Assembly (NCBI RefSeq): GCF_026616205.1
Contig: NZ_JANHGR010000001.1
Span: 1,302,001 to 1,366,000 of the forward strand
Length of the DNA: 64,000 nucleotides
Reading direction: 5' to 3'
Origin: Halolamina litorea
GTDB lineage: Archaea; Halobacteriota; Halobacteria; Halobacteriales; Haloferacaceae
Shown: piece by piece, positions 1 through 64,000 of the stretch
Layout of the letters: each line of letters starts with the position of its first letter
How positions within the stretch are numbered: position 1 is the stretch's first letter
Program-made: the position numbers and the translations under genes
The notes under the pieces: generated by a model
Databases searched by the model: none
What the model saw: only the letters and a program-made list of their open reading frames with translations
What the model was told of the DNA's origin: nothing

Positions 1-46
1 GGGGCTCCGGGAAGGCGTCGACAGTCACGCGGTCGAGTGCGCTCAT
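1..46 (-). CDS. Start of a truncated gene downstream of ctaB
   Basis: Only the first 15 codons lie inside the window (MSALDRVTVDAFPEP). The ATG at 44-46 begins two bases after the ctaB stop codon, so the two are almost certainly co-transcribed. In other haloarchaea an ABC-transporter ATPase often follows ctaB, but nothing in these 15 residues identifies it. The gene runs off the left edge. Confidence 0.6.
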   Translation of the reverse strand, partial: MSALDRVTVDAFPEP

Positions 47-48
47 AG

Positions 49-1449
49 TCAGAACACGAGCGTGTCGATCACCACCGCGAGCAACACGCCGCCGAGGTAG
101 GCGTTCGAGGCGTGGAACGCACGGAACGCCGCCGCCTCGGTGCGCTCGAAGTGGAGTCGGACGACCGCCCAGAGGAACACCGCCGCGAGGGCGACGCCGA
201 AGGCGACGAACAGCCAGTCGAGGCGGGCCGCGAGCGCCAGCGCGGCCGACGCAGCCAGGGTGGCCCCGAGGTACCACAGGATGTGTCGCCGGGTGGTCGT
301 CTCGCCGCGCACGACAGGCATCATCGGGAAGCCGCCGGCCGCGTAGTCGTCCTTGTAGGCGAGCGCGAGGTTGTAGAAGTGTGCGGGCGTCCAGAGGAAC
401 ACGACCGTCGCGAGGCCGATCCCACCCCAACCGATCTCGCCGGTGACGGCGGCCCAGCCGATCAGTGCGGGGAGCGCGCCGGCGGCGCCGCCGATGACGG
501 TGTTCTGGACGGTGTTGGGCTTGAGGATCAGCGTGTAGACGACGCTGTAGAACGCGATGGCGGTGATCCCCAGCACGGCCGCGAGCAGGTTGATCGAGGC
601 GAACAGGCCGACCGAGATGGCGGCGAGCACGAGGCCGAACGCCACGGCGTTCCGGACGGGCACGAGGTCGACCGCGAGCGGGCGGTCGCTGGTTCGCTGC
701 ATCCGGCGGTCCACGTCGCGTTCGAGGACGTGGTTGAACGTGCCGGACGCACCGATCGAGAGCGCGCCGGCGGCGAGCGTCTTGGCGACTACGGGAACGG
801 TGAAGTTCGCGCCGCCAGCCAGCGCCATCGCCGCCGAGGCGACGAGACAGAGCAGCCACATCAGCCGCGGCTTGGTCAGGCGGAAGTAGGCCGCGAGCTT
901 GGCCTTCGTCCGGGGCCAGCCCGGATCCGGGAGCTCCGGCGAGGGCGTGTCCTCGACCGGCGGGAGTTCGTCGTCGATGGGGTCCTCGGGCGTGTCGTCG
1001 GGGTCACCGGTGGCCGCCTCCAGGGACCACGCGAGCGCGGCGAGGACGCCGCCGAAGATGGCGACGCCGAGCGCGAGGTGCAGCGTCGAGACGCCGGCGG
1101 TCGCGCTCACGGCCGTCGTGGCGATGATGGCGCCGACGCCCGACTGGAGCGGGAACAGCGCGAGGGCGACGAGGAGTGCGCCCTTGACGCGCCGGGACTC
1201 CCCACGGCGCCACGCGACGGCGGTGGCAGCGAGGAGCAGGAGGCCGACGACGCCCGCGCCGATGCGGTGGCCGAGCGCGAACCAGCCGTCGGCGGAGGTC
1301 GGGAGCGCGAAGCCGCCGCCACAGGCTGGCCAGCCGCTACAGGCTGCCGCAGCGTCGGTGATGGCCGTAGTCGCGCCGACGGCGACGAGGAGGTACACCC
1401 CCATCGCGGCCGCCGCGAGCAGGCCGGCGAACTGGCGGTCGGAAGTCAC
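49..1449 (-). CDS. ctaB: Fused haem A synthase-like / protohaem IX farnesyltransferase (CtaA-CtaB)
   Basis: The protein has 466 residues. Residues 1-150 form a half-size CtaA/COX15-like unit with four membrane segments, a Cys pair (CSGWPAC) and His residues in GHRIG and LHLALG. An acidic Pro-rich linker (about 148-178) joins it to a UbiA-type prenyltransferase domain with the prenyl-diphosphate motif NHVLERDVDRRM and a later YKDDYAAGGFPMM. The UbiA half makes haem O from protohaem; the first half is related to the enzyme that converts haem O to haem A. Both serve haem-copper oxidases, which fits the divergent coxB gene next door. The start is GTG at 1447-1449 with a TATA-like box (CCGATAAATAGCC) about 27 bases upstream, so the transcript is probably leaderless. 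Confidence 0.93.
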   Translation of the reverse strand: MTSDRQFAGLLAAAAMGVYLLVAVGATTAITDAAAACSGWPACGGGFALPTSADGWFALGHRIGAGVVGLLLLAATAVAWRRGESRRVKGALLVALALFPLQSGVGAIIATTAVSATAGVSTLHLALGVAIFGGVLAALAWSLEAATGDPDDTPEDPIDDELPPVEDTPSPELPDPGWPRTKAKLAAYFRLTKPRLMWLLCLVASAAMALAGGANFTVPVVAKTLAAGALSIGASGTFNHVLERDVDRRMQRTSDRPLAVDLVPVRNAVAFGLVLAAISVGLFASINLLAAVLGITAIAFYSVVYTLILKPNTVQNTVIGGAAGALPALIGWAAVTGEIGWGGIGLATVVFLWTPAHFYNLALAYKDDYAAGGFPMMPVVRGETTTRRHILWYLGATLAASAALALAARLDWLFVAFGVALAAVFLWAVVRLHFERTEAAAFRAFHASNAYLGGVLLAVVIDTLVF

Positions 1450-1468
1450 ACACGGAGTTACATACGCG

Positions 1469-1522
1469 GCTATTTATCGGCTTCGCGTCGGGCGCGCCCG
1501 TGGGAACCGCGCCAGCTTATTT
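1469..1522. promoter_or_regulatory. Back-to-back leaderless promoters of ctaB and coxB
   Basis: On the minus strand CCGATAAATAGCC (1469-1481) sits about 27 bases before the ctaB GTG. On the plus strand CTTATTTAGG (1515-1524) sits about 27 bases before the coxB ATG at 1548. Both have the archaeal TATA spacing for leaderless mRNAs and support the chosen starts. The shared 98-base spacer could allow joint control of oxidase assembly and haem supply. Confidence 0.7.
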
Positions 1523-1547
1523 AGGCGATGCCGGAGTTGTTCGCACA

Positions 1548-2279
1548 ATGCGGTCACCCGGCCCGAGGCGACGGCGCGCGCTGCTCGTCACGCTCGTCGT
1601 CCTCGTCGTCGCCGTCGACCCCGCCTTGGCCGGCCCGACGACGACTGCCGACTTGATCAACGAGCTACGGTACAAGCTCCTGATCATCGCCATCCCGGTG
1701 ACGATAGTCGCCGAAGCGGCACTCTACTACGCGATCAAGACGTTCCGCAACAACGACACCCCAAAGCCGACGCTCGAGAACCGCCGGCTGGAGCTGACGT
1801 GGACGCTCGGCACGGCGGCGATCCTGCTGTTCGTCGGGTTCGCCTCCTACGGCGTCATGGCCCAGCCCTCGGTGGTGTACCCCGCCGATAAGGCCGACGC
1901 CGACGGGGATGACGTGGTCGTCGACGTGGACGCCTACCAGTGGGGCTGGGAGTTCAACTACCCCCGACACGAGAACGTCTCGACGGACACGAAGGTCGTC
2001 CTCCCCGTCGACACGCGAGTGTTCTTCAGTATCTCCTCACGGGATGTGGTCCACTCATTTTCGGTCCCGGAGATGGGGCTAAAACAGGACGCCTTCCCCG
2101 GCGAGGAGAACGTTATCATGACTCAGACGACCGAACAGGGGACCTACCAGGGCTACTGCACGGAGTTCTGTGGCGTCTCTCACGCCAAGATGACGTTCAC
2201 CGTCGAGGTCATGGGTCAGCAGGAGTACCAGAACTGGCTCGGCGACCAGGAACAGCGCCCGGCGACCGACGAGAGCTAA
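1548..2279 (+). CDS. coxB: Cytochrome c oxidase subunit II (CuA subunit)
   Basis: The 243-residue membrane protein accepts electrons at the outer face of a haem-copper terminal oxidase. It has an N-terminal signal segment, two membrane helices (about residues 38-60 and 80-105) and a periplasm-side cupredoxin domain. The CuA ligands are visible in [12 protein letters not shown] near residue 206, with the upstream His in [11 protein letters not shown]. An in-frame GTG at 1500 would add 16 residues, but the TATA-like box 27 bases before the ATG favours 1548. Subunit I is not in the window. The 3' end overlaps ribL by four bases, tail to tail. Confidence 0.95.
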
Positions 2280-2740
2280 CCGCGGCGTTCGAGGATGCGG
2301 TCGATGATCCGGCCGGTCGAGAGCAGTTCGTCGTCGTACTTCGGCTCGCGCGGCCCGGCACGGGTCACCTCACAGTCGATCCCTCGCTCGTCGAGCGCCG
2401 CCTGGACGGCTTCCTCGTCGTGGTGCTGGTCGTAGCCAAGCACGATCACGTCGGGGTCGATCCGCTCGATGGGGACGAAGATATCCGACTCGTGGCCGAG
2501 ATGGGCCTCGGCGACGGCGTCGATGGCGTCGACGACGTCCCGGCGCTGGCGGGCGGGCAGGACGGGCGACTCCTTGTGGGTGACGTTCGGGTCCCGAGCG
2601 ACGATGACGTGGAGTTCGTCCGCGACGGACGCCGCCTCCCGGAGGTAGTGGACGTGCCCGGGGTGGATCAGGTCGAACGTACCCTGCGCGACCGCTCGGA
2701 CCGGGTCCGCATCGTTGTCGGCGGCGTCGCCCTCGCTCAT
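2276..2740 (-). CDS. ribL: FAD synthase (archaeal RibL, cytidylyltransferase fold)
   Basis: This 154-residue soluble enzyme belongs to the archaeal nucleotidyltransferase family that adenylates FMN to FAD. The [10 protein letters not shown] nucleotide-binding motif is at residues 20-29 and the C-terminal loop motif [11 protein letters not shown] matches the family's ISSTxI signature. Length and motifs fit RibL (MJ1179 type) rather than glycerol-3-phosphate cytidylyltransferase, although the two are close. Its ATG overlaps the stop of the upstream JAMM gene by four bases, so the two are translationally coupled. Confidence 0.88.
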
Positions 2741-3237
2741 GGCTCCTCCCCGTCGAGGCCCAGTTCGGCGTCGATGTCCTCCTGCGTGAAGTCGAAGAAC
2801 TCCTCGCCGTCGTCGAGTTCGACATCGTAGACCGGGAGGCTCCGTCGCTTCCCCTCGCGGTCGAGGGCGACCCAGTCGTTCTCGCCGTACGGGTGGCCGA
2901 TGATGATGTGGACCTGCCCCTTGGTGAACGTGGCGAGGTCGGCCTGTGAAGGCTGGAGGACGCCGTTCGGGTGGGAGTGGATCGATCCGACCGAGGAGAA
3001 GTCGTTGGGGATCATGCTGGTCTTGACCGTCGCGCTCACGGGGTTGGACTCGGTCCCGGGGACGATCAGCACGTCAGTGACGAGCAGGCCGTCGTGGTCG
3101 AGGCCGTACTCCGCGGCGGGTTCGCCCCGGAGCAGCCCCATGTACTCGTCGGGGTGGGTCTCGCGGGACGCTTCGAGCGCGAACGTCAGGGCGTCGTCGG
3201 CGATGCCGATCACATCGCCCGACCGGAACAGTCCCAT
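2737..3237 (-). CDS. JAMM/MPN+ metalloprotease (HvJAMM2-like)
   Basis: The 166-residue protein has a complete JAMM zinc-protease motif. Glu31 (in DEYMGLL) is followed by [14 protein letters not shown], giving His87-x-His89-x7-Ser97-x2-Asp100. In haloarchaea such proteins cleave isopeptide-linked or fused SAMP modifiers; this one is distinct from the second JAMM gene at 29.7 kb. An in-frame ATG nine codons upstream exists, but a TATA-like CCTTAGTTG (3262-3270) lies about 29 bases before the ATG at 3235-3237, which supports the shorter form. It is co-directional and overlapping with ribL, an association with no obvious biochemical reason. Confidence 0.85.
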
Positions 3238-3359
3238 CTGTCGGGTACTCGGTGACCCCGACAACTAAGGATTCCGGGACGGCCCCGAGGGCCTCACGAG
3301 CGGTCCGTCGAGAGTCCCGAACTGGAAGACTTAACACCGGCGACGGCGGACTTTTCTCC

Positions 3360-5300
3360 ATGAGCGAGAACCCTGTCGGCGAGGACGCCGACACCACCGA
3401 GGGCGGTTCGCCCTCGGACCGTCGGGATGTTCCCGACGACGCGACGCTTGTGTACGATCTCGATCCCGACTGTACCGTCGACGACGTTGCCGAGGGCGCC
3501 CGCTATCTCGTCACCGTCAACGGCGTGGTCGACTACGGCGTCTTCGTCGACGTCTCCGACTCCGTCTCGGGGCTGGTACACGAGTCCGGCCTCTCGGGGG
3601 AGTACGCGGTCGGCGACGAGTTCGTCGTCCGACTGACCGAGATCCGCGAGAACGGCGACATCGCGTTCGAGGAGGTCGACCCCGCCGACAACCAGGTCGT
3701 CCGCGTCGAACACGAACCCGAGATCACCCTCATCGACGACCTCCGCCGCGGCGAGGACGCCGTCGTCGAGGGCGAACTGACCCAGATCAAACAGACCGGC
3801 GGGCCGACGATCTTCCACGTCGGCGACGAAAGCGGCATCGTCGCCGCCGCGGCGTTCGAGGAGGCCGGCGTGCGCGCCTACCCCGAAGCCGAACTCGGCG
3901 ACGTGGTCCGTGTGGCCGGCGAGGTCGGCCTCCACGACGGCGTCCGCCAACTGGAAGTCGAGGACGTGACTGTGCTCGACGGCGAGACCGCCGAGGCTGC
4001 TCGCGAGCGACTCGACGAGGCCCGAACCGAGCGCGCCGGCCCCGAGGCCGTCGACCCGCTGGTCGAGTGGCCCGAGTTCGAGAAGCTCCGACCGGACCTC
4101 GAGGACCTCGCGCGCCTGCTCCGCCGGACGGTGCTCGAAGGGCGCCCGATCCGCGTGCGCCACCACGCCGACGGCGACGGGATGTGCGCCGCGGTCCCGG
4201 TCCAGCGCGCCCTGGAGAACTTCATCGAGGAGGTCCACGCCGACCCCGACGCCGGCCGCCACCTGTTCAAGCGACTCCCCTCGAAGGCGCCGTTCTACGA
4301 GATGGAGGACGTGACCCGCGACCTCAACTTCGCGCTGGAGGGTCGCGCCCGCCACGGCCAGCAACTCCCGTTCCTGCTGATGCTGGACAACGGGAGCACC
4401 GAGGAGGACACCCCAGCTTACCGGAACCTCGCTCACTACGACATGCCCATCGCGGTCGTCGACCACCACCACCCCGACCCCGAGGCCGTCGACCCGCTGC
4501 TCGACGCCCACGTCAACCCCTACCTCTACGACGAGGACTACAGCATCACCACGGGGATGATGTGTGTCGAACTCGCGCGGATGATCGACCCGACGATCAC
4601 CGACGACCTGCGACACGTCCCGGCCGTCGCCGGCGTCTCGGACCGGTCCCGCGCCGACGCGATGGCCGACTACGTCGACCTCGCCGAGTCCGAGGGGTAC
4701 GACCGCGACGACCTCGACGACATCGGTGAGGCGCTCGACTACGCGGCCCACTGGCTGCGCTACTCCAGCGGCCACTCGGTCGTCAACGACGTGCTCAACG
4801 TCGGCTGCGACGACGAGGAGCGCCACGAGGAACTGGTCGAGTTCCTCTCCGGGCGCGCGGCCCGCGACGTCGACGAACAGCTCGACGCCGTCGAGGACCA
4901 CGTCGACCACGAGACGCTCGAAAGCGACGCCCACCTCTACCGGATCGACCTCGACCGCTGGGCCCACCGCTTCACCTACCCCGCCCCGGGGAAGACGACC
5001 GGCGAACTCCACGACACGAAGGTCCAGGAGACCGGCGACCCGGTCATCACGATCGGCTACGGCCCGGACTTCGCCGTCCTCCGGAGTGACGGCGTCCGAC
5101 TCGACATCCCGCGGATGGTCGAGGAACTCAACGAGGAACTGCCCGGCGCCGGCGTCTCCGGCGGCGGCCACCTCGTTGTCGGCTCGATCAAGTTCGTGAA
5201 GGGCCGCCGCGAGCAGGTGATCGACGCGCTGGTCGAGAAGATGGCCGACGCGGAGATCGACGAGGCGCTCTCGTCGACGGCCGCGGCGCTGGACGACTGA
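3360..5300 (+). CDS. RecJ-like DHH-family nuclease with two OB folds
   Basis: The 646-residue protein starts with an acidic tail, then an S1-type OB fold (about 47-95; YGVFVDVSDSVSGLVHESGL), a second OB fold (about 130-205) and a DHH phosphoesterase core. Metal motifs are HHADGDG (about 265), LMLDNGST (about 342) and DHHHPD (about 367), and a DHHA1-type SGGGH lies near 600. This is the domain set of archaeal RecJ/GAN-type single-strand exonucleases, which act in DNA repair or at the replisome. Haloarchaea carry several paralogues, so the exact one is not assigned. The ATG at 3360 has a TATA-like CTTAAC 27 bases upstream; longer in-frame starts are unlikely. Confidence 0.88.
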   Translation: MSENPVGEDADTTEGGSPSDRRDVPDDATLVYDLDPDCTVDDVAEGARYLVTVNGVVDYGVFVDVSDSVSGLVHESGLSGEYAVGDEFVVRLTEIRENGDIAFEEVDPADNQVVRVEHEPEITLIDDLRRGEDAVVEGELTQIKQTGGPTIFHVGDESGIVAAAAFEEAGVRAYPEAELGDVVRVAGEVGLHDGVRQLEVEDVTVLDGETAEAARERLDEARTERAGPEAVDPLVEWPEFEKLRPDLEDLARLLRRTVLEGRPIRVRHHADGDGMCAAVPVQRALENFIEEVHADPDAGRHLFKRLPSKAPFYEMEDVTRDLNFALEGRARHGQQLPFLLMLDNGSTEEDTPAYRNLAHYDMPIAVVDHHHPDPEAVDPLLDAHVNPYLYDEDYSITTGMMCVELARMIDPTITDDLRHVPAVAGVSDRSRADAMADYVDLAESEGYDRDDLDDIGEALDYAAHWLRYSSGHSVVNDVLNVGCDDEERHEELVEFLSGRAARDVDEQLDAVEDHVDHETLESDAHLYRIDLDRWAHRFTYPAPGKTTGELHDTKVQETGDPVITIGYGPDFAVLRSDGVRLDIPRMVEELNEELPGAGVSGGGHLVVGSIKFVKGRREQVIDALVEKMADAEIDEALSSTAAALDD

Positions 5301-5394
5301 TCGGTCCGGCGCCGTTCGGCCGGACCGGACGACTGAGGCGCGACGACTGTCAGTCGCGCCTCCGTGACGACAGATCGGTTCGGTCCCGATTACC

Positions 5395-7071
5395 TCATTC
5401 TTCCACCGCTGCGAAATCGAGCGACCGCACCGCCACCAGCCCGGCGACGACGACCGCCGCGACGGCGCCCGCCGCGAACAGCCACGTTCGACTCCCCTCC
5501 CCACCACGCCAGTCGGCGTCGAAGCTCTCGCGGTAGAACGCGACCGGCTCGGGGCCGTGGAGTGCGAGCGCCACCTCGCGGTTCTCCGTCGCGCTGTTCT
5601 CGTTCCAGTTGAGCGAGCCCACCACCGCGAGGTCGTCGTCGATCAGCAGCCCCTTCGCGTGAATCTTCTCGTAGCGGCCGGCGGGTTCGGCGACCCGGGC
5701 GGTGAGCGGGGCGTCCGTGCGCTCGGCCCAGCCGTTCAGCCACGCGACCAACGCGGCGTTCTCCTCGGCGACGTACCACGCTCCGGATAGGAGGACGCGG
5801 ACCTCCACACCTCGCTGTGCGGCCCGCAGCGTCGCCTCGACGAGCGAGTTGGCCTGCCGGCCGAGGCTGGGCTGGAGCACGTCGATGCGCTCCTCGGCGC
5901 CGTCGATGGCCGACACCAGTTCTGTTTCGGCGTTCCCCGGCGCGGTCAGCAGCGTGACGTTCCTCGCGTGGACCCGCTCGGGAGCGAACCCGGTCGGGTA
6001 GCTCCCGTTCGCGGCCGGGACACGCTCGAACTGCCGGCCCTCACGGAACGCCGGCCACCCTCGGGTGTCGATCGCGTCGGCGTCGTCGCGGAACAGGCTC
6101 GCGAGCGCGTCGGCCGTCGAGCCGTTCTCGGTCCGCACGCCCCAGCCGCGACTCGCGGCGCCGCCGGTGCCGGCGGGCTTCCAGTTCTCCGTGAGCACGA
6201 GCGCCCGATCGTCGGCGACGGCGTACTTCGGGTGGTGGTAGTTGAACCGCGCCGCGCCGACGCCGCCGACGCGAACGTCGACGCCCGCGGCGAAGAGCCG
6301 GTCGAGAGTTCGGGCCTGTCGGGTCGAAATCCCGCCGACGGGGGCCGCTTCCACCAGCACGCGAACGTCAACGCCACGATCGGCGGCGCGAACCAGTACG
6401 TCGGCAACCCGCTGCGAGGAGAACGTGTAGCCCGCGAGTAGCAGCCGTTCGTCGGCGCCCCGGAGCGTCTCGATCGGCACCTCGGGCGAGTCGGGGAGGA
6501 GGAACGCAGTGGCGTTCGTCGGGCAAGTGTGGACCGCGTCGCGTGGCTCGAAGCCGACGGGTCGCCACTCGTCGCTCGCCGGGAGGTAGCGCTCGCCCTC
6601 CGTACTCTCGCCGTAGTCCACACGCTGGACAACCGCGCCGTCGCGGCGCAGCGTCACCGACTCACCGCCGTTCGAGAGTTCGAGCCCGTCGTCGACGACG
6701 ACCGGTAGTGTCCCGTTCGGGCCGGCGCCGGCTCCGGGCGGGATCGACCCCGGTTCGTCCGTGACGAGCACCCGGCCGGAGCGGTTCCGGAGCCGGACGG
6801 CGGACTCGCCGTCGGAGACGCTCCAGTTCCCGGGCTCCGGGAGCGAGAGGAGGACGTACTCGCCGGCGTCGTTCCCGCGGACCGGATCGGGGTAGAGTTC
6901 GAGGATCGCGCCGTCGGGCTCGCCTCGTTCCCCGTCGGCGCCGTCCCGCGCGTCGAGTGCGGCGACAGCGCCGCCCCCGAGAGCCGGGAGGACCAGCAAC
7001 GCACAGACGGCCAGCGTCGCGGCTCTCCGGCTCGTTCGGGATCCCTCGGCGGCGGGCTGTCGTCGCGCCAC
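5395..7071 (-). CDS. Exported phospholipase-D-superfamily protein with lamin-tail-like domain
   Basis: The 558-residue protein has an N-terminal signal or anchor segment (about 17-38), a lamin-tail-type beta domain (about 53-130; YPDPVRGNDAGEYVLL), two PLD half-sites and a C-terminal membrane helix (about 530-552). The catalytic motifs are HHPKYAVADD (about 278) and IHAKGLLIDD (about 469), the second followed by GSLNW and a conserved NRE. The family comprises phosphodiesterases acting on phospholipids or nucleic acids; the lamin-tail domain is common in extracellular nucleases. It is probably anchored at the cell surface facing out. The substrate cannot be read from sequence. Confidence 0.85.
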   Translation of the reverse strand: MARRQPAAEGSRTSRRAATLAVCALLVLPALGGGAVAALDARDGADGERGEPDGAILELYPDPVRGNDAGEYVLLSLPEPGNWSVSDGESAVRLRNRSGRVLVTDEPGSIPPGAGAGPNGTLPVVVDDGLELSNGGESVTLRRDGAVVQRVDYGESTEGERYLPASDEWRPVGFEPRDAVHTCPTNATAFLLPDSPEVPIETLRGADERLLLAGYTFSSQRVADVLVRAADRGVDVRVLVEAAPVGGISTRQARTLDRLFAAGVDVRVGGVGAARFNYHHPKYAVADDRALVLTENWKPAGTGGAASRGWGVRTENGSTADALASLFRDDADAIDTRGWPAFREGRQFERVPAANGSYPTGFAPERVHARNVTLLTAPGNAETELVSAIDGAEERIDVLQPSLGRQANSLVEATLRAAQRGVEVRVLLSGAWYVAEENAALVAWLNGWAERTDAPLTARVAEPAGRYEKIHAKGLLIDDDLAVVGSLNWNENSATENREVALALHGPEPVAFYRESFDADWRGGEGSRTWLFAAGAVAAVVVAGLVAVRSLDFAAVEE

Positions 7072-7134
7072 GGGGAGGGTGGTCCCGCCATCCTGTATGA
7101 ACGTTCGGGGGCCGCGGGGGTTCCTCCGCCGCGG

Positions 7135-7422
7135 CTACATCCCCATGTCCGCCGCGGGCTCGGGGATCGGGAGGTCGTTGACGCCGACGCCCAGCAGTTC
7201 CGCGGCGTGGTCGAGCGCCATGTCGAAGCCGTAGTAGCGTTCGAGTTCGTCGCCGTCCGGGCCGTTCCGGACCTTCAGCATCGCGTAGCCGTCGATGTTC
7301 TGGGCGATCGAGGCGGTGCGGCCCTCGCGGTCGAAGTCCAGTCGGCGCTCCCCGGCTTCCTCGGTGTAGCGGGCGGTCACGTCACCCGACGTGCGCTCGG
7401 TCGCGCCCTCGTGGTCGCTCAT
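7135..7422 (-). CDS. Conserved haloarchaeal protein of unknown function (95 aa)
   Basis: This is a small acidic soluble protein with no signal peptide, membrane segment or cysteine. The middle (about 35-75; RTASIAQNIDGYAMLKVRN) has alternating hydrophobic residues suggesting a short beta sheet, followed by one helix and a Pro/Met-rich tail. I do not recognise a family. It is a single gene between the PLD-like gene and a divergent gene. Confidence 0.7.
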   Translation of the reverse strand: MSDHEGATERTSGDVTARYTEEAGERRLDFDREGRTASIAQNIDGYAMLKVRNGPDGDELERYYGFDMALDHAAELLGVGVNDLPIPEPAADMGM

Positions 7423-7535
7423 GGCCCCGCTTCGCCCGCCCGGGAGTAAGGCCCATCGGTGTCGGCGACCGAGCCTTCCCGGAGTGGTCCGGCAGCCCGC
7501 GCAGGCTTATACCTCGGCGGCCCCAAATCAGGCCC

Positions 7536-8297
7536 ATGACCGACCGCCGCGACCCCGAGGCGGAGGAGCTGCGCGAACGGCTCGACGAGCTCGAAACGAC
7601 GCTGGTAGCGCTGCGTGAGGAACTGGACGACGGCTCTGACGCCACGCGGGTCCCCCGCGGGCTCCTGGGCGGTGGCCGTCGCCCACCGCGGCCACCCCGG
7701 CTCAGTGAGGTGCTCCGGTTCACCGAGGAGTACACCATCCCCACGGTGATCTCGGTGCTGGAGACGAACATCCGGCTGCTCAAGCTCGGCGGCGCCGCCC
7801 TCCGCGCGGTCGACCCCGAGCGCTCCACGCTCCAGCGGGAGCGCGAGGGGGCGGTGAGTCGGGCCCTCGACGCCGGTCGGGGGTTCTCGACCGACCGGCT
7901 GGCCGACGGGCTCGCCGACCTCAACGAGGCCGTTTCCGGGACCGAAGCCACCGATCCCGAGGCGCGGGAGCTGCTCTCCGAGGCAGAGGAACTCTCCGCG
8001 GAGATCCAGGAACGACTTCGCGAGGCCGGGGGAGGCCACCGCCCCGGGTCGTCGACGCGCCGCGGTGAGTCCGAGCGGGACGACGGCGCCGTCCACATCG
8101 ACGTGACTGACGGACGCGAGGAGAAGGAGGCCGACGAGACCGACGAGTCGGTCGACGACAGCCCGCAGCCGGACGTGGACGCCGAACTCGACTCCATCCG
8201 TGAGGAGGTCAGGGGTTCAGCGAGTGAGAACACTGCGGACGAACGAACGGACGACGACGAACCCGGCGACGACGCCAACGGGAACGCGCCGGAGTAG
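7536..8297 (+). CDS. Haloarchaeal protein with coiled coil and acidic tail, unknown function
   Basis: The 253-residue soluble protein starts with an N-terminal coiled coil (about 5-37; ERLDELETTLVALREELDD). A conserved helical region follows (about 55-165; LRFTEEYTIPTVISVLETNI), then a disordered Asp/Glu/Ser-rich tail. There are no catalytic motifs. The TATA-like GCTTATACC lies 27 bases before the ATG, indicating a leaderless transcript. The architecture suggests a structural or adaptor role, but this is inference. Confidence 0.7.
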   Translation: MTDRRDPEAEELRERLDELETTLVALREELDDGSDATRVPRGLLGGGRRPPRPPRLSEVLRFTEEYTIPTVISVLETNIRLLKLGGAALRAVDPERSTLQREREGAVSRALDAGRGFSTDRLADGLADLNEAVSGTEATDPEARELLSEAEELSAEIQERLREAGGGHRPGSSTRRGESERDDGAVHIDVTDGREEKEADETDESVDDSPQPDVDAELDSIREEVRGSASENTADERTDDDEPGDDANGNAPE

Positions 8298-8693
8298 CTA
8301 CTCGATCGGGCGGAAGCGGAAGCCGTCCCACTCCTGACTCGCCGGCTCGCGGATGCCCGCTTCCGGATCGCGGAGTTCGTCGACGTGGAACGCCTCGACG
8401 GCGTCGCCGATCTCGACGTTTCCGTACTCGAGTTGGCCGAGCGCGCGGACCGGCTGGCCGTCCACGTCGAACTCGACGATGGCGAGGTGGTTCGGCTGCC
8501 GGACGCCCGGCGGCGTCGCCGTCGACGTGGTCCACGTCACGACCTCGGCGGTGTACTCGCTCAGGTCGACGGTATCGACGGGTGGCTCCCCGCCAGGGCC
8601 GTAGGGGTGGCCCGGGTAGGTGATGCTGCCGTCGGGGTAGCGGTGGGCGGTCAGTTCCGGTTCGTCGGTCGTCTCGGTGTCGTGGTCGCTCAT
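8298..8693 (-). CDS. DUF35-type OB-fold partner of thiolase, without the zinc-ribbon cysteines
   Basis: The 131-residue protein matches the OB-fold half of DUF35 acyl-CoA-associated proteins (YTAEVVTWTTS, HLAIVEFDVDGQPVRALGQL). Such proteins bridge thiolase and HMG-CoA synthase in archaea. The usual N-terminal CxxC...CxxC zinc ribbon is replaced by a Pro/Gly-rich segment (YPGHPYGPGGEPP) and the protein has no cysteine at all. Its ATG overlaps the thiolase stop by four bases, so the two products are probably made as partners. Confidence 0.8.
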   Translation of the reverse strand: MSDHDTETTDEPELTAHRYPDGSITYPGHPYGPGGEPPVDTVDLSEYTAEVVTWTTSTATPPGVRQPNHLAIVEFDVDGQPVRALGQLEYGNVEIGDAVEAFHVDELRDPEAGIREPASQEWDGFRFRPIE

Positions 8694-9856
8694 TGTGCCT
8701 CCGGGGTTTCGAGGATGGTGGTCGTCACGCAGTTGCCGAAGCCGCCAACGTTGCAGGCCAGCCCCACCTCGGGGTCGTCCAACTGTCGGTCGCCGGCCTC
8801 GCCCTGTAGCTGTTCGTACACCTCCACTGCCTGTGCGACGCCGGAGGCGCCCAGCGGGTGGCCCTTCGACTTCAGGCCGCCGGAGGTGTTGATCGGGAGG
8901 TCGCCGTCGCGCTCGGTGCGGCCCTCCTCGACGGCCTTCCAGCCCTCGCCCTTCTCGGCGAAGCCGAGGTCCTCGAACTGCAGGAACTCGAGGATGGTGA
9001 ACATGTCGTGGAGCTCCGCGAAGTCGACGTCGTCGGGGTCGCGGTCGGCCATCTCGTAGGCCTGCCGGCTGGACTCGACGACGCCGCGCATCGTCGTCGG
9101 GTCGGGGCGCTCGTGGACGACGTGGGTGTCGGTCGCGCCCGCGACGCCGGAGACGACGACGTACTCGTCGGCGATCTCCTGGGCGACGGATTCGGGGCAG
9201 AACAGCAGCGCCGCCGAGCCGTCGGTGATCGGGCAGAAGTCGTAGAGCCGCAGCGGGTCGGCGACGATGGGCGAGTCGAGCACGGTGTCGAGGTCGACCG
9301 CCTTCCGGAACTGCGCGTTGGGGTTGTCGACGCCGTTCTTGTGGTTCTTGACGGCGACCTTCCCGAGGCTCTCCCGGGGCGCGTCGTACTCGTCGAGATA
9401 GAGGCGCGCCGTGAGGCCGGCGAAGGAGGGGAGCGTGACGCCGTGTTTGTACTCCACCGGGTGGGTGAGCGAGGCGATGACGTCGGTCGCCTCGCCCGTG
9501 GTCTTGTGGGTCATCTTCTCTCCGCCGACCAGCAGCGTCATCTCGCTGGCCTCGGAGGCGACCGACTGCCACGCGGCGTAGATGCCGGCGCCCCCCGAGG
9601 AGGAGGTCTGGTCGATCCGGGCGGTGTAGGCCGGCTGAGCGGCGAGGTCGTGGGCGAGCATGTTGGGGACGCCCGTCTGCCCTTCCAGTTCGCCGCTGGC
9701 CATGTTCGAGACGTACAGGTGATCGACGGCGTCGGCGTCGACGCCGGCGTCGTCGAGGCATTCGGCGCCGGCCTCCGCGAGCAGGTCGCGGAGCCACTCC
9801 CCTTCGCGGTCGCCGAAGGGGGTCATCGACGCGCCGACGATGGCGACTCGTTCCAT
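8690..9856 (-). CDS. Thiolase-family protein with Ser at the nucleophile position
   Basis: The 388-residue protein has the SCP2/archaeal-type thiolase fold. The C-terminal catalytic motifs are present: NHKNG, KGHPLGASG with the conserved His, and CNVGGFGNC. At the position of the nucleophilic cysteine (normally A-C-A-S-G) the sequence is T-S-S-S-G, so residue 85 is Ser. It may work in acetoacetyl-CoA or beta-ketoacyl-CoA metabolism with the coupled DUF35 partner, or be a non-canonical member. The residue change is visible; its effect on activity is not. Haloarchaeal databases usually call this family acetyl-CoA C-acyltransferase. Confidence 0.85.
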   Translation of the reverse strand: MERVAIVGASMTPFGDREGEWLRDLLAEAGAECLDDAGVDADAVDHLYVSNMASGELEGQTGVPNMLAHDLAAQPAYTARIDQTSSSGGAGIYAAWQSVASEASEMTLLVGGEKMTHKTTGEATDVIASLTHPVEYKHGVTLPSFAGLTARLYLDEYDAPRESLGKVAVKNHKNGVDNPNAQFRKAVDLDTVLDSPIVADPLRLYDFCPITDGSAALLFCPESVAQEIADEYVVVSGVAGATDTHVVHERPDPTTMRGVVESSRQAYEMADRDPDDVDFAELHDMFTILEFLQFEDLGFAEKGEGWKAVEEGRTERDGDLPINTSGGLKSKGHPLGASGVAQAVEVYEQLQGEAGDRQLDDPEVGLACNVGGFGNCVTTTILETPEAQ

Positions 9857-9941
9857 ACCCGTTGGCCGAACGCGGGTCGCTTACGCGTTTCCCTTCGGCG
9901 AACACGAGCGATTTATGGCCGCGCCGGCGCCACCCCCGGAC

Positions 9942-10361
9942 ATGGATCTGGAAGAGCCCGCCGACGCCGGCAAACTGGCCGCGGTGGTCGCCGCCGTCCT
10001 CGCCCTCGTGACCTTCGCCCCGCTGGTGCTGGTCACCGGCACCGGAAGCACGCTCGGGGCGTACTACGCCGCCGGCCCGTTCGGGCTCACGGCGGTCGGG
10101 CTGCTCGCGGTCGTCGCCGCGGTCGTCTCGCTCTCGGCCGGCCAGCCCCACACCGACGCCGTCACGGTCTCGGGGATCGCCGTCGTCGTGGCGGCCGGGG
10201 CGCTCCTGACGGCGGTCGTGTGGGTGCTGACGCTCGACTCAACAGTCCTCTTCGGCTTCCCGGCCCGATACGCGTGGATCGAGAACCACCGCTGGCTCGT
10301 GCTCGCGGGTGCGGTCGCACTCGCCGGCGCCTCGGGGCTGCAGGCCCGGGCCGCGCTGTAG
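9942..10361 (+). CDS. Four-helix membrane protein, unknown function
   Basis: The 139-residue protein has four membrane helices (about 10-30, 40-63, 70-95 and 118-138) and little else. A TATA-like GATTTATGG (9909-9917) lies 27 bases before the ATG at 9942, which favours this start over an in-frame ATG at 9915 that overlaps the box. It is divergent from the thiolase operon. No family is recognised beyond a haloarchaeal membrane protein. Confidence 0.65.
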   Translation: MDLEEPADAGKLAAVVAAVLALVTFAPLVLVTGTGSTLGAYYAAGPFGLTAVGLLAVVAAVVSLSAGQPHTDAVTVSGIAVVVAAGALLTAVVWVLTLDSTVLFGFPARYAWIENHRWLVLAGAVALAGASGLQARAAL

Positions 10362-10426
10362 GGGGCGCCGGTTTTTCGACCGCGTTTCACCGCGACGGTT
10401 ATCCCTCCGAGCAGCCTACGGCCGCC

Positions 10427-11149
10427 GTGACTGACTGGCCCCCTCTCGACCCCACCGACGCCGAAGCCGTCGCGGAGCGGCGCGACGAGGTGGTCGCCGC
10501 CGTGGCGTCCCACGCCGGCGACATCGCCTACCAACTCGCGCTGCTCTCGGGCGGGGACTACGGTCGGACGACGTTCGATACGCCCGGCGGCGAATGGACT
10601 GTGAAACACGAGGCCGGCGAACTCGACTTCCTCAAGCACGACCCCAAGAGCGGCGACGAGGTGTACGTCGTCTCCACGAAGCGTCAGCCCGAAGCGGGTG
10701 CGCTGGCGGCGGCGCTCGAGGACTACCCGTCGTTCGTCGAGGCCTACAACGAGTACGTCGCCGAGGCCGAGTCGATACTCGCCAACGTGGAGGCCGACTT
10801 CCCCGACGCCGCGAGCACTCGCGACGCCGTCGCCGAGCGCCAGCGCGTGCTCGGACGGGTCGAGGAGGTCAGTGATCGGATCGCCGGCGAACTCCACCGC
10901 TTCGAGGGCGGCGATTACGGCACGTACTCCGAACGCATCGACGGGCTGAACTGGGAGCTCAACTGGGACCGAGACGGCGTCTCCTACCTCCGTGTCGGCG
11001 GGAGCGACGGCGTCTATCTGGTCTCGCAGTACCAGCCGCCGTCGGCCGCCGACGTGCGCCGCTACGTCCCGCTGTTCCCAGCGTTCGTCGACGCCTACAA
11101 CGAGCACGTCGCTGAGTTGGAGGCGACGCTGGAGCCGGTCGAACTCTGA
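10427..11149 (+). CDS. Haloarchaeal protein made of two homologous halves, unknown function
   Basis: The 240-residue soluble protein starts at GTG. It contains two similar halves (about 28-125 and 143-236). Each begins with a helix running into GGDYG, passes through a beta region ending in V(Y)(V/L)VS, and closes with a YP/FPxFVxAYNE(Y/H)VAE helix. The repeat is visible by eye and implies an internal duplication or pseudo-dimer. There is no catalytic motif, cysteine or membrane segment. It is the last gene before the SRP RNA and may share only its neighbourhood. Confidence 0.7.
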   Translation: MTDWPPLDPTDAEAVAERRDEVVAAVASHAGDIAYQLALLSGGDYGRTTFDTPGGEWTVKHEAGELDFLKHDPKSGDEVYVVSTKRQPEAGALAAALEDYPSFVEAYNEYVAEAESILANVEADFPDAASTRDAVAERQRVLGRVEEVSDRIAGELHRFEGGDYGTYSERIDGLNWELNWDRDGVSYLRVGGSDGVYLVSQYQPPSAADVRRYVPLFPAFVDAYNEHVAELEATLEPVEL

Positions 11150-11276
11150 ACACCGGGCGCTATCGGCGCCGACGGAGCCGTCAGGCTCTTTGCGGCCGAT
11201 CCAGCGCACATGCCGGTGGCGATGTCAGCTATCGCGTCACCGTCCCGAAAGGGCCTTATGTCCCACCCCGTTATCG

Positions 11277-11591
11277 TGAGGTGGACTAGGTCGGGCGGTT
11301 AGGCCCCGCTCGTCACCCCCGAGATAGTCTTCAGGGGGGACCGAACCCCGGGCGCGTCCGGTCAGACCGGCACGGGCCTCGGGAGCCGACGCAGAAGCCT
11401 CGTCCGCCGGGGACAGCGGTCCACGACGCCCACCCGCAGGGGTGGTCCGCCGTGGTTCATCGACGGCACCGGGTCAGGCGCGGAAGCGAGCAGCCCACCG
11501 TCGGACGCCCGTCGCTCGTCGGGTCGCGGGGTGGAGGAGGCAACCGAGATTCCCCGTGTCGGAACGCCGGGCAATCCCGGCCGTCCGCCAT
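11277..11591 (+). ncRNA. Signal recognition particle 7S RNA
   Basis: Helix 8 of the S domain is unmistakable: GTCAGGCGCGGAAGCGAGCA (11473-11492), the SRP54-binding motif also seen in bacterial 4.5S RNA. The 5' Alu region has the conserved GGGCGGTTAGGCC. The ends pair: GGTGGAC (11280-11286) with GTCCGCC (11583-11589), including one G-U pair. The length of about 310 nt matches haloarchaeal 7S RNA (about 300 nt). A TATA-like CCTTATG at 11254-11260 sits about 25 bases before the 5' end. The RNA scaffolds SRP19 and SRP54 for co-translational targeting. End points are accurate to a few bases. Confidence 0.93.
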
Positions 11592-11714
11592 TCATTCCGT
11601 CCTCACCGTCCGAAAGCCGTGGGCTCGTCGGGCGCGGAGGTCCGTACTCGGGTCGACGTGTCCACGGATAACCCGGGCCCGTCCGAGTGCGGCGATCAGC
11701 CGGCCGAAGCCGGT
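11592..11714 (+). other. Non-coding spacer after SRP RNA with a possible structured RNA
   Basis: No gene is evident here. GGGCTCG (11621-11627) can pair with CGGGCCC (11674-11680) as a closed seven-pair stem with one G-U pair, and an inner TCCGT/ACGGA helix fits inside. The G-U pair would be an A-C mismatch on the other strand, so the plus strand is the likelier RNA. It lacks a T-arm, so it is not a tRNA, and I see no C/D boxes. It may be SRP RNA trailer sequence. Confidence 0.25.
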
Positions 11715-11715
11715 C

Positions 11716-11721
11716 AAAAAA
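11716..11721 (-). terminator. Oligo-T terminator of the flavin oxidoreductase gene
   Basis: Read on the minus strand, a run of six T lies 22-27 bases after the stop codon at 11743. This is the typical archaeal U-tract terminator. It also separates this gene from the convergent SRP RNA transcript. Confidence 0.5.
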
Positions 11722-11742
11722 CGAGAAACTTCCGAGTGCCGC

Positions 11743-12843
11743 TCAGGCTCGCTTGTACTGGTCGGGCCACTCCGGCGCGTTCTCGGCGCCGAGTTCGTCA
11801 CCGGCGTGGAGCGTGAAGTACGGGTCCCGGAGGTGTTCACGGGCCAGCAGCACCGCGTCGGCGCGCTCGTTCCCGACGATCGCCTCGGCGTGGGTCGCGT
11901 CGGTGATGCCGCCGACGGCGCCGATGGCGATATCCTCCTCGACGGCTTCGCGGATCGTTTCGGCGTACTCGACCTGGTAGCCCGGGCCCGCCCGAGGGAT
12001 CTGCTGATCGGGGCTGATCCCGCCCGAGGACACGTCGATGAAGTCGACGCCGATGTCGGCGAGTTCGCTCGCGAGTCGAGCCGACTGGGGCACGTCCCAG
12101 GACTCCTGGTCCGGCAGCCAGTCGGTCGCGGAGATGCGGACGAAGATCGGCTTGTCGTCGGGCCACACCGCCCGAACGCCCTCACAGACCTCCCGGAGGA
12201 GCCTCGTCCGGCCCTCGAAGTCGCCGCCGTAGGCGTCGTCTCGGGTGTTGCTCACCGGCGAGAGGAACTCGTGGATGAGGTAGCCGTGGGCGGCGTGGAT
12301 CTCGGGGATCTCGAAACCGGCGTCGAGTGCGTACTTCGCGCTCTGGACGAACGCTTCGACCACCTCGGCGATGTCGTCGGTGTCCATGGCCTCCGTCGTC
12401 GCGGTGTTCTCCTCGTCGCGGGGGTACGGCGCGTCGGTGGGGCCTCTCGGCGTCCAGCCACCCTCCTCCTCGGGGACGAGTCGGGAGCCGTCCTCCCAGG
12501 GGCGGCGGGTGCTTGCCTTCCGGCCGGCGTGGGCCAGTTGGATCGCCGGGACGCTGCCCTGTCCGCGGATGAACTGTGCGGTCGGGGCGAGAGCATCGGC
12601 GTGTTCCTGACTCCAGAGACCGAGGTCCTCAGGCGAGATCCGACCTCGGGGCTCGACCGCGGTGGCCTCGGCGATTACGACCCCGGCGCCGCCGACGGCG
12701 CGGCTTCCGAGGTGGACCTTGTGCCAGTCTGTCGCCAGGCCGTCCTGTGCGTCACAGGAGTACTGGCACATCGGCGACACCATCACGCGGTTGGGAATCT
12801 CCGTCTCGCGCAGCGTCAGCGGCTCGAACAGCGAAGCGTTCAC
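11743..12843 (-). CDS. Old-yellow-enzyme family NADH:flavin oxidoreductase (YqjM-like)
   Basis: The 366-residue FMN enzyme is a TIM barrel. The N-terminal NRVMVSPMCQYSC contains the YqjM-type Cys that tunes the flavin. HAGRK, IHAAHGYLIHEFLSP and SNTRDDAYGG are typical of class III ene-reductases, and ISATDW and GAVGGI line the FMN site. It would reduce activated C=C bonds with NAD(P)H; the physiological substrate is unknown. The start is GTG at 12841-12843, giving the usual family length; further upstream codons do not look like this family. It is divergent from the Nif3-like gene. Confidence 0.9.
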   Translation of the reverse strand: MNASLFEPLTLRETEIPNRVMVSPMCQYSCDAQDGLATDWHKVHLGSRAVGGAGVVIAEATAVEPRGRISPEDLGLWSQEHADALAPTAQFIRGQGSVPAIQLAHAGRKASTRRPWEDGSRLVPEEEGGWTPRGPTDAPYPRDEENTATTEAMDTDDIAEVVEAFVQSAKYALDAGFEIPEIHAAHGYLIHEFLSPVSNTRDDAYGGDFEGRTRLLREVCEGVRAVWPDDKPIFVRISATDWLPDQESWDVPQSARLASELADIGVDFIDVSSGGISPDQQIPRAGPGYQVEYAETIREAVEEDIAIGAVGGITDATHAEAIVGNERADAVLLAREHLRDPYFTLHAGDELGAENAPEWPDQYKRA

Positions 12844-12970
12844 ACCGTCCCCTCGAACGGCCGGGAAAAGGCGCTGTCGGCTCGCGTCCGGATTGCCGAT
12901 TCCCCAGCGAGTGTCACGTTCGGGCTGCCGACTTCGAGAGCTTTTCACCGGCGGCGCGGGGAGGGAGGGT

Positions 12971-13804
12971 ATGGCACTCTCGACGGAGGAGATCATGCAG
13001 ATCAGTCTGGACCTCGTCGGCTGGGACGACGTGCCCGCCGACAGCGGCATCCACGTCCCGGGCGAGGACCTCGAAACCGCGCTCGTGGGCATCGACCTCG
13101 AGTCGCCGGAGATCCAGTTGGCCGACCGCGAGGGGTACGACCTCGTGCTCGCCCACCACCCGCCGGGCGGCGACCCGCGCGTGAACTTCGCTCCCGTCCT
13201 CGACAAACAGGTCGAGTTCATGACCGCCCACGGCGTCCCGGAGGAACGCGCCGAGGAGGCGGCGTCGGGGATCATCTCCGGCATGGAACACGCCGGCCAC
13301 AGCGCGAACTACCGCCACGACCCCAGCATCGCCGAACATCTCGACATCCCGTACATGAACGTCCACCTCGCGCCGGACGAACTCGGCCGCCGTCGCTTTC
13401 AGGAGGTCGCCGACGACCTCGACGACGACGCGAGCGTCGGCGCCTTCGCCGACGCGCTCGGCGAGATCCCGGAGATCGAGGAGGCGATCACCGACGTCGA
13501 ACTCCGTCTCGGGGAACGTGAGAACGACCTCGGAGAGGTGGCGATCCACCACGCCGCCGGTACCAACGGCGGCAGCGACGTGGCGAGCGCCTACTTCGAC
13601 AACGGCGTCGACACGGTGCTCTACATCCACATCGGCGCCGGCGACACGGCGACGCTCAACGAGGAGTACGGCGACACCGACAAGAACCTCGTCGTCACCG
13701 GCCACATCGCCAGCGACGCGATCGGGATGAACGAGTTCATCGACGCGCTCGAAGCGGAAGGGCTGGAGTGCGATACGGTCTCTGGCTGCGGAATCGGGCG
13801 GTAG
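12971..13804 (+). CDS. Nif3/DUF34-like dinuclear metal protein
   Basis: The 277-residue protein belongs to the Nif3 superfamily. The N-terminal half has LVLAHHPPGGDP (about 60), the C-terminal half has EVAIHHAAGTNGGSD (about 193) and VVTGHIASDAIGMNEFI (about 240). These supply the His/Asp/Glu ligands of a two-metal site. Bacterial members are often labelled GTP cyclohydrolase type 2, but the family's real activity is unsettled and I would not transfer that name. The leaderless ATG is about 27 bases after a TATA-like GCTTTTCAC. Confidence 0.8.
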   Translation: MALSTEEIMQISLDLVGWDDVPADSGIHVPGEDLETALVGIDLESPEIQLADREGYDLVLAHHPPGGDPRVNFAPVLDKQVEFMTAHGVPEERAEEAASGIISGMEHAGHSANYRHDPSIAEHLDIPYMNVHLAPDELGRRRFQEVADDLDDDASVGAFADALGEIPEIEEAITDVELRLGERENDLGEVAIHHAAGTNGGSDVASAYFDNGVDTVLYIHIGAGDTATLNEEYGDTDKNLVVTGHIASDAIGMNEFIDALEAEGLECDTVSGCGIGR

Positions 13805-14062
13805 AGCCGACACACAGCGCGTGTTTTCTCCGATCGCCGTCTCGACCAGCATGTCGTCTTCGAGGAAGCGGTGGTGTTCGTCATCCCGCGGTGGTCGCCT
13901 CGACGCTGCCGAACGCCCAGTGGCGCTGTCGGCACCCCTGTAGGCCCATCCTCTCTGTACCGCCACGCTGTCCACGGCAGCGTAGCTGCCGGAACCCGGA
14001 GACGGGGCGGCCGGGAGTAACGTTATAGGCGAGGCTAGAGTACCCGATGACGTGATGGGGGA
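13805..14062 (+). other. Intergenic region with an inverted repeat and the promoter of the next gene
   Basis: There is no convincing gene in 258 bases. A perfect hairpin CGGCAGC-GTA-GCTGCCG (13975-13991) has seven-base arms and a three-base loop, and an overlapping ACGCTG/CAGCGT pair lies just before it. The box CGTTATAGGC (14020-14029) is the probable TATA element for the gene at 14063, about 38 bases away, implying a short leader. Confidence 0.4.
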
Positions 14063-16006
14063 ATGAACGGGAACGAGGATCTCAGTCTGAAGGACGTCAC
14101 GTTCCTGCGGGCGATCCGGGACATCAACGGCTCGCCCGAGCGGTTCGCGTCGACCGAACAGGGGGTGACGCCGGCGACCGTGACCGCGATCACGGAGGCG
14201 ACCACCCTCGACGAGGAGGAGGTCGCGTACCGGCTCGACCACCCCCGACTCGGGCGAAGCGGGCTCGTGAAAGTGTACGAGGCGGGGCCGCCCGGTCACG
14301 ACTCGGCCAGCCTCAACAGCGCCGAACTCACCAAGTCCGGCGAACGCGCCATCGCGGACGCCGAGGCGGGCGACGCCGTCGACGCCGGCAGTCAGCGCCC
14401 CGGCGAGGGACAGTCAGAGTTCGACGAGATGCAGCAGTGGGAGCCCGCGGAGGTCGAGAACGGCGGCAACACCGCGGCCACCGAGAGCCCTCCCGCGGTC
14501 GACGGCGGGACCGCGAGCGTCGGCGCCGCCACGAAGCCACGAACCGAGCGACCGACGCCGCCGCGGACCGAGAGCCCGAGCGGACCGCCCGCGGAGTCAC
14601 AGCCGCGTGCCGATTCTACCGCCGAGCCTCAGTCCGCCGCCGAGTCCGAATCGACCCCGACCACCGAGGAGGAAGACGACCGACTCGCCGCGTTAGAGGC
14701 CCGGATCGAACGGCTCGAAGACGAGCGTACGACTGACTCGGCGGCAGAAACAGCGCCCACCCCCGGGGCGACCACGCCCGACGCCGCCAGTGACGAGGGC
14801 CGCGTCGACGACCTGGCCGAGGAGGTCTCGGCGCTGCGCGAGACCACCGACCGGCTGGAGTCGACCCTCGACGAGGCGCTCGACGAACTCGATGCGATGA
14901 AGGAGGCGGAGTACGGCGCCCTCGACGAGAAGCGCGAACAGCAGTTCGAGACCGCCGTGAAGTCGATGGTGGCGTTCCACCAGCTCGCGAGCGACGTCCT
15001 CGACGTGCGCGTCGAGAACTACGAGCCGTCGGCTGGCCGAGCCGACCCCGAGCGCGTCGAGATCACGCGCAACCGGATCGCCGACGCACTCGGCGTGGGC
15101 AAGAGCGGCGGCGGTGATAGCGGTGGCATCGGCCTCGGGGGCGAGGAGTGGCCCGACCCGGAGGAAGCGGCCAAAGGCGGGCGAGTGTTCTCCGGCGACG
15201 ACGGGGGCGATGCCGACGACGCCGACGAACCCGAACCGGAGTCCGACGCCCCGGAAACCGGGGTCTACCCGCCGCTCGGTGGGGACCACGACGAGGACGC
15301 CGGCTCGCCCCGTGAGGCCGCCGACGAATCCGAAGACGCCGAAGCGGAGGAGTCAGAGGCGTCCGATTCGGGTATCTATCCCCCGATCGGCGGGGGCGGG
15401 GATCGGGACGACGGCGAGGGGACGGAGGAGGCAGACGACACGAGCGAGGACGGACCGGGCTCCGACGCGCCGGCCACGGGGATCTATCCACCGATCGGCG
15501 AGGACCGAGACGCCGACACCGAGGGAGCCGATGCCGACGGATCCACAACTACCGACGGCGACGACGGCGCAAGCGGCGTCCTCCCGGAGAGCATGCGGCC
15601 CGACACCGAGGAGACGGGGAGCATCACGGAGACGGCCGCGGAGGAGGGCCACGTCGTCGACCCGATCCGGCACACCGACGACGGCGGAGCGACCCCGCGA
15701 CTGGACACTGACCCGGAAGCCGCGCGCTCGGTCCGCCGTGCCATCACGGACGACGTCGATGGAGCCGACACGTGGCTCCTCCCGGATGTCGATGCCTCGA
15801 CCGCCCTCGCGGTACGAGACGCCATCGCGAGCTTCGACGCCGCGGACGGCGAAGCCTCAGTCGACGGCGACGGCTTCCCCGTCGGCGAGGCGTACGCCCG
15901 GATCGCTCGGGAGGGAGTCTCCCCGGAGTCGGCCGCCGACACCGCGACGGTGCCGTCACCCGTCGACAACGGCGCCGAACACGCGCCGGCCGACGACGAC
16001 GACTGA
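14063..16006 (+). CDS. Winged-helix/coiled-coil protein with long acidic repeat tail
   Basis: The 647-residue acidic protein is modular. Residues 1-100 look like a winged helix (LKDVTFLRAIRDINGSPERF; TAITEATTLDEEEVAYRLDHPRL). Residues 105-205 are disordered and Thr/Pro/Glu-rich. A coiled coil spans about 205-300 and a small helical domain about 300-345. The tail carries three short repeats of the form SD(APxT)G(V/I)YPP(I/L)G at about 395, 433 and 475. The head suggests DNA binding and the coiled coil oligomerisation; the tail repeats could be docking motifs. There is no signal peptide. Function is unknown, and a chromosome-organising or regulatory role is only a guess. Confidence 0.7.
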   Translation: MNGNEDLSLKDVTFLRAIRDINGSPERFASTEQGVTPATVTAITEATTLDEEEVAYRLDHPRLGRSGLVKVYEAGPPGHDSASLNSAELTKSGERAIADAEAGDAVDAGSQRPGEGQSEFDEMQQWEPAEVENGGNTAATESPPAVDGGTASVGAATKPRTERPTPPRTESPSGPPAESQPRADSTAEPQSAAESESTPTTEEEDDRLAALEARIERLEDERTTDSAAETAPTPGATTPDAASDEGRVDDLAEEVSALRETTDRLESTLDEALDELDAMKEAEYGALDEKREQQFETAVKSMVAFHQLASDVLDVRVENYEPSAGRADPERVEITRNRIADALGVGKSGGGDSGGIGLGGEEWPDPEEAAKGGRVFSGDDGGDADDADEPEPESDAPETGVYPPLGGDHDEDAGSPREAADESEDAEAEESEASDSGIYPPIGGGGDRDDGEGTEEADDTSEDGPGSDAPATGIYPPIGEDRDADTEGADADGSTTTDGDDGASGVLPESMRPDTEETGSITETAAEEGHVVDPIRHTDDGGATPRLDTDPEAARSVRRAITDDVDGADTWLLPDVDASTALAVRDAIASFDAADGEASVDGDGFPVGEAYARIAREGVSPESAADTATVPSPVDNGAEHAPADDDD

Positions 16007-16073
16007 CGAACGACTGCCGGTCGCCGACCCCCTCTTTCGTTCTGCTTAACTCCGCGGGCGCGCAAGCCCGCGT

Positions 16074-16745
16074 GTGGACCCCTTCGACGTGCTCGGAGTC
16101 GACCCCGACGCCGACGAGGCGACGGTCGCGCGAGCGTACAGAGACCGGGTGAAAGAGACCCACCCGGACCAGGGTGGGTCCCGGGAGGCGTTCATGCGGC
16201 TCCAGAAGGCCTACGCCGCGATCAGGAGCGGGGAGGCGACCGTCGATGAATCCGGGCGTACGGGTACGAACGGGTCCTCGCCGACGACGGCGACCGCTGC
16301 CGGCCCGGCGACGACGGACGAGCCCACCGCCCCACCGCCAGGCACGAGTCGCATGGAGTACCTGAACTACGAGGTGCTCGCGGACCACGGCTGGGAGATA
16401 GACGACGAGGACCTCTTCGAGGCCGCCGCCGAGACCGACCTCGGCCCGGAGGCGTACGGCCGTATCCTCGTCGACCACGACGAGACGCTGCTCGAGGCCG
16501 CCGAACGAGCGGGATTCGCTTGGCCCTACGCCTGCCGGGGCGGGGCGTGTGCGAACTGTGCAGTGCTCGTCCGCGAGGGTGACGTGGAGATGGCCCAGAG
16601 TCACGTCCTCCCGAAAGGAATGGTCGACGAGGGGATCAGGCTCTCCTGTCTCTGCCGGCCCCGAAGCGAGGAGCTACAGGTCGTCTACAACATCAAACAC
16701 CTCCCGGGGTTGGACGAACTCCGCCTGCCGTCCCAACAGTTCTAG
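16074..16745 (+). CDS. DnaJ-domain / 2Fe-2S ferredoxin fusion
   Basis: The 223-residue protein starts at a leaderless GTG 27 bases after a CTTAAC box. Residues 1-60 are a J domain with HPD at 30-32, which would stimulate an Hsp70 (DnaK). A Thr/Ala/Pro linker leads to a plant-type ferredoxin domain (about 95-223) with the haloarchaeal acidic N-terminal insert. Cluster ligands are Cys154, Cys159, Cys162 and Cys192 (CRGGACANC ... LSCLC). It could be an electron carrier tied to chaperone-assisted cluster assembly. Both domains look intact. The 3' end overlaps the convergent gene by four bases. Confidence 0.9.
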   Translation: MDPFDVLGVDPDADEATVARAYRDRVKETHPDQGGSREAFMRLQKAYAAIRSGEATVDESGRTGTNGSSPTTATAAGPATTDEPTAPPPGTSRMEYLNYEVLADHGWEIDDEDLFEAAAETDLGPEAYGRILVDHDETLLEAAERAGFAWPYACRGGACANCAVLVREGDVEMAQSHVLPKGMVDEGIRLSCLCRPRSEELQVVYNIKHLPGLDELRLPSQQF

Positions 16746-17071
16746 TCGAGGCCGGGGTTCGTCCACGCCAGTTCGGCGTCGACGTGGTCGAGTGCACGTT
16801 CGGGGTCACCGACGGCTTGTCCGAGCGGCCGGGCGCTGCCGAGGTCCGGCCCGACGTCGGTTATCCTGACCGCAGCGACACAGCGCGTCCGGGTCGAGTG
16901 ATAGACGGCCTCGTCGGCGCCGGCGAGCACGCCGACCAACGTCCGGTTGCCGATGTCGGCGTCGTAGAGCCGGTCGGCGGTTCGCTTCCGGAGCGTCGGG
17001 TCGGGCGTTCGCGGGCGCAGCGCCCGGACGAGCGCGTCGAACGGCGTCATCGTGCGCGTTCGAGTAGCCAT
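16742..17071 (-). CDS. Small haloarchaeal protein, unknown function (109 aa)
   Basis: This is a short basic-headed protein with no recognised motif, signal or membrane segment. The ATG at 17069-17071 has a TATA-like CCTTTACCC about 27 bases upstream and also a GGAGGAAGG sequence three bases upstream. An alternative in-frame ATG at 17048-17050 would remove the Arg/Thr-rich head. The middle (RTLVGVLAGADEAVYHS; RCVAAVRITDVG) looks like a small alpha/beta fold. Confidence 0.6.
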   Translation of the reverse strand: MATRTRTMTPFDALVRALRPRTPDPTLRKRTADRLYDADIGNRTLVGVLAGADEAVYHSTRTRCVAAVRITDVGPDLGSARPLGQAVGDPERALDHVDAELAWTNPGLD

Positions 17072-17227
17072 ACACCTTCCTCCGGGCGGGAGGGTAAAGG
17101 GAGTGAGCCATGCCCGGAGTGAAAGTGAAGGATACGGCGAAAGTAAACGGGCCTACGCGGTCACGGCGCCCGACAGGCGGGTTGGTCACGCACAACAGTG
17201 ATGTGCACCCCGGCCTATCGCTCAGCT

Positions 17228-17572
17228 ATGGACTACGTCGCGTTCGACGACGCCGAGACGTACGAACCGGACGAGGGCTGGCAGCGCCGCGCCCTCGCCG
17301 GTAGTGATCAGTTCACCTTCGAGTGGTTCGAGAAGCCGCCGGGACACTCCTCGCCGATGCACGACCACGAGAACGAACAGGTCTGTCTCTGCCTCGAAGG
17401 GGAGCTCACGGTCCACACCGAGGACGACTCGGTGACGCTGGAGGCTAACGACTCGGTGCATCTTGAAGCCTGGGAGAGCCACCGCGTCGAGAACGAGAGC
17501 GACGAGCGGGCGGTGGGGCTGGACGTGTTCGCGCCCGGCCGTGGCTTCGACTTCTGGACCGACCGGGACTAA
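17228..17572 (+). CDS. Single-domain cupin
   Basis: The 114-residue beta-barrel protein has the two cupin motifs: SSPMHDHENEQVCLCLEGEL (about 37-56) with His/His/Glu metal ligands, and HLEAWESHRVEN with the final His. Such proteins are metal-dependent isomerases or dioxygenases, or sugar/amino-acid sensors; the substrate cannot be told. An in-frame ATG at 17198 would add ten residues, but the conserved family start is MDYV at 17228. The 3' end overlaps the convergent HEAT gene by four bases. Confidence 0.8.
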   Translation: MDYVAFDDAETYEPDEGWQRRALAGSDQFTFEWFEKPPGHSSPMHDHENEQVCLCLEGELTVHTEDDSVTLEANDSVHLEAWESHRVENESDERAVGLDVFAPGRGFDFWTDRD

Positions 17573-18609
17573 TCCTTCAGCGCGCGTTCGGCCGCCTTCC
17601 GGACCGCGACTTCTTCGTCCTCGTCGGCCGTCGCCCGCAGCAGTTCCGCCGCGGCCGGCGAGGAGAGTTGGCCGAGTGCCTGACACGCGGTCACGCGAAC
17701 GGTCGCGTCGGGGTCGTCGAGCAGTTCCACCAACCCAGAGTGGGCCCGCTCGTCGAGGTCGATACCGGCGTCGGCGACGCGCCCGAGCGCCGCGGCGACG
17801 TTCCGGCGGACCGAGCCGGCGTCGTCGCCCAGTCTCGCCGCGAGGGCGTCCTGTCGTTCGGCGACGTCGCCCGGAACCGTACTCGTGAGGTCGGCGATAG
17901 CACCGATGGCGTTAGCGCGCACACCGGCCGCCTCCCGGTCGAGGGCCTCGACCAACTCCGGGAGCGCGGCGCGGGCGGTCTCGCCGTCGCTCCGGACGAT
18001 CTGACTGACGACGACCGCGGCCTTCTGTGCGGTCTCGGGGTCCTCGTCGCTCAAGCAGGCCCGTAGCTCGTCGAGTGCGGGGCGAACCGACTGGGGTTCC
18101 TCGCTCCCCAGTTCGACGAGCACGTGGACGCCGTGGCGCCGAACCGTCGGGTCGTCGGCCTCGAGCAGGTCGATGAACAGGTCGACGTCGTAGACGAACG
18201 CCTCGGGCCGGGCCGCGACGAGCTGTGCCAGACACGCCGAGGCCGGCGCTGCCAGCGGGTCGTCGGGGTCGAGCAGGTCGAGCACCGCGTCGGCGGCGTC
18301 GAGGGACTTCTCGGGGTCGGCGCCGGCGATCCGGCCCAGACAGAGCAGCAGCGTCTCGCCGAACTCGGCGGTCGCCTCCGGGCCGTCGTCGCTCCGGTCG
18401 ATCGTCCGGAGCAGGTGAGCGATCCGACTGACGCCGCCGGTCGCCGAGCCCGGGTGTTCGGTGACGATGGGGAGGAGGGCGTCAGCGGCCGCTCGCTGGA
18501 CCGGCCGGGCGGGATACCGCAGGAGTTCGAGCACGGCGTCGGGGTTGACGGCGTCCGGGTCCGCCCGGGCGTCCTCCCGAAGTCGCGCTGCGCGATCGAG
18601 CGGGGTCAC
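17569..18609 (-). CDS. HEAT-repeat protein
   Basis: The 346-residue all-helical protein is built from about eight HEAT/PBS-lyase-like repeats, clearest in the second half (e.g. DPTVRRHGVHVLVELGS; DDAGSVRRNVAAALGRVADA; DPDATVRVTACQALGQLSSP). It is a protein-binding scaffold with no catalytic site. The start is GTG at 18607-18609, with a TATA-like GATTTACCC about 27 bases upstream. The partner is unknown and the neighbours do not suggest one. Confidence 0.8.
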   Translation of the reverse strand: MTPLDRAARLREDARADPDAVNPDAVLELLRYPARPVQRAAADALLPIVTEHPGSATGGVSRIAHLLRTIDRSDDGPEATAEFGETLLLCLGRIAGADPEKSLDAADAVLDLLDPDDPLAAPASACLAQLVAARPEAFVYDVDLFIDLLEADDPTVRRHGVHVLVELGSEEPQSVRPALDELRACLSDEDPETAQKAAVVVSQIVRSDGETARAALPELVEALDREAAGVRANAIGAIADLTSTVPGDVAERQDALAARLGDDAGSVRRNVAAALGRVADAGIDLDERAHSGLVELLDDPDATVRVTACQALGQLSSPAAAELLRATADEDEEVAVRKAAERALKD

Positions 18610-18685
18610 GAGGGAATCGACGCGCGCGAGAGGGTAAATCTACGCGTCTCGGTGCGACGTTCGGCACGATCCGGCCTCATGCCTT

Positions 18686-18925
18686 TCAGAGCTCCCGGAG
18701 CCCCGTTTTCGAGAGCAAGTTGATCGCCGCGTTGCGGGACATCCCGTGGGCGTCGGCGAACTCGTCGATTTCGGCGACAAGTGCCTCCGGCATCCGCTGG
18801 GTGAACTTCCGGCGCTCGGTCGACTCGTCGTCGAGCGCGTCGTCTGCCCCGTCGTCGACGAACGCGTCGGCTCCCCCCTCCGACTGCCGTTTCCGGGCCT
18901 CTTCGGTGATCGATCGGCGGGTCAT
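18686..18925 (-). CDS. Ribbon-helix-helix DNA-binding protein coupled to an AAA ATPase
   Basis: The 79-residue protein has a disordered acidic head (1-35). A classic ribbon-helix-helix fold follows (about 38-79): strand RRKFTQRMP, helix EALVAEIDEFADAHG, then SRNAAINLLSKTGLREL. RHH proteins bind DNA as dimers; those paired with an ATPase often act as adaptors in partition or as autoregulators. Its ATG overlaps the ATPase stop by four bases, so expression is coupled. Confidence 0.8.
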   Translation of the reverse strand: MTRRSITEEARKRQSEGGADAFVDDGADDALDDESTERRKFTQRMPEALVAEIDEFADAHGMSRNAAINLLSKTGLREL

Positions 18926-19797
18926 TGGCGCGCCGGCTCCACGTCGCCGTCGGCGTAGTCGATGGCGTTCGCCAGCAGCGGCGTGATCTCCCCGCCGCGG
19001 CCGTTGGCGTGCTGGTAGGCACCGAGCGTGATCAGTTCCGAACAGGCCGCGGTGATCACGCCTGGGACGCCCCCGGACTCGTCTTGAACGATCCCCAGCG
19101 CCTCGGGGTCGAACGGCTCGATCGTTGCCTCCTCGAAGGGGGCGTCCTTCGACGCCGCGATGCGCCGACGAACCAGTTCGACGGTCTGGGTGTCGTCGAA
19201 CGCGCCGAGTTCGAGTTGGTAGCCGACGCGGCGCTGGAACGCCCGGCCGTCGGTTCCCAGTTGGCCGATGGCCCGCCACTGGGAAGACATCCCGGTGAGG
19301 ATCACCTTCATCCCGTCCAGATCGTTCAGGAACTGGATGACGTGGAGCGTGTCGGGGTCGTTCAAGCCGAACTCGTCGATCCCCAGCAGGTACGGGTCCC
19401 CCCGGTGTGTCGAGAGTTCGCTGCGGATCCGCTGTTCGGTCAGCTTCGTCGAATCGGCAGGCTCGACGCCCATCTCGGCGGCGACGATGGACACCAGTTC
19501 GTGGGGCGTGACGTTGTGTTCGCCGACGTAGATGGGGTTGTGGTCGTGGTCGTACTCGGTCAGCAGCATCTTCAACAGCGTCGTCTTGCCGGCGCCGCTG
19601 TAGCGTGAGTGGATCAGTATCGGTCCGGTGTAGGACCGAACCTGTGCCGTGATGTCGGCGATGTGGTCCGACTCCGGCAACACGTACTCCTCAAGCCGGG
19701 CCGGGTGTGCGAAGGGGTTCTCCCTCCAGCCCAGATGGTCGAGGTACGCCTCCAGTTCCCGGTTCGTCGCGCGGTCGATGTTCCGTATCTTGCCCAT
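18922..19797 (-). CDS. AAA ATPase (ExeA/TniB/Cdc6-like)
   Basis: The 291-residue soluble P-loop ATPase has Walker A SRYSGAGKTTLL near 66, Walker B YLLGIDEFGL near 135, a sensor-like VILTGMSSQW near 165 and a C-terminal helical lid (GGVPGVITAACSELI). The opening LGWRENPFAHPA is typical of ExeA/TniB/Orc-type ATPases (NPF motif). It carries no winged-helix origin-binding domain, so it is not a standard Orc1/Cdc6. The four-base overlap with an RHH gene suggests a two-protein DNA-associated module. No transposase or secretion genes are nearby, which argues against TniB or ExeA roles. Confidence 0.78.
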   Translation of the reverse strand: MGKIRNIDRATNRELEAYLDHLGWRENPFAHPARLEEYVLPESDHIADITAQVRSYTGPILIHSRYSGAGKTTLLKMLLTEYDHDHNPIYVGEHNVTPHELVSIVAAEMGVEPADSTKLTEQRIRSELSTHRGDPYLLGIDEFGLNDPDTLHVIQFLNDLDGMKVILTGMSSQWRAIGQLGTDGRAFQRRVGYQLELGAFDDTQTVELVRRRIAASKDAPFEEATIEPFDPEALGIVQDESGGVPGVITAACSELITLGAYQHANGRGGEITPLLANAIDYADGDVEPARQ

Positions 19798-19940
19798 GTG
19801 CCCAACCCCCGTGCTCGGCGCCGTCGACCGGCACCGATCGGATACTCCAGCAACGGAACTTCCGGGGATAAAGCTGTGCCCGCGGCGGTTTCACCTCCCG
19901 GTACCGAAACGTTCTCCCTCACGGTTCCCCAAGGACGAGT

Positions 19941-20138
19941 ATGGCTCAGAAACTCTCTGTGGACGGCATGTCGTGTGGCGGCTGTGAGGCGTCGGTCGAG
20001 GAGGCGGTCGGCGAACTGGACGGCGTCGAGTCCGTCGAGGCGGACAACGAGGCGAACACCGTCGATATCGAGGGCGACGTGGACACCGACGCCGCGGTCG
20101 ACGCCATCGAGGACGCCGGATACACCGTGCAGGCGTAG
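19941..20138 (+). CDS. Heavy-metal-associated (HMA) copper-chaperone-like protein
   Basis: The 65-residue protein is a single ferredoxin-like HMA domain with the metal-binding loop GMSCGGC at residues 9-15 and the closing AGYTVQA. It resembles CopZ/Atx1, which carries Cu(I) to P-type ATPases. The ligand loop has CxxC intact. No copper ATPase is adjacent, so the partner lies elsewhere. Confidence 0.9.
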   Translation: MAQKLSVDGMSCGGCEASVEEAVGELDGVESVEADNEANTVDIEGDVDTDAAVDAIEDAGYTVQA

Positions 20139-20163
20139 TCGAGCAGCGCGTGGACGCCGGTCC

Positions 20164-21222
20164 TCAGGCGTCATCGATCAGCGACGCGACCCGGTCGGGT
20201 CGGTCCATCCCGGCACAGACCGACAGCACCGTCAGGTGAAGCCCGCCGTCGATCGGCGTGTCGCCGCCCCGGACGGCGCCGCCCCCGATGGCTTCGTCGA
20301 GGCTGCGCCGCGCGTCGGCGATGGCCTCGCGGTTGAGCCACTCCGGCGGCCCCATCGTGACCAACAGCGCCCGGGTTGCCCGCGAGAGGTCGGTCTCAAC
20401 GGAGCGCCGACGGTAGAGCGAGCGCCGCACCGCGGTCTCGATCTGGCTGTAGCTCTTGATCTCGTCGGGCGTCTCGCTCTTCGAGCGCAGTCGGTCGAGG
20501 AAGGAGGGTTTCTCCCGGACCTGCTCGCGCCAGTAGCCGATCGTTGCGTAGCCGCCCTCCCCGAGCGTGGCGATGATCTCGCTGGCGTCGACGACGCTCT
20601 CGCCGACCGCGGCGCCCTCCGTCGCCTCCCCGGCCCCGAACAGCGCGCCGAGCCACTCGGCGACCGTCGCGTTCGCGTCGGCGTACGCCTCGGCCGCCAG
20701 TTCGTCGGCCGGCCGCTCGTCGGGGGCGTCGAGCGCACCGTTGTCGAACAGCAGTTGGGCGTCGACGGTCGCTTCGAGCCCGCGCAGCCCCGATCTGGCG
20801 TTCTCCCTGACGCCCGCCTCCTCGGGGTGTGGCAGCACCGTCAGCGCGTAGACCGGGAGATCGACGCGCTCCCGGAGCGTGTCGACGACGATGGGCGCGG
20901 CACCGGCCCCGGTCGCACCGCCGACACCGAGGGTGACGAGCACGGCGTCGGCCGCCGACGGGACGGCGTCGGCCGCGGCACGGTTGAGTTCGCGGGCGTT
21001 CTCCTCGGCCGCCGTTCGGACGGTCGTCGCGTCGGCCGACCGGGCGGTGGTGCCGAACGCGTGGCGGTGTTCCCGGGGGACGTCGACGGCGGCGAGCTGT
21101 TCGGGGTCCGTGTCGAAGGCGGCGACGGCGGCGACGTAGGGGCGGTCGTCGGGCTCGGCCGCCGCGAGGCGTGCCGCCAGCCGACTGCCCGCGCCGCCGA
21201 CGCCGAGGACGGCGAGTTTCAC
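20164..21222 (-). CDS. cetZ: CetZ-type tubulin/FtsZ superfamily protein
   Basis: The 352-residue GTPase-fold protein begins VKLAVLGVGGAGSRLA and carries the tubulin signature GVGGATGAGAAP near residue 103. After it come the long central helix and a divergent C-terminal domain. Archaeal CetZ proteins control cell shape and motility rather than division. It lacks the canonical FtsZ C-terminal tail and is not close enough to CetZ1 or CetZ2 for me to number it. The start is GTG at 21220-21222, preceded by a TATA-like CCTATCCCC about 28 bases upstream. Confidence 0.85.
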   Translation of the reverse strand: MKLAVLGVGGAGSRLAARLAAAEPDDRPYVAAVAAFDTDPEQLAAVDVPREHRHAFGTTARSADATTVRTAAEENARELNRAAADAVPSAADAVLVTLGVGGATGAGAAPIVVDTLRERVDLPVYALTVLPHPEEAGVRENARSGLRGLEATVDAQLLFDNGALDAPDERPADELAAEAYADANATVAEWLGALFGAGEATEGAAVGESVVDASEIIATLGEGGYATIGYWREQVREKPSFLDRLRSKSETPDEIKSYSQIETAVRRSLYRRRSVETDLSRATRALLVTMGPPEWLNREAIADARRSLDEAIGGGAVRGGDTPIDGGLHLTVLSVCAGMDRPDRVASLIDDA

Positions 21223-21324
21223 GCTTCGGCGTTGCCGCCCGAGGGGATAGGTGCTTCGTCGGACGGTAGGAGAAAAGGTTGCCGGTTCTGACAGCCCCAT
21301 TTCCCTGCCCTCGGTTAAGCCAGC

Positions 21325-22512
21325 GTGCTACCGCCGATTCCCGCGGGGTCGGTCGCGCTGCCGGTCGTCGTCGGCCTCGCGTTCGGGACGCTGCTCCAGA
21401 AGTCCCGGTTCTGTTTCGTGAGCGCGCTCCGGGACTTCGTCGCCCGCAAGGAGACCCGCGTCCTCCACGGCCTGCTCGCGGGCGTCGTCGTGATGACGGC
21501 GTTCTGGAGCCTACAGGCCACGCTTGGGCTCTCCGCGGGGTTCTGGACGCCCGACTGGGGCGTGACCTCCTTCGTCGGCGGACTCGTCTTCGGCGTCGGG
21601 ATGACCGTCGCCGGTGGCTGTGCCGCCGGCACCCTCTACCGGGCCTGCCGGGGCGACCTGCAGTTCGTGCTGACGCTTGTGTTCGTGCTCGTCGGCCACG
21701 TGCTCTTCGCAGCCGCCTACCCGTTCCTGCGGACGGTCTACTTCGGGCCGCTACGCGTCGGCGAGGGAGTGAGCGTCTACGACCTGCTGCCGTGGCCGCC
21801 GATCCTCACGGGCCTGCTCGCGGCGGGGCTGGTCGTCCTCGGCTACGCCTTCCTCGCGGGCCGCGGGAGTAGCCGTCGCCGCGGCACCGGCGCGTTCGAG
21901 TGGCGGGGCACCCCCGACCGTGGCGTCGACGCTGCCGTGGTCCGCGGGGTCGTCGATCTCGCGCGGGCGGTCCGGCGTCACGCGACAGCGGTCGTGACCG
22001 ACGAGCGCTCGCTGACGGCACGACTCCGATCGCCGTGGGACGCCCGAACATCGGGAGTCGCCATGGCGCTGGTCGCCAGCGTCTGGTTCGCCGCCCACGG
22101 CGCCTGGGGCATCGCCGGCAGCGAGTCCCGGTGGGTCGCGTGGGCGTTCGACCGCGTGGGCGGCGACGCCGCGAGGGTCACCTACTGGGGGTCGGTGTTG
22201 TTCGACGGCGCCGTCGCCGTCACGCCGGACATGGTGCTGTTCATCGCGATGCTCGTCGGGATGGTCGGCGCCGCCGTTCTCTCGGGGCAGTTCGCGCTCC
22301 GCTGGCCGGCGGAGGCGGGCCTGTTCGCGCCCGTCGTCGGCGGACTGCTCATGGGTGTCGGCTCGCGGCTGGGCCCTGGAGCGACTATCGCGAACCTCTT
22401 CAGCGGCCTCGCGCTGCTCTCGGCGCACTCGCTGCTGGCCAGCGCCGGCGTCGTCGTCGGCGTCTACGTCACGACCCACTGGCTGCGCCGCGGCATGGGC
22501 TGTGCGGTGTGA
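21325..22512 (+). CDS. YeeE/YedE-family sulfur-compound transporter (TsuA-like)
   Basis: The 395-residue membrane protein has about ten helices in two pseudo-symmetrical halves. The first half carries the family signatures KSRFCF and GGCAAGTLYR, whose cysteines line the thiosulfate path in TsuA. In the second half the matching loop reads LGPGATIANLFSG, without the usual Cys. A hydrophilic loop (about 190-240) joins the halves. The start is GTG. The next gene, 70 bases on, is a cysteine synthase homologue, consistent with import of thiosulfate or a related sulfur donor for cysteine synthesis. Confidence 0.85.
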   Translation: MLPPIPAGSVALPVVVGLAFGTLLQKSRFCFVSALRDFVARKETRVLHGLLAGVVVMTAFWSLQATLGLSAGFWTPDWGVTSFVGGLVFGVGMTVAGGCAAGTLYRACRGDLQFVLTLVFVLVGHVLFAAAYPFLRTVYFGPLRVGEGVSVYDLLPWPPILTGLLAAGLVVLGYAFLAGRGSSRRRGTGAFEWRGTPDRGVDAAVVRGVVDLARAVRRHATAVVTDERSLTARLRSPWDARTSGVAMALVASVWFAAHGAWGIAGSESRWVAWAFDRVGGDAARVTYWGSVLFDGAVAVTPDMVLFIAMLVGMVGAAVLSGQFALRWPAEAGLFAPVVGGLLMGVGSRLGPGATIANLFSGLALLSAHSLLASAGVVVGVYVTTHWLRRGMGCAV

Positions 22513-22582
22513 TCGGCGACGGCCGAACTCCGGCGGTCGATGGAGGCCAGCGCCTTTGTCGCTTCCCGCCGTATATCCCGGC

Positions 22583-23593
22583 ATGTCTGACTCCCCGCCG
22601 GTCGTCGATGAGTCGACGATCGGTCGGACGCCGCTGTTCGAACTCGCTCTCGACGTGGCCCCGACCGTCTACGCCAAGGCGGAGTGGTACAACCTCCCGA
22701 GCCTCGGCCACGGCGGGGGGTCGATCAAGTCCCGGATCGCCCGCGGGATGCTCGACGCCGCGGCGGACCGCGGCGAACTGGACCCCGGTGGTCGGATCGT
22801 CGAGTCGAGCAGCGGCAACACCGGGAGTGCGGTCGCTCGACTCGGGGTCGCACGGGGGTACGACGTGACCATCGTGGTGCCCGACGACGCCGCCGCAGGC
22901 AAGGTCGGCGCGATCCGCGACGCCGGCGCCGAGGTCGAGTTCGTCCCCGCCGAGGAGGGCTACGACGCCACGCTCGGGCGCTGTGCGGAACTCGTGGCTG
23001 CCGATCCGGCCGCCTACCGGCCGAACCAGTACGCGAACCCGGCCAACCCCGGGACCCACGAACGCACGACCGCCGCGGAGATCTGGGAACAGACCGAGGG
23101 GGCGGTCACTCACTTCGTCGCCGGCGTCGGCACGGGAGGAACTGTCACCGGCACCGGCAGGGGCCTCCACGCCCGCGGCGACGTGACCGTGGTCGGTTAC
23201 GAGCCAGTCAGCGCGACCCACGCCATCGGCGGCCTGAAGTACCTCCGCTCGGGCGATCCGTTCCACCCCGACACCTACGACGAGTCGGTGATCGACCAGA
23301 AACTGTACGTCGAGACCGCCGACGCCGACGACGCCGCGCGGGACCTCCGCGAGCGCTACGCCGACCGACCGGTCCGCGTCGCCGATCCCGGCCAACACGC
23401 CCCGGGAGCGGTCGCCGAGCACTGCCGTGTCGATGGGGAGTTCCTCGTCGGCCCCTCCAGCGGCGGCGGTGTGCAGGCGATCCGCCAACTCGACGCCGCG
23501 GGGGTCCTCGGCCCCGACGACACCGTCGTGACAGTCCTCTGTGACCGCGGCGACAGGTACGCAGGTGGTCTCTGGGAGGGCTACGTCCAGTAA
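22583..23593 (+). CDS. Cysteine synthase / O-phosphoserine-type sulfhydrylase homologue
   Basis: The 336-residue PLP enzyme is of the CysK/CysM fold type II family. PLP-binding Lys is in GGGSIKSRIARG (about residue 48), the substrate loop is SSSGNTGSAVA (about 75), the phosphate clamp is GVGTGGTVTGTG (about 183) and the late motif is VGPSSGGGVQAI. The loop SSSGNTG is typical of cysteine synthases, but cystathionine beta-synthase-like specificity cannot be excluded. Placement after a YeeE/YedE transporter fits use of thiosulfate, as CysM does. Confidence 0.87.
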   Translation: MSDSPPVVDESTIGRTPLFELALDVAPTVYAKAEWYNLPSLGHGGGSIKSRIARGMLDAAADRGELDPGGRIVESSSGNTGSAVARLGVARGYDVTIVVPDDAAAGKVGAIRDAGAEVEFVPAEEGYDATLGRCAELVAADPAAYRPNQYANPANPGTHERTTAAEIWEQTEGAVTHFVAGVGTGGTVTGTGRGLHARGDVTVVGYEPVSATHAIGGLKYLRSGDPFHPDTYDESVIDQKLYVETADADDAARDLRERYADRPVRVADPGQHAPGAVAEHCRVDGEFLVGPSSGGGVQAIRQLDAAGVLGPDDTVVTVLCDRGDRYAGGLWEGYVQ

Positions 23594-23691
23594 CGATCGG
23601 TGCAACCGACGCTCCGGTTTCCTGTCGTCAACTGAAAGCAATCCCTACAGAAACACTATGTGGGTAGGTACCATATCGTATAAACAAAGAG

Positions 23692-24066
23692 ATGGACGAC
23701 AGTGGTTCACGAACCGACGGGACGGGCGAGTCCCCGGGGTTCGACCGACAGTTCTACCGAGCCATCGCCTCCCGAGAGCGGCGACGCCTCCTCTCGATCC
23801 TGCTCGACGGCGACGAGCGCACGGTCGAAGAGTTGGCGACGCTGCTCCTCGGCTGGGAGGCGACGGCCTCGGGAACGGTCGGGTCGCCGGACGACCGGCG
23901 GCTGACGCTCCTGCGACTCGTCCACATTCACCTGCCGCGACTCGACGAGGCGGAGATGATCGAGTACGATCAGGGACGCGGCACCGCGCGGATCGAGAAG
24001 CTCGAACCCGGGATGGCCGAGTACATCGAGGACACCGTCGACGCCGCGAAAGCGCCGTCGGGGTAG
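23692..24066 (+). CDS. Winged-helix regulator (haloarchaeal ArsR-like / DUF7344 type)
   Basis: The 124-residue protein is built around one winged-helix domain: FYRAIASRERRRLLSILL, an HTH helix RTVEELATLLLG and the wing-adjacent LVHIHLPRLDEAEMIEYD. It resembles the N-terminal part of the regulator at 43.4 kb. It ends two bases before the DICT-domain gene, so both are probably one transcript. It has no metal site or membrane helix, so the signal may come through the neighbour. Confidence 0.78.
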   Translation: MDDSGSRTDGTGESPGFDRQFYRAIASRERRRLLSILLDGDERTVEELATLLLGWEATASGTVGSPDDRRLTLLRLVHIHLPRLDEAEMIEYDQGRGTARIEKLEPGMAEYIEDTVDAAKAPSG

Positions 24067-24068
24067 TG

Positions 24069-24773
24069 ATGTTCGATTCGCTCCTCACGAGCGTTCAGCG
24101 GGCGGATCACCGCTTCACGGTGTACACCGACGACGGCTCACCATCGGTCGACAACTGGTTCGCTAACCACAGCGTCGACGTGACGCTCCGCCCGCTCCCG
24201 ACGGGTGCCCCTGAACCGTTCGTCACCATCGAACGGGGCGGTGAGTTCGCGGGGGTGCTCTCGCTCGAAGCCGTGGAGCGACTGCTCGAACCGCCGATCG
24301 ACCGTCCGGAAACCCCCGAGGACCTCCCACCGACCTACCAGGCGTTGTTCGAGGTGCTCGACGAGACAGTCTACACCTCCATCGACAGGGAGGAGATGGT
24401 CGCCGTCAGCGAGGAGATCGAGGACCGCGCACAGCGGACCGGGAGCGGCACCCTTCACGCGGGGTTCCAGCGGCTCTCACGGTTCCGCCAACGGCTGTCG
24501 ACCTACCGGAGGCTCGCGTCGACCGGCCTCGAGGTCCACGTGTACGGCGTCGCCGACTGGGACCCGCCGGCGGTTCCGGGCGTGAGCTACCACACCACGT
24601 CAGGTGGGCCACTGGCCCGGTACTGGGTGCTCGCGTTCGACGGCGGCGACGAGCCGACGCGCTCCTGTGGCCTCCTGGCGCGGCAAGAAGCGGACGGCTA
24701 CACGGGGTTCTGGACCGACGACCCGGCGATGGTCGCGGAGATCATCGACCGACTCGAAGCGATCACGGCCTGA
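24069..24773 (+). CDS. DICT sensory-domain protein
   Basis: The 234-residue soluble protein has an N-terminal motif (LTSVQRADHRFTVYT, about 5-19) and overall layout matching the DICT domain found in haloarchaeal and cyanobacterial signalling proteins. That domain is often next to HTH or light-sensing modules. The conserved core continues through VHVYGVADWDPP and YWVLAFDGG. It has no output domain of its own. Placement directly behind a winged-helix gene suggests a sensor/regulator pair. The ligand is unknown. Confidence 0.75.
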   Translation: MFDSLLTSVQRADHRFTVYTDDGSPSVDNWFANHSVDVTLRPLPTGAPEPFVTIERGGEFAGVLSLEAVERLLEPPIDRPETPEDLPPTYQALFEVLDETVYTSIDREEMVAVSEEIEDRAQRTGSGTLHAGFQRLSRFRQRLSTYRRLASTGLEVHVYGVADWDPPAVPGVSYHTTSGGPLARYWVLAFDGGDEPTRSCGLLARQEADGYTGFWTDDPAMVAEIIDRLEAITA

Positions 24774-25037
24774 TCAGTTCGCCGCCGAGACCTTCTCCGG
24801 ACCCTGGACGCTCACGTCGAACGAATCGACGTCGACCGACCCGTCGGCGGTGACCGTCACCTCACAATCGGCGTAGGTGAACACGACCTCTCCCTCGGCC
24901 ATCCGCTCGGCCAGCGCGTCCAACGCGTCCGGGTCGATAGCTCCACTCAACGGCGGTAACTCCAACGGGTCGGTCGTCGTCTCGGCTGCGACCGCCCAGA
25001 GAACCCGTTCTGCAACGGGCTGTTCGGTTCGACTCAT
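24774..25037 (-). CDS. HalOD1 output-domain protein
   Basis: The 87-residue protein is a stand-alone HalOD1 domain: AERVLWAVAAETTTDPLELPPL, then AIDPDALDAL and VVFTYADCEVTVTADG. These domains are thought to be outputs of haloarchaeal signalling proteins. The gene is convergent with the DICT gene with no spacer. A TATA-like CGTTTATGTG lies about 27 bases before the ATG, so the mRNA is leaderless. Confidence 0.85.
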   Translation of the reverse strand: MSRTEQPVAERVLWAVAAETTTDPLELPPLSGAIDPDALDALAERMAEGEVVFTYADCEVTVTADGSVDVDSFDVSVQGPEKVSAAN

Positions 25038-25233
25038 TGGCTACGCATTCCCACGACGACACATAAACGTCCGTCAGACACACATACTCCAACCGACAGT
25101 TCCGCGTCGTGAAGGGATGACCCGTCGGTCGATACTGACCGGTATCCCGGCGGCGTAAGCGTACCCGATTTCGGTTTCGCATCGGCGCTTCCCGGCTGGG
25201 CCTGGTGCCAAGATTGATAGCCCCGCTCCCGGA

Positions 25234-26349
25234 ATGATTCGGGTAGTGGGAACCGTTTCGATCGCCGAGGACCGAGACGCGCTCTCCTTTTCGCCCGGCG
25301 AGCTCGCCGGCGCGTTAGGGGATTCGGTTACGGTCCTCCCCATCGTCGTCGCCGTCGGCGCGCTCACGGAGCTCTCGCTGGCGCGGATGCTGCTCGGCTT
25401 CGGCGCGTTTCAGGTCGTCTGGGGGCTCTGGTACGGCCTGCCGGTGTCCGTCGAGCCGATGAAGGCGCTCGCCGCGCTGACCATCGGCGGTGCGCTCGGC
25501 GCCGATGAACTGGTGATCGCTGGGCTGCTCGCCGGCGCCGTCCTCCTCGGGATCGGTACCACCGGCTCGCTCGGCCGGATCGCCGAGTACGTCGGCGAGC
25601 CAGTCACCCGCGGCGTGCAGTTGGCGGTGGCGCTGATCCTCCTCCGAACCGGGGTCGGACTCGGCGTCGGTGATCCCACGCTGGCGCTCCTCGGCGTCGT
25701 CGCCGCAGGCGCGACGGTCATCGCCGGCTACCGGCGGGCGAGCGCACTGGTCGTGCTCGGACTGGGGCTGGCACTCGCGCTGGCCGCCACCGGCGTCCCC
25801 GAACTGGCCCTCCCCTCGCTGACGCTGACCCTCCCTGCCCCCGCTGACTTCACTGCCGGCGCCGCGGAAGCGACTGCGGCGCAGTTGGCCATGACCGTCG
25901 GGAACGCGGCCGTGGCCACCGCACTCCTCCTCTCGCAGTACTACGACGCCGACGTGAGCCCGGACGAGTTGGCGACGAGCATGGGTGCGATGAATCTCGC
26001 GGCCGTCCCGCTCGGCGCGCTGCCGATGTGTCACGGCTCGGGCGGCGTCGCCGGCAAGTACGCCTTCGGCGCCCGGACCGCCGGCGCGAACGTGCTGCTG
26101 GGCGGCCTCTACGGCCTCGCGGCGCTCGGAACGGCCGCGGTGTCGGCGTTCCCGATGGCCGTCTTGGGGGTGGTGCTCGCGCTGGTGGCGGTCGAACTCG
26201 GTCGCTCGGCGTACGGCACCGACCACCTGCCGACGACGCTCGCCGTCGGCGCGCTCGGCCTGCTCACCAACGTCGGCGTGGCGTTCATCGTCGGCGTCGG
26301 CTGGTGGGTCGTTCGCGGTCAGTTCGGGCCGGCGTTCTCCCGTCGGTAG
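25234..26349 (+). CDS. MOT1-type molybdate/sulfate transporter
   Basis: The 371-residue membrane protein has about ten helices. The MOT1 signature is intact: LPMCHGSGGVAGKYAFGART near residue 265, and the N-terminal counterpart GLPVSVEPMKALAA near 73. MOT1 is a SulP-related high-affinity molybdate carrier, but sulfate or another oxyanion remains possible. The start is ATG at 25234, 20-odd bases after GATTGATAGC. No molybdenum-cofactor gene is adjacent. Confidence 0.85.
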   Translation: MIRVVGTVSIAEDRDALSFSPGELAGALGDSVTVLPIVVAVGALTELSLARMLLGFGAFQVVWGLWYGLPVSVEPMKALAALTIGGALGADELVIAGLLAGAVLLGIGTTGSLGRIAEYVGEPVTRGVQLAVALILLRTGVGLGVGDPTLALLGVVAAGATVIAGYRRASALVVLGLGLALALAATGVPELALPSLTLTLPAPADFTAGAAEATAAQLAMTVGNAAVATALLLSQYYDADVSPDELATSMGAMNLAAVPLGALPMCHGSGGVAGKYAFGARTAGANVLLGGLYGLAALGTAAVSAFPMAVLGVVLALVAVELGRSAYGTDHLPTTLAVGALGLLTNVGVAFIVGVGWWVVRGQFGPAFSRR

Positions 26350-26380
26350 TTTCAAACCGAACCGCAGAAATGTGGCCTGT

Positions 26381-27154
26381 ATGCCACATTCACGTCGACG
26401 GTTTCTGTCGACTGCCGCCAGCCTATCGATCGCCGGCATCGCCGGCTGTTCGAGCGCGACCGAGGGTCTCAGCGATGCAGCCGGGGCGGTAGGATCGCAG
26501 GGGATCGAGGAGCAGAAAGCCGTGATCGACCGCTTCATCGCGGGCGTCAACGAGAACGACGTCGACGCGGTGGACGCCGCGACGACGGGGTGGGCCGCCG
26601 GCGGGTTCACCGGGGAGAACATCGACGAGTACACGCTCGAGCGTGGCGATCTCAGTCGGACCAACAGTGAGGACGGACGCGCGACGCTCAAGGCCGACCT
26701 CACCATCACCCACGACGGGGAGTCCAGAACTGACCGCACGTCGTTCGTCGTGGTGGATCTGGTCGACGGCTGGGGGGTCGATCAGATACTTGTCAGCGGC
26801 GGGTTCGTCGTCGGCGGCACGACCCTTGCCCCCCCGATGGCATCCATCGCCTCGTCCTACGACCGGAACGCGACCAGCAACGAGGGGACGGGCGTGCTCA
26901 CCCTTACCCACGAGAGCGAGGGGACGCTTCCCACGAACGAGATGTCGGTCCACGGGACGATAACGGACCCCGACGGCGCGGGCCCCGACATCACGACCGA
27001 CGGCGCGGTGGTTCGGGACGCGACGGGCCGTTCCCGGTTCTCCTCGGGTGACACGCTGACCATCGGCGTCGAACACGAGTACGACGTCTCGGTCCATTAC
27101 ACCAAGGAGAACACCGGCGATACCGTGTTCCTCGGGGAGTTCAGCCACTCGTAA
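26381..27154 (+). CDS. Tat-exported lipoprotein, unknown function
   Basis: The 257-residue protein begins with a twin-arginine signal (SRRRFLSTAAS) ending in a lipobox IAGC, so it is exported folded and lipid-anchored. Residues 40-150 resemble an NTF2-like fold (VIDRFIAGVNENDVDAVDA). The C-terminal half (about 165-257; TGVLTLTHESEGTLPTNEMS) resembles the beta domain found at the end of haloarchaeal pilin-like proteins. Start ATG 26381 lies 27 bases after TTTCAAAC. The ligand or role is unknown. Confidence 0.75.
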   Translation: MPHSRRRFLSTAASLSIAGIAGCSSATEGLSDAAGAVGSQGIEEQKAVIDRFIAGVNENDVDAVDAATTGWAAGGFTGENIDEYTLERGDLSRTNSEDGRATLKADLTITHDGESRTDRTSFVVVDLVDGWGVDQILVSGGFVVGGTTLAPPMASIASSYDRNATSNEGTGVLTLTHESEGTLPTNEMSVHGTITDPDGAGPDITTDGAVVRDATGRSRFSSGDTLTIGVEHEYDVSVHYTKENTGDTVFLGEFSHS

Positions 27155-27234
27155 CGACACCGGCGTCCCCGGTAGCCGCCCGATTCAGTGCACCTGTCGG
27201 CGGTGGGGTCGACCGAAGGGGCTCGGTCCGCGGT

Positions 27235-28611
27235 TCAGTCGTCGTCGATGGTACCGGTCGGCTCCGGTCCGAGCGGCGGCTCCTCGGTCGCATCGAACAG
27301 CGGGCTCGCCTCGCCCGGCGCGACGGCGTTCAGGACCAGCGCCGAGAGCGCGGTCAGGATCACCGGCTGGGTGACGAACGTCTGCAGCGCCGAGGGCAGG
27401 CCGCTCGCGGCTTCGGGCCGGGTGGCGATCCCCAGCCCCAGTCCGATGGAGACGGCGATGACGACCATGTTCCGGCGGTTGAACTGCGCGTTCTGCTCAA
27501 TCAGGCGGACGCCGCTGGCGGCGACCATCCCGGCCATCAGCAGCACCGCGCCGCCGAACACCGCCGAGGGGATGGTGGTGACGAGCGCGCCGATCTTCGG
27601 GCTGAGGCCGAGAACCGCCAGCATGCCGCCGGCGATGGCGACGACGTAGCGGCTCAGTACGCCGGTGAAGTTGACGATGCCGACGTTCTGGGAGAACGAC
27701 GTGACCGGGAACGCGCCGAACGCCGCGCCGACCGAGGAGAGCAGGCCGTCAGTGAAGAGGCCGCCGCGGAACTCCTCGTTGCTGGGGTTGCGGCCCTCGG
27801 CGGCGGTGACGCCGGACATGTCGCCGACGGTCTCCATCGCCGAGACGAGGAAGAGAAAGGCGAAGGTGACGATCGCGACGGGGTCGAACTCGGGCGCGCC
27901 GAAGCGCGTCGGGTTCGGGAGCGCGATCCACGCGGCCGATCCGACAGCCGCGAAGTCGACGATCCCGAGGACGATGGCGACGGCGTAGCCCACGGCGATC
28001 CCCGCGAGCGTCGAGAGCAGGCGCGTGACACCCTCACCGTAGAGGTTCAGTCCGACCGAGACCCCGAGCACGAGCGCCGCGAGGCCGATGTTCTGCAGCG
28101 AGCCGTAGTCGGCGGCGCCGACGCCGCCGGCGGCGTAGTCCATCCCGACCGGGATCAGGTAGAGGCCGATGATGACGACGACCAGCCCGGTGACGAGCGG
28201 CGGGAAGAAGGGTTTGATGCGGTCGAACTGCCAGCCGATCAGCCCCTCGACGAGGAAGCCGGCGACGAGGACGGCGCCGAACACGGTCGCCAACCCCGAC
28301 TCGGCACCGATGGCCGTCGCCGCACCCACGAACGTGAAACTGGTGCCCATCACGATGGGGAGCTTCGAGCCGACCGGGCCGGCGCCGAGCGTCTGGACCA
28401 GCGTGGCTACCCCGGAGAACAGCAGGACCATCTGGACCAGGTACGCCGTGTCGGCGGCGGAGACCCCGGCCGCGTTGGCGACGATGTACGCCACCGCGGT
28501 GGCGGGGACCACCATCACTGCGACGTGCTGGATCCCTAGCAGCGCCGCCTTCAGCGGCGGGGGTCGCTCGTCGAGGCCGTACTCGATGTCGATTGCGCCG
28601 TCGTCGGGCAT
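27235..28611 (-). CDS. NCS2-family uracil/xanthine permease
   Basis: The 458-residue membrane protein has the 14-helix NCS2 fold. Family motifs include QHVAVMVVPATAVAYI near the start, the central SAMETVGDMSGVTAAEGR and the following SSVGAAFGAFPVTSFSQNVG. The motif SQNVG is shared by xanthine and uric-acid carriers, so purine import is at least as likely as uracil. It lies next to, and on the same strand as, a purine phosphoribosyltransferase that would trap the imported base. The TATA-like CGATTATGAG sits about 27 bases upstream. Confidence 0.9.
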   Translation of the reverse strand: MPDDGAIDIEYGLDERPPPLKAALLGIQHVAVMVVPATAVAYIVANAAGVSAADTAYLVQMVLLFSGVATLVQTLGAGPVGSKLPIVMGTSFTFVGAATAIGAESGLATVFGAVLVAGFLVEGLIGWQFDRIKPFFPPLVTGLVVVIIGLYLIPVGMDYAAGGVGAADYGSLQNIGLAALVLGVSVGLNLYGEGVTRLLSTLAGIAVGYAVAIVLGIVDFAAVGSAAWIALPNPTRFGAPEFDPVAIVTFAFLFLVSAMETVGDMSGVTAAEGRNPSNEEFRGGLFTDGLLSSVGAAFGAFPVTSFSQNVGIVNFTGVLSRYVVAIAGGMLAVLGLSPKIGALVTTIPSAVFGGAVLLMAGMVAASGVRLIEQNAQFNRRNMVVIAVSIGLGLGIATRPEAASGLPSALQTFVTQPVILTALSALVLNAVAPGEASPLFDATEEPPLGPEPTGTIDDD

Positions 28612-28704
28612 CTGTGATCCGGACGAACGACGCGGGGCTCATAATCGTTCCGCATCGGTGCTCATCTCCTCCCGACTATCGGCCGGGAATATCCACGAAC
28701 GTGC

Positions 28705-29253
28705 TTAGTCGTGGATCGTCACGCCGCCGTCGTCGACCGTGATGTCGAGGAGGCTGGTCGCCTCGTGGTCGGTGCCGTCGAGCGCGGAGTCGCCGACCTT
28801 CCGCAGCGCGACGACGATGTCGGTGATCTCGGCGCCGATGTCGTCGAGGGCGTCACAGATGGCCGCGAGCGTACCGCCCGTCGAGAGCAGGTCGTCGACG
28901 ATGAGCACGCGGTCGCCCTCCTCGATGTCGTTGATGTACATCTCGGACTCGGAGTAGCCGGTCTGCTGGTGGAGCGCGACCTCGCCGTCGAGGCCGTAGG
29001 CGCGCTTGCGGATCACCACGAGCGGGATGTCCGTCTGGAGCGACACCGCCGTGGCGATGTGGATGCCCATCGCTTCGGGGGCGACGATCTTGTCCACGTC
29101 GAGGTCGGCGGCCCGGGTGACGCCGACGGTGACCTCTCTGAGCAGTTGGGGATCGAGCGAGGGGACGCCGTTGGAGATGGGATGAACGAGGTAGTCGTAC
29201 CCGTCCTTGTCGATGATCGGCGCGTCGTGGAGCGACTCGCGGAGGCGTTCCAT
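28705..29253 (-). CDS. hpt: Purine phosphoribosyltransferase (archaeal Hpt/HGPRT-like)
   Basis: The 182-residue enzyme transfers phosphoribose from PRPP to a purine base (probably hypoxanthine or guanine) for salvage. The PRPP loop is [13 protein letters not shown] near residue 115, preceded by VIRKRAYGL with the pyrophosphate-binding residues. The start is ATG 29251-29253, with CTTTTGGG about 27 bases upstream. It has its own promoter although it lies behind the permease in neither direction of an operon: it is upstream of it on the same strand. Together they form a base-uptake and salvage unit. Confidence 0.88.
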
Positions 29254-29353
29254 GCCGTCGGTATCCGCGACGCTCCCAAAAGCGGTTCGCTCCCGACTCG
29301 ACGCTCGGCCGGCGCCGAAAGCCGCATGGGCGTCGACACCCAACCGGGTGGTA

Positions 29354-29680
29354 ATGGTCGCGGAGATCTCCCCCGAGGAACTGCAGGATCGACTCGATGA
29401 CGACGACGCCCCCCAACTGATCGACATCCGCCCGCCGTCGGCGTTCGCGCGGGGCCACCTCCCCGGCTCACAGAACGTCCCGATGGCCGAACTCACCGGC
29501 CGCGTCGGCGACATCGAGTTCGGCGACGAGGTCGTCGTCGCCTGCCAGATCGGCCAGTCCTCGAAGCAGGCCGTGAAGCTGCTGACGAGCTACGAGGGCA
29601 CTGGCGACGCCGACCTCCGGAGCCTCGAGGGCGGCCTCGAAGCGTGGGAGGGCGAGGTCGAGACCGGCCGCTCGAACTGA
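29354..29680 (+). CDS. Single-domain rhodanese
   Basis: The 108-residue sulfurtransferase has the CDC25/GlpE fold: [20 protein letters not shown] (about 24-43) and the active loop [10 protein letters not shown] with the persulfide-forming Cys near 65. It ends one base before the start of the desampylase-like gene. A sulfur carrier next to a SAMP protease suggests a link to thiocarboxylated ubiquitin-like proteins, which serve both in protein modification and sulfur transfer in haloarchaea. Confidence 0.88.
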
Positions 29681-29681
29681 C

Positions 29682-30104
29682 GTGCTCTCGATCCCTCGCG
29701 CGGCCTACGGCGCAGTCCTCGCCCACGCCGACGCCGGCGGTGAGAACGAGGTCTGTGGGATCCTGGCGGGGGAACGGACCGGCGACGGCGGCGAGGACGC
29801 CCGGGTTGAGACGGTCCACCGCGCGACGAACGTCGCCGAGACCCCCGAAACGCGCTACCTGATCGATCCCGAGCAACAGCTTCAGCTCATCGAGGAGATC
29901 GAGGCCGCGGGTCGGGAGGTGATCGGCTTCTACCACAGCCACCCCCGGGGTCCGCCTGCCCCCAGCGAGACCGACGCCGAGCGGGCGACGTGGCCGGGCT
30001 ACAGCTACGCGATCTGTGTGCCCGGCGAGCACCCCTACCTCGGTTCGTGGCGCTGGACGGGAGAAACGTTCGAGCGCGAGGCGGTCGCGCTCCGGCCGGA
30101 CTGA
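29682..30104 (+). CDS. Desampylase-like JAMM metalloprotease (HvJAMM1 type)
   Basis: The 140-residue protein has a full JAMM/MPN+ site: Glu in NEVCGILAGE (about 25), then HSHPRGPPAPSETD (His-x-His-x7-Ser-x2-Asp, about 87-100). Size and sequence match Haloferax HvJAMM1, which removes SAMP conjugates from target proteins and processes SAMP precursors. The start is GTG one base after the rhodanese stop. The gene pair therefore combines sulfur transfer with SAMP recycling. Confidence 0.88.
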   Translation: MLSIPRAAYGAVLAHADAGGENEVCGILAGERTGDGGEDARVETVHRATNVAETPETRYLIDPEQQLQLIEEIEAAGREVIGFYHSHPRGPPAPSETDAERATWPGYSYAICVPGEHPYLGSWRWTGETFEREAVALRPD

Positions 30105-30485
30105 CTAGTACTCGTACAGCGAGACGACGAACGGCAGTTTGTTGTACATCCACACCGCCAGCGGGATGCCGACGATGCTCACCGTGAAGGCGTAGGCGAC
30201 GCTCATCCAGATCCCGCTGGCCCACCAGCCGACGAACAGGAACCACACCGCACGCACGAGCAGGCCGTAGCGCTGCTCCTCGGGGCGACCCTCGACGTCG
30301 ACGAAGTCCCGCTCCTTCAGCGAGAGCACCTTCGGCGTCGCGTTGATCATCTTGATCCCGAGCGGGAGGCCGATGATGGTGACGTTCAGGAACCACGCGA
30401 TGCCCAGCCAGATTCCGGTCGCCCACCAGCCGATCAGGAGGAACCACGCGGTACGGACCGCGAGTGAAGGGCCGTCGTCGCTCAT
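30105..30485 (-). CDS. Tandem YccF-domain membrane protein
   Basis: The 126-residue inner-membrane protein contains two YccF repeats. Each has the pattern W(F)LFxGWWxxGIWxxxA followed by a hydrophobic segment and GLPLGIKMI or GIPLAVWMY (about 10-48 and 80-118). Four hydrophobic stretches are evident. The function of YccF proteins is unknown. A TATA-like GGCTAACC is about 27 bases upstream of the ATG. Confidence 0.8.
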   Translation of the reverse strand: MSDDGPSLAVRTAWFLLIGWWATGIWLGIAWFLNVTIIGLPLGIKMINATPKVLSLKERDFVDVEGRPEEQRYGLLVRAVWFLFVGWWASGIWMSVAYAFTVSIVGIPLAVWMYNKLPFVVSLYEY

Positions 30486-30563
30486 GGCCGAAAATGGGGG
30501 CCGGACGTGGTTAGCCCTGTCGCCGACCGGTCATCCGCCGCGGCTGCCAGCGTGCCGCGCCGA

Positions 30564-32195
30564 TCACTCCGTCAGGTAGTCACTCGCCTGTGGCTCTGCG
30601 GGATCGGTCGGAACCTCGACCAGCCGCGGCTCGTCGGCGTCGACGGCCGCCGAGACCGCGTCACGGACCGCCTCGGGCGTCTCCGCGCGGGCCGCGCTCA
30701 CACCCATCGACTCGGCGAGCGCGACGAAGTCGATGGGCGAGTCACCCCACGCGTAGGAGCCCGCTGGCAGCCCGTGGTCGCGCTCGGCGCCGTCGCTGAT
30801 GATCGCGTAGTCCTCGTTCCGGAAGACGACCGTCGTCACCGGGAGGTCCTCTGCGGCGGCGGTGTGGAGTTCGTGGACCGCCATCATCAGCCCGCCGTCG
30901 CCGGCCAGCGCGACCACGTCGGCGTCCGGGTTCGCCGCCTGAGCACCCAGCGCGGACGGGAGCCCGCTGCCCATCGTCGCCCACGATCCGGGATTGACGT
31001 ACGAGCGTGGCCCCATCGCGGGGAACGTCGCCAGCGCCCAGATCCGGAAGCCGCCGGCGTCGGCGGCGACGATGGCGTCGTCCGGGACCGCCTCCCGAAC
31101 GGCCCGCAGCGCGCCGGGCGAGGTCAGCGGCGTTTCGCCGTCGGCGAGTTCGTCGACGCGCCGCGAGACGGACTCCCGGAGCCGGCTCGCGACCGCCTCG
31201 GCCTCGTGGTCCGAGACCGGGAGTTTCCCGTTCAGCGCCGCGATGGTCGGCTTGGCGTCGGCGACGATGCCGACGGTCGGCTCGTAGTTCGTCCCGAGGT
31301 CGTCGGGCGAGAGCGTGACGTGGATCAACTCCCCCGGGAGTTCGAGGGTGCGCCCGCGAGTGACCAGTTCGTCGAAGTCCGTCCCGACCGCGAGCACTGC
31401 GTCTGCATCGGCGATGTACTGGTGGATCTCCGGCGTCGTCGCGCCACAGAGCACGCCCGCCGAGAGCGGGTGGGTTTCCGGAATCACGCCTTTGCCCTTG
31501 TACGTCGTGAGCACGGGGGCGTCGTAGCGCTCGGCGAAGGTTCGGAGCTCCTCGCTCGCCTCGGCGCTCCGGACGCCGCCGCCGGCGATAACGACTGGCG
31601 CGTCGGCGCCCGCGAGGATGCCGCCGGCGTCGGCGACGGCGTCGGCCGGCGGCCGGGAGAGTTCGCCGGCGTCGATCTCGCCGACGCCGCCGTTCGGCGT
31701 CGAGCCGGGGAGGTAGGACTTGGGGATGCCCAGCCGGACCGGCCCCTTCGGCGCCGTCGTCGCCGTCTCGACGGCGCGTTCGACCTCCGCGAGCACGCCG
31801 TCGGGGTTCTTGACCACGCGGTTCTCCTTGGTGACGGTGTCGTAGGTCTCCGGCGGCGTCTCGTGAATGCCGTCGCGGCCCCGGACCTCCGGGTCGGTTT
31901 CGACGGCGATGTGGACCAGCGGCGTGTTGTCGTTGTACGCGTTCTTCAGCCCGTTCATCGCGTTCATGTCGCCGGGGCCTGGGACGACGACGGTGGCAGC
32001 GGGTCGGCCGGAGGTCTCGGCGTAGCCCCACGCTTGCTGGGAGACGGCCGTCTCGTGACGGGCCATCACGAACCGCACGTCGTCGCGGCCGTCGATGGCC
32101 TCGTTCAGCGGGAGTGTCTGCTTTCCGGGGATTCCGAACACGGTGTCGATGCCGGCCTCGACGAGTCGGTCGATGACGGACGCAGCGAGGGTCAT
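30564..32195 (-). CDS. Thiamine-pyrophosphate enzyme (acetolactate synthase/benzoylformate decarboxylase-like)
   Basis: The 543-residue protein has the three-domain POX fold. The catalytic Glu is in ARHETAVSQ near residue 48, the central FAD-like domain spans about 190-330, and the TPP/Mg motif GDGGLMMAVHELHT with Asn in FRNEDY lies near 430-455. No regulatory subunit gene is adjacent, so it is probably not the biosynthetic acetolactate synthase. A decarboxylase or carboligase of unknown substrate is more likely. The TATA-like AGTTTTCCC lies about 27 bases before the ATG. Confidence 0.85.
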   Translation of the reverse strand: MTLAASVIDRLVEAGIDTVFGIPGKQTLPLNEAIDGRDDVRFVMARHETAVSQQAWGYAETSGRPAATVVVPGPGDMNAMNGLKNAYNDNTPLVHIAVETDPEVRGRDGIHETPPETYDTVTKENRVVKNPDGVLAEVERAVETATTAPKGPVRLGIPKSYLPGSTPNGGVGEIDAGELSRPPADAVADAGGILAGADAPVVIAGGGVRSAEASEELRTFAERYDAPVLTTYKGKGVIPETHPLSAGVLCGATTPEIHQYIADADAVLAVGTDFDELVTRGRTLELPGELIHVTLSPDDLGTNYEPTVGIVADAKPTIAALNGKLPVSDHEAEAVASRLRESVSRRVDELADGETPLTSPGALRAVREAVPDDAIVAADAGGFRIWALATFPAMGPRSYVNPGSWATMGSGLPSALGAQAANPDADVVALAGDGGLMMAVHELHTAAAEDLPVTTVVFRNEDYAIISDGAERDHGLPAGSYAWGDSPIDFVALAESMGVSAARAETPEAVRDAVSAAVDADEPRLVEVPTDPAEPQASDYLTE

Positions 32196-32316
32196 GCTCG
32201 GACGTGGGGGCCGGCGACGGGAAAACTGTATCTCACTCCGCGTGGCCGGTCACCGACGGGCGACCGGCGTCTCCGGGAGGAAAAGCGGTTTGGGCGCGCC
32301 CCACCCACCGTTGGGC

Positions 32317-32679
32317 GTGAAAGACCAGTCGATGCGGCTGGAGGTCATGTTCGCGTTCGCCCGCGACGACGACAACCCACTCGCAGAGAGCGAGGAGACG
32401 CCGCTCCGGGAGGCGGACGTTCGCTTCGTCGATGAACTGCTGGAGGAACACGGCTTCGCGCCGGACGACTCCAAACTCGACGACCAGATCATCCAGTGCA
32501 AACACATCCCCGACGCGGAGGCCGTCGACGCGGTTGTCGACGGCATCACGGAGCGCTACGGGGAGTCGAACGTCGAGCGAACGGTGTACAGCGGCGGGGA
32601 GTTCGGCGTCTCGCCGGACGTGGCGGTGACGGGCATCGCCATCGAGTCGCTCCCTGAAACCCTGCGAAGGGAACGCTAA
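32317..32679 (+). CDS. Small haloarchaeal protein, unknown function (120 aa)
   Basis: This is an acidic soluble protein. GTG at 32317 and ATG at 32332 are both in frame; GTG has a weak AT-containing box (GCGGTTTGG) about 27 bases upstream and is preferred slightly. The sequence has a strand (MRLEVMFAFARDD), a helix (VRFVDELLEEHGF) and a C-terminal beta region (NVERTVYSGGEFGVS), giving a possible ferredoxin-like fold. No motif is recognised. It is convergent with the aldo/keto reductase gene. Confidence 0.6.
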   Translation: MKDQSMRLEVMFAFARDDDNPLAESEETPLREADVRFVDELLEEHGFAPDDSKLDDQIIQCKHIPDAEAVDAVVDGITERYGESNVERTVYSGGEFGVSPDVAVTGIAIESLPETLRRER

Positions 32680-32685
32680 CGGCGC

Positions 32686-33486
32686 TTACTGGTTCCAGGC
32701 GGCCGCGTCGGGGTCGATCAGCCGCTCTTCGTCCTCGATTCCGTCGATAGTGGCCACGTCCTCGTCGGTGAGTTCCAACGCCGTCGCCTCGTAGTTCGCA
32801 CGGATGTGCTCGGGGTCGGTCGACTGCGGGATCGGGACGACACCCTTCTCCATCGCCCACGCGAGACAGACCGCGGCTACGCTCGTGTCGTGGCGGTCGG
32901 CGACTGTCTGCAGTTCGGGCGTGTCGAAGATCTCGCCCTGCCCCAGCGGACAGTAGCCGACGAGCGTGTGGCCGTGGTCGTCGGCGTAGGCCCTGAGTTC
33001 GTCCTGCGGGAACAGCGGGTGACACTCGACCTGGTGAGCGGTGATGTCGGCGTCGAGGATCTCGCGGGCCTCGTCGAGCAGTTCGGGCGTGAAGTTCGAG
33101 ACGCCGACGCTGCGGGCGACGCCCGCCTCGTGGAGTTCGTCGAGCGCGCGGAGGCTCTCCTCGGGGTCGTAGGCGCCGGTCGGCCAGTGGACGTACAGCA
33201 GGTCGACGGCGTCGACGTCGAGTCGCTTCAGACTCTCCTCGCTCGTCCGCTTGGCGTCCTCGTAGCCGAGGTTGTCCGGGAGAATCTTGCTCGCGAGCAC
33301 GACATCGTCCCGATCGACGTCCGCGAGGCGCATCCCCGCGCCGACGGCGGGCTCGTTGTCGTACATCTGTGCGGTGTCGAGGAATCGGTAGCCGGCGTCG
33401 AGGGCCGTGCGGACGCTCTCGACGCAGTCGTCGCCTGTCGCGCCGGAGGTACCGAAGCCGATGTCGGGGAGGTCGATGTCGCTCAT
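32686..33486 (-). CDS. Aldo/keto reductase
   Basis: The 266-residue TIM-barrel NADPH oxidoreductase has Asp/Tyr in FLDTAQMYDNE (about 34-44), Lys in VVLASKIL and His in LLYVHWP, together forming the AKR tetrad. The late loop IPQSTDPEHI marks the NADP site (usually IPKS). It is about half-identical by eye to the second AKR at 51.7 kb. It would reduce aldehydes or ketones; the substrate is not predictable. A CTTTAGGC box sits about 27 bases upstream. Confidence 0.9.
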   Translation of the reverse strand: MSDIDLPDIGFGTSGATGDDCVESVRTALDAGYRFLDTAQMYDNEPAVGAGMRLADVDRDDVVLASKILPDNLGYEDAKRTSEESLKRLDVDAVDLLYVHWPTGAYDPEESLRALDELHEAGVARSVGVSNFTPELLDEAREILDADITAHQVECHPLFPQDELRAYADDHGHTLVGYCPLGQGEIFDTPELQTVADRHDTSVAAVCLAWAMEKGVVPIPQSTDPEHIRANYEATALELTDEDVATIDGIEDEERLIDPDAAAWNQ

Positions 33487-33540
33487 GGCTGTAGCTTGGC
33501 TGTCGTGGAGCGAGCCTAAAGAACTCCGCTTCCCGGCGAC

Positions 33541-34839
33541 TTACTCCAGTGCGCTCGCCGCGCGCACGATGGTCGCCTCGTCGAACTTCGCGCCGATGAA
33601 CTGCATCCCGACCGGGAGGCCGTCGGCCTCGCCGGCGGGCACCGAGATGGCGGGGAGGTCAGCCAAATTGACCGGGACGGTGTTGGCGTCGGCGAGATAC
33701 ATCGTCCGGGGATCCGCCAGTCCCTCGCCGAGTTCGAACGGCGGCACGGGCATCGTCGGCGAGGCGAGCACGTCGGCTTCCTCGAGCGACTCGTCGAAGT
33801 CCTGCTTGATCCACGCCCGGGCGTCCTGTGCCTTGGCGTAGTACTTGTCGTGGTAGCCCGCCGAGAGCGCGAACGTCCCCAGCAGGATGCGGCGCTTGAC
33901 CTCGGGGCCGAACCCTTCCTCGCGGGCGGTCGCGAACGCCTCGTTCCAGTTGCCGGCCTCCGAGAGGTCGTCGTAGTCACCCGCCTCGACGGCGTTCAGG
34001 CCGTATCGGGTGCCGTCGAAGCGCGCGAGGTTCGAGGAGGCCTCGGACATCGCGATCACGTAGTAGGCGGCGACAGCCTTCTCCACCGAGGGCATCGAGA
34101 CCTCGACGTACTCGGCGCCCTGCTCCTCCAAGTCCTCGATGGCCGCCCAGAACGTCTCGACGACGCCCTCGTCGGCGCCGTCGAGCAGTTCGACGGGGAC
34201 GCCGATGGTCATCCCCTCCACGTCGCCGTCGGCGGCCGCGGCGTAGTTCGAGTCCTCCCCCTCCTCGACGGTGGTAGCGTCGCGCTCGTCGGCGCCGGCG
34301 ATCACGTCGAGCAAGCCCGCGGCCTCCTCGACGGTCGGCGCGATCGGGCCGATCTGTTCGAGGGAGTTCGCGTAGGCGACGAGGCCGTAGCGGCTCACCA
34401 GCCCGTAGGTCGGCTTGATGCCGACGACGCCACAGAACGCGGCCGGCGCACGGACCGAACCGCCGGTGTCGCTACCGAGCGCGAGGTCGGCCTCGCCAGC
34501 GGCGACGGCGGCCGCGGAGCCACCGGAGGAGCCACCGGGAACGCGGTCGGTGTCGACCGGGTTCAGGGTCGCGCCGAAGTGGGAGGTCTCGGTGGTCGAG
34601 CCCATCCCGAACTCGTCCATGTTGGCCTTGCCGTTGATCGTCGCGCCGGCGTCCTTGAGGTGCTCGACGACCGTGGCGTCGTAGGGCGGGACGTAGCCCT
34701 CGAGCATCTTCGAGCCACAGGTGGTTTCGACGCCCTTCGTCGAGATGTTGTCCTTCACGGCGACGGTCTTGCCCGCGAGCGGGCCGTCGTCGTCGCCCTC
34801 GATCGTCTCCCGGGTGATGTAGGCGTTCAACTCCGACAT
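33541..34839 (-). CDS. gatA: Glu-tRNA(Gln)/Asp-tRNA(Asn) amidotransferase subunit A
   Basis: The 432-residue amidase-signature enzyme supplies ammonia from glutamine to the amidotransferase. The Ser-cisSer-Lys triad is visible: VAVKDN (Lys, about 26), GSSGGSAAA and GSDTGGSVRAPA (about 100-130). It is slightly short for GatA, as archaeal versions are. The ATG overlaps the gatC stop codon by one base. gatB is not in the window. In archaea GatCAB serves mainly Asn-tRNA, since Gln-tRNA is made by GatDE. Confidence 0.95.
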   Translation of the reverse strand: MSELNAYITRETIEGDDDGPLAGKTVAVKDNISTKGVETTCGSKMLEGYVPPYDATVVEHLKDAGATINGKANMDEFGMGSTTETSHFGATLNPVDTDRVPGGSSGGSAAAVAAGEADLALGSDTGGSVRAPAAFCGVVGIKPTYGLVSRYGLVAYANSLEQIGPIAPTVEEAAGLLDVIAGADERDATTVEEGEDSNYAAAADGDVEGMTIGVPVELLDGADEGVVETFWAAIEDLEEQGAEYVEVSMPSVEKAVAAYYVIAMSEASSNLARFDGTRYGLNAVEAGDYDDLSEAGNWNEAFATAREEGFGPEVKRRILLGTFALSAGYHDKYYAKAQDARAWIKQDFDESLEEADVLASPTMPVPPFELGEGLADPRTMYLADANTVPVNLADLPAISVPAGEADGLPVGMQFIGAKFDEATIVRAASALE

Positions 34840-35129
34840 TACGACACCCGGGGCCCCTTGAAGTAGCCGTCCTCGGTCTCGGCGGCGTTCTCGAGGGCCT
34901 CCTCCTGCGTGAGCCCCTCGGCGACCTCGTCGGCCCGCATCACGTTCACGAGGTCCGGTTTGCTCTCGACTTCGGGCACCTCGTCGAGGCTCTCGAAGTC
35001 GGCGAGCACCGCCTCGAACTGCTCGGTGAAGGTCTCGACCTCCTCGTCGCTGAGGTCGACCCGCGCGAGGTCGGCGACACCGCGGACCTCCTCGGCGGTG
35101 ACCGCCGGCTGATCGTCGTCGTCGCTCAT
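34839..35129 (-). CDS. gatC: Glu/Asp-tRNA amidotransferase subunit C
   Basis: The 96-residue subunit stabilises GatA-GatB. Typical features are the N-terminal helix [20 protein letters not shown], a [11 protein letters not shown] segment and the closing DGYFKGPRV. The start is ATG 35127-35129, with CCTTACTCC about 27 bases upstream. It is the first gene of a gatC-gatA pair. Confidence 0.93.
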
Positions 35130-35246
35130 ACGTTCGGGTCGCCGCGGACCGGGAGTAAGGGTTTCGGTGAGGCCCCGAGGACGCCGCCGGAACGCGTTTG
35201 GCCGGAGCATCGCCGGCCGCCGGTGGCGGGGAGCCCAGTCGTCGTT

Positions 35247-35837
35247 CTACTCCTCGAGGGCGTCCTTGATCGCCTGCTCGGTCCCCTCGACGATCCCCTC
35301 TTCCGTTTCGGAGCCGCCCGACTTCCCGCCGCTCCCGCTGCTGGTGCTCCCCTCGAAGGCGTCCTGTTTCCAGTCGGAGTTGTGGGACTCCTGGTCTTTC
35401 TTCGAGGAGCCGGAGCCCTCGTCGCTGTCGGAGTCGCTGTCGGAGTCGCTGTCGGAGTCGCTGTCGGAGTCGCTGTCAGAATCGCTGTCGGAGTCGCTGT
35501 CAGAATCCGAGTCCGAGTCACTATCCGAATCGGAGTCGCTGTCGGAGTCGGAATCACTGTCCGAGTCAGAGTCGTTGTCGGAATCAGCGTCGGTGTCCGA
35601 ATCAGAATCGCTCTCGTCGTCCGAATCGGCGTCCGGCGGGTCAGGAGCGTCGGCGGAGTCCTCGGAGGTCTGTGTCGAGTTCGCGTGCGTCTCGACCGTG
35701 CTGCTCCCGGGTTCGATCTCGATTTCCTCCCAGTCGCTCGATTCCCCCGAACTCCCGTCCGCGCCGCCGTCGGCGTCCCCGGAACCGCCGTCGGAATCGG
35801 CGTCCGAGTCCGGCGGGTCCGGCGGGTCGTTTCCCAT
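35247..35837 (-). CDS. Ser-Asp repeat protein
   Basis: The 196-residue protein is almost wholly Ser, Asp, Gly and Glu. A region of more than 30 consecutive Ser-Asp dipeptides lies at about residues 80-140. The head contains [16 protein letters not shown], perhaps a short strand, and the tail ends [16 protein letters not shown], an amphipathic helix. There is no signal peptide or membrane anchor, unlike bacterial Sdr adhesins, so it may be cytoplasmic. The extreme acidity would make it very soluble in high salt. A promoter-like CCTTGATAGG lies upstream. Function is unknown. Confidence 0.7.
35418..35620. repeat. Tandem 12-bp repeat coding for Ser-Asp
   Basis: TCGGAGTCGCTG and close variants recur head to tail. 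The left copies are nearly identical and become more varied rightwards (TCAGAATCGCTG, TCCGAGTCAGAG). The graded decay suggests expansion by replication slippage at the left end, so copy number may vary between strains. Confidence 0.85.
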
Positions 35838-35897
35838 ACGTTCCCCTCTCTCCCCGGACCTATCAAGGGTGGGGGCCCGAGCGCGGTTCGCCCCGGC

Positions 35898-37058
35898 TCA
35901 GAGCCCGATCTCGCGGCCGATGACGAGGTGCTGGATCTCGCTGGTCCCCTCGCCGATCTCCATCAGCTTCGCATCGCGGTAGAACCGCTGGGGCGCGAAG
36001 TCCTCGGTGTAGCCGTAGCCGCCGAGGGTCTGTACGGACTCCTCGGCGACCTTCCGGGCGGCCTCGCTGGCGTCGAGTTTGGCGAGTGCGGACTCGCGGC
36101 CGACCGTCTGGCCCTGGTCGTACGCCCACGCTGCCTTGTGGGTGAGGAGTCGTGCTCGCTCGATCTTCCGGTGCATGTCGACGACCTTGTCGCGGATCGC
36201 GTCGAACTTCGAGATCGGCTGGCCGAACTGCTCGCGCTCGGTGGAGTAGTCCCGCGCGGCCTCGTAGGCGCCCTGTGCCAGCCCCGTCGAGAGCGCGGCG
36301 ATGCTGATGCGGCCGCCGTCGAGGGTCTTCTTCGTCTGCTCCCAGCCCTCGCCCTCCTCGCCGAGCAGGCGGTCCTCGGGGATGCGCACGTCGTCCAACT
36401 GGATCTCGCAGGTCGGCGAGCAGTTGAGCCCCATCTTCTCCCAGACCGTCGATATCTCGAACCCGTCGTCGTTCTCGGGGTCGACGATGAACGTCGAGAT
36501 GCCGCCGTAGCCCGCGTCGGGATCGGTGACGGCCTTCACGAGCACGCTGTTGGCGACGTTCGCGTTGGTGATGAACTGCTTCGTCCCGTTGAGGACGTAC
36601 TCGTCGCCGTCCTTCACGGCCGTGGTGTCCATGTCCGAGGCGTCCGAGCCGCTGCCGGGTTCGGTGAGCGCCCACGCGCCCATCCCCTCACCCTTCGCGA
36701 GCGGCTCCAGCCACTCCTCCTTCTGTTCGTCGGTGCCGAACATCTCGATGGGCTTCGAACCAAGCGAGACGTGTGCGGCGTAGGAGAGCCCGATCCCGCC
36801 GGAGACTCGACCCAGTTCCTCGGTGACGAGTGCGTACATGAACTGGTCGCCGCCGAGGCCGCCGTACTCCATCGAGACGGGGACGCCCATCATGTCGAGT
36901 TCGCCGAGCTGCTCGAAGATCTCCTCGGGGAAGCGGTGCTCGCTCTCGACTTCTTGGGCGATGGGGGCGATCTCCTCCTCGCAGAACTCACGCACCGTAT
37001 CGCGGATCATCCGGTGTTCCTCGCTGTCGATCACGTCAAGCAGGCCGGGCTCGCTCAT
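35898..37058 (-). CDS. Acyl-CoA dehydrogenase
   Basis: The 386-residue flavoenzyme introduces a trans-2 double bond into acyl-CoA. Family motifs are [18 protein letters not shown] (about 122-140), FITNANVAN, the FAD/subunit motif [14 protein letters not shown] (about 262) and [12 protein letters not shown]. The catalytic Glu is in the C-terminal region [17 protein letters not shown]. It looks like a medium- or short-chain enzyme; chain length is not decidable. The TATA-like GTTTTTGCC lies about 27 bases upstream. No electron-transfer flavoprotein gene is adjacent. Confidence 0.92.
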
Positions 37059-37193
37059 GCGCGGCCGTTCGGGCGAGACGGGCAAAAACCCCGCCGGTCC
37101 GCCGGCGTCGTCGGTCCGCATGAGGCCATTGACCCCGACCGTGTCACGCGGTGGCGCCCAAACACACTAACGTCTCCCCCGAGTGATCCGCGT

Positions 37194-37604
37194 ATGAGCG
37201 TGAGTTCGCGCGACGTCGCCGGCGGCTACGCCCACGCCTCCGATCACCACTCGGTCACGCTCGACGAGGAGACGTTCCGGGCGCTGCTGACCGACTGCTA
37301 CGACCGGCTGGCGAGCGTCGCCGCCGACGGCGAAACGATCACCGAGGAGGTACTCGCCGAGACGCTGGGGTTCGACGACCCCGGCCGCCTGACGCCGCTC
37401 CTCGACGCCATCGCCTTCATCGAGGCAAAAGCCGGTCGCCCGCCGCTGACGGTGCTGGTGGTGAAGCGCCGGACCGGTAAGCCCGGCGTGGAGTTCTTCG
37501 ACACCGTCGAGCGACTGGGCCTGGACGACGGCTACCGCGCCCGGACCGACGACGAACTGCTGGCGATGATGGCGACGAACGTCTACGCGGCGTGGCAGCG
37601 CTGA
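37194..37604 (+). CDS. Small haloarchaeal protein, unknown function (136 aa)
   Basis: This soluble, mostly helical protein has an acidic head, the segment TFRALLTDCYDRLASVAADG, then ITEEVLAETLGFDDPGRLTPLL and a strand PLTVLVVKRRTGKPGVEFFD. The last part, with an arginine pair and FFDTVERLGL, resembles the end of restriction-endonuclease-like folds, but no catalytic PD-ExK set is complete. The start has AAACACACTAAC about 27 bases upstream. Confidence 0.65.
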   Translation: MSVSSRDVAGGYAHASDHHSVTLDEETFRALLTDCYDRLASVAADGETITEEVLAETLGFDDPGRLTPLLDAIAFIEAKAGRPPLTVLVVKRRTGKPGVEFFDTVERLGLDDGYRARTDDELLAMMATNVYAAWQR

Positions 37605-37642
37605 GAAGGGCCGCTTTCCTGCCAGAAGCGATCGAGGACCGC

Positions 37643-38236
37643 TTAGCGGTGGCGCAGGGCCGTATCGAACCCGTCGCGGAACCGCTCGGCGTCCTCGGCG
37701 TGGAGTTCGGTGACGTCCGCCGTGACGGCGGCGGCTTTCGACGCCAGTTCGTCGACCAGTTCGGTGTGGCGCTCGTCGGTCTCCAGTTCGTGACGCGGGT
37801 AGCGCTCACCCAGTGCCTCGATGGTCGAGACGAGGGCGAACAGCTCACGGAGTTCGTCGGGGTAGTTCGAGCGCCGTGCCAGTTTCTCGGTCGTCCCCAG
37901 AATGTCGGCTTTCGCCACGGGCTTGCGGAGGTAGTCGTCGAACGGCATGTCGATCACGTCGTAGTCCGGTTCGACGGCGCTCATCATCGCGATCCCGGCG
38001 TCGCCGGGCGCGGCGTCGATCCGTGTAAGCGCCTCGTCCCCGGCCATCCCCGGCATCCGGCGGTCGAGCAACACGGCGTCGACCTCGTGGTCGTACCGTT
38101 CGACGGCCTCGTTCCCGTCCGTGGCGACACGCACGTCGTAGTCGGCATCCAGCCAGAGGGCCGCGGACTCCGCGAACGCCTCCTCGTCGTCGACCACCAG
38201 GACGGTGGGACGCCCCCCGGCGTCGCTTTCGGTCAT
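37643..38236 (-). CDS. HalX-type response regulator
   Basis: The 197-residue protein has a receiver domain (about 10-125) with the acidic pocket VVDDEE, phospho-acceptor Asp58 in VLLDRRMPG and Lys in LRKPV (about 110). After it comes a HalX-like coiled region (SNYPDELRELFALVSTIEALG). It has no HTH, so the output is likely through protein contacts. It lies 47 bases downstream of the sensor kinase gene on the same strand, its likely partner. Confidence 0.87.
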   Translation of the reverse strand: MTESDAGGRPTVLVVDDEEAFAESAALWLDADYDVRVATDGNEAVERYDHEVDAVLLDRRMPGMAGDEALTRIDAAPGDAGIAMMSAVEPDYDVIDMPFDDYLRKPVAKADILGTTEKLARRSNYPDELRELFALVSTIEALGERYPRHELETDERHTELVDELASKAAAVTADVTELHAEDAERFRDGFDTALRHR

Positions 38237-38283
38237 GGCTTGCTAACGGTGGACCTTCGGATAAAGCCCCGACGTGGCCCCGC

Positions 38284-40335
38284 TCAGGGCGTCGGCTGTT
38301 CGCTGACCGGGAACACGAGGTCGACCACCGTTCCGTGTGGGTCGTTGTCCCTGATGCGCACCTCGCCGCCGTAGCTCGCCATCATCTCGTGGACGAGGTA
38401 GAAGCCGAACCCGTTCCCGGGGTCAGAGAGGTTCGCCTCGCCGGCCGTGAGCAACTCCCGCTTCTGGTCGTCCGGGATCCCCGGGCCGTCGTCGGCGACG
38501 TGGATCGTGAGCGTTCGCTGGCTCTCGCGCCGACCACCGTCGCTCAGTGCCGCCGGCGTCCGACGACGGTCACGGACGCCGTCGCTCGGGAGCCGTTGGC
38601 TGGCCCGAGTGGTCCAGACCTCGACTTCGGGTTCGCCGTCGCTGTGTTCGACGGCGTTCTCGAGGACGTTCCCGATCACTTCCCCGAGTACGTCGTCGGC
38701 GGTGACGTGCAGGTCGGCGTCGGGGAGGTCGTGTACGTCGAAGGTGGCGTCGTAGCGCTTCGAGGCGCGTGTGAGCTGTTCGGAGAGCGTCGCCCGGATC
38801 GGCACCGGTTCGAGCGGCCGGTCGTGCAGCGCGGCGTCCATGAACGCCCGGATGGTGTCGATCAGGTCGGTCATCTCGTCGACGCGGCTCCGGATCACCG
38901 AGAGGTGTTCCTCTGCCTCGGGGCCGTCGACGCCGGCGTCGAGGTGTTCGATGCGGGCGTTCACGAGGTTCAGCCCGTTGAGAAGGTTGTGCCGGACGAC
39001 GCGGTTGACGAACTCGAGGCGCTCACGCTCGTGGGCGAGTTCGCGCCGGTCGCTCCCGAGTTCGTAGCCGACCCACGCCGCGAGCAGTTCCGTGAGCGCG
39101 CGCTCCCACGCAGTCGCCGGGGTGCCGACACGGTCGAGGAAGGTGAGCACCGCGACGGTGTCGGCGTCACCAGAACGCGGAGCGTTCTGGTTGCCCGCAG
39201 AGCTTCGCTCTGTGACGTCGACGACGACGGGTGCGGCGACGTACGTCTGGAAGGAGGAGCCGGCACCGTGGTCGAACTCGAAGCCGCCGGTGACGGCGTC
39301 GCTCCCGGCGGGGCCGTCGCTCGATCCGGTCTGGAGTCCGCCGGCGTCGACCACGTCTTCGACGGAGCGGATGTGGAGGTCGGGGACGGCGTCGCCGGCC
39401 GTGGGGTCGACGGTGTCAGAGCGGACGGTTTCGATGGAGCGGTCGCCGTCCAGTCGCGTGACGGCGGCGTAGTCGGCGTCGAGGTACTCCCGGCCGGCGT
39501 CGAGGATGCGGCCGACGGGGTCGGGGTCCTCCGTCTCTCTGGGGAGGCGGGCAAGCCCCTCGAGCGCGTCGAAGGCCTCGCGCTTCTCGGTCACGTCGGG
39601 GTACTCCTCGATCCAGCCGCCGGCGTGGAGGCCGTCCTCGATCCGGTGGCGGGAGCGCTCGACCCACTGTGGCTCCCCGGCGGTACGAACCCGGTAAGCC
39701 GGGTCGTCGGCGTCGGGGATTCGCTGGGCAGGGGTGAGAACCTCGCCGAGTACGGCGTCGCGCCCGCGGCCGACGGCCGACTCGTGGTCGATGTCGAACG
39801 TCTCCGCGGCTGCCGCGTTGAGCCACGCGATCCGGCCGTCGGCGTCGACGACGATGGTGGCGACCGTCGAGGAGTCGATGACCTCCATCGCGAGTTCGCG
39901 GTGGGCGGTCTCGTCCCGCCGGGCGGCCTCGCTGCGGCGCTCCTTCTCGACGTTCAACACGGCCGTGGCGAACGCCAACAGGCCGGCGATCAACACGCCG
40001 TCGATGGCGATAACGTACTGGGTCGGGTCGCCCGTGCTCCAGAGGGCCGTCGCCCACCCGGCCAAGACGGCCGCGGCGACGGTCACCCCGTACGTCTGGA
40101 CGACGACGCTGTTCAGGTGGTCGGTCTCCCACTCCCGTGTGGCGAGCCACGCGCCGCCGACGAGGAGGGACATGGCGATGCTGGAGACAGCGAGACTCCC
40201 CGCGAGCGTCTCCGGTCCCCACGGATCGGGAACAGTAGGGGCGAGGTCCGCTGCGGGGAGCGCGAGCGCGAGCATCCCGAGCAGCGAGATCGCGCCGCCG
40301 CGGAGCCACCGACCGCGACGGCTCGTACTGTGCAT
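38284..40335 (-). CDS. Membrane sensor histidine kinase (PAS-GAF-HK)
   Basis: The 683-residue kinase has four N-terminal membrane helices (about 10-125), a PAS domain (about 150-250), a GAF-type domain (about 270-425) and the HisKA-like H box RVVRHNLLNGLNLV with His449. The ATPase domain has N box VLENAVEHSD, G1 DDGPGIPD and GFGFYLVHEM. It autophosphorylates and passes phosphate to the HalX regulator downstream. Within the GAF region a block of about 17 residues (TERSSAGNQNAPRSG) comes from a palindromic insertion and interrupts a beta strand run. Confidence 0.9.
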   Translation of the reverse strand: MHSTSRRGRWLRGGAISLLGMLALALPAADLAPTVPDPWGPETLAGSLAVSSIAMSLLVGGAWLATREWETDHLNSVVVQTYGVTVAAAVLAGWATALWSTGDPTQYVIAIDGVLIAGLLAFATAVLNVEKERRSEAARRDETAHRELAMEVIDSSTVATIVVDADGRIAWLNAAAAETFDIDHESAVGRGRDAVLGEVLTPAQRIPDADDPAYRVRTAGEPQWVERSRHRIEDGLHAGGWIEEYPDVTEKREAFDALEGLARLPRETEDPDPVGRILDAGREYLDADYAAVTRLDGDRSIETVRSDTVDPTAGDAVPDLHIRSVEDVVDAGGLQTGSSDGPAGSDAVTGGFEFDHGAGSSFQTYVAAPVVVDVTERSSAGNQNAPRSGDADTVAVLTFLDRVGTPATAWERALTELLAAWVGYELGSDRRELAHERERLEFVNRVVRHNLLNGLNLVNARIEHLDAGVDGPEAEEHLSVIRSRVDEMTDLIDTIRAFMDAALHDRPLEPVPIRATLSEQLTRASKRYDATFDVHDLPDADLHVTADDVLGEVIGNVLENAVEHSDGEPEVEVWTTRASQRLPSDGVRDRRRTPAALSDGGRRESQRTLTIHVADDGPGIPDDQKRELLTAGEANLSDPGNGFGFYLVHEMMASYGGEVRIRDNDPHGTVVDLVFPVSEQPTP
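39165..39217. repeat. Palindromic coding element, copy 1 (in sensor kinase)
   Basis: Two hairpins stand side by side: CCAGAACGC-GGA-GCGTTCTGG (39170-39190) and CAGAGC-TTC-GCTCTG (39198-39212), separated by seven bases. They are bounded by CGTCAC (39165-39170) and GTGACG (39212-39217). The reading frame stays open through it. The right 37 bases align without gaps to copy 2 at 53.8 kb. Confidence 0.8.
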
Positions 40336-40401
40336 GGCGAACCGAACACAACGGATCGGTGTAAAACCAGACGGTGGGTGTGAACGGAACTACAGCCCGA
40401 C

Positions 40402-41391
40402 TCAGGGCATGTGGATGCTCTCCTCGGCCTCCAACAGCTCGTGGTAGCGGTTACGGATGGTGACTTCACTGATGTTGGCGACCTCGCTGACCTCCGACTG
40501 GGTCACCTTCTCGTTGGTCAGCAGCGATGCGGCGTAGACGGCGGCGGCCGCGAGGCCGACCGGCGACTTGCCCGAGTGGACCTCTTGTTCCTTCGCGGTC
40601 TGGAGGAGCTGACGCGCACGGCGCTCGGCCTCGTCGGAGAGGCCCAGGTCGCTGGCGAAGCGGGGGACGTACTGTTCGGGGTCGGCGGGCTGGATCTCGA
40701 GTTTGAGCTCCCGTACCACGTAGCGGTAGGTTCGGGCGATCTCGTCCTTCTCGACGCGGGAGACGGCGGAGATCTCGTCGAGGCTGCGCGGGGTCCCGGC
40801 CTTCCGGGCGGCCGCGTAGAGGCTCGCCGTCGAGACACCCTCGATCGAGCGTCCCGGCAGGAGGTCCTCGCTCAGCGCGCGCCGATAGATCACGGACGCG
40901 GTCTCGCGGACGTTCTCCGGGAGGCCGAGGGCGGACGCCATCCGGTCGATCTCGCCGAGGGCCTGCTTGAGGTTCCGCTCCTTCGAGTCCCGGGTCCGGA
41001 ACCGCTCGTTCCAGGTCCGAAGCCGCTGCATCTTCTGTCGCTGGCTGGCCGACAGCTGGTTGCCGTAGGCGTCCTTGTCCTGCCAGCCGATGTTCGTCGA
41101 GAGCCCCTTGTCGTGCATCATGTTCGTCGTCGGGGCGCCGACGCGGGACTTCTCGTCTTTCTCGCGGGAGTCGAACGCGCGCCACTCGGGGCCGCGGTCG
41201 ATGCTGTCCTCGTCGACGACGAGGCCACAGTCCTGACAGACCGTCTCGCCGTGTTCGGTGTCGGTCGCGAGGCTGCCGCCGCACTCGGGACACTGGAGTT
41301 CGTCGACGGACTCCTGTTCGTCCTCGGTCTCTTGCTCGCTCTTTGCGGCCTCGGCACGCTCGCTGGTGTACGCTTGGACTTTGTCGCTCAT
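40402..41391 (-). CDS. tfb: Transcription initiation factor TFB
   Basis: The 329-residue protein has an N-terminal zinc ribbon with Cys34, Cys37, Cys52 and Cys55 (CPECGG ... CQDCG), a B-finger/B-reader region RGPEWRAFDSREKD, and two cyclin repeats (about 125-205 and 220-300) ending in the recognition helix SEVTIRNRYHEL. It recruits RNA polymerase to TBP-bound promoters through the BRE. Haloarchaea have several TFBs and this copy has all parts intact. The ATG is at 41389-41391, with a leader of about 50 bases from the nearest TATA-like element. Confidence 0.95.
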   Translation of the reverse strand: MSDKVQAYTSERAEAAKSEQETEDEQESVDELQCPECGGSLATDTEHGETVCQDCGLVVDEDSIDRGPEWRAFDSREKDEKSRVGAPTTNMMHDKGLSTNIGWQDKDAYGNQLSASQRQKMQRLRTWNERFRTRDSKERNLKQALGEIDRMASALGLPENVRETASVIYRRALSEDLLPGRSIEGVSTASLYAAARKAGTPRSLDEISAVSRVEKDEIARTYRYVVRELKLEIQPADPEQYVPRFASDLGLSDEAERRARQLLQTAKEQEVHSGKSPVGLAAAAVYAASLLTNEKVTQSEVSEVANISEVTIRNRYHELLEAEESIHMP

Positions 41392-41462
41392 TGGGTGTAG
41401 TGGGGGGGGGAGAGACAGATGGGTCTGGGCTGCAGTCGTCTCACCTCTGGGTACCACGCCAC

Positions 41463-41638
41463 ACTACTTGAATCTACTGGCTAATTTCTCGGATTAGCAT
41501 GCTGGGAGAAATGCTTGTGTAGCCCTGACACTCGATAATTCGGCAGTGTTCTGGATGTGTTCCATCCGTGAGGACAGCCGTACAGTGACTACTTGAGGGT
41601 TTCGTCGGGGTGAACGAAGGGCTCTATTGAGGGTTTCG
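41463..41638 (-). promoter_or_regulatory. Repeated promoter-like motifs upstream of tfb
   Basis: Read on the minus strand, TCAAGTAGT occurs at 41463-41471 and again at 41588-41596. CGAAACCCTCAA occurs twice, ending at 41593 and 41627. CGAAA followed by a T/A-rich core resembles a haloarchaeal BRE-TATA pair, so these may be multiple promoters or factor-binding sites for tfb. No gene is seen between 41392 and 41648. Confidence 0.4.
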
Positions 41639-41648
41639 CTCGGGTACC

Positions 41649-42005
41649 TTACGCCAACCACGCCCACGCCACCGCGAGTTCGTCGGGGTCGAACTGGCGG
41701 ATCTCCATCTCCGTGAGGCGGTCCTCGACCGCCACCAGCCCCTCGATCAGCCGGCTCCCCGAGACCACCGCGTGGCGGTCGATGTCGTCGCCGTGTTCCA
41801 ACCAGAACCCGAGTTCCTCGTCGAGTGCGCCGAACTCGACGCCGGGGAAGTCGTCGAAGCGCAACAGTACCCGGACCGGCCGGTCCTGGGTGGCGATGGT
41901 CCGCTCGATCTCCCCGAGGATGCCGTTCAAGTCCGCTTCGGTCACCTCGTCGTGGAGTTCGAAGCCGATCACCCGTCCCTCGCTGCGGTCGAGTGTCTCG
42001 TACAT
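41649..42005 (-). CDS. SpoIIAA/STAS-like protein
   Basis: The 118-residue soluble protein matches the SpoIIAA-like (CRAL-TRIO/STAS-type) family: GRVIGFELHDEVTEADLNGI, VRVLLRFDDFPGVEF and DRHAVVSGSRLIEGLV, with a C-terminal helix. The family function is poorly known and includes lipid-binding and anti-sigma-like proteins. The ATG at 42003-42005 is 27 bases after GCTTTTTGCC, which rules out the in-frame upstream ATG. Confidence 0.8.
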   Translation of the reverse strand: MYETLDRSEGRVIGFELHDEVTEADLNGILGEIERTIATQDRPVRVLLRFDDFPGVEFGALDEELGFWLEHGDDIDRHAVVSGSRLIEGLVAVEDRLTEMEIRQFDPDELAVAWAWLA

Positions 42006-42077
42006 CGTCGACGTAACACTCGGAAACGGCAAAAAGCGTCGGGGCGGCTACCGGGCGTCCCCGACGCTGGGTCGGCC

Positions 42078-42983
42078 TTACACCTTCGCAGTCAGGGCCG
42101 TCGTGAGCCGGTGTTCCACGTCGTCGAACCGATCGAGAACCCGCGCCCCGTCGGCCAGCACGGGGTACGTGGCGTCGATGTCGCGGTAGAGGTAGCGGTA
42201 CACCGACTCGGCATCGCGGCGTTGCCACCCGAAGGTCACGCCCTCGTGAAGTTCCTGCTGGCGGGTTTCGAGGGCCGACTGAAGCGCACACCGCTCGCTT
42301 TCGAGTCGTTCGTAGCGGTCCCTGAGCTCCGTGAACGGGCGACGCCTGAGGCGGTCCCCGTCGAGTTCGGCCGATCTGGTGGCGGCACGGTCGAGCGCGT
42401 CGCCGGCCGAGCGGAGCCGTTCGCGCTCCCGTTCGAGTGTCTCACGGTACTGCTGTCGCTGAGTTCGGCTCTCGGCTGCACTGGCGAGGACGGCGCGCTT
42501 GACCTGCGGGGAGAGGCGTTCGTTCGCCAGCACGGCGCCGGCGACCCCCTCGCCGAACTCGTTGGCGAAGTTGTCAGCGAACGGCTCGTTGTAGTCCCTT
42601 TCGTAGTGGTCGACCGCCATCACGGTGTCGCGGTAGGCCTCCTTGAGCTTCGCCATCCCGGCGGAGTGGCTCCCGGCACCGACGACGCCGACGCCGCCGG
42701 CGCCGACGGTCGTGGTCGGTCCCGCCGTCGGGAGTTTCTCCACACGGGTGGTGAACGCCGAGAGGGCGTCGTGTTCGGTCACGACCGTGGCGATCTCCTC
42801 TTCGAGCGCCGAGACCGCGGCACGGACGTTCGCTCGGGGGGCGAACAGCAACCCCGTCGTGAGGCCGGCCCACAGCAGCAGTGCAAGCACCGAACCCGCG
42901 ACAGCCTCGACGCATCCGAACGCGCCGCTACACGTGGCGACGCCGCCATCGATCTCCGGCGCGAGGCTGTATGAAGCGGGCAT
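42078..42983 (-). CDS. Haloarchaeal membrane protein with long coiled coil, unknown function
   Basis: The 301-residue protein has one or two N-terminal membrane helices (about 20-48), a Gly/Thr-rich stretch and then a long helical, largely coiled-coil region. Heavily charged ERERERLRSAGDALD is near 175, and the coil runs to about 250. The closing segment is YRYLYRDIDATYPVLADG. Proteins of this layout recur in haloarchaea without known function. It may tether or sense at the membrane. Confidence 0.7.
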   Translation of the reverse strand: MPASYSLAPEIDGGVATCSGAFGCVEAVAGSVLALLLWAGLTTGLLFAPRANVRAAVSALEEEIATVVTEHDALSAFTTRVEKLPTAGPTTTVGAGGVGVVGAGSHSAGMAKLKEAYRDTVMAVDHYERDYNEPFADNFANEFGEGVAGAVLANERLSPQVKRAVLASAAESRTQRQQYRETLERERERLRSAGDALDRAATRSAELDGDRLRRRPFTELRDRYERLESERCALQSALETRQQELHEGVTFGWQRRDAESVYRYLYRDIDATYPVLADGARVLDRFDDVEHRLTTALTAKV

Positions 42984-43078
42984 TGATCGTGTGAGTGTGT
43001 GGCGCGGACCTACTTCAAACAACAGGGTGGCTGGCACTCGACCGACAGAAGCAAACCCGGCCCGCTGGACACACGAGC

Positions 43079-43396
43079 ATGGTCAAGATGGTCGTGCTGC
43101 TGGTCCGAAAGGAGTCGCTCGACTACGACGCGTTCCGGGAGTACTGGGAGAACGAACACGTCCCGCTGGTCGAGGAACTGCCCGGCGTCGAGCGCTACGT
43201 CACCTCCCACCCGACCGACCCCGAGAAGAGCGCCTACGACGGCGTCGCCGAGGTGTACTTCGAGGACATGGAGACACTGAGTGCGGCCTTCGACTCCGAG
43301 GCTGGACAGGCCCTGCAGGCGGACGCCGCGGAGTTCTCCGACCAGGAAGCCGGCGAGACCCTGTTCATGGAGGAGACCGAGCAGTTCGTCGCGTAG
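43079..43396 (+). CDS. EthD-family dimeric alpha-beta-barrel protein
   Basis: The 105-residue protein has the ferredoxin-like EthD fold: VKMVVLLVRKESLDYDAFRE, the family motif YWENEHVPLVEELPGVERYV (His in EHxPL) and DGVAEVYFEDMETL. EthD-like proteins assist oxidative degradation or bind hydrophobic ligands; no partner oxidase is nearby. It ends immediately before the convergent regulator gene. Confidence 0.83.
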   Translation: MVKMVVLLVRKESLDYDAFREYWENEHVPLVEELPGVERYVTSHPTDPEKSAYDGVAEVYFEDMETLSAAFDSEAGQALQADAAEFSDQEAGETLFMEETEQFVA

Positions 43397-43966
43397 TTAC
43401 TCGATGCCGGGCGGGGCACCGTCGCCCCCGAGACGGCGCTGGTCGGCGTAGTAGACGTGGACCGCGCTGGTAGTGCCGAACAGGGCGACCAACCCGACCA
43501 TCCACCCGAGGTCGGGCACCATTCCGAACGGCGGCGCTCCCACCCAGAGGGCGGCGACGAGCGCCGCCGCGAGCGCGCTGAGACCGAGGTAGAACTCGCT
43601 CCACGGGATCTCGTTCCCCTCGACGACCTCCATGTAGACCCGTAGGGACTCCCCACGCTCCGTGAGTTCGATCGTGTCTCGTGAGTTCTCGTACTGCAGG
43701 AGGCCGGCGTCGTCCATCCGTGGTAGATGCGTTTGGTGGAGCGAGACGTAGACGCGCCGACGCTCCTCGGAGCTCACTTGCTCCAGGTTCTCGCCGTTCT
43801 CCCAAGCAGCGATCTGTTCGGAGAGTTCGCCGATCTCTGCCCCCTCATCTCGTCCGATCAGGTAGTGGAGCGCGTGGCGACGCCTGTCGTTGCTGAGTAT
43901 GTCGAACGCCTCCGTTTGACTCAGATCTCCACTGCCGTCGGCGGTGGAACGTTGGGACAGGGCCAT
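43397..43966 (-). CDS. Membrane-anchored winged-helix regulator of the TasA-like operon
   Basis: The 189-residue protein has an N-terminal winged helix (about 15-105; FDILSNDRRRHALHYLIG; SLHQTHLPRMDDAGLLQYE) and two C-terminal membrane helices (about 125-145 and 150-170). It belongs to the ArsR-like haloarchaeal family also represented at 23.7 kb. Divergent placement from the exported-protein operon suggests it controls that operon from the membrane. Its promoter box CTTAACTAA (43990-43998, minus strand) is 27 bases from the start. Confidence 0.83.
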   Translation of the reverse strand: MALSQRSTADGSGDLSQTEAFDILSNDRRRHALHYLIGRDEGAEIGELSEQIAAWENGENLEQVSSEERRRVYVSLHQTHLPRMDDAGLLQYENSRDTIELTERGESLRVYMEVVEGNEIPWSEFYLGLSALAAALVAALWVGAPPFGMVPDLGWMVGLVALFGTTSAVHVYYADQRRLGGDGAPPGIE

Positions 43967-44243
43967 CGTGTATTCGGTTAGTAGTCAATTAGTTAAGAGT
44001 TTCTATAACCTAAGTTAGTTGAAATGTTTACGAGTCCATCGCTTCTGGAACAATCCGGAACCTCGCCGATTAAGCCGGCCTTACACCCTACGCAAGCCGG
44101 TCCTAAAGCGGTGTATGGTCGTGATACGCTCGCTTACAGCGAGCCTACGAACGTGTACGTCAATCATGAAGAAGGGGGTGTACCCCAATGGCTGTGATGT
44201 CGCACACCACCGCTCGAACGGTCGGTGTGTGGGAAAACGAACT
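43967..44243. promoter_or_regulatory. AT-rich divergent control region of regulator and TasA-like operon
   Basis: The first 70 bases are far more AT-rich than the surroundings and hold TTAGT three times (43978, 43989 and 44015), overlapping the regulator's TATA box. The plus-strand gene lacks a TATA box at -27, so its mRNA probably has a leader; GCCTTACACC (44081-44090) is one candidate promoter. The inverted repeat GGGGTGTACCCC lies at 44175-44186. An in-frame ATG at 44166 is a possible but less likely start. Confidence 0.5.
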
Positions 44244-45437
44244 ATGTCCGACGACGACAGCGGTTCCACGATCGAGCTGAATAGGCGGCGAGTACTCGCA
44301 GGACTGGGCACCATCGGTGTCGCGTCTGCGGGGGCGGGCGCGGGGACGATGGCACTGTTCTCCGACACGGAGAGCAGTAGCGGGAACACGGTGCAGGCGG
44401 GGACCCTGGATCTGACCCTCGGCAACGGCGGCAGTGCGCCACTTTCGGCGTCAAACGTCGCCCCGGGCGATTCCGGAACGAGCGTCCTGCAGGTGAACAA
44501 CGAGGGCTCGATCAACGGCTCCCTCGACGTCAACGTGGCGAACGTGTCCCCGAATGACGCCAACCCGGAGCCCGAGCAGTCCCTCGACGGCACTCGGCAG
44601 TTCGACATCCACTACGGGTTCGACAACGCGAGCCCGCAGAACCAGGTGTCGCTCCAGTCTGAGTTCGGCGGTATCGCGACGGTCGAGATCGACCTGAGTT
44701 CCGATCCCGTCGTCGTCACGGCCGACCTCCCCTACGCGCTGGACCCGGACGGAGGGAGCAACGATTTCGACGACTCGATCACGTTCGCGTTCGACGCCGA
44801 CAACGACGGCGTCGAGGACTTCCAGCTGGCCGCGCGGGATTCAGACGGGAGCGACACGTTCGAGCTGGTCTACGACGACGGGAGCGCGCTGCCGTCCGGA
44901 TCGCGCAACCGCAATCAGCCGGTCCCCTCCGGGTACGACGTCCGTCTCGAGAACGGTAACAAACGATTCGTGGTGGAGGTTCCGGCCGGCGACCTCGCTG
45001 ACCCGTTCGCGATCACCGGTCAGGCGAACCTCGCTGCGTACTCCCCCAGTACTTCCGGGAGCAACCTCTCGATCCCGCTCATCCCCGGGTTCGGCTACAA
45101 CAACCCGCCTGTGGCCGGGACGAGCCCGTTCGACGGGACCGCGACGAAGATGGTCGAGATCCAGTCGGGTGAGCTCCGGACGCTCGCGGATCTGTTGGAC
45201 GTGACCGTCTCGGTCAGTTCAGACGCGGCAGCCAGCTCGAACGACACGTTCGTCTCGGCGGGCAAACTCAACCGTCTCCCGATGGTGGACGCGGAGCCGA
45301 ACGAGCCTCTCGATTCGGGTGGCAGCAAGTACGTGATCGTCGAGTACGAGCTCTCCCCGAACGTGGGGAACGCGGTCCAGAACGACTCGGTGGACTTCGA
45401 CGTGGAGGTCGAGCTCAACCAAGAGGACTCGCAGTAA
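44244..45437 (+). CDS. Exported TasA/camelysin-like protein 1
   Basis: The 397-residue protein has the SipW-type signal region: NRRRVLAGLGTIGVASAG (13-30), then GTMALFSDTESSSGNTVQAG (34-53) and TLDLTL, the hallmark of bacterial TasA/CalY. The mature part is beta-rich. Its end, GNAVQNDSVDFDVEVELNQ, matches the C-terminal motif of TasA-type subunits. It would be cleaved by the operon's signal peptidase and assembled on the surface. A central region (about 120-330) is extra relative to bacterial TasA. The start MSDDDS is shared with protein 2, which supports 44244. Confidence 0.85.
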   Translation: MSDDDSGSTIELNRRRVLAGLGTIGVASAGAGAGTMALFSDTESSSGNTVQAGTLDLTLGNGGSAPLSASNVAPGDSGTSVLQVNNEGSINGSLDVNVANVSPNDANPEPEQSLDGTRQFDIHYGFDNASPQNQVSLQSEFGGIATVEIDLSSDPVVVTADLPYALDPDGGSNDFDDSITFAFDADNDGVEDFQLAARDSDGSDTFELVYDDGSALPSGSRNRNQPVPSGYDVRLENGNKRFVVEVPAGDLADPFAITGQANLAAYSPSTSGSNLSIPLIPGFGYNNPPVAGTSPFDGTATKMVEIQSGELRTLADLLDVTVSVSSDAAASSNDTFVSAGKLNRLPMVDAEPNEPLDSGGSKYVIVEYELSPNVGNAVQNDSVDFDVEVELNQEDSQ

Positions 45438-45452
45438 CCGAGGTGACCTCGC

Positions 45453-45590
45453 ATGAGTGAACAGTCCCTCATCGTCCGCCTCGCCGGACGCCGAACCCAC
45501 ACCGGGCTTGGCACCGACAGGAGCGACAGCCCCGTCGGCGCCGAGGGCGAGAAGTCGACCGGCGCGCCCGAGCGAGGAACCCGGAGGTAG
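45453..45590 (+). CDS. 45-residue small ORF between the two TasA-like genes
   Basis: This open frame has a strong ribosome-binding site, GAGGTGA at 45441-45447, five bases before the ATG. It ends at TAG 45588-45590, inside the GGAGGT that serves the next gene. It codes for a basic, Arg-rich peptide (begins MSEQSLIVRLAGRR, ends APERGTRR) with no membrane segment. It may be a real microprotein, or a translated leader that couples the two large genes. Confidence 0.45.
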   Translation: MSEQSLIVRLAGRRTHTGLGTDRSDSPVGAEGEKSTGAPERGTRR

Positions 45591-45596
45591 CCACGC

Positions 45597-46766
45597 ATGA
45601 GCGACGACGACAGTTGGTCGGCGGAGATCACCCGACGGCGCGCGCTCGGCGGTATGTTCACGCTGGGCGCCGCCGCCTCGGCCGCGGGTGCAGGGACGAT
45701 GGCGTTGTTCAGCGACACCGAATCGAGTACCGGAAACACAGTGCAGGCCGGCACGCTCGACCTCACGGTGAACGGCAGCGGCTCGAACGCCGTCGTCGAC
45801 GTGTCGAACGTCGCTCCGGGCAACACCGGCAGCGACTCGACGAGGATCCGGAACGACGGCACGCTCCCTGGCTACCTCACGTTCGGCGTCGCCGGTTTCG
45901 CGAACCCCGAAAACGGCGTCAACGAGCCTGAATCGGGCGCCCTGCTGGAGCGTGATCCGCGTGGAGCCAGCTCCGGGGGCGACCACACCGGCGAGTTGGC
46001 ACAGAGCCTGGACATCAAGATGAAGCTGCTCGTCGACGGTGACCCACACTACCTCGTCGGGGACGAGAACGAGTACGAACTGGCGTCCGAGGTTCGGCTC
46101 GGGGCCTACTCGCTGAACGGTGATTCGGGGCCCGCGGACCTGCAGCTCGATGCCGGACAGGAGATCGAGTTCGTGACGGACTACAAGATCTCCGACAACG
46201 TCCGCAACGAGGTCCAGAGCGATAGCGTCGTCATCGACCTCGCGTTCGCGCTCATGCAGGAGCGGGGACAGACGGTCGTTCCCGAGACCCGGGAAGTCGA
46301 CGCGTCGACGATCGGTCCCAAAGGGAACAACGCCGGCGTTCGGTTCGCCGTGACGAACGACTTCGGGCAGGAGGCGACCGTCTCCGCGCTCCACGTCCAG
46401 CCCGCGAACACGGATCTCGAACTCTTGAGCGACCTCCAGGGCGGCTCCGGCTACCGAAACGGGAACTACGACTTCGGCGCCGACGTGTACGTCGATGCCG
46501 ACACCGACGGCTGGGTCGACGGCGGGAGCGGCGAGTTCCCCGTCCCCGGTTGGATCGACCTGACGGCGGACGGCTACGACGACAACGCCGACCGGGAAGC
46601 GGTGATCGCGGCCGGCAACACCGCGACGGTGTCGCTCTATGCCTTCCGACAGACGGAAGGCAGCTACCCGTTCGACATGACCGACGAGCCGGTTCGTGTC
46701 ACCCTCGACGTGACCCTGAACGACGGGACCGAGACGTTCGTACCGCTCACGATGACGCCCGAGTAG
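45597..46766 (+). CDS. Exported TasA/camelysin-like protein 2
   Basis: The 389-residue protein has the same signal pattern as protein 1: TRRRALGGMFTLGAAASAAG, then GTMALFSDTESSTGNTVQAG and TLDLTV. The TasA-like core ends near residue 220 at RNEVQSDSVVIDLAFALMQ. About 165 further residues form a second beta domain (NNAGVRFAVTNDFGQEATVS ... ADVYVDADTDGW) not present in protein 1. GGAGGT precedes the ATG by eight bases. It is probably a second, two-domain fibre or matrix subunit. Confidence 0.85.
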   Translation: MSDDDSWSAEITRRRALGGMFTLGAAASAAGAGTMALFSDTESSTGNTVQAGTLDLTVNGSGSNAVVDVSNVAPGNTGSDSTRIRNDGTLPGYLTFGVAGFANPENGVNEPESGALLERDPRGASSGGDHTGELAQSLDIKMKLLVDGDPHYLVGDENEYELASEVRLGAYSLNGDSGPADLQLDAGQEIEFVTDYKISDNVRNEVQSDSVVIDLAFALMQERGQTVVPETREVDASTIGPKGNNAGVRFAVTNDFGQEATVSALHVQPANTDLELLSDLQGGSGYRNGNYDFGADVYVDADTDGWVDGGSGEFPVPGWIDLTADGYDDNADREAVIAAGNTATVSLYAFRQTEGSYPFDMTDEPVRVTLDVTLNDGTETFVPLTMTPE

Positions 46767-46877
46767 CATCGATCAACCAACGACGACACGCGCGGGTGCG
46801 GGCCGGCCCGGGGAGCGACAGACGCTCACCGCGGTCGCTCCGGCGGTTCGACTCCGCCGGCGTGCATTCGGATCCAG

Positions 46878-47747
46878 ATGGGCAACGATCACACCGACCG
46901 ACCGCTCTCGCGGCGGCGATTACTGACGAGTCTCGCCACCATCGGCGGCTCGCTGAGCGCCGCGGGCGTCGGGACGTGGGCGCTGCTTGACGACCGCGAA
47001 CGGGGGGCGATGACGGTCCAGGCGGGGACCGTGTCGCTCGCTACCGGCGACGGCGCGGTCAGTCCCACCATCACCGTCGATGACGTCGAAGCCGGCGCGA
47101 GCGGGGCCAAGCGCCTCGAACTGACGAACACGGGCAGCCTCGCCGCCGGCCTCACGGTGTGCGTCGACAGCGTGACCGCCGGCGGGAGCGGACCGGCACC
47201 CGACGAGTCGCCGATCGTCGACGTGGTGTTCAACGGCTGCGGGCAGGCACGGCTGCTGTTCGATCGGCAGCCCGACTCGCCGGTGTCCGTGACCGTCGAA
47301 CACGGCGACGGCGACGCCCGTTCCGTCGAGATCGGGACCGACGACCTCGAACGGGACGGCGACGGCTGGCGGTTTACGTACACCCGAACGGGCGGGAAGG
47401 GCGGCTACATCCAGCGCGTTCTCGCCGCCGACCGACGCTGGGACAACGACGACTGCTCGAAGGCCGGCAAGTCGGCTCCCAACCCCTCCGACGGGGCCGA
47501 ACCCACCGACCTCGCCGAACACGTCTCGGTCTCGCTCGGGATCGACCCCGCGAGCGGTGCCGAGGAGACGCTGTTCGACGACGTTCCCGTGGAGGCCCTG
47601 GCCGACGGAGCGACCTGCCACGGCGCGTCGGGCACGCTCGGCAGCGGCGAGAGCGCCGCCCTCGTCGTCGACTGGGACGCCGACGCGTCGCCGGCCCGAC
47701 TCGACGGCCGGATCACGATCGACCTGACTGTGACACTCCAAACATGA
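46878..47747 (+). CDS. Exported TasA-like protein 3 (divergent)
   Basis: The 289-residue protein has a signal LSRRRLLTSLATIGGSLSAAG (10-30) followed by VGTWALLDDRERGAMTVQAG and TVSLAT, a looser version of the SipW signature. The mature part is beta-rich and contains five Cys residues, unusual for a haloarchaeal surface protein and possible disulfides (VCVDSVT, FNGCGQA, NDDCSKA, ATCHGAS). It ends ITIDLTVTLQT like a TasA domain. A 111-base spacer without a gene precedes it. Its TGA overlaps the ATG of a tiny ORF. Confidence 0.8.
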   Translation: MGNDHTDRPLSRRRLLTSLATIGGSLSAAGVGTWALLDDRERGAMTVQAGTVSLATGDGAVSPTITVDDVEAGASGAKRLELTNTGSLAAGLTVCVDSVTAGGSGPAPDESPIVDVVFNGCGQARLLFDRQPDSPVSVTVEHGDGDARSVEIGTDDLERDGDGWRFTYTRTGGKGGYIQRVLAADRRWDNDDCSKAGKSAPNPSDGAEPTDLAEHVSVSLGIDPASGAEETLFDDVPVEALADGATCHGASGTLGSGESAALVVDWDADASPARLDGRITIDLTVTLQT

Positions 47748-47800
47748 CCGAACGTACTCGACTCGACCGACGGACTCTCGAACGGGTGACGCGCCGATGA
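47744..47800 (+). CDS. 18-codon linker ORF overlapping both neighbours
   Basis: The ATG at 47744 overlaps the stop of the preceding gene (ATGA), and its TGA at 47798-47800 overlaps the ATG of the signal peptidase gene. The peptide, MTERTRLDRRTLERVTRR, is very basic. A GGTGA inside it (47785-47789) is placed to initiate the next gene. It may serve only to carry ribosomes across the 49-base gap. Confidence 0.35.
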   Translation: MTERTRLDRRTLERVTRR

Positions 47801-48357
47801 AGACCCCGGACCTCGAAACGGTCGGTGCCATCGTGCTCGTGCTCGCGGTGCTCCCCTTCGTCGCCTACGCGGTCCCACAGGCCGTCGGCGCGACGAACAG
47901 CTACGTGGTTCTCTCGGACAGCATGTCCCCGGAGATCCGGGCCGGCGACGTGGTGATCGTCGACGACGTGTCGAGCGACTCGATCGGCGTCGGCGACGTG
48001 ATCACCTACGAGTCGGCCGACTCGGACGAGCGGATCACCCACCGCGTGGTCGCCGTCGACGCGTCGGACGGCGAACGGCGGTTCGAGACGAAGGGGGACG
48101 CCAACGAGGAGGCCGACCCGCGCCCGGTTCCGGCGAGTGCCGTGATCGGCGTCGTCCAGTTCCACATCCCCCTCATCGGCCACGTGATATCGTTCGCCAG
48201 CTCCGACCTCGGCCTGTTGCTGTTCGTCGTCCTCCCGGCGTCGGCGCTCGCGATCTCCGAGGTATACTCGCTCTACCGCGACGCCACCGGCGGGGGCAGT
48301 ACCGAACCAACGGAGACGACCCCGGACAGTCGGCAGGATCACGGAGGGGACGACTGA
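47797..48357 (+). CDS. ER-type signal peptidase I (SipW-like)
   Basis: The 186-residue membrane protease has helix 1 at residues 8-30 and catalytic Ser42 in VLSDSMSPEIRAGD. His82 in ERITHRVVAVD replaces the Lys of bacterial enzymes, making it Ser-His type like Sec11 and SipW. The conserved box KGDANEEADP follows, and a second helix spans about 130-160. Position inside the operon suggests it processes the TasA-like precursors. The C-terminal tail is disordered. The stop overlaps the next ATG by one base. Confidence 0.9.
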   Translation: MKTPDLETVGAIVLVLAVLPFVAYAVPQAVGATNSYVVLSDSMSPEIRAGDVVIVDDVSSDSIGVGDVITYESADSDERITHRVVAVDASDGERRFETKGDANEEADPRPVPASAVIGVVQFHIPLIGHVISFASSDLGLLLFVVLPASALAISEVYSLYRDATGGGSTEPTETTPDSRQDHGGDD

Positions 48358-48824
48358 TGGGGAGCAGTCGCTACCGGGCCGTGTTCGCGGCGCTGTTGTT
48401 CGCACTCGCGCTGACCACGGCCGGGGTCCTCGGCGGCGGCGGGAGCGTGGCGGGGTTCTCCTCCAGCGTCGCGGTCGGCGTCGGCTTCGTCGCCGACGGG
48501 ACGCCGACGGCAACCGCGGCCCCGACGGCGACGGCAACCCCCACCGCAGCCCCGACAGCAACCTCGACGCCGAACGCCACCGTCACACCAACACCTACCG
48601 CCACGCCAACCCCGACACCTACCGCCACACCAACCCCGACGCCTACCGCCACGCCAACCTCGACGCCGAACGCCACCGTCACACCAACACCCACCGCCAC
48701 ACCAACCCCGACACCTACCGCCACGCCAACACCCACGAGCACACCAACCCCCACCACCACGCCGACGCAGTCACAGAACACCACTAGTAGCGCCACGCCG
48801 ACCGAGACCCCCGAAACCGAGTGA
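48357..48824 (+). CDS. Thr/Pro-rich stalk protein with signal segment
   Basis: The 155-residue protein has a hydrophobic N-terminal segment (about 6-33), a short GFSSSVAVGVGF stretch and then about 105 residues made of TPTPTATP-type repeats with two NAT sequons. Such stretches act as extended, O-glycosylated spacers near the haloarchaeal S-layer. No folded domain or C-terminal anchor is visible. Start and stop overlap the neighbouring genes, so it is part of the operon. Confidence 0.72.
   Translation: MGSSRYRAVFAALLFALALTTAGVLGGGGSVAGFSSSVAVGVGFVADGTPTATAAPTATATPTAAPTATSTPNATVTPTPTATPTPTPTATPTPTPTATPTSTPNATVTPTPTATPTPTPTATPTPTSTPTPTTTPTQSQNTTSSATPTETPETE
48561..48752 (+). repeat. Two 96-bp tandem repeats coding the Thr/Pro stalk
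   Basis: Two copies of a 32-codon unit (one TSTPNATV followed by TPTPTATP three times) stand head to tail, starting at 48561 and 48657. The last eight codons of the second copy have drifted. An eight-codon subunit underlies the larger repeat, so length variation by recombination is likely. Confidence 0.8.
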
Positions 48825-50023
48825 CCATGGCGGGAACACGACGAGTAACCAAACGGACCGTGCTGATCCTCCTCGTCGTGTCACTCGTGCTGTTCGGTCT
48901 CGGGGCGGGGATCATCGACAGCGGGGACGATAGCCCCTCGCCGGACCAGACGCCCCCGCCTTCGACGACGGAGACGACGCCGGGCGTGGGACAGCCGACT
49001 GTCACGGTCACGCCGCCGGAGGGAACACCGACCGAGACGGACCAACCGGAATTTACATCCACAGGAACGGCCCGCCCCAACGCGACCGAAACCACGACAC
49101 CGACTGTGGCCGAGACGCCGGCGACCGCTCCCAACGCCTCGCTCCGAATCGACGCGTCCTCACCCCCGGATGTGGAGAACGACGACGGCGTTGTCGGGCC
49201 GCTCTGGGGCTCGCTGGGGGGGACCCTCACGTGGAACGGCTCGGTCGACAGCGTCGTGATCGTGGTGAGCGCGGTGGCACCCGACGAGGGGTGGGTCGAA
49301 CGCGAACGCGTAACCGTTCGGCCAGAAACTGACTCGGTCGGGATCGCCGACGTGCTCGACGGCGAGCGCTACCGGCTCCTCGGCGGCGACCTGTCGCGAG
49401 GGCTCGACAACCCGGACGGCGGGACGACGGTCACCCGAACCGGCGCCGTCGGCGTCACCGCCGTACTGTTCGAGGACGGCCGGGAGCGAACACGCGTGAC
49501 CGACACCGCGACCTACCGCTTCGACGTGGCCAACACGGGCGACGTCGACATCTCGGTCTCGGCCACGGACGACGACGAACAGGTCACCGCAGTCAGTGAC
49601 GGCGGCGACTTCGCCCCGGGAAGGAGCGCGAACCGGTCGATGACGGTCAGCAACACCGGCAGCTTCGCGGGGACCGTCGGGGTGTACGTAGAGAACAGAC
49701 GCGGCAGCGAGAACGGGTTCGCGGCGCCCGAGAAAGCCGTCGACGACGACCCAGCGAGCGAACTGCTCGAACAGCTCCGCATCCGGATCGCTGTCGGCAG
49801 CGGTGCGGATCGACGCTACGTGCTCGGCGGCCCGACCACCTGGGTCGACCTCTCCGGATCGATCGACGAGAACAGGCAGATCACCTCGTTCGGTCTCGAT
49901 CCGGGCGAGAGCCGTACACTCGTCGTCGAGTGGCGGCTCCCCGAGAGCGCTGGGAACGAACTGATGACCGACACCGCGAACTGGGACGTCACCTTCGTCT
50001 TCGAGAGCGACGGCGCCGACTGA
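48821..50023 (+). CDS. Membrane-anchored protein with TasA-like C-terminus
   Basis: The 400-residue protein has an uncleaved N-terminal anchor (RTVLILLVVSLVLFGLGAG, about 13-31) and a Thr/Pro-rich linker (about 36-105). The beta-rich ectodomain contains TYRFDVANTGDVDISVSA, MTVSNTGSFAGTVGVYVEN and a terminal SAGNELMTDTANWDVTFVF that parallels the end of TasA-like proteins 1 and 2. It could be the cell-surface anchor or minor subunit, analogous in role to TapA. GTG at 48821 overlaps the previous stop; ATG at 48827 is the alternative. Confidence 0.75.
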   Translation: MTMAGTRRVTKRTVLILLVVSLVLFGLGAGIIDSGDDSPSPDQTPPPSTTETTPGVGQPTVTVTPPEGTPTETDQPEFTSTGTARPNATETTTPTVAETPATAPNASLRIDASSPPDVENDDGVVGPLWGSLGGTLTWNGSVDSVVIVVSAVAPDEGWVERERVTVRPETDSVGIADVLDGERYRLLGGDLSRGLDNPDGGTTVTRTGAVGVTAVLFEDGRERTRVTDTATYRFDVANTGDVDISVSATDDDEQVTAVSDGGDFAPGRSANRSMTVSNTGSFAGTVGVYVENRRGSENGFAAPEKAVDDDPASELLEQLRIRIAVGSGADRRYVLGGPTTWVDLSGSIDENRQITSFGLDPGESRTLVVEWRLPESAGNELMTDTANWDVTFVFESDGAD

Positions 50024-50380
50024 TCAACCGAGGAGCAATCGGAGATTGAGCGACGTGGTGAACGCCCCGATCAGCGCGATCGTGACCGGCGGGAGGTAGT
50101 AGAGCACCCGGTCCTCGGCGTTCGCCCCGTCGACGCTGATGAGGATACAGGCGACGAACACCCCGATCTTCAGGACCACGAACCCGGGGAGCCCGTAGGC
50201 GTCGGTCACGGTTCGGACGAGGGCGTTCGCCTCCCTGACGCTGTCGCTGTACCACAGGAGCGCGATGGTCGTCACCACGTCGCCGACGCCGTAGGTGGCG
50301 GTGGCGACGATCCAGAGCTGCGTGAACGTCGCCCGGTCGACGTCGGTGTCCTCGATACTGAACCGTGCCAGAAATGTCAC
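50024..50380 (-). CDS. Three-helix membrane protein convergent with the TasA-like operon
   Basis: The 118-residue protein has three hydrophobic segments (about 24-45, 65-85 and 93-115). The start is GTG 50378-50380, with a GCTATTTCTT box about 27 bases upstream. The family is not recognised; haloarchaea have many membrane proteins of this size. Position at the operon's end is suggestive but it is transcribed separately. Confidence 0.65.
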   Translation of the reverse strand: MTFLARFSIEDTDVDRATFTQLWIVATATYGVGDVVTTIALLWYSDSVREANALVRTVTDAYGLPGFVVLKIGVFVACILISVDGANAEDRVLYYLPPVTIALIGAFTTSLNLRLLLG

Positions 50381-50426
50381 AGAGAAAGGACGGCGGTTCC
50401 GAAGAAATAGCTACCGGTCGGATGGT

Positions 50427-51644
<1,218 letters not shown>

Positions 51645-51722
51645 GCTCCCCCGCTGTCGGGCCAGCGGCTTAGTGGTTCCCACCGGGCAGCAGCGTTTTG
51701 GTCACGCAGCCGAACTATCGGT

Positions 51723-52556
51723 ATGGAACACATCGACGCCGGGGGCGCCCGGATTCCGAAGCTCGGACTCGGCACTTGGCAGAACGAGGATCAGTCGTGT
51801 GCCGGGGCCGTCGAGACGGCGCTGGAACTGGGCTATCGCCACATCGACACCGCACAAGTGTACCAGAACGAGGTGGCGGTCGGGAACGGCATCGCCGCCG
51901 CCGACGTGGACCGCGAGGACGTCTTCCTGACGACGAAGGTGTGGCGCTCGAACTTCCACCACGACGACGTGATCGAATCGGTCGAGGAGAGCCTCGAAAA
52001 GCTCGACACTGACTACGTCGACCTTCTGTTGATGCACTGGCCCCACAAGCGCGTTCCCGTCGCAGAAACGCTCGGCGCGATGGCGGAACTCCACGACCGC
52101 GGGCTGGTCGAGCACATCGGCGTCAGCAACTTCACGGCCGAGCAACTCCGACAGGCAATCCGGGTCTCGAACGTCCCCATCGTCGCCAATCAGGTGCTCT
52201 ACCACCCCTACTACGACCAGTCGGACCTCCTCGAAGTCTGCCGGGAGGAGGACGTGGCGCTGACGGCCTACAGCCCGCTCGCTCGTGGCGCCGTACTCGA
52301 CGACGACGTGCTCGCGACGATCGGCGAGCGCTACGACAAGTCCGCCCCACAGGTCGCGCTCCGCTGGCTGGTCCAGCAGGAGGGCGTCGTCGCCATCCCC
52401 AAGGCCAGCAGCCGGGAGCACCTCGCGAGCAACCTTGCCGTCTTCGACTTCGAACTCTCGGAGTCGGAGATGGCCCGCGTGGGAAGTCGAACGCCCGGCA
52501 TCCGGACCCGACTCTACAACCTCATGCCGCGGCTCGGGCGGAACATCCCGGTCTGA
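51723..52556 (+). CDS. Aldo/keto reductase
   Basis: The 277-residue NADPH-dependent reductase has the tetrad Asp/Tyr in HIDTAQVYQNE (about 40), Lys in LTTKVW and His in LLMHWP, and the NADP loop AIPKASSREHL. It is similar along its length to the AKR at 32.7 kb. A TATA-like element is not obvious; the ATG follows CGAACTATCGGT closely. Confidence 0.9.
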   Translation: MEHIDAGGARIPKLGLGTWQNEDQSCAGAVETALELGYRHIDTAQVYQNEVAVGNGIAAADVDREDVFLTTKVWRSNFHHDDVIESVEESLEKLDTDYVDLLLMHWPHKRVPVAETLGAMAELHDRGLVEHIGVSNFTAEQLRQAIRVSNVPIVANQVLYHPYYDQSDLLEVCREEDVALTAYSPLARGAVLDDDVLATIGERYDKSAPQVALRWLVQQEGVVAIPKASSREHLASNLAVFDFELSESEMARVGSRTPGIRTRLYNLMPRLGRNIPV

Positions 52557-52557
52557 G

Positions 52558-53892
52558 CTACGGCTCGCCGGTGGCTCGCGTCGGCGTCGACTCGGGAAGG
52601 AACAGCAGGTAATCGAACGTCGCCGGGAGGTCAGTCCGGGCGTACCCTACTCCCTCGTCAGCGGTCGGGTCGAACACCGACCCGACACACCGCGTTCGTC
52701 GTGGTTCGCCGAGCCAGTCCGACAGTCGCTCGTCAGTGGCTGCGGCGTCGAGGTCGAGCAGGAACGGCGCGTCGTCGACGCCCGCGAACGCCGCGGTCGC
52801 GCTGCGCTCGGCTGGCTCGCCAACCGAAAAGGTCCCCAGATCGCCGCTCTCTGCCCCGACCGCACGGAACGAGCCCTGCCCGAAGTCGACCCCGACCGGC
52901 CGGTAGCCGTCGCCGAGTTCCGCGCTGAGTCGCTCGCCCATCGCGGTCGCGTCGGCCCAGACCGTCCCGTCGTCGAACGTCCCGCGGCCGACGTGGCTGT
53001 CGTGAGCCCAGAGCGCCACGCCGGAGCCAGAGTCCCGCTCCAGCGCCCACAGCGCGTTCTCGGCCATGAACCGATCGCGGGCCGCCATCCCTTCGGGGTG
53101 GGGGCCGGGCTGTTGGTGCCGGACTCGCGCCCACTCGGTCGCCTGCTCGATCACCCGGCAGAAGTGGCGGGCCCTCCGCCACGCTTCCGGCGATGACCGG
53201 CGCTGGTAGGCCTCTCGGTTCGCCTCCACTCTGTCGGTGAGCGTCGCCGCGGCCGCGGCAACGTCGTCCAAGGTGCGTTCGCGTTCGGCCTCGTCGTCAG
53301 GGACCGTCGTGTTGGAAACGGCCCGGAACGCATCACTCCCGGTGGTGTCGGGATCGACCCGCTCGAAATAGCTGCCGAGCGGTGCTGCCGGCGTCGATGG
53401 TGCCGAGAGGTCGACGCCGTGAACGCGGACCTGTTCCTCGGCGGGTCGGCCGCGGTTGAATCGCCGGAGCCACGTGAGGAGATCCCTGACCGACTCGGTT
53501 TGCCACTGCCACATGTCGAGTTCGGCCAGCGACGACTCGGGGCTGTCCGGGGCGTCGTCGACGGGGTCGGCACGAACGAACGCGTCCAGGGCCGTCGCCG
53601 CCGCGGCGCCGGCCTCGAACCCGACCGTCCGGAAGCCACAGTCGGCCACGAGCCACTGGATCAGGCGGGCCTTGTGCCGGAAACACTCCCGAGTCCCGTG
53701 AGTCGCTTCACCGAGGCCGACGATTTCGGCATCGGCGAGCGCCGGTGGGTACGGGGCGCTATCCACTTCGCCGGTGCCGTCAGACTGCCTCTGACTGCCT
53801 GCAGAGCTTCGCTCGGAAACGTCGCTGCCCGGCCGAGGGATGGGCAGGGAGTGGTCGACGAGCGCGGCACGAACCCGGGAAGGGCTGGACAT
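52558..53892 (-). CDS. Erythromycin-esterase-family protein
   Basis: The 444-residue hydrolase-like protein has the family motifs IVGLGEATHGTRECFRHKA (about 52-70, with active-site His and Glu), FRTVGFEAG, HGVDLS and ALWAHDSHVGRG (about 285). Family members include macrolide esterases and a succinoglycan-associated group; most environmental members have no proven substrate. In-frame ATGs at 53925 and 53943 could extend the head. The segment SERSSAGSQRQSDG near residue 27 is encoded by palindromic element copy 2. Confidence 0.82.
   Translation of the reverse strand: MSSPSRVRAALVDHSLPIPRPGSDVSERSSAGSQRQSDGTGEVDSAPYPPALADAEIVGLGEATHGTRECFRHKARLIQWLVADCGFRTVGFEAGAAAATALDAFVRADPVDDAPDSPESSLAELDMWQWQTESVRDLLTWLRRFNRGRPAEEQVRVHGVDLSAPSTPAAPLGSYFERVDPDTTGSDAFRAVSNTTVPDDEAERERTLDDVAAAAATLTDRVEANREAYQRRSSPEAWRRARHFCRVIEQATEWARVRHQQPGPHPEGMAARDRFMAENALWALERDSGSGVALWAHDSHVGRGTFDDGTVWADATAMGERLSAELGDGYRPVGVDFGQGSFRAVGAESGDLGTFSVGEPAERSATAAFAGVDDAPFLLDLDAAATDERLSDWLGEPRRTRCVGSVFDPTADEGVGYARTDLPATFDYLLFLPESTPTRATGEP
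53777..53823. repeat. Palindromic coding element, copy 2 (in erythromycin-esterase-like gene)
   Basis: An imperfect hairpin GTCAGA-CTGCC-TCTGAC (53779-53795) is followed by CAGAGC-TTC-GCTCGG (53802-53816) and AAACGTCG. The right 37 bases align without gaps to copy 1 (about three quarters identical), sharing GCAGAGCTTCGCTC. On the coding strand both copies give a (T/S)ERSSAG peptide core. Confidence 0.78.
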
Positions 53893-53986
53893 GGACGTGG
53901 CTGGTGACCGGAACGGCAGAAGCATGCCGATCCGGTGTGGCATACCGTGACAACATTTACCAACCATGGAACCGTAGAGACAGCCG

Positions 53987-54103
53987 ATGGTCGGCCCACA
54001 GTTCGCCTGTAAGGAGTGCGCTCGGACGGTGAGTAACCTCTCGTACCGCGCTGCCTGCCCGGATTGTGGCGGCGAACTCGACCGACAGCGACGCGCGACG
54101 TGA
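53987..54103 (+). CDS. 38-residue zinc-ribbon protein
   Basis: The tiny protein has two CxxC knuckles, FACKECART (8-11) and AACPDCGGEL (24-27), spaced as in rubredoxin-like zinc ribbons. The TATA-like AACATTTACC (53953-53962) is about 29 bases before the ATG, so it has a real promoter. Its TGA overlaps the GTG of the next gene (GTGA), meaning the two are coupled. Small zinc fingers of this size are common in haloarchaea and some affect biofilm or swarming; the target here is unknown. Confidence 0.75.
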   Translation: MVGPQFACKECARTVSNLSYRAACPDCGGELDRQRRAT

Positions 54104-54516
54104 GTGTGGAGCCCCGGCGGATCCGCTCGCTCGCGGTCACCCGCGAGGACGCCGTCGCCGCGTACGAAGCCCGCGAGCGTGGCCGCAAGCCAACCGTACT
54201 CCGCGTCGTTGCGCCCCTCTCCGGGCGGATGCGTGCCCGACTCCACGTCGCCACCGAAGCGCCCGGCCCAAACGAACTCCACCTCCACCCGGCGACGTTC
54301 GTCGCCGACCCGCCGCCGTTCCCCGAGGTCGACGAGACCGAGGACGAACTCCGGGAGTGTGGGGAGTACGACCTCGACCGACACCGAGCGGCCCACGAGC
54401 GGGCGGTCGCCGAGTGGCGCGAAACCGTCTCGGCACAGCTCCGTGAGCGGATCACGCTCCCGCCGACCGACGACGCGGACGAGGGCCACGAGGTCACGGT
54501 CAGCTACTTGGGCTGA
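54100..54516 (+). CDS. Haloarchaeal protein of unknown function (138 aa)
   Basis: This soluble protein is translated from a GTG that overlaps the stop of the zinc-ribbon gene. It has a beta-rich first half (RRIRSLAVTREDAVAAYEAR; TVLRVVAPLSGRMRARLHV) and a charged helical second half (YDLDRHRAAHERAVAEWRE). There are no cysteines or catalytic motifs. Coupling implies it acts with the zinc-ribbon protein. Confidence 0.72.
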   Translation: MSVEPRRIRSLAVTREDAVAAYEARERGRKPTVLRVVAPLSGRMRARLHVATEAPGPNELHLHPATFVADPPPFPEVDETEDELRECGEYDLDRHRAAHERAVAEWRETVSAQLRERITLPPTDDADEGHEVTVSYLG

Positions 54517-54606
54517 GTCGGTGCCGTGGGAATCGACTCGACGTCAAGCGAGTGCGTCGGTTGTCGGCGCGTCGACGCCGCGAAGAAAAATCGTGATCGG
54601 CCGCGC

Positions 54607-54801
54607 TCAGAGCCGTTTCAGGTTCGTCGCGCGTGGGCCTTTGTCTGCCTCCTCGATATCGAACTCCACCTCCTGTCCTTCTTCGAGGTCCGGGCCGCCG
54701 ACGTCTTCCATGTGGAAGAACACGTCGTCGTCCGCCTCGTCAGTCTCGATGAAGCCGTAGCCACCCGTGTCGTTGAAGAACGCAACCTTGCCTGTCGCCA
54801 T
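54607..54801 (-). CDS. cspA: Cold-shock protein
   Basis: The 64-residue OB-fold nucleic-acid chaperone has RNP1-like GGYGFIETD (13-21) and RNP2-like DVFFHMEDV (26-34), and the family end KGPRATNLKRL. It binds single-stranded RNA or DNA. A TATA-like CCTATTTGTC about 38 bases upstream suggests a short leader. It is divergent from the formamidase gene. Confidence 0.95.
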   Translation of the reverse strand: MATGKVAFFNDTGGYGFIETDEADDDVFFHMEDVGGPDLEEGQEVEFDIEEADKGPRATNLKRL

Positions 54802-54905
54802 CGCTATCTCCGTCGCTGGTGTAGCAGTTCCAGCGACAAATAGGTGTGGGTGTGCCCAACATACCCATCCGGAGCTTTTTGCAGTCTCCGACCCACCGCC
54901 CGGTC

Positions 54906-55838
54906 GTGAGCCGAGACACCATCAGCGACGACACCCACGGCGTCGTCTACGAGTTCGCCCCCGAGATGGATGCCGTCAGGGAAGTCGAGCCGGGCACCAG
55001 CCTCACCTTCGAGACGCGGGACAGCCTCGACGGGGTCATCCAAGACGACGACGACCTGCTCGACCGGATCCCCGAGGAGGTCAACGCTGCCACCGGCCCC
55101 GTCGCCGTCGAGGGCGCCGAACCCGGCGACGTGCTGAAAGTCGAGATCGAGGACGTGCGCCTCGCCGAGGACCACGGCCGGGTCGTCACCACGCCCGGCT
55201 TCGGCCTGCTGCAGGACGACCCCGATATCGAGGCCCCGTTCACCCGGATGACGCCCGTCGAGCCTGCCGAGAACTACGACGACGGCCGGCCGCGCGTGCG
55301 CTTCGCCGAGCGATCCATCCCTGTGGACCCCTGTATTGGCACCATCGGCGTCGCGCCCGCCGAGGAATCCTACACCACGCTCGTCCCGCACGACCACGGC
55401 GGGAACCTCGACACCAACGACGTGACCACCGGCTCGACGCTCTACCTCCCGGTGTTCCAGCCCGGCGGCATGCTCGCGATGGGCGACTCGAAGGCCGTCA
55501 TGGCCGACGGCGAGATGTGCGGCACGGGCGCCGAGATCGCGACTGACGTGGACGTGACGCTGGACCTGCTCAAGGACCCCGAGTTCGACCTCCAGCGGCC
55601 GCTGATCGACACGGGCGAGGCGTGGAAAACCGTCGCCAGCGCGGAGACACTGGAGGAGGCGTCGAAGCTCGCTCATAAGGACGCGATCGAACTCCTCTCG
55701 GCCGAACACGGGTTCGGGCCGACGGAGTCCCACGCGTTCGGGAGCCTCGTCGGCGGGCTGGAGATCTCGCAGGTCGTCGACCCGCTGGTGACAGTGCGGA
55801 ACGCGATCCCGAGCGAGCACGTGTCGTCGCCGTTCTGA
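54906..55838 (+). CDS. Acetamidase/formamidase
   Basis: The 310-residue enzyme of the FmdA/AmdA family hydrolyses formamide or acetamide to ammonia and the acid. Family motifs include TGPVAVEGAEPGDVLKVEI, the HDHGGNLDTNDVTTGSTLYL block (about 160-180, likely metal-binding) and MADGEMCGTGAEI. The start is GTG 54906-54908, 28 bases after GCTTTTTGC, so the mRNA is leaderless. No amide transporter is nearby. Confidence 0.9.
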   Translation: MSRDTISDDTHGVVYEFAPEMDAVREVEPGTSLTFETRDSLDGVIQDDDDLLDRIPEEVNAATGPVAVEGAEPGDVLKVEIEDVRLAEDHGRVVTTPGFGLLQDDPDIEAPFTRMTPVEPAENYDDGRPRVRFAERSIPVDPCIGTIGVAPAEESYTTLVPHDHGGNLDTNDVTTGSTLYLPVFQPGGMLAMGDSKAVMADGEMCGTGAEIATDVDVTLDLLKDPEFDLQRPLIDTGEAWKTVASAETLEEASKLAHKDAIELLSAEHGFGPTESHAFGSLVGGLEISQVVDPLVTVRNAIPSEHVSSPF

Positions 55839-55847
55839 GGCGGGTAC

Positions 55848-56294
55848 TCAGGGGTCGGCGGGGAGACGTTCGAGCAGTTCCAGATCGCTGCTCCCGAGGA
55901 GGTCTCGTAGCTCCGCGAACTCGTCCTCGTCGAGGTAGATCCGGTTTGCGTGGGTGTCGTCCCTCGCGAATATCGGGTTCCCCTCGCTGTCGTCGATGTG
56001 GAGTTCGATGAGGGGATCCGAGAGCAGCTTGATGGCGTCGTTCAGGGTCCGGGTCGTCGCTTCGACTCGCCCCTCGATCGTGCCGTCTCCCGTCTTCACC
56101 GCGTCGTCCCCTCGGAGTCTTTCGACGGCCTCGCCGTCGACGTATTCGCCGAGGAGATCCGTGATTCCCAACAGCCGGATCGATCCCGGCGTCCGGCCCG
56201 TGACCGCGAGTGTCGCGTCGGCGAACGCCCGCACGATCGCCGATCGCTCGGATCGATCCACGTCCTCCGTGTGAATGTAGTAGGGTTCGGTCAC
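55848..56294 (-). CDS. Haloarchaeal protein of unknown function (148 aa)
   Basis: This acidic soluble protein starts at GTG 56292-56294 with CATTTAAGTC about 27 bases upstream. It has a helical head (ERSAIVRAFADATLAV), a central coiled stretch (EGRVEATTRTLNDAIKLL) and a C-terminal RIYLDEDEFAELRDLLGSS. The layout resembles small haloarchaeal regulators with sensor-like halves, but no family is identified. Confidence 0.68.
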   Translation of the reverse strand: MTEPYYIHTEDVDRSERSAIVRAFADATLAVTGRTPGSIRLLGITDLLGEYVDGEAVERLRGDDAVKTGDGTIEGRVEATTRTLNDAIKLLSDPLIELHIDDSEGNPIFARDDTHANRIYLDEDEFAELRDLLGSSDLELLERLPADP

Positions 56295-56337
56295 TTCTCG
56301 GAAGCCGGCAGCATGCGACTTAAATGACGGTTACCGA

Positions 56338-57303
56338 CTACTCCCCGAGCAGTTCCAGTAACAACGCCTGCTGGGTCGGCTTGCGGTTGCCGGCCTGCTG
56401 CCAGACCACCGAGTTCTCGCTCTCCAGCGCGCCGTCGGTCACCTCCCGTCCGCGCTCGGCGGGCAGGCAGTGCAGCAGCTTGACGCCGCCGGCGAGCAGC
56501 TCCTCGTCGACCTGGAACCCCTCGAAGGCGGGCAGCTTCTCCTCGCTCTCGCCCATGCTCACCCACACGTCGGTGTAGACGGCGTCGGCGCCGTCGGATC
56601 GGTGATCCGACGAGGATCGCGAACCATCGGTTCGCTCACCGCCGGCGACGGCGGCCTCGGGGCTGTCGTAACAGGTCGGCTCGCCGCCCAGCGAGGCCGC
56701 GGCCGCGAGCGCCTCGTCGTCGACGCCGTAGCCCTCCGGCGTCGCGATATGGAGGTCCACGCCCGCGAGCGCACAGCCGATCACGAGCGAGCGCGCGACG
56801 TTGTTGCCGTCGCCGACCCACGCGAGCGTCACCTCGTCGAGGTCCTTCCCGCAGTCGGCCGCCAGTTCCCGCAGCGTCAGCAGGTCCGCGAGCGTCTGGC
56901 AGGGGTGTGCTTCGTCGGTCAGGGCGTTCACCACCGGCACGTCGGCGTACTCGGCCATCTCCACGAGGTCGTCGTGGCTGTTGAGTCGCGCCACGATGGC
57001 GTCGACGTACCCCGCGAGGGCGCGGGCGGTGTCCTTCAGCGGCTCGCCGTGGCCGAGATGGATGTCGTCCTGCCCGAGGAACGTCGGGTGGCCCCCGAGT
57101 TCGCTGACGCCGGCCTCGAAGGAGGTCCGGGTGCGCGTCGAGGGTTTCTCGAACACCATCGCCACGGTCCGGTCGTCGATCCGGGCCGGCTCCTCGCCGG
57201 CCTTGACCGCGGCCGCCCGGTCGAGCAGCCGCGAGAGCGTCGTCGGCGAGAGCTGATCGATCGTGAGGAGATCCGTCGGGAACGTGGTAGTAGTGTCGTG
57301 CAT
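56338..57303 (-). CDS. argF: Ornithine carbamoyltransferase with a palindromic insertion
   Basis: The 321-residue enzyme makes citrulline from ornithine and carbamoyl phosphate. Motifs are STRTRTSFEAG (about 55-65), the HPCQ loop near 130 and HCLPAERG near 282. It is about 20 residues longer than usual because a block (ERTDGSRSSSDHRSDG, about 224-239) is inserted before DAVYTDVW; this is element copy 3. The active-site motifs are intact, so activity is probably kept. It is the last gene of the arginine operon, 13 bases after argE. Confidence 0.93.
   Translation of the reverse strand: MHDTTTTFPTDLLTIDQLSPTTLSRLLDRAAAVKAGEEPARIDDRTVAMVFEKPSTRTRTSFEAGVSELGGHPTFLGQDDIHLGHGEPLKDTARALAGYVDAIVARLNSHDDLVEMAEYADVPVVNALTDEAHPCQTLADLLTLRELAADCGKDLDEVTLAWVGDGNNVARSLVIGCALAGVDLHIATPEGYGVDDEALAAAASLGGEPTCYDSPEAAVAGGERTDGSRSSSDHRSDGADAVYTDVWVSMGESEEKLPAFEGFQVDEELLAGGVKLLHCLPAERGREVTDGALESENSVVWQQAGNRKPTQQALLLELLGE
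56592..56636. repeat. Palindromic coding element, copy 3 (in argF)
   Basis: CGTCGGATC-GGT-GATCCGACG (56592-56612) is followed after six bases by GCGAACC-ATC-GGTTCGC (56619-56635). The architecture matches copies 1 and 2: nine-base then about seven-base arms, three-base loops and a short spacer. The sequence differs apart from GAGCGAA at one edge on the minus strand. The reading frame is kept. Confidence 0.7.
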
Positions 57304-57316
57304 CGGTCTGAGTAGA

Positions 57317-58459
57317 TTAGTCGATGAGCTGTTCACAGGCAGTCGTGAGTACGGAAACCGCGCGGTCGAACGCCGCGAGGGGAAGTCGCTCGTCGGGTGC
57401 GTGATCGAGGTCGGCGTCGCCGGGGCCGTAGGTAACGACGGGGACCCCCCACGCGTCGGCATAGAGGTTCGAGTCGGCCGTGCCGGTCTTGTGGAGGTGT
57501 GTCGGCTCGCCGCCGGCCGCGCGGATCCCCTTCCGCAGCGCCGCCGGGAGCGGCCCGCGTGGCGAGGCGACGTGGGGCGGGATCGACGCCCCCCACGAGA
57601 GGGTTCCCTCGTCGAGACAGCTCTCGACGAGCGCGCGGACCGAGTCCGGGGTCGCACTCGGCGGCACGCGGAAGCGCGCCGACATCGACGCAGCGACGGC
57701 CGATCCGTCGTCGGTGAGGCCACCGGCCATCGACTCGGTCGTGGCGGTGATCGTGTCGAAGCCGCCCGGCTCCGCGTCGCCGTTCTCGTCGGCGACGGCC
57801 GCGCGGACGCGTTCCCACCACGCAGTCGCGTGGTCGATGGCGTTCGATTCGGGCCGGGAGCTGTGGCCCGCCGGCGTCGAGGACGTGTACTCGGCGCCGA
57901 CGATGCCGCGGTAGCCCAGCGATATCGCGTCCCAGCCGGAGGGCTCGCCGTTGATGACCGTCTCGGGCGCCTCGCGGTTCTCGATCAGGTGGAGCGCGCC
58001 GCGGGAGTCGGTCTCCTCGCCGACGACGCCGACGAAGGAGGCGCCCGTCTCGACTGCCACCACCGCCATCGCCGCCAGCGGACCGGTGGCGTCGACGCTG
58101 CCGCGCCCCCACAGCACGGGGCCGGGGACGCCGAGTTCCGAGTCCCCGTCCTCGACACGAACCGGGATCTCGCCGGGGACGGTGTCGATATGCGAGGTCA
58201 GCAGCACCGAATCGTCGCCCGGCGCGTGGAGGTTCCCGGCGTCGTCTACGAACGCCTCGCGGCCGTGTTCGGCGAAGAAGCCAGCGAGGTGGGCCACCGC
58301 GTCGGCCTCCTCGCTGGAGGGTGAGGGGATCGAGACGAGTTCCGCCAGTAGCTGCCGGCCGGTCGTGTTCAGCGCGCCCGCCGGGTCCGGGACGCTCCCC
58401 AGGAGCGTGTCGCCGCCGTCGGCGACCGGTGCCTCGTCGTCCGCTGTGGGAACGCTCAC
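57317..58459 (-). CDS. argE: LysW-linked ornithine/lysine hydrolase (ArgE/LysK)
   Basis: The 380-residue M20-family metallopeptidase releases ornithine (or lysine) from the LysW carrier. Metal-site motifs are TSHIDTVPG (about 88), WGRGSVDATGPLAAM and GEETDSRG (about 145). GTG at 58457-58459 overlaps the argD stop as GTGA. Position between argD and argF shows ornithine is the product used here. Confidence 0.9.
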   Translation of the reverse strand: MSVPTADDEAPVADGGDTLLGSVPDPAGALNTTGRQLLAELVSIPSPSSEEADAVAHLAGFFAEHGREAFVDDAGNLHAPGDDSVLLTSHIDTVPGEIPVRVEDGDSELGVPGPVLWGRGSVDATGPLAAMAVVAVETGASFVGVVGEETDSRGALHLIENREAPETVINGEPSGWDAISLGYRGIVGAEYTSSTPAGHSSRPESNAIDHATAWWERVRAAVADENGDAEPGGFDTITATTESMAGGLTDDGSAVAASMSARFRVPPSATPDSVRALVESCLDEGTLSWGASIPPHVASPRGPLPAALRKGIRAAGGEPTHLHKTGTADSNLYADAWGVPVVTYGPGDADLDHAPDERLPLAAFDRAVSVLTTACEQLID

Positions 58460-59598
58460 GAGAGCACCTCCACGAGCGCGTCGACGACGCTGTCTGCGTC
58501 GCCCTCGTCGATGGTCAGCGGCGGCAGTAGGCGCACGACGGAGCGCCCGGCGGGCAGCGCGAGTACCTGCTGGGAGAGCGCCAGATCACGGAGCACGCGC
58601 ATCGAGCCCCGCTTGACCTCGATGCCGATCATGAGCCCCGCGCCGCGCACCTCACGCACCGGGAGGTCGTGTTCCTCGACGGCTGCACGGAGTTCCTCGC
58701 GGAGGTACTCGCCGACGACAGCCGCGTTCTCGGGGACGTTCTCGGCCTGTAGCTGTGTCAGCGTCGCGCTCGCGGCGGCGGCCACGAGTGGGTTGCCGGC
58801 GAACGTCGAGCCGTGGTTCCCCGCGCCTTCGGCGATCCAGTCCGCACAGAGGGTCACGCCGAGCGGGAGGCCGGAGGCGACCCCCTTCGCGGCGGTCAGG
58901 ACGTCCGGGACGACGCCCGCCTGCTGGCAGGCCCACATCGTCCCCGTGCGGCCGACGCCGGTCTGGATCTCGTCCAGTACGAGCGCCGCGCCGGCCTCAG
59001 TCGTCGCCTCGCGGGCGGTCTGGAGGTAGTCGTCGCCGCCGGGATGGACGCCGCCCTCGCCCTGGATCGGTTCGATGAAGACAGCGGCCGTCTCGTCGTC
59101 GACGGCTTCGGCGAGCGCCTCTGAATCGCCGTAGGGGACGAACTCCACCCCGCTCGGCAGCGGGCCGAACGGGTCGCGGTAGTCGTCCTTCCACGTCAGC
59201 GAGAGCGCACCGAGCGTGCGGCCGTGGAACGCGCGCTTGGCTGCCACGACCTTCTCGCGGCCCGTCGCCGAGCGGGCGAACTTCAGCGCGGCCTCGTTGG
59301 CCTCGGTGCCGGAGTTACAGAGCCAGACCTTCGGGAGGTCGCCCGGCGCGACCTCGGCGAGCTGTTCCTGCAGCGCGGTCCGGGTCGCGACCGGGTAGGA
59401 GCCCTGCACGTAGAGCAGGTCCTGTGCCTGTTCGGTTATTGCGTCGACGACCGCCGGCGGGGAGTGTCCCAGCGGCGTGCAGGCGTAGGAGGCGCCGAAG
59501 TCGAGGTACTCAGTGCCGTCCTCGGCAGTGAGCGTCGCGCCCGAACCGGACTCGATGGCGATGGGCTTCTGTGAGAAGACGAACCCCTCGCCGCTCAT
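58456..59598 (-). CDS. argD: LysW-linked ornithine/lysine aminotransferase (ArgD/LysJ)
   Basis: The 380-residue class III PLP aminotransferase has SYACTPLGHSPPAV near the start, the cofactor region SGTEANEAALKFAR (about 96-110), LVLDEIQTGVGRTG and the PLP Lys in LTAAKGVASGLPLG (about 239). It aminates the LysW-bound semialdehyde. Four-base overlaps with argB and argE show a tightly coupled operon. Confidence 0.92.
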   Translation of the reverse strand: MSGEGFVFSQKPIAIESGSGATLTAEDGTEYLDFGASYACTPLGHSPPAVVDAITEQAQDLLYVQGSYPVATRTALQEQLAEVAPGDLPKVWLCNSGTEANEAALKFARSATGREKVVAAKRAFHGRTLGALSLTWKDDYRDPFGPLPSGVEFVPYGDSEALAEAVDDETAAVFIEPIQGEGGVHPGGDDYLQTAREATTEAGAALVLDEIQTGVGRTGTMWACQQAGVVPDVLTAAKGVASGLPLGVTLCADWIAEGAGNHGSTFAGNPLVAAAASATLTQLQAENVPENAAVVGEYLREELRAAVEEHDLPVREVRGAGLMIGIEVKRGSMRVLRDLALSQQVLALPAGRSVVRLLPPLTIDEGDADSVVDALVEVLS

Positions 59599-60518
59599 TC
59601 GGCGTCACCCCCGTCGGCCGTGGCTGCCGTATCGTCGGCGCCGTCGGCCTCGGCGTTTCCGCCACCGACCGCCCCCTGATCGATCCACGTCCCGTGACCG
59701 TCGAGCGCAGCCAGGAGCGGCTTGCGGAGGCCCGCGTCGGAGATGACGACGCCCGTTGCGCCGCCCGAAAGGGCTTCCTCGGCAGCGTGGACTTTGCGGC
59801 TCATGAACCCCTCTGCAGCGTCCTCGACAGCCGCGAACTCGGCGGGCGTCGACGCCGCGTCGATGAGGGTGTCCGGGTCCTCGGGGTCGGCGTAGACCCC
59901 CTCCACGTCGGTGAGGAGGACCAGTTCGCCCCCGAGTTCGGCCGCCAGCAGCGCTGCCACGCGGTCGGCGTCGGCGTTGACGGCGGTGCCGTCGTCGGCC
60001 AACATCGGCGGCGAGACGGTCGGCACGTAGCCGTCGGAGAGCAGCGACGAGAGGAGCCCGGCGTTGACCGCTTCGGGCTTGCCCGCGTGGTCGCCGCGGC
60101 GGATCTTCTTCTTGCCGTCCTCCAGCACGCGGACCGCAGACTTGCGCGGGCCGGTGACGAGGCCGCCGTCGACGCCCGAGAGCCCGACGGCGTTGACTCC
60201 CGCCGCGCGGAGGTCGGTCACCAGTTCGGTGTTGAGTTTTCCGGGGAGCACCATCGAGAAGACCCCCATCGTCTCCTCGTCGGTGAAGCGGCCGGAAACC
60301 CCGGAGGGGGTGGTGACGTACTCGGGTTCCTTTCCCATCGCTTCCAGCGTGTCGTCGACGGCAGTCGAGCCGCCGTGGACGACGACGACCTCACGGCCGG
60401 CGGCGACGACGTGGGCCACGTCCTCGATCACGCCAGCCGGATCGACCGCGCGAGCGCCGCCGATCTTCACGATCAGCGGGGGCTGGTCCGGGCCGACCGC
60501 CGCGTTGGACTCGCTCAT
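59595..60518 (-). CDS. argB: LysW-linked glutamate/aminoadipate kinase (ArgB/LysZ)
   Basis: The 307-residue amino-acid kinase phosphorylates the carrier-bound acid. It has LIVKIGGARAVDP at the start, VVHGGSTAVDD, the nucleotide site VNADADRVAALLA and MSRKVHAAEEAL. A disordered Gly/Asp/Ala tail (about 280-307) is extra. Starts and stops overlap both neighbours by four bases. Confidence 0.92.
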   Translation of the reverse strand: MSESNAAVGPDQPPLIVKIGGARAVDPAGVIEDVAHVVAAGREVVVVHGGSTAVDDTLEAMGKEPEYVTTPSGVSGRFTDEETMGVFSMVLPGKLNTELVTDLRAAGVNAVGLSGVDGGLVTGPRKSAVRVLEDGKKKIRRGDHAGKPEAVNAGLLSSLLSDGYVPTVSPPMLADDGTAVNADADRVAALLAAELGGELVLLTDVEGVYADPEDPDTLIDAASTPAEFAAVEDAAEGFMSRKVHAAEEALSGGATGVVISDAGLRKPLLAALDGHGTWIDQGAVGGGNAEADGADDTAATADGGDAE

Positions 60519-61564
60519 GGCGATCCCACCGGGTGCAGTCCCAGTTGGTTCAGTCCGGCAGTCTCGTCGAGGCCGAACGCGAGGTTGGCGGCGTGGACCG
60601 CCTGCCCCGCGGCACCCTTCATCACGTTGTCGATGGCCGCGAAGGCGACGACGCGGTCGCCGTCGGCCGCGAAGCCGACCTCCGCGAGGTTGGTGCCCGC
60701 GACGGACTTGGGCTCGGGGTAGCGGTACACGCCCCCGCCGCCGGCGACGAGGCGGACGAACGGCTCGTCCTCGTAGGCGTCGCGGTACGCACTCCAGAGG
60801 TCGGGCGTCTCGATCTCTCCCTCCGCAGCCTTCCCGCCGGTCGGGAAGGTGTGGCAGGTCGCGGCCGCGCCGCGGACCATGTCCACCGCGTGGACCGAGA
60901 AGGAGAGCGAGAGCCCCAACTGCTCCTCGATCTCGGCCTCGTGGCGGTGGCCCGTGGGCGCGTACGGGCGGACGACGCCCGAGCGCTCGGGGTGCGAGGA
61001 CGCCGGGCCGCCGCCGGCGCCGCCCTCCGAGGAGCCGACTTTGAGGTCGGCGACGACCTGATCGTCGGGAGTCAGCAGGCCGGCGTCCACGAGCGGCTTG
61101 AGCGCGAGCATCGTCGCCGTGGCGTTGCAGCCGCCGGAGGCGACGATGTCGGCGCCGTCGAGCCCCTCGCGGCCGAGTTCGGGCAGCGCGTAGACCGCGC
61201 GGTCGAGGTACGCCGGCGCGGTGTGACCGTCGTACCACTGGTCGTAGGCCGCCTCGCTGCCGAGGCGGAAGTCGGCCGAGAGGTCGACCAGCGTGTCGGC
61301 GGCGTCGAGGTAGGCCTCGACGTTCTCCATCGAGACACCGTGGGGCGTCGCCGCGAACAGCGCGTCGACCGCGTCCAGGTCGTCGGGCGCCGAGAAGCGC
61401 AGGTCGAGTTCGCGGAGGTTCGGGTGGACGTAGCCGACCGTGCGGTTCTCGTACTGGCGCGAAGTGGCCTGAACGACCTCGAACTCGGGGTGGGCTGTCA
61501 AGAGGCGGAGTAGCTCGCCGCCGGCGAAGCCGGAAGCGCCGACGACGCTCGCGGTGAGTGTCAC
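60515..61564 (-). CDS. argC: LysW-linked glutamyl/aminoadipyl-phosphate reductase (ArgC/LysY)
   Basis: The 349-residue NADPH-dependent reductase has a Rossmann start SVVGASGFAGGELLRLL (about 5-21), the catalytic Cys in ASGGCNATATM (about 146) and the catalytic His region PTGHRHEAEIE. It reduces the acyl phosphate to the semialdehyde. The start is GTG 61562-61564, overlapping argX. Confidence 0.92.
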   Translation of the reverse strand: MTLTASVVGASGFAGGELLRLLTAHPEFEVVQATSRQYENRTVGYVHPNLRELDLRFSAPDDLDAVDALFAATPHGVSMENVEAYLDAADTLVDLSADFRLGSEAAYDQWYDGHTAPAYLDRAVYALPELGREGLDGADIVASGGCNATATMLALKPLVDAGLLTPDDQVVADLKVGSSEGGAGGGPASSHPERSGVVRPYAPTGHRHEAEIEEQLGLSLSFSVHAVDMVRGAAATCHTFPTGGKAAEGEIETPDLWSAYRDAYEDEPFVRLVAGGGGVYRYPEPKSVAGTNLAEVGFAADGDRVVAFAAIDNVMKGAAGQAVHAANLAFGLDETAGLNQLGLHPVGSP

Positions 61565-62439
61565 GCTTCGGCCCCCGCGGTCGCGGCCTCCTCGCTCGCG
61601 AACTCGCGTTCCAGCCAGTCGACGATCTCGCCGGCCACGTCGATATCGACGGCGGCGTTCAGCGCCTTGAACTCCACCGTGTGGTTCACCTCGTGGACGG
61701 TGTAGCCGTCCTCCAGTTCCATCAGGTCGACGCCGAGCAGCCCGCCGCCGACGGCCGCGCTGGCCTCGCGGGCGAGGCGTTCGACCTCGTCGTCGATGTC
61801 GAGCGCCGCCGTCTCGGCGCCCGTCGCGGCGTTGGTGAGCCAGTGGTCGGAACTGCGGCTCATCGCCGCCACCGGCTCGCCGTCGACGGTGACGACGCGC
61901 AGGTCGCGGCCGGGCTTCTCGACGAACTGCTGAACGTAGAAGACGCTGTGCTCGTAGTGACCCAGCGTCTCCTTGTGTTCGAGCACGGCCTCGGCGGCCG
62001 AGCGGGACTCGATCTTCGCCATCAGTCTGCCCCACGACCCGACGACCGGCTTCAGCACGCAGGGGTAGCCGAACGCCTCGATCGCCTCGAGTGCCGACTC
62101 CTTCGTGAACGCGACGGTGGTCTCGGGGGTCGGGACGCCCGCATCGGCCAGCGCGAGGCTGGTCTCGACTTTGTCCGCACAAACCCTCGCGGTTTCGGGG
62201 TTGTTGACCACCGGCACGTCGTAGTGTGCGAGGAAACGCGTCGCGTACTTCGAGCGCGAGGTCGCCAGACAGCGGTCGAGCACCACGTCACAGTCCCCGA
62301 GCGGTTCGGGGGCCTCGCCGAGCCCGAACGTCGTCTCGCGCACGTCGACCTTGTGGACCTCGTGGCCGCGCTCGCGGAGCTCGGTGAGCAGGAGCTTCTC
62401 GTCCGGGCGTATCCGGGAGTAGAGCAGACCGACCTCCAT
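61561..62439 (-). CDS. argX: LysW-glutamate ligase (ArgX/LysX)
   Basis: The 292-residue ATP-grasp enzyme joins glutamate (or aminoadipate) to the terminal Glu of LysW. ATP-grasp motifs are PCVLKPVVGSWGRLMAKI (about 130-147) and VDLMELEDGYTVHEVNHT, with NHTVEFK near 262 typical of this RimK-related group. In haloarchaea, which make lysine by another route, arginine synthesis is the expected job. Its ATG overlaps the lysW stop (TGATG). Confidence 0.92.
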   Translation of the reverse strand: MEVGLLYSRIRPDEKLLLTELRERGHEVHKVDVRETTFGLGEAPEPLGDCDVVLDRCLATSRSKYATRFLAHYDVPVVNNPETARVCADKVETSLALADAGVPTPETTVAFTKESALEAIEAFGYPCVLKPVVGSWGRLMAKIESRSAAEAVLEHKETLGHYEHSVFYVQQFVEKPGRDLRVVTVDGEPVAAMSRSSDHWLTNAATGAETAALDIDDEVERLAREASAAVGGGLLGVDLMELEDGYTVHEVNHTVEFKALNAAVDIDVAGEIVDWLEREFASEEAATAGAEA

Positions 62440-62609
62440 CACTCCCCCCAGTCTTCGGCGAGGTCGGGCGCCTCCGCCAGTTCGGCGGGATCGACGCCCA
62501 CGACTTCGAGTTCGGTGCCGCAGCCGCCACAGTCGACGATCTCGCCGACCTCGGCGTCCTCGGGCAGTGCAACGGCCGCGCCGCAAGTCACACAGTCTGC
62601 TTCTGACAT
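62439..62609 (-). CDS. lysW: Amino-group carrier protein LysW/ArgW
   Basis: The 56-residue acidic carrier has two zinc knuckles, CVTC (6-9) and CGGC (27-30), and ends in the conserved EDWGE. The gamma-carboxyl of the last Glu is the site where substrates are attached and carried through ArgX, ArgB, ArgC, ArgD and ArgE. It is the first gene of the operon. Although very short, motif and position leave little doubt. Confidence 0.96.
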   Translation of the reverse strand: MSEADCVTCGAAVALPEDAEVGEIVDCGGCGTELEVVGVDPAELAEAPDLAEDWGE

Positions 62610-62632
62610 CGTACTCGGTTCGAGGCGACGGG

Positions 62633-62643
62633 GGTACTTTAAT
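62633..62643 (-). promoter_or_regulatory. Promoter of the lysW-argXCBDEF operon
   Basis: Minus-strand ATTAAAGTACC is centred about 29 bases before the lysW ATG, which fits a leaderless transcript. It lies between the argH terminator and lysW, so the operon can be expressed apart from argH. Confidence 0.65.
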
Positions 62644-62662
62644 CCATCTACTTCAAAACTGC

Positions 62663-62691
62663 AAAAAAGCCCCGTGGAAGCCTCTACGGGG
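62663..62691 (-). terminator. Terminator after argH
   Basis: On the minus strand a stem CCCCGT/ACGGGG (62670-62691) with a ten-base loop is followed by C and a run of six T (62663-62668). It stands about 200 bases after the argH stop. The intervening 62692-62891 is very GC-rich with no gene I can support. Confidence 0.65.
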
Positions 62692-62891
62692 ATATTTCGG
62701 ACGAATCGGTGCCGCGCGGAACCGGCCGCAGCGGCGCGAAGTGAGTCGTGGCCCGGAGGGGCCGCGGCCGTCGTGGCCGCCGCCGGAGTCGGCCCGGCCG
62801 GCGCCGGTTCCCGGCCCGGAGCCGCCGCCGACCCCGAGAGAGTCGTGGCTGTCGCCGCCGGAGCCGGACGAGCGTCGCAGCGAAATTCGCC

Positions 62892-64000
62892 TCAGACATA
62901 GTCGGCCACCTCCGCGGCGAGGCGTTCGTCCGCCGCTGCCAGCCCTTCACGGTGGGCGTCGACGGCGGCGGCGTGGTCGTCGTACGTCTCACGGAGCCGG
63001 GTGAGCGAGTCTTCGACCGCCGACGCCGCCGGGCCGCCGTGGGAGTCGCGCGCGGCGACGCTCCCGGCCGGCGAGAGCAGGTCCGCGAGCGTCTCGTCGT
63101 CGACGTAGGCCGAGAGCGGCTCGTCGAGCACCGCGTCGGCGGCCGCGGCGAGCGCGTCGATCTGGTCGTCGACCGTGGCGCCGTCGTCGATCGTCGTCAC
63201 GGACTCGGCCACGAGTTCGTGTGCGGTACGGAACGGCAGCCCCGCGGCCGCGAGCGCGTCGGCGACGCCCGTCGCCGTCGAGAAGCCGGCGCCGGCATCG
63301 GCCGCGCAGGCCGCGGCGTCCCAGTCGGCGGTGGCGACCGCACCGGCGGCGACCTCGGTCGCCTCGGTAGTGATGTCCACCGCGTCCCACGCGTGGGGCG
63401 TGGCACGCTGTAGGTCGCGGTTGTACGCGCGGGGGAGCCCCTTCAGCGTCGTCAGCAGCCCCGTGAGGTCGCCGACGGCGTCGCCGGCGACGGCGCGGAC
63501 CAACTCCAGCGAGTCGGGGTTCTTCTTCTGGGGCATGATCGAGGAGGTCGAGGCGTAGGCGTCGTCCAGATCGACGTGGCCGTCCTTCGCGCCCTCGATC
63601 AGGTCCGTCGAGAGTCCCGAAAGCGTCGCCGACAGCGCGGCGAACGCCCCACAGCCCTCGATCAGGAAGTCGCGCGCGGTGACGGCGTCGGCGGCGTTCT
63701 CGATGGTGTCGTGGAACCCCAGCAGGTCGGCGGTGCGCCCGCGGTCCACGTCGAAGGTGGTGCCGGCGAAGGCGGCGGCGCCGAGCGGCGAGCGGTTCGT
63801 GCGTTCGTACGCCGCGAGCAGGCGGTCGGTGTCGCGCGCGACGGCGCCGGCGTAGGACGCGAGCAGGTGGCCGACGGTGGTCGGCTGGGCGTGCTGGCGG
63901 TGGGTGAACCCTGGGACCACGGTCTCGGTCTCCGCGGCCGCGGCGTCGAGAAGCGCGCCGCGGAGGTCCAGCGTCGCCTCGGCGGCGTCGAGGAGGTCCT
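62892..64000 (-). CDS. argH: Argininosuccinate lyase (5' part outside the window)
   Basis: This is the C-terminal 369 residues or so of an ASL/fumarase-superfamily enzyme that splits argininosuccinate into arginine and fumarate. It contains PGFTHRQHAQPTTVGH, with the acid-base His region, and the signature SSIMPQKKNPDSLELVR. The frame is open to the right edge, so the start lies beyond. It is just upstream of lysW in the same direction, completing the arginine cluster. Confidence 0.95.
   Translation of the reverse strand, partial: DLLDAAEATLDLRGALLDAAAAETETVVPGFTHRQHAQPTTVGHLLASYAGAVARDTDRLLAAYERTNRSPLGAAAFAGTTFDVDRGRTADLLGFHDTIENAADAVTARDFLIEGCGAFAALSATLSGLSTDLIEGAKDGHVDLDDAYASTSSIMPQKKNPDSLELVRAVAGDAVGDLTGLLTTLKGLPRAYNRDLQRATPHAWDAVDITTEATEVAAGAVATADWDAAACAADAGAGFSTATGVADALAAAGLPFRTAHELVAESVTTIDDGATVDDQIDALAAAADAVLDEPLSAYVDDETLADLLSPAGSVAARDSHGGPAASAVEDSLTRLRETYDDHAAAVDAHREGLAAADERLAAEVADYV

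Follow-up and report, generated by a model that had tools for sequence, protein, structure and literature searches.

A 51-nt segment within a sensor histidine kinase gene of Halolamina litorea is, judged by analogy with other copies of its family, a short palindromic mobile element, non-autonomous and of the CGTC-tagged REP type, that has inserted into the gene. A decayed segment in an erythromycin-esterase-like gene of the same window (the whole stretch of 64,000 nucleotides that was analysed) is probably a second member. It is highly likely that copy 1, and probably copy 2, are mobile insertions of this type, mobilised in trans and filtered by selection for reading frame. The family has a defined hairpin architecture, is dispersed, and occupies sites that are empty in sister orthologues; the insertion boundaries can be read in DNA, and the copies within genes are restricted to one frame.

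Two segments in the window

The two segments, their parts and their host genes lie as follows.

38284-40335, minus strand: host gene of copy 1, PAS/HATPase sensor histidine kinase (Pfam PAS_4, HATPase_c)
39165-39215, plus strand (canonical orientation): copy 1, putatively inserted CGTC-tagged hairpin dimer, 51 nt = 17 codons (sequence, covariance model)
39165-39168, plus strand: left CGTC tag of copy 1 (sequence; direct repeat with 39216-39219)
39169-39191, plus strand: hairpin A of copy 1, ACCAGAACGC-GGA-GCGTTCTGGT, 10-bp stem and 3-nt loop (sequence, family alignment)
39192-39197, plus strand: linker TGCCCG of copy 1, conserved middle of TGGCA/TGCCA type (sequence)
39198-39212, plus strand: hairpin B of copy 1, CAGAGC-TTC-GCTCTG (sequence)
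39216-39219, plus strand: right-hand junction CGTC of copy 1, putative target copy (sequence; analogy to empty-site alignments)
52558-54489, minus strand: host gene of copy 2, erythromycin-esterase-like protein (Pfam Erythro_esteras, 5.7e-68; orthologues)
53778-53819, plus strand: copy 2, probable decayed member with degenerate hairpin A, 42 nt = 14 codons (sequence; shared 14-mer at 53801-53814)
53820-53823, plus strand: right-junction CGTC of copy 2 (sequence; direct repeat with 53778-53781)

Copy 1 reads CGTC-ACCAGAACGC(GGA)GCGTTCTGGT-TGCCCG-CAGAGC(TTC)GCTCTG-TGA on the plus strand, followed by the second CGTC, and is translated by the host gene on the minus strand as VTERSSAGNQNAPRSGD. It lies between the PAS and HATPase domains of the kinase, whose flanking DNA has codon scores of 33 and 30 and is free of stops. 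The covariance model of the family matches it at 39163-39219 with 52.8 bits (E = 1.1e-14). Sister genomes were searched for a full-length kinase orthologue with an empty site and none was found, orthologues being scarce; the insertion of copy 1 is therefore argued by analogy. Copy 2 reads VSERSSAGSQRQSD on the minus strand and is located near the N-terminus of the esterase-like protein, upstream of the conserved domain. The covariance model did not detect it, even at E = 10. Its probable membership in the family is based on the 14-mer that it has in common with copy 1, the CGTC repeats on either side, the same frame with the peptide SERSSAG, and the absence of the segment from two sister esterase orthologues. 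The preliminary description had reported the same unit in both genes, at 39165-39217 and 53777-53823. Both segments are present there; copy 1 is canonical and copy 2 only a decayed probable member, and the limits have been refined to those listed above, between CGTC repeats. The comparison with orthologues lacking the insert, also proposed there, thus gave a result for the esterase and none for the kinase.

The 3.02 Mb genome contains the exact 14-mer GCAGAGCTTCGCTC only at its two places in the window, because the stems vary between copies while the pairing is kept. This string had been suggested for a genome search, and used alone it would therefore have mimicked a refutation, returning two copies only; a 121-nt query around copy 1 and the covariance model recover further copies. 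Conservation in the family lies in the CGTC tag, the linker and the base-paired architecture, and not in the 14-mer. When up to 2 mismatches were allowed in the window alone, the 14-mer had 2 matches against 0.98 expected, and 23 shuffles reached 2. This is within chance, and it is the wider family that carries the argument. When up to 3 mismatches were allowed, control matches outnumbered the true ones, and this search was dropped. The window count would suit a reading in which the shared segments are chance similarities or convergent peptides produced by haloarchaeal codon bias. The E-values of the model (1e-14 to 1e-24), the zero matches of a reversed control pattern in 391 Halobacteria genomes, and the exact insertions relative to orthologues speak against such an origin, which is extremely improbable overall. 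It is contradicted for copy 1, and for the decayed copy 2 it is possible with a low probability.

Architecture of the element

Copies of the family follow the order CGTC tag, hairpin A, linker of 4-6 nt (TGGCA type), hairpin B, and (G/A)ACG. Common arms of hairpin A are ACCAGAACGC or ACCAGAAATC, and the common hairpin B is GACGAGAGCC with its variants. Among family copies, loops are overwhelmingly of 3 nt and stems of about 6-11 bp, mostly 7-10 bp. The unit is 42-57 nt long and forms a head-to-head dimer of two unlike hairpins with the CGTC tags outward; at some sites, four or more hairpins form arrays in which the linkers alternate. The inner linker reads TGGCA or, on the opposite strand, TGCCA, and therefore one unit bears a CCA tail. 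Tag and dimer were assessed in 74 copies recovered by a pattern limited to hairpin A and the first part of the linker, the flanks being examined afterwards. CGTC was exactly in place in 65 of these copies (background 1.5%), the exceptions including two CCTC and one TGTC, and in 67 another hairpin lay within 36 nt (background 5.3%). Pairing in 78 distinct elements matched by the model, a set that leans towards pairing, amounted to 1521 Watson-Crick, 11 G-T and 13 other mismatched cells, with substitutions on both sides at many stem pairs; earlier pair counts used sequences chosen for perfect stems. The rarity of G-T pairs would favour a DNA palindrome over a function at the RNA level, in a sample biased towards perfect pairing. 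Family-wide, loop types occur in complementary pairs (TTC/GAA, TCC/GGA).

Distribution

The 121-nt query had matches in all seven Halolamina genomes, with 35 in one of them. In the genome of H. litorea, the covariance model gave 33 matches, which represent about 20 distinct sites, and in three sister genomes 157, 104 and 125; these are counts over both strands among the matches listed and not exact copy numbers. The stem pattern (hairpin A and the linker start) was present in 65 of 391 Halobacteria genomes, representing 26 of 86 genera. The element had been described as dispersed, and these figures agree, including more than 100 matches in each of the three sisters among those listed. No matches were obtained in viral contigs and phages. 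On plasmids, all 14 weak peptide matches were in haloarchaeal records, nearly all of them in stretches without a listed gene. The host group of the element includes genetically tractable species.

Empty sites and insertion boundaries

Eight sets of sister orthologues have clean empty sites at the DNA level, with inserts of 51 or 57 nt. In H. litorea itself, a 51-nt segment of an ABC transporter gene is missing from five aligned sister orthologues, which run without interruption through TTCTAC-GACGTCGAC or a near variant of it. The alignment is gapped at this position also in ABCB4, a distantly related ABC transporter of solved structure. NIF3 carries a 57-nt insert with an empty site in the sisters, and 57-nt inserts with clear boundaries are found in GlmM, UspA, DsbA, AroE, DapA and a FAA-hydrolase-like protein. 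The insert is also missing in sister orthologues of AKR, a GNAT and a uracil-DNA-glycosylase-like protein, in a less certain alignment. Boundaries in AroE, AKR and RlmE are among those read by eye from the sequences. At the sites read, the two junctions have a CG in common, and empty sites resemble TCGR^CGYCG when read on the canonical strand, with longer direct repeats (GACG, GACGTNGAC) at some sites. Clear empty sites with precise insertion boundaries are thus provided at the DNA level, and the earlier proposal of insertion into genes holds for these other family copies, including the one in the ABC transporter.

The DapA insert is common to two species (G004 and G005), with unchanged stems and differing loops. 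One loop of this insert (L216, L224, about 1500-1570) is TTC in one species and the reverse complement GAA in the other, suggesting a possible inversion of the hairpin. In the sister G006, a HAD-like gene (L036:605-1771) has two separate insertions, one of which is a multi-hairpin array. In Halorientalis marina, a histidine kinase carries an insert at its N-box (L161, about 3836-3895) with an apparent flanking direct repeat encoding AVEHGST. The SDR genes of Haloferax marisrubri and Halobium salinum (L183, L186) have inserts at the same position with unlike stems.

Reading frame and length

Intragenic copies were classified strictly, with codon scores taken from flanking DNA only and both flanks coding on one strand. 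All 14 such copies are frame-continuous in one of the six frames, with the peptide ...SSANQNAxRSGD... and decayed forms of it, and neither frame-broken nor opposite-strand insertions occur among them. A looser classification with 21 unique intragenic copies gave the same single-frame result once a false positive of the dimer finder (L127, 4729) had been excluded. The inserts add a hydrophilic peptide of 14-19 residues with the consensus DVDESRRLSSANQNASRSGDV. Stop codons occur in only one of the six frames of the consensus element and therefore do not explain the restriction. Where insert length could be measured between the tag anchors, it is a multiple of three in 12 of 12 intragenic copies vs. 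45 of 92 intergenic ones (binomial probability about 2e-4, hand calculation). The preliminary description had suggested selection against disruptive insertions, and the single frame and the lengths support it. We infer that the restriction is due to selection on the peptide; it could also partly be target preference, because GAC/GTC codons fix the phase of CG targets. The core enzymes RlmE and DapA and the ABC transporter bear a foreign peptide of 17-36 residues, apparently under strong selection for frame.

The majority of copies lie outside genes. Haloarchaeal-type genomes are usually of high coding density, and the mostly non-genic location despite this density suggests that damaging insertions have been lost, to which target choice may contribute.

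Comparison with known repeats

Di Nocera et al. (2013) have described CGTC-tagged REPs as a super-family that includes RPE-4 and RPE-6 of Rickettsia and dRS3 of Neisseria; it was reported from bacterial phyla only, and haloarchaea are not named (PMC3733652). These REPs have stems of 8-9 bp, loops of 4-5 nt (other lengths in some species), an unpaired tail of CCA type, and the tag variants CCTC and TGTC (PMC3733652). HH dimers, with tags outside, predominate; heterodimers are common, some units are intragenic, and no dedicated transposase is associated with them (PMC3733652). The Halolamina element is alike in the tag and its variants, the compensated stem variants, the outward-tag heterodimers, the intragenic copies, and the lack of a flanking transposase gene (Y1 transposases being the ones tested). 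Its stems of mostly 7-10 bp overlap with the range of these REPs without equalling it; its loops are of 3 nt instead of 4-5 nt. It also differs in the archaeal host, the fixed short spacer, the arrays, and the use of one reading frame only. CGTC-tagged REPs are the closest known kind, likened by tag, dimer layout, in-frame insertion and the lack of a transposase.

The comparison with Rickettsia palindromic elements made in the preliminary description proved apt, as RPE-4 and RPE-6 belong to the CGTC-tagged super-family and have the tag and dimer layout in common with the element. RPE-1 and others are alike as short palindromes inserted in frame into functional protein genes and unlike in host domain and size, RPEs being described as about 150 bp (PMC10969869). 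GTAG REP/BIME/REPIN elements with RAYT are also dispersed, non-autonomous pairs of opposed hairpins; the tag of the Halolamina element is CGTC instead, and its own genome has no Y1 match. In Archaea, subclass 1.1 of TnpA was the only one observed, and the subclasses of RAYT type have not been reported (PMC6006769). RepRanger (2025) covers archaea, and no haloarchaeon is named in the main text (PMC12306157). No report of elements of CGTC REP type in archaea was found in the main texts of the openly licensed literature, and as far as that literature shows, the type is here extended to Archaea. Tentatively, CGTC REPs may form one class across bacteria and archaea, with a putative mobiliser other than Y1/RAYT, that has repeatedly given haloarchaeal core enzymes in-frame linker peptides.

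Mobilisation and spread

Y1_Tnp (PF01797) was searched and had no match in the genome of H. litorea or in G002, both of which carry copies of the element. Y1 transposases are found in five of the seven genomes of the genus, G004 having one Y1 match vs. 157 element matches among those listed. No intact Y1 locus is flanked by dimers, a dimer being present near a single, damaged locus (L409). The occurrence of Y1 transposases does not follow that of the element. The question of what mobilises CGTC REPs is sharpened, because a copy-bearing genome has no recognised Y1 transposase. These data also bear on whether the element is a PATE, i.e., a terminal-only remnant of an IS605-type transposon mobilised by TnpA/TnpB, as in Haloquadratum. 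According to the sections of PMC3119063 consulted, PATEs and SMRs are small haloarchaeal repeats without a transposase or target duplication, PATEs reaching down to 52 bp as terminal-only forms with near-terminal palindromes, similar in size and hairpins to the element here. In the same sections, PATEs are tied to IS605 ends, and SMR-As, of about 110 bp, have terminal inverted repeats, unlike the Halolamina element, and in-frame intragenic insertion of either is not reported. The presence of Y1 transposases in most genomes of the genus would fit a PATE, whereas the two copy-bearing genomes without a Y1 match and the intact Y1 loci without flanking dimers do not; the conserved outward CGTC tags around a fixed short linker would also be expected of REP dimers more than of two unlike transposon ends joined by fusion. 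A PATE origin is quite unlikely.

A REP-type element would be copied to new places by a putative factor supplied in trans and inserted at a CG, apparently in the TCGR^CGYCG context, leaving a direct repeat of a few bases at most. By analogy with REP and IS200/IS605 biology, copying may be transposition-like, via a single-stranded hairpin intermediate. Most genic insertions would then be lost, the survivors being multiples of three in a single orientation and frame that encode a hydrophilic peptide.

Identical dimers are found where the flanks are unrelated (e.g., L244/L251 and L257/L271), and together with the empty sites they indicate that the unit itself is copied. Gene conversion or recombination among resident palindromes, as a means of spread that needs no transposition, is hard to reconcile with them, as clean insertions at sister-empty sites cannot derive from the conversion of a resident palindrome. 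Such conversion has in its favour some identical dimer pairs whose flanks are alike, as duplication or gene conversion would leave them, and the double insert of RlmE, which is present at the same site in two species with unlike module content. It is further favoured by two near-identical four-hairpin arrays in one sister genome. As the sole means of spread it is nevertheless improbable, and copying of a REP-type unit in trans is preferred. The two arrays (L034:484-586 and L034:1453-1586; G004:C1, about 526,800 and 527,770) are 1 kb apart with the same module order, one of them inside the RlmE gene, and differ only in loops, one stem base and one linker base. Arrays, too, can therefore be copied or converted.

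Many intergenic dimers of three sister genomes (L044, L055, L062, L068, L073, L075, L079, L082) lie inside a larger recurring context, with GCGGTGGCGGTGGACGCCTCGC on one side and GGGGGGAGGGGTGGGGAC on the other, perhaps another repeat family serving as a target. Dimers of two sister genomes (L067, L085, L093, L095) lie in another recurring intergenic context, GGGACTGAAAGGGGCTG.
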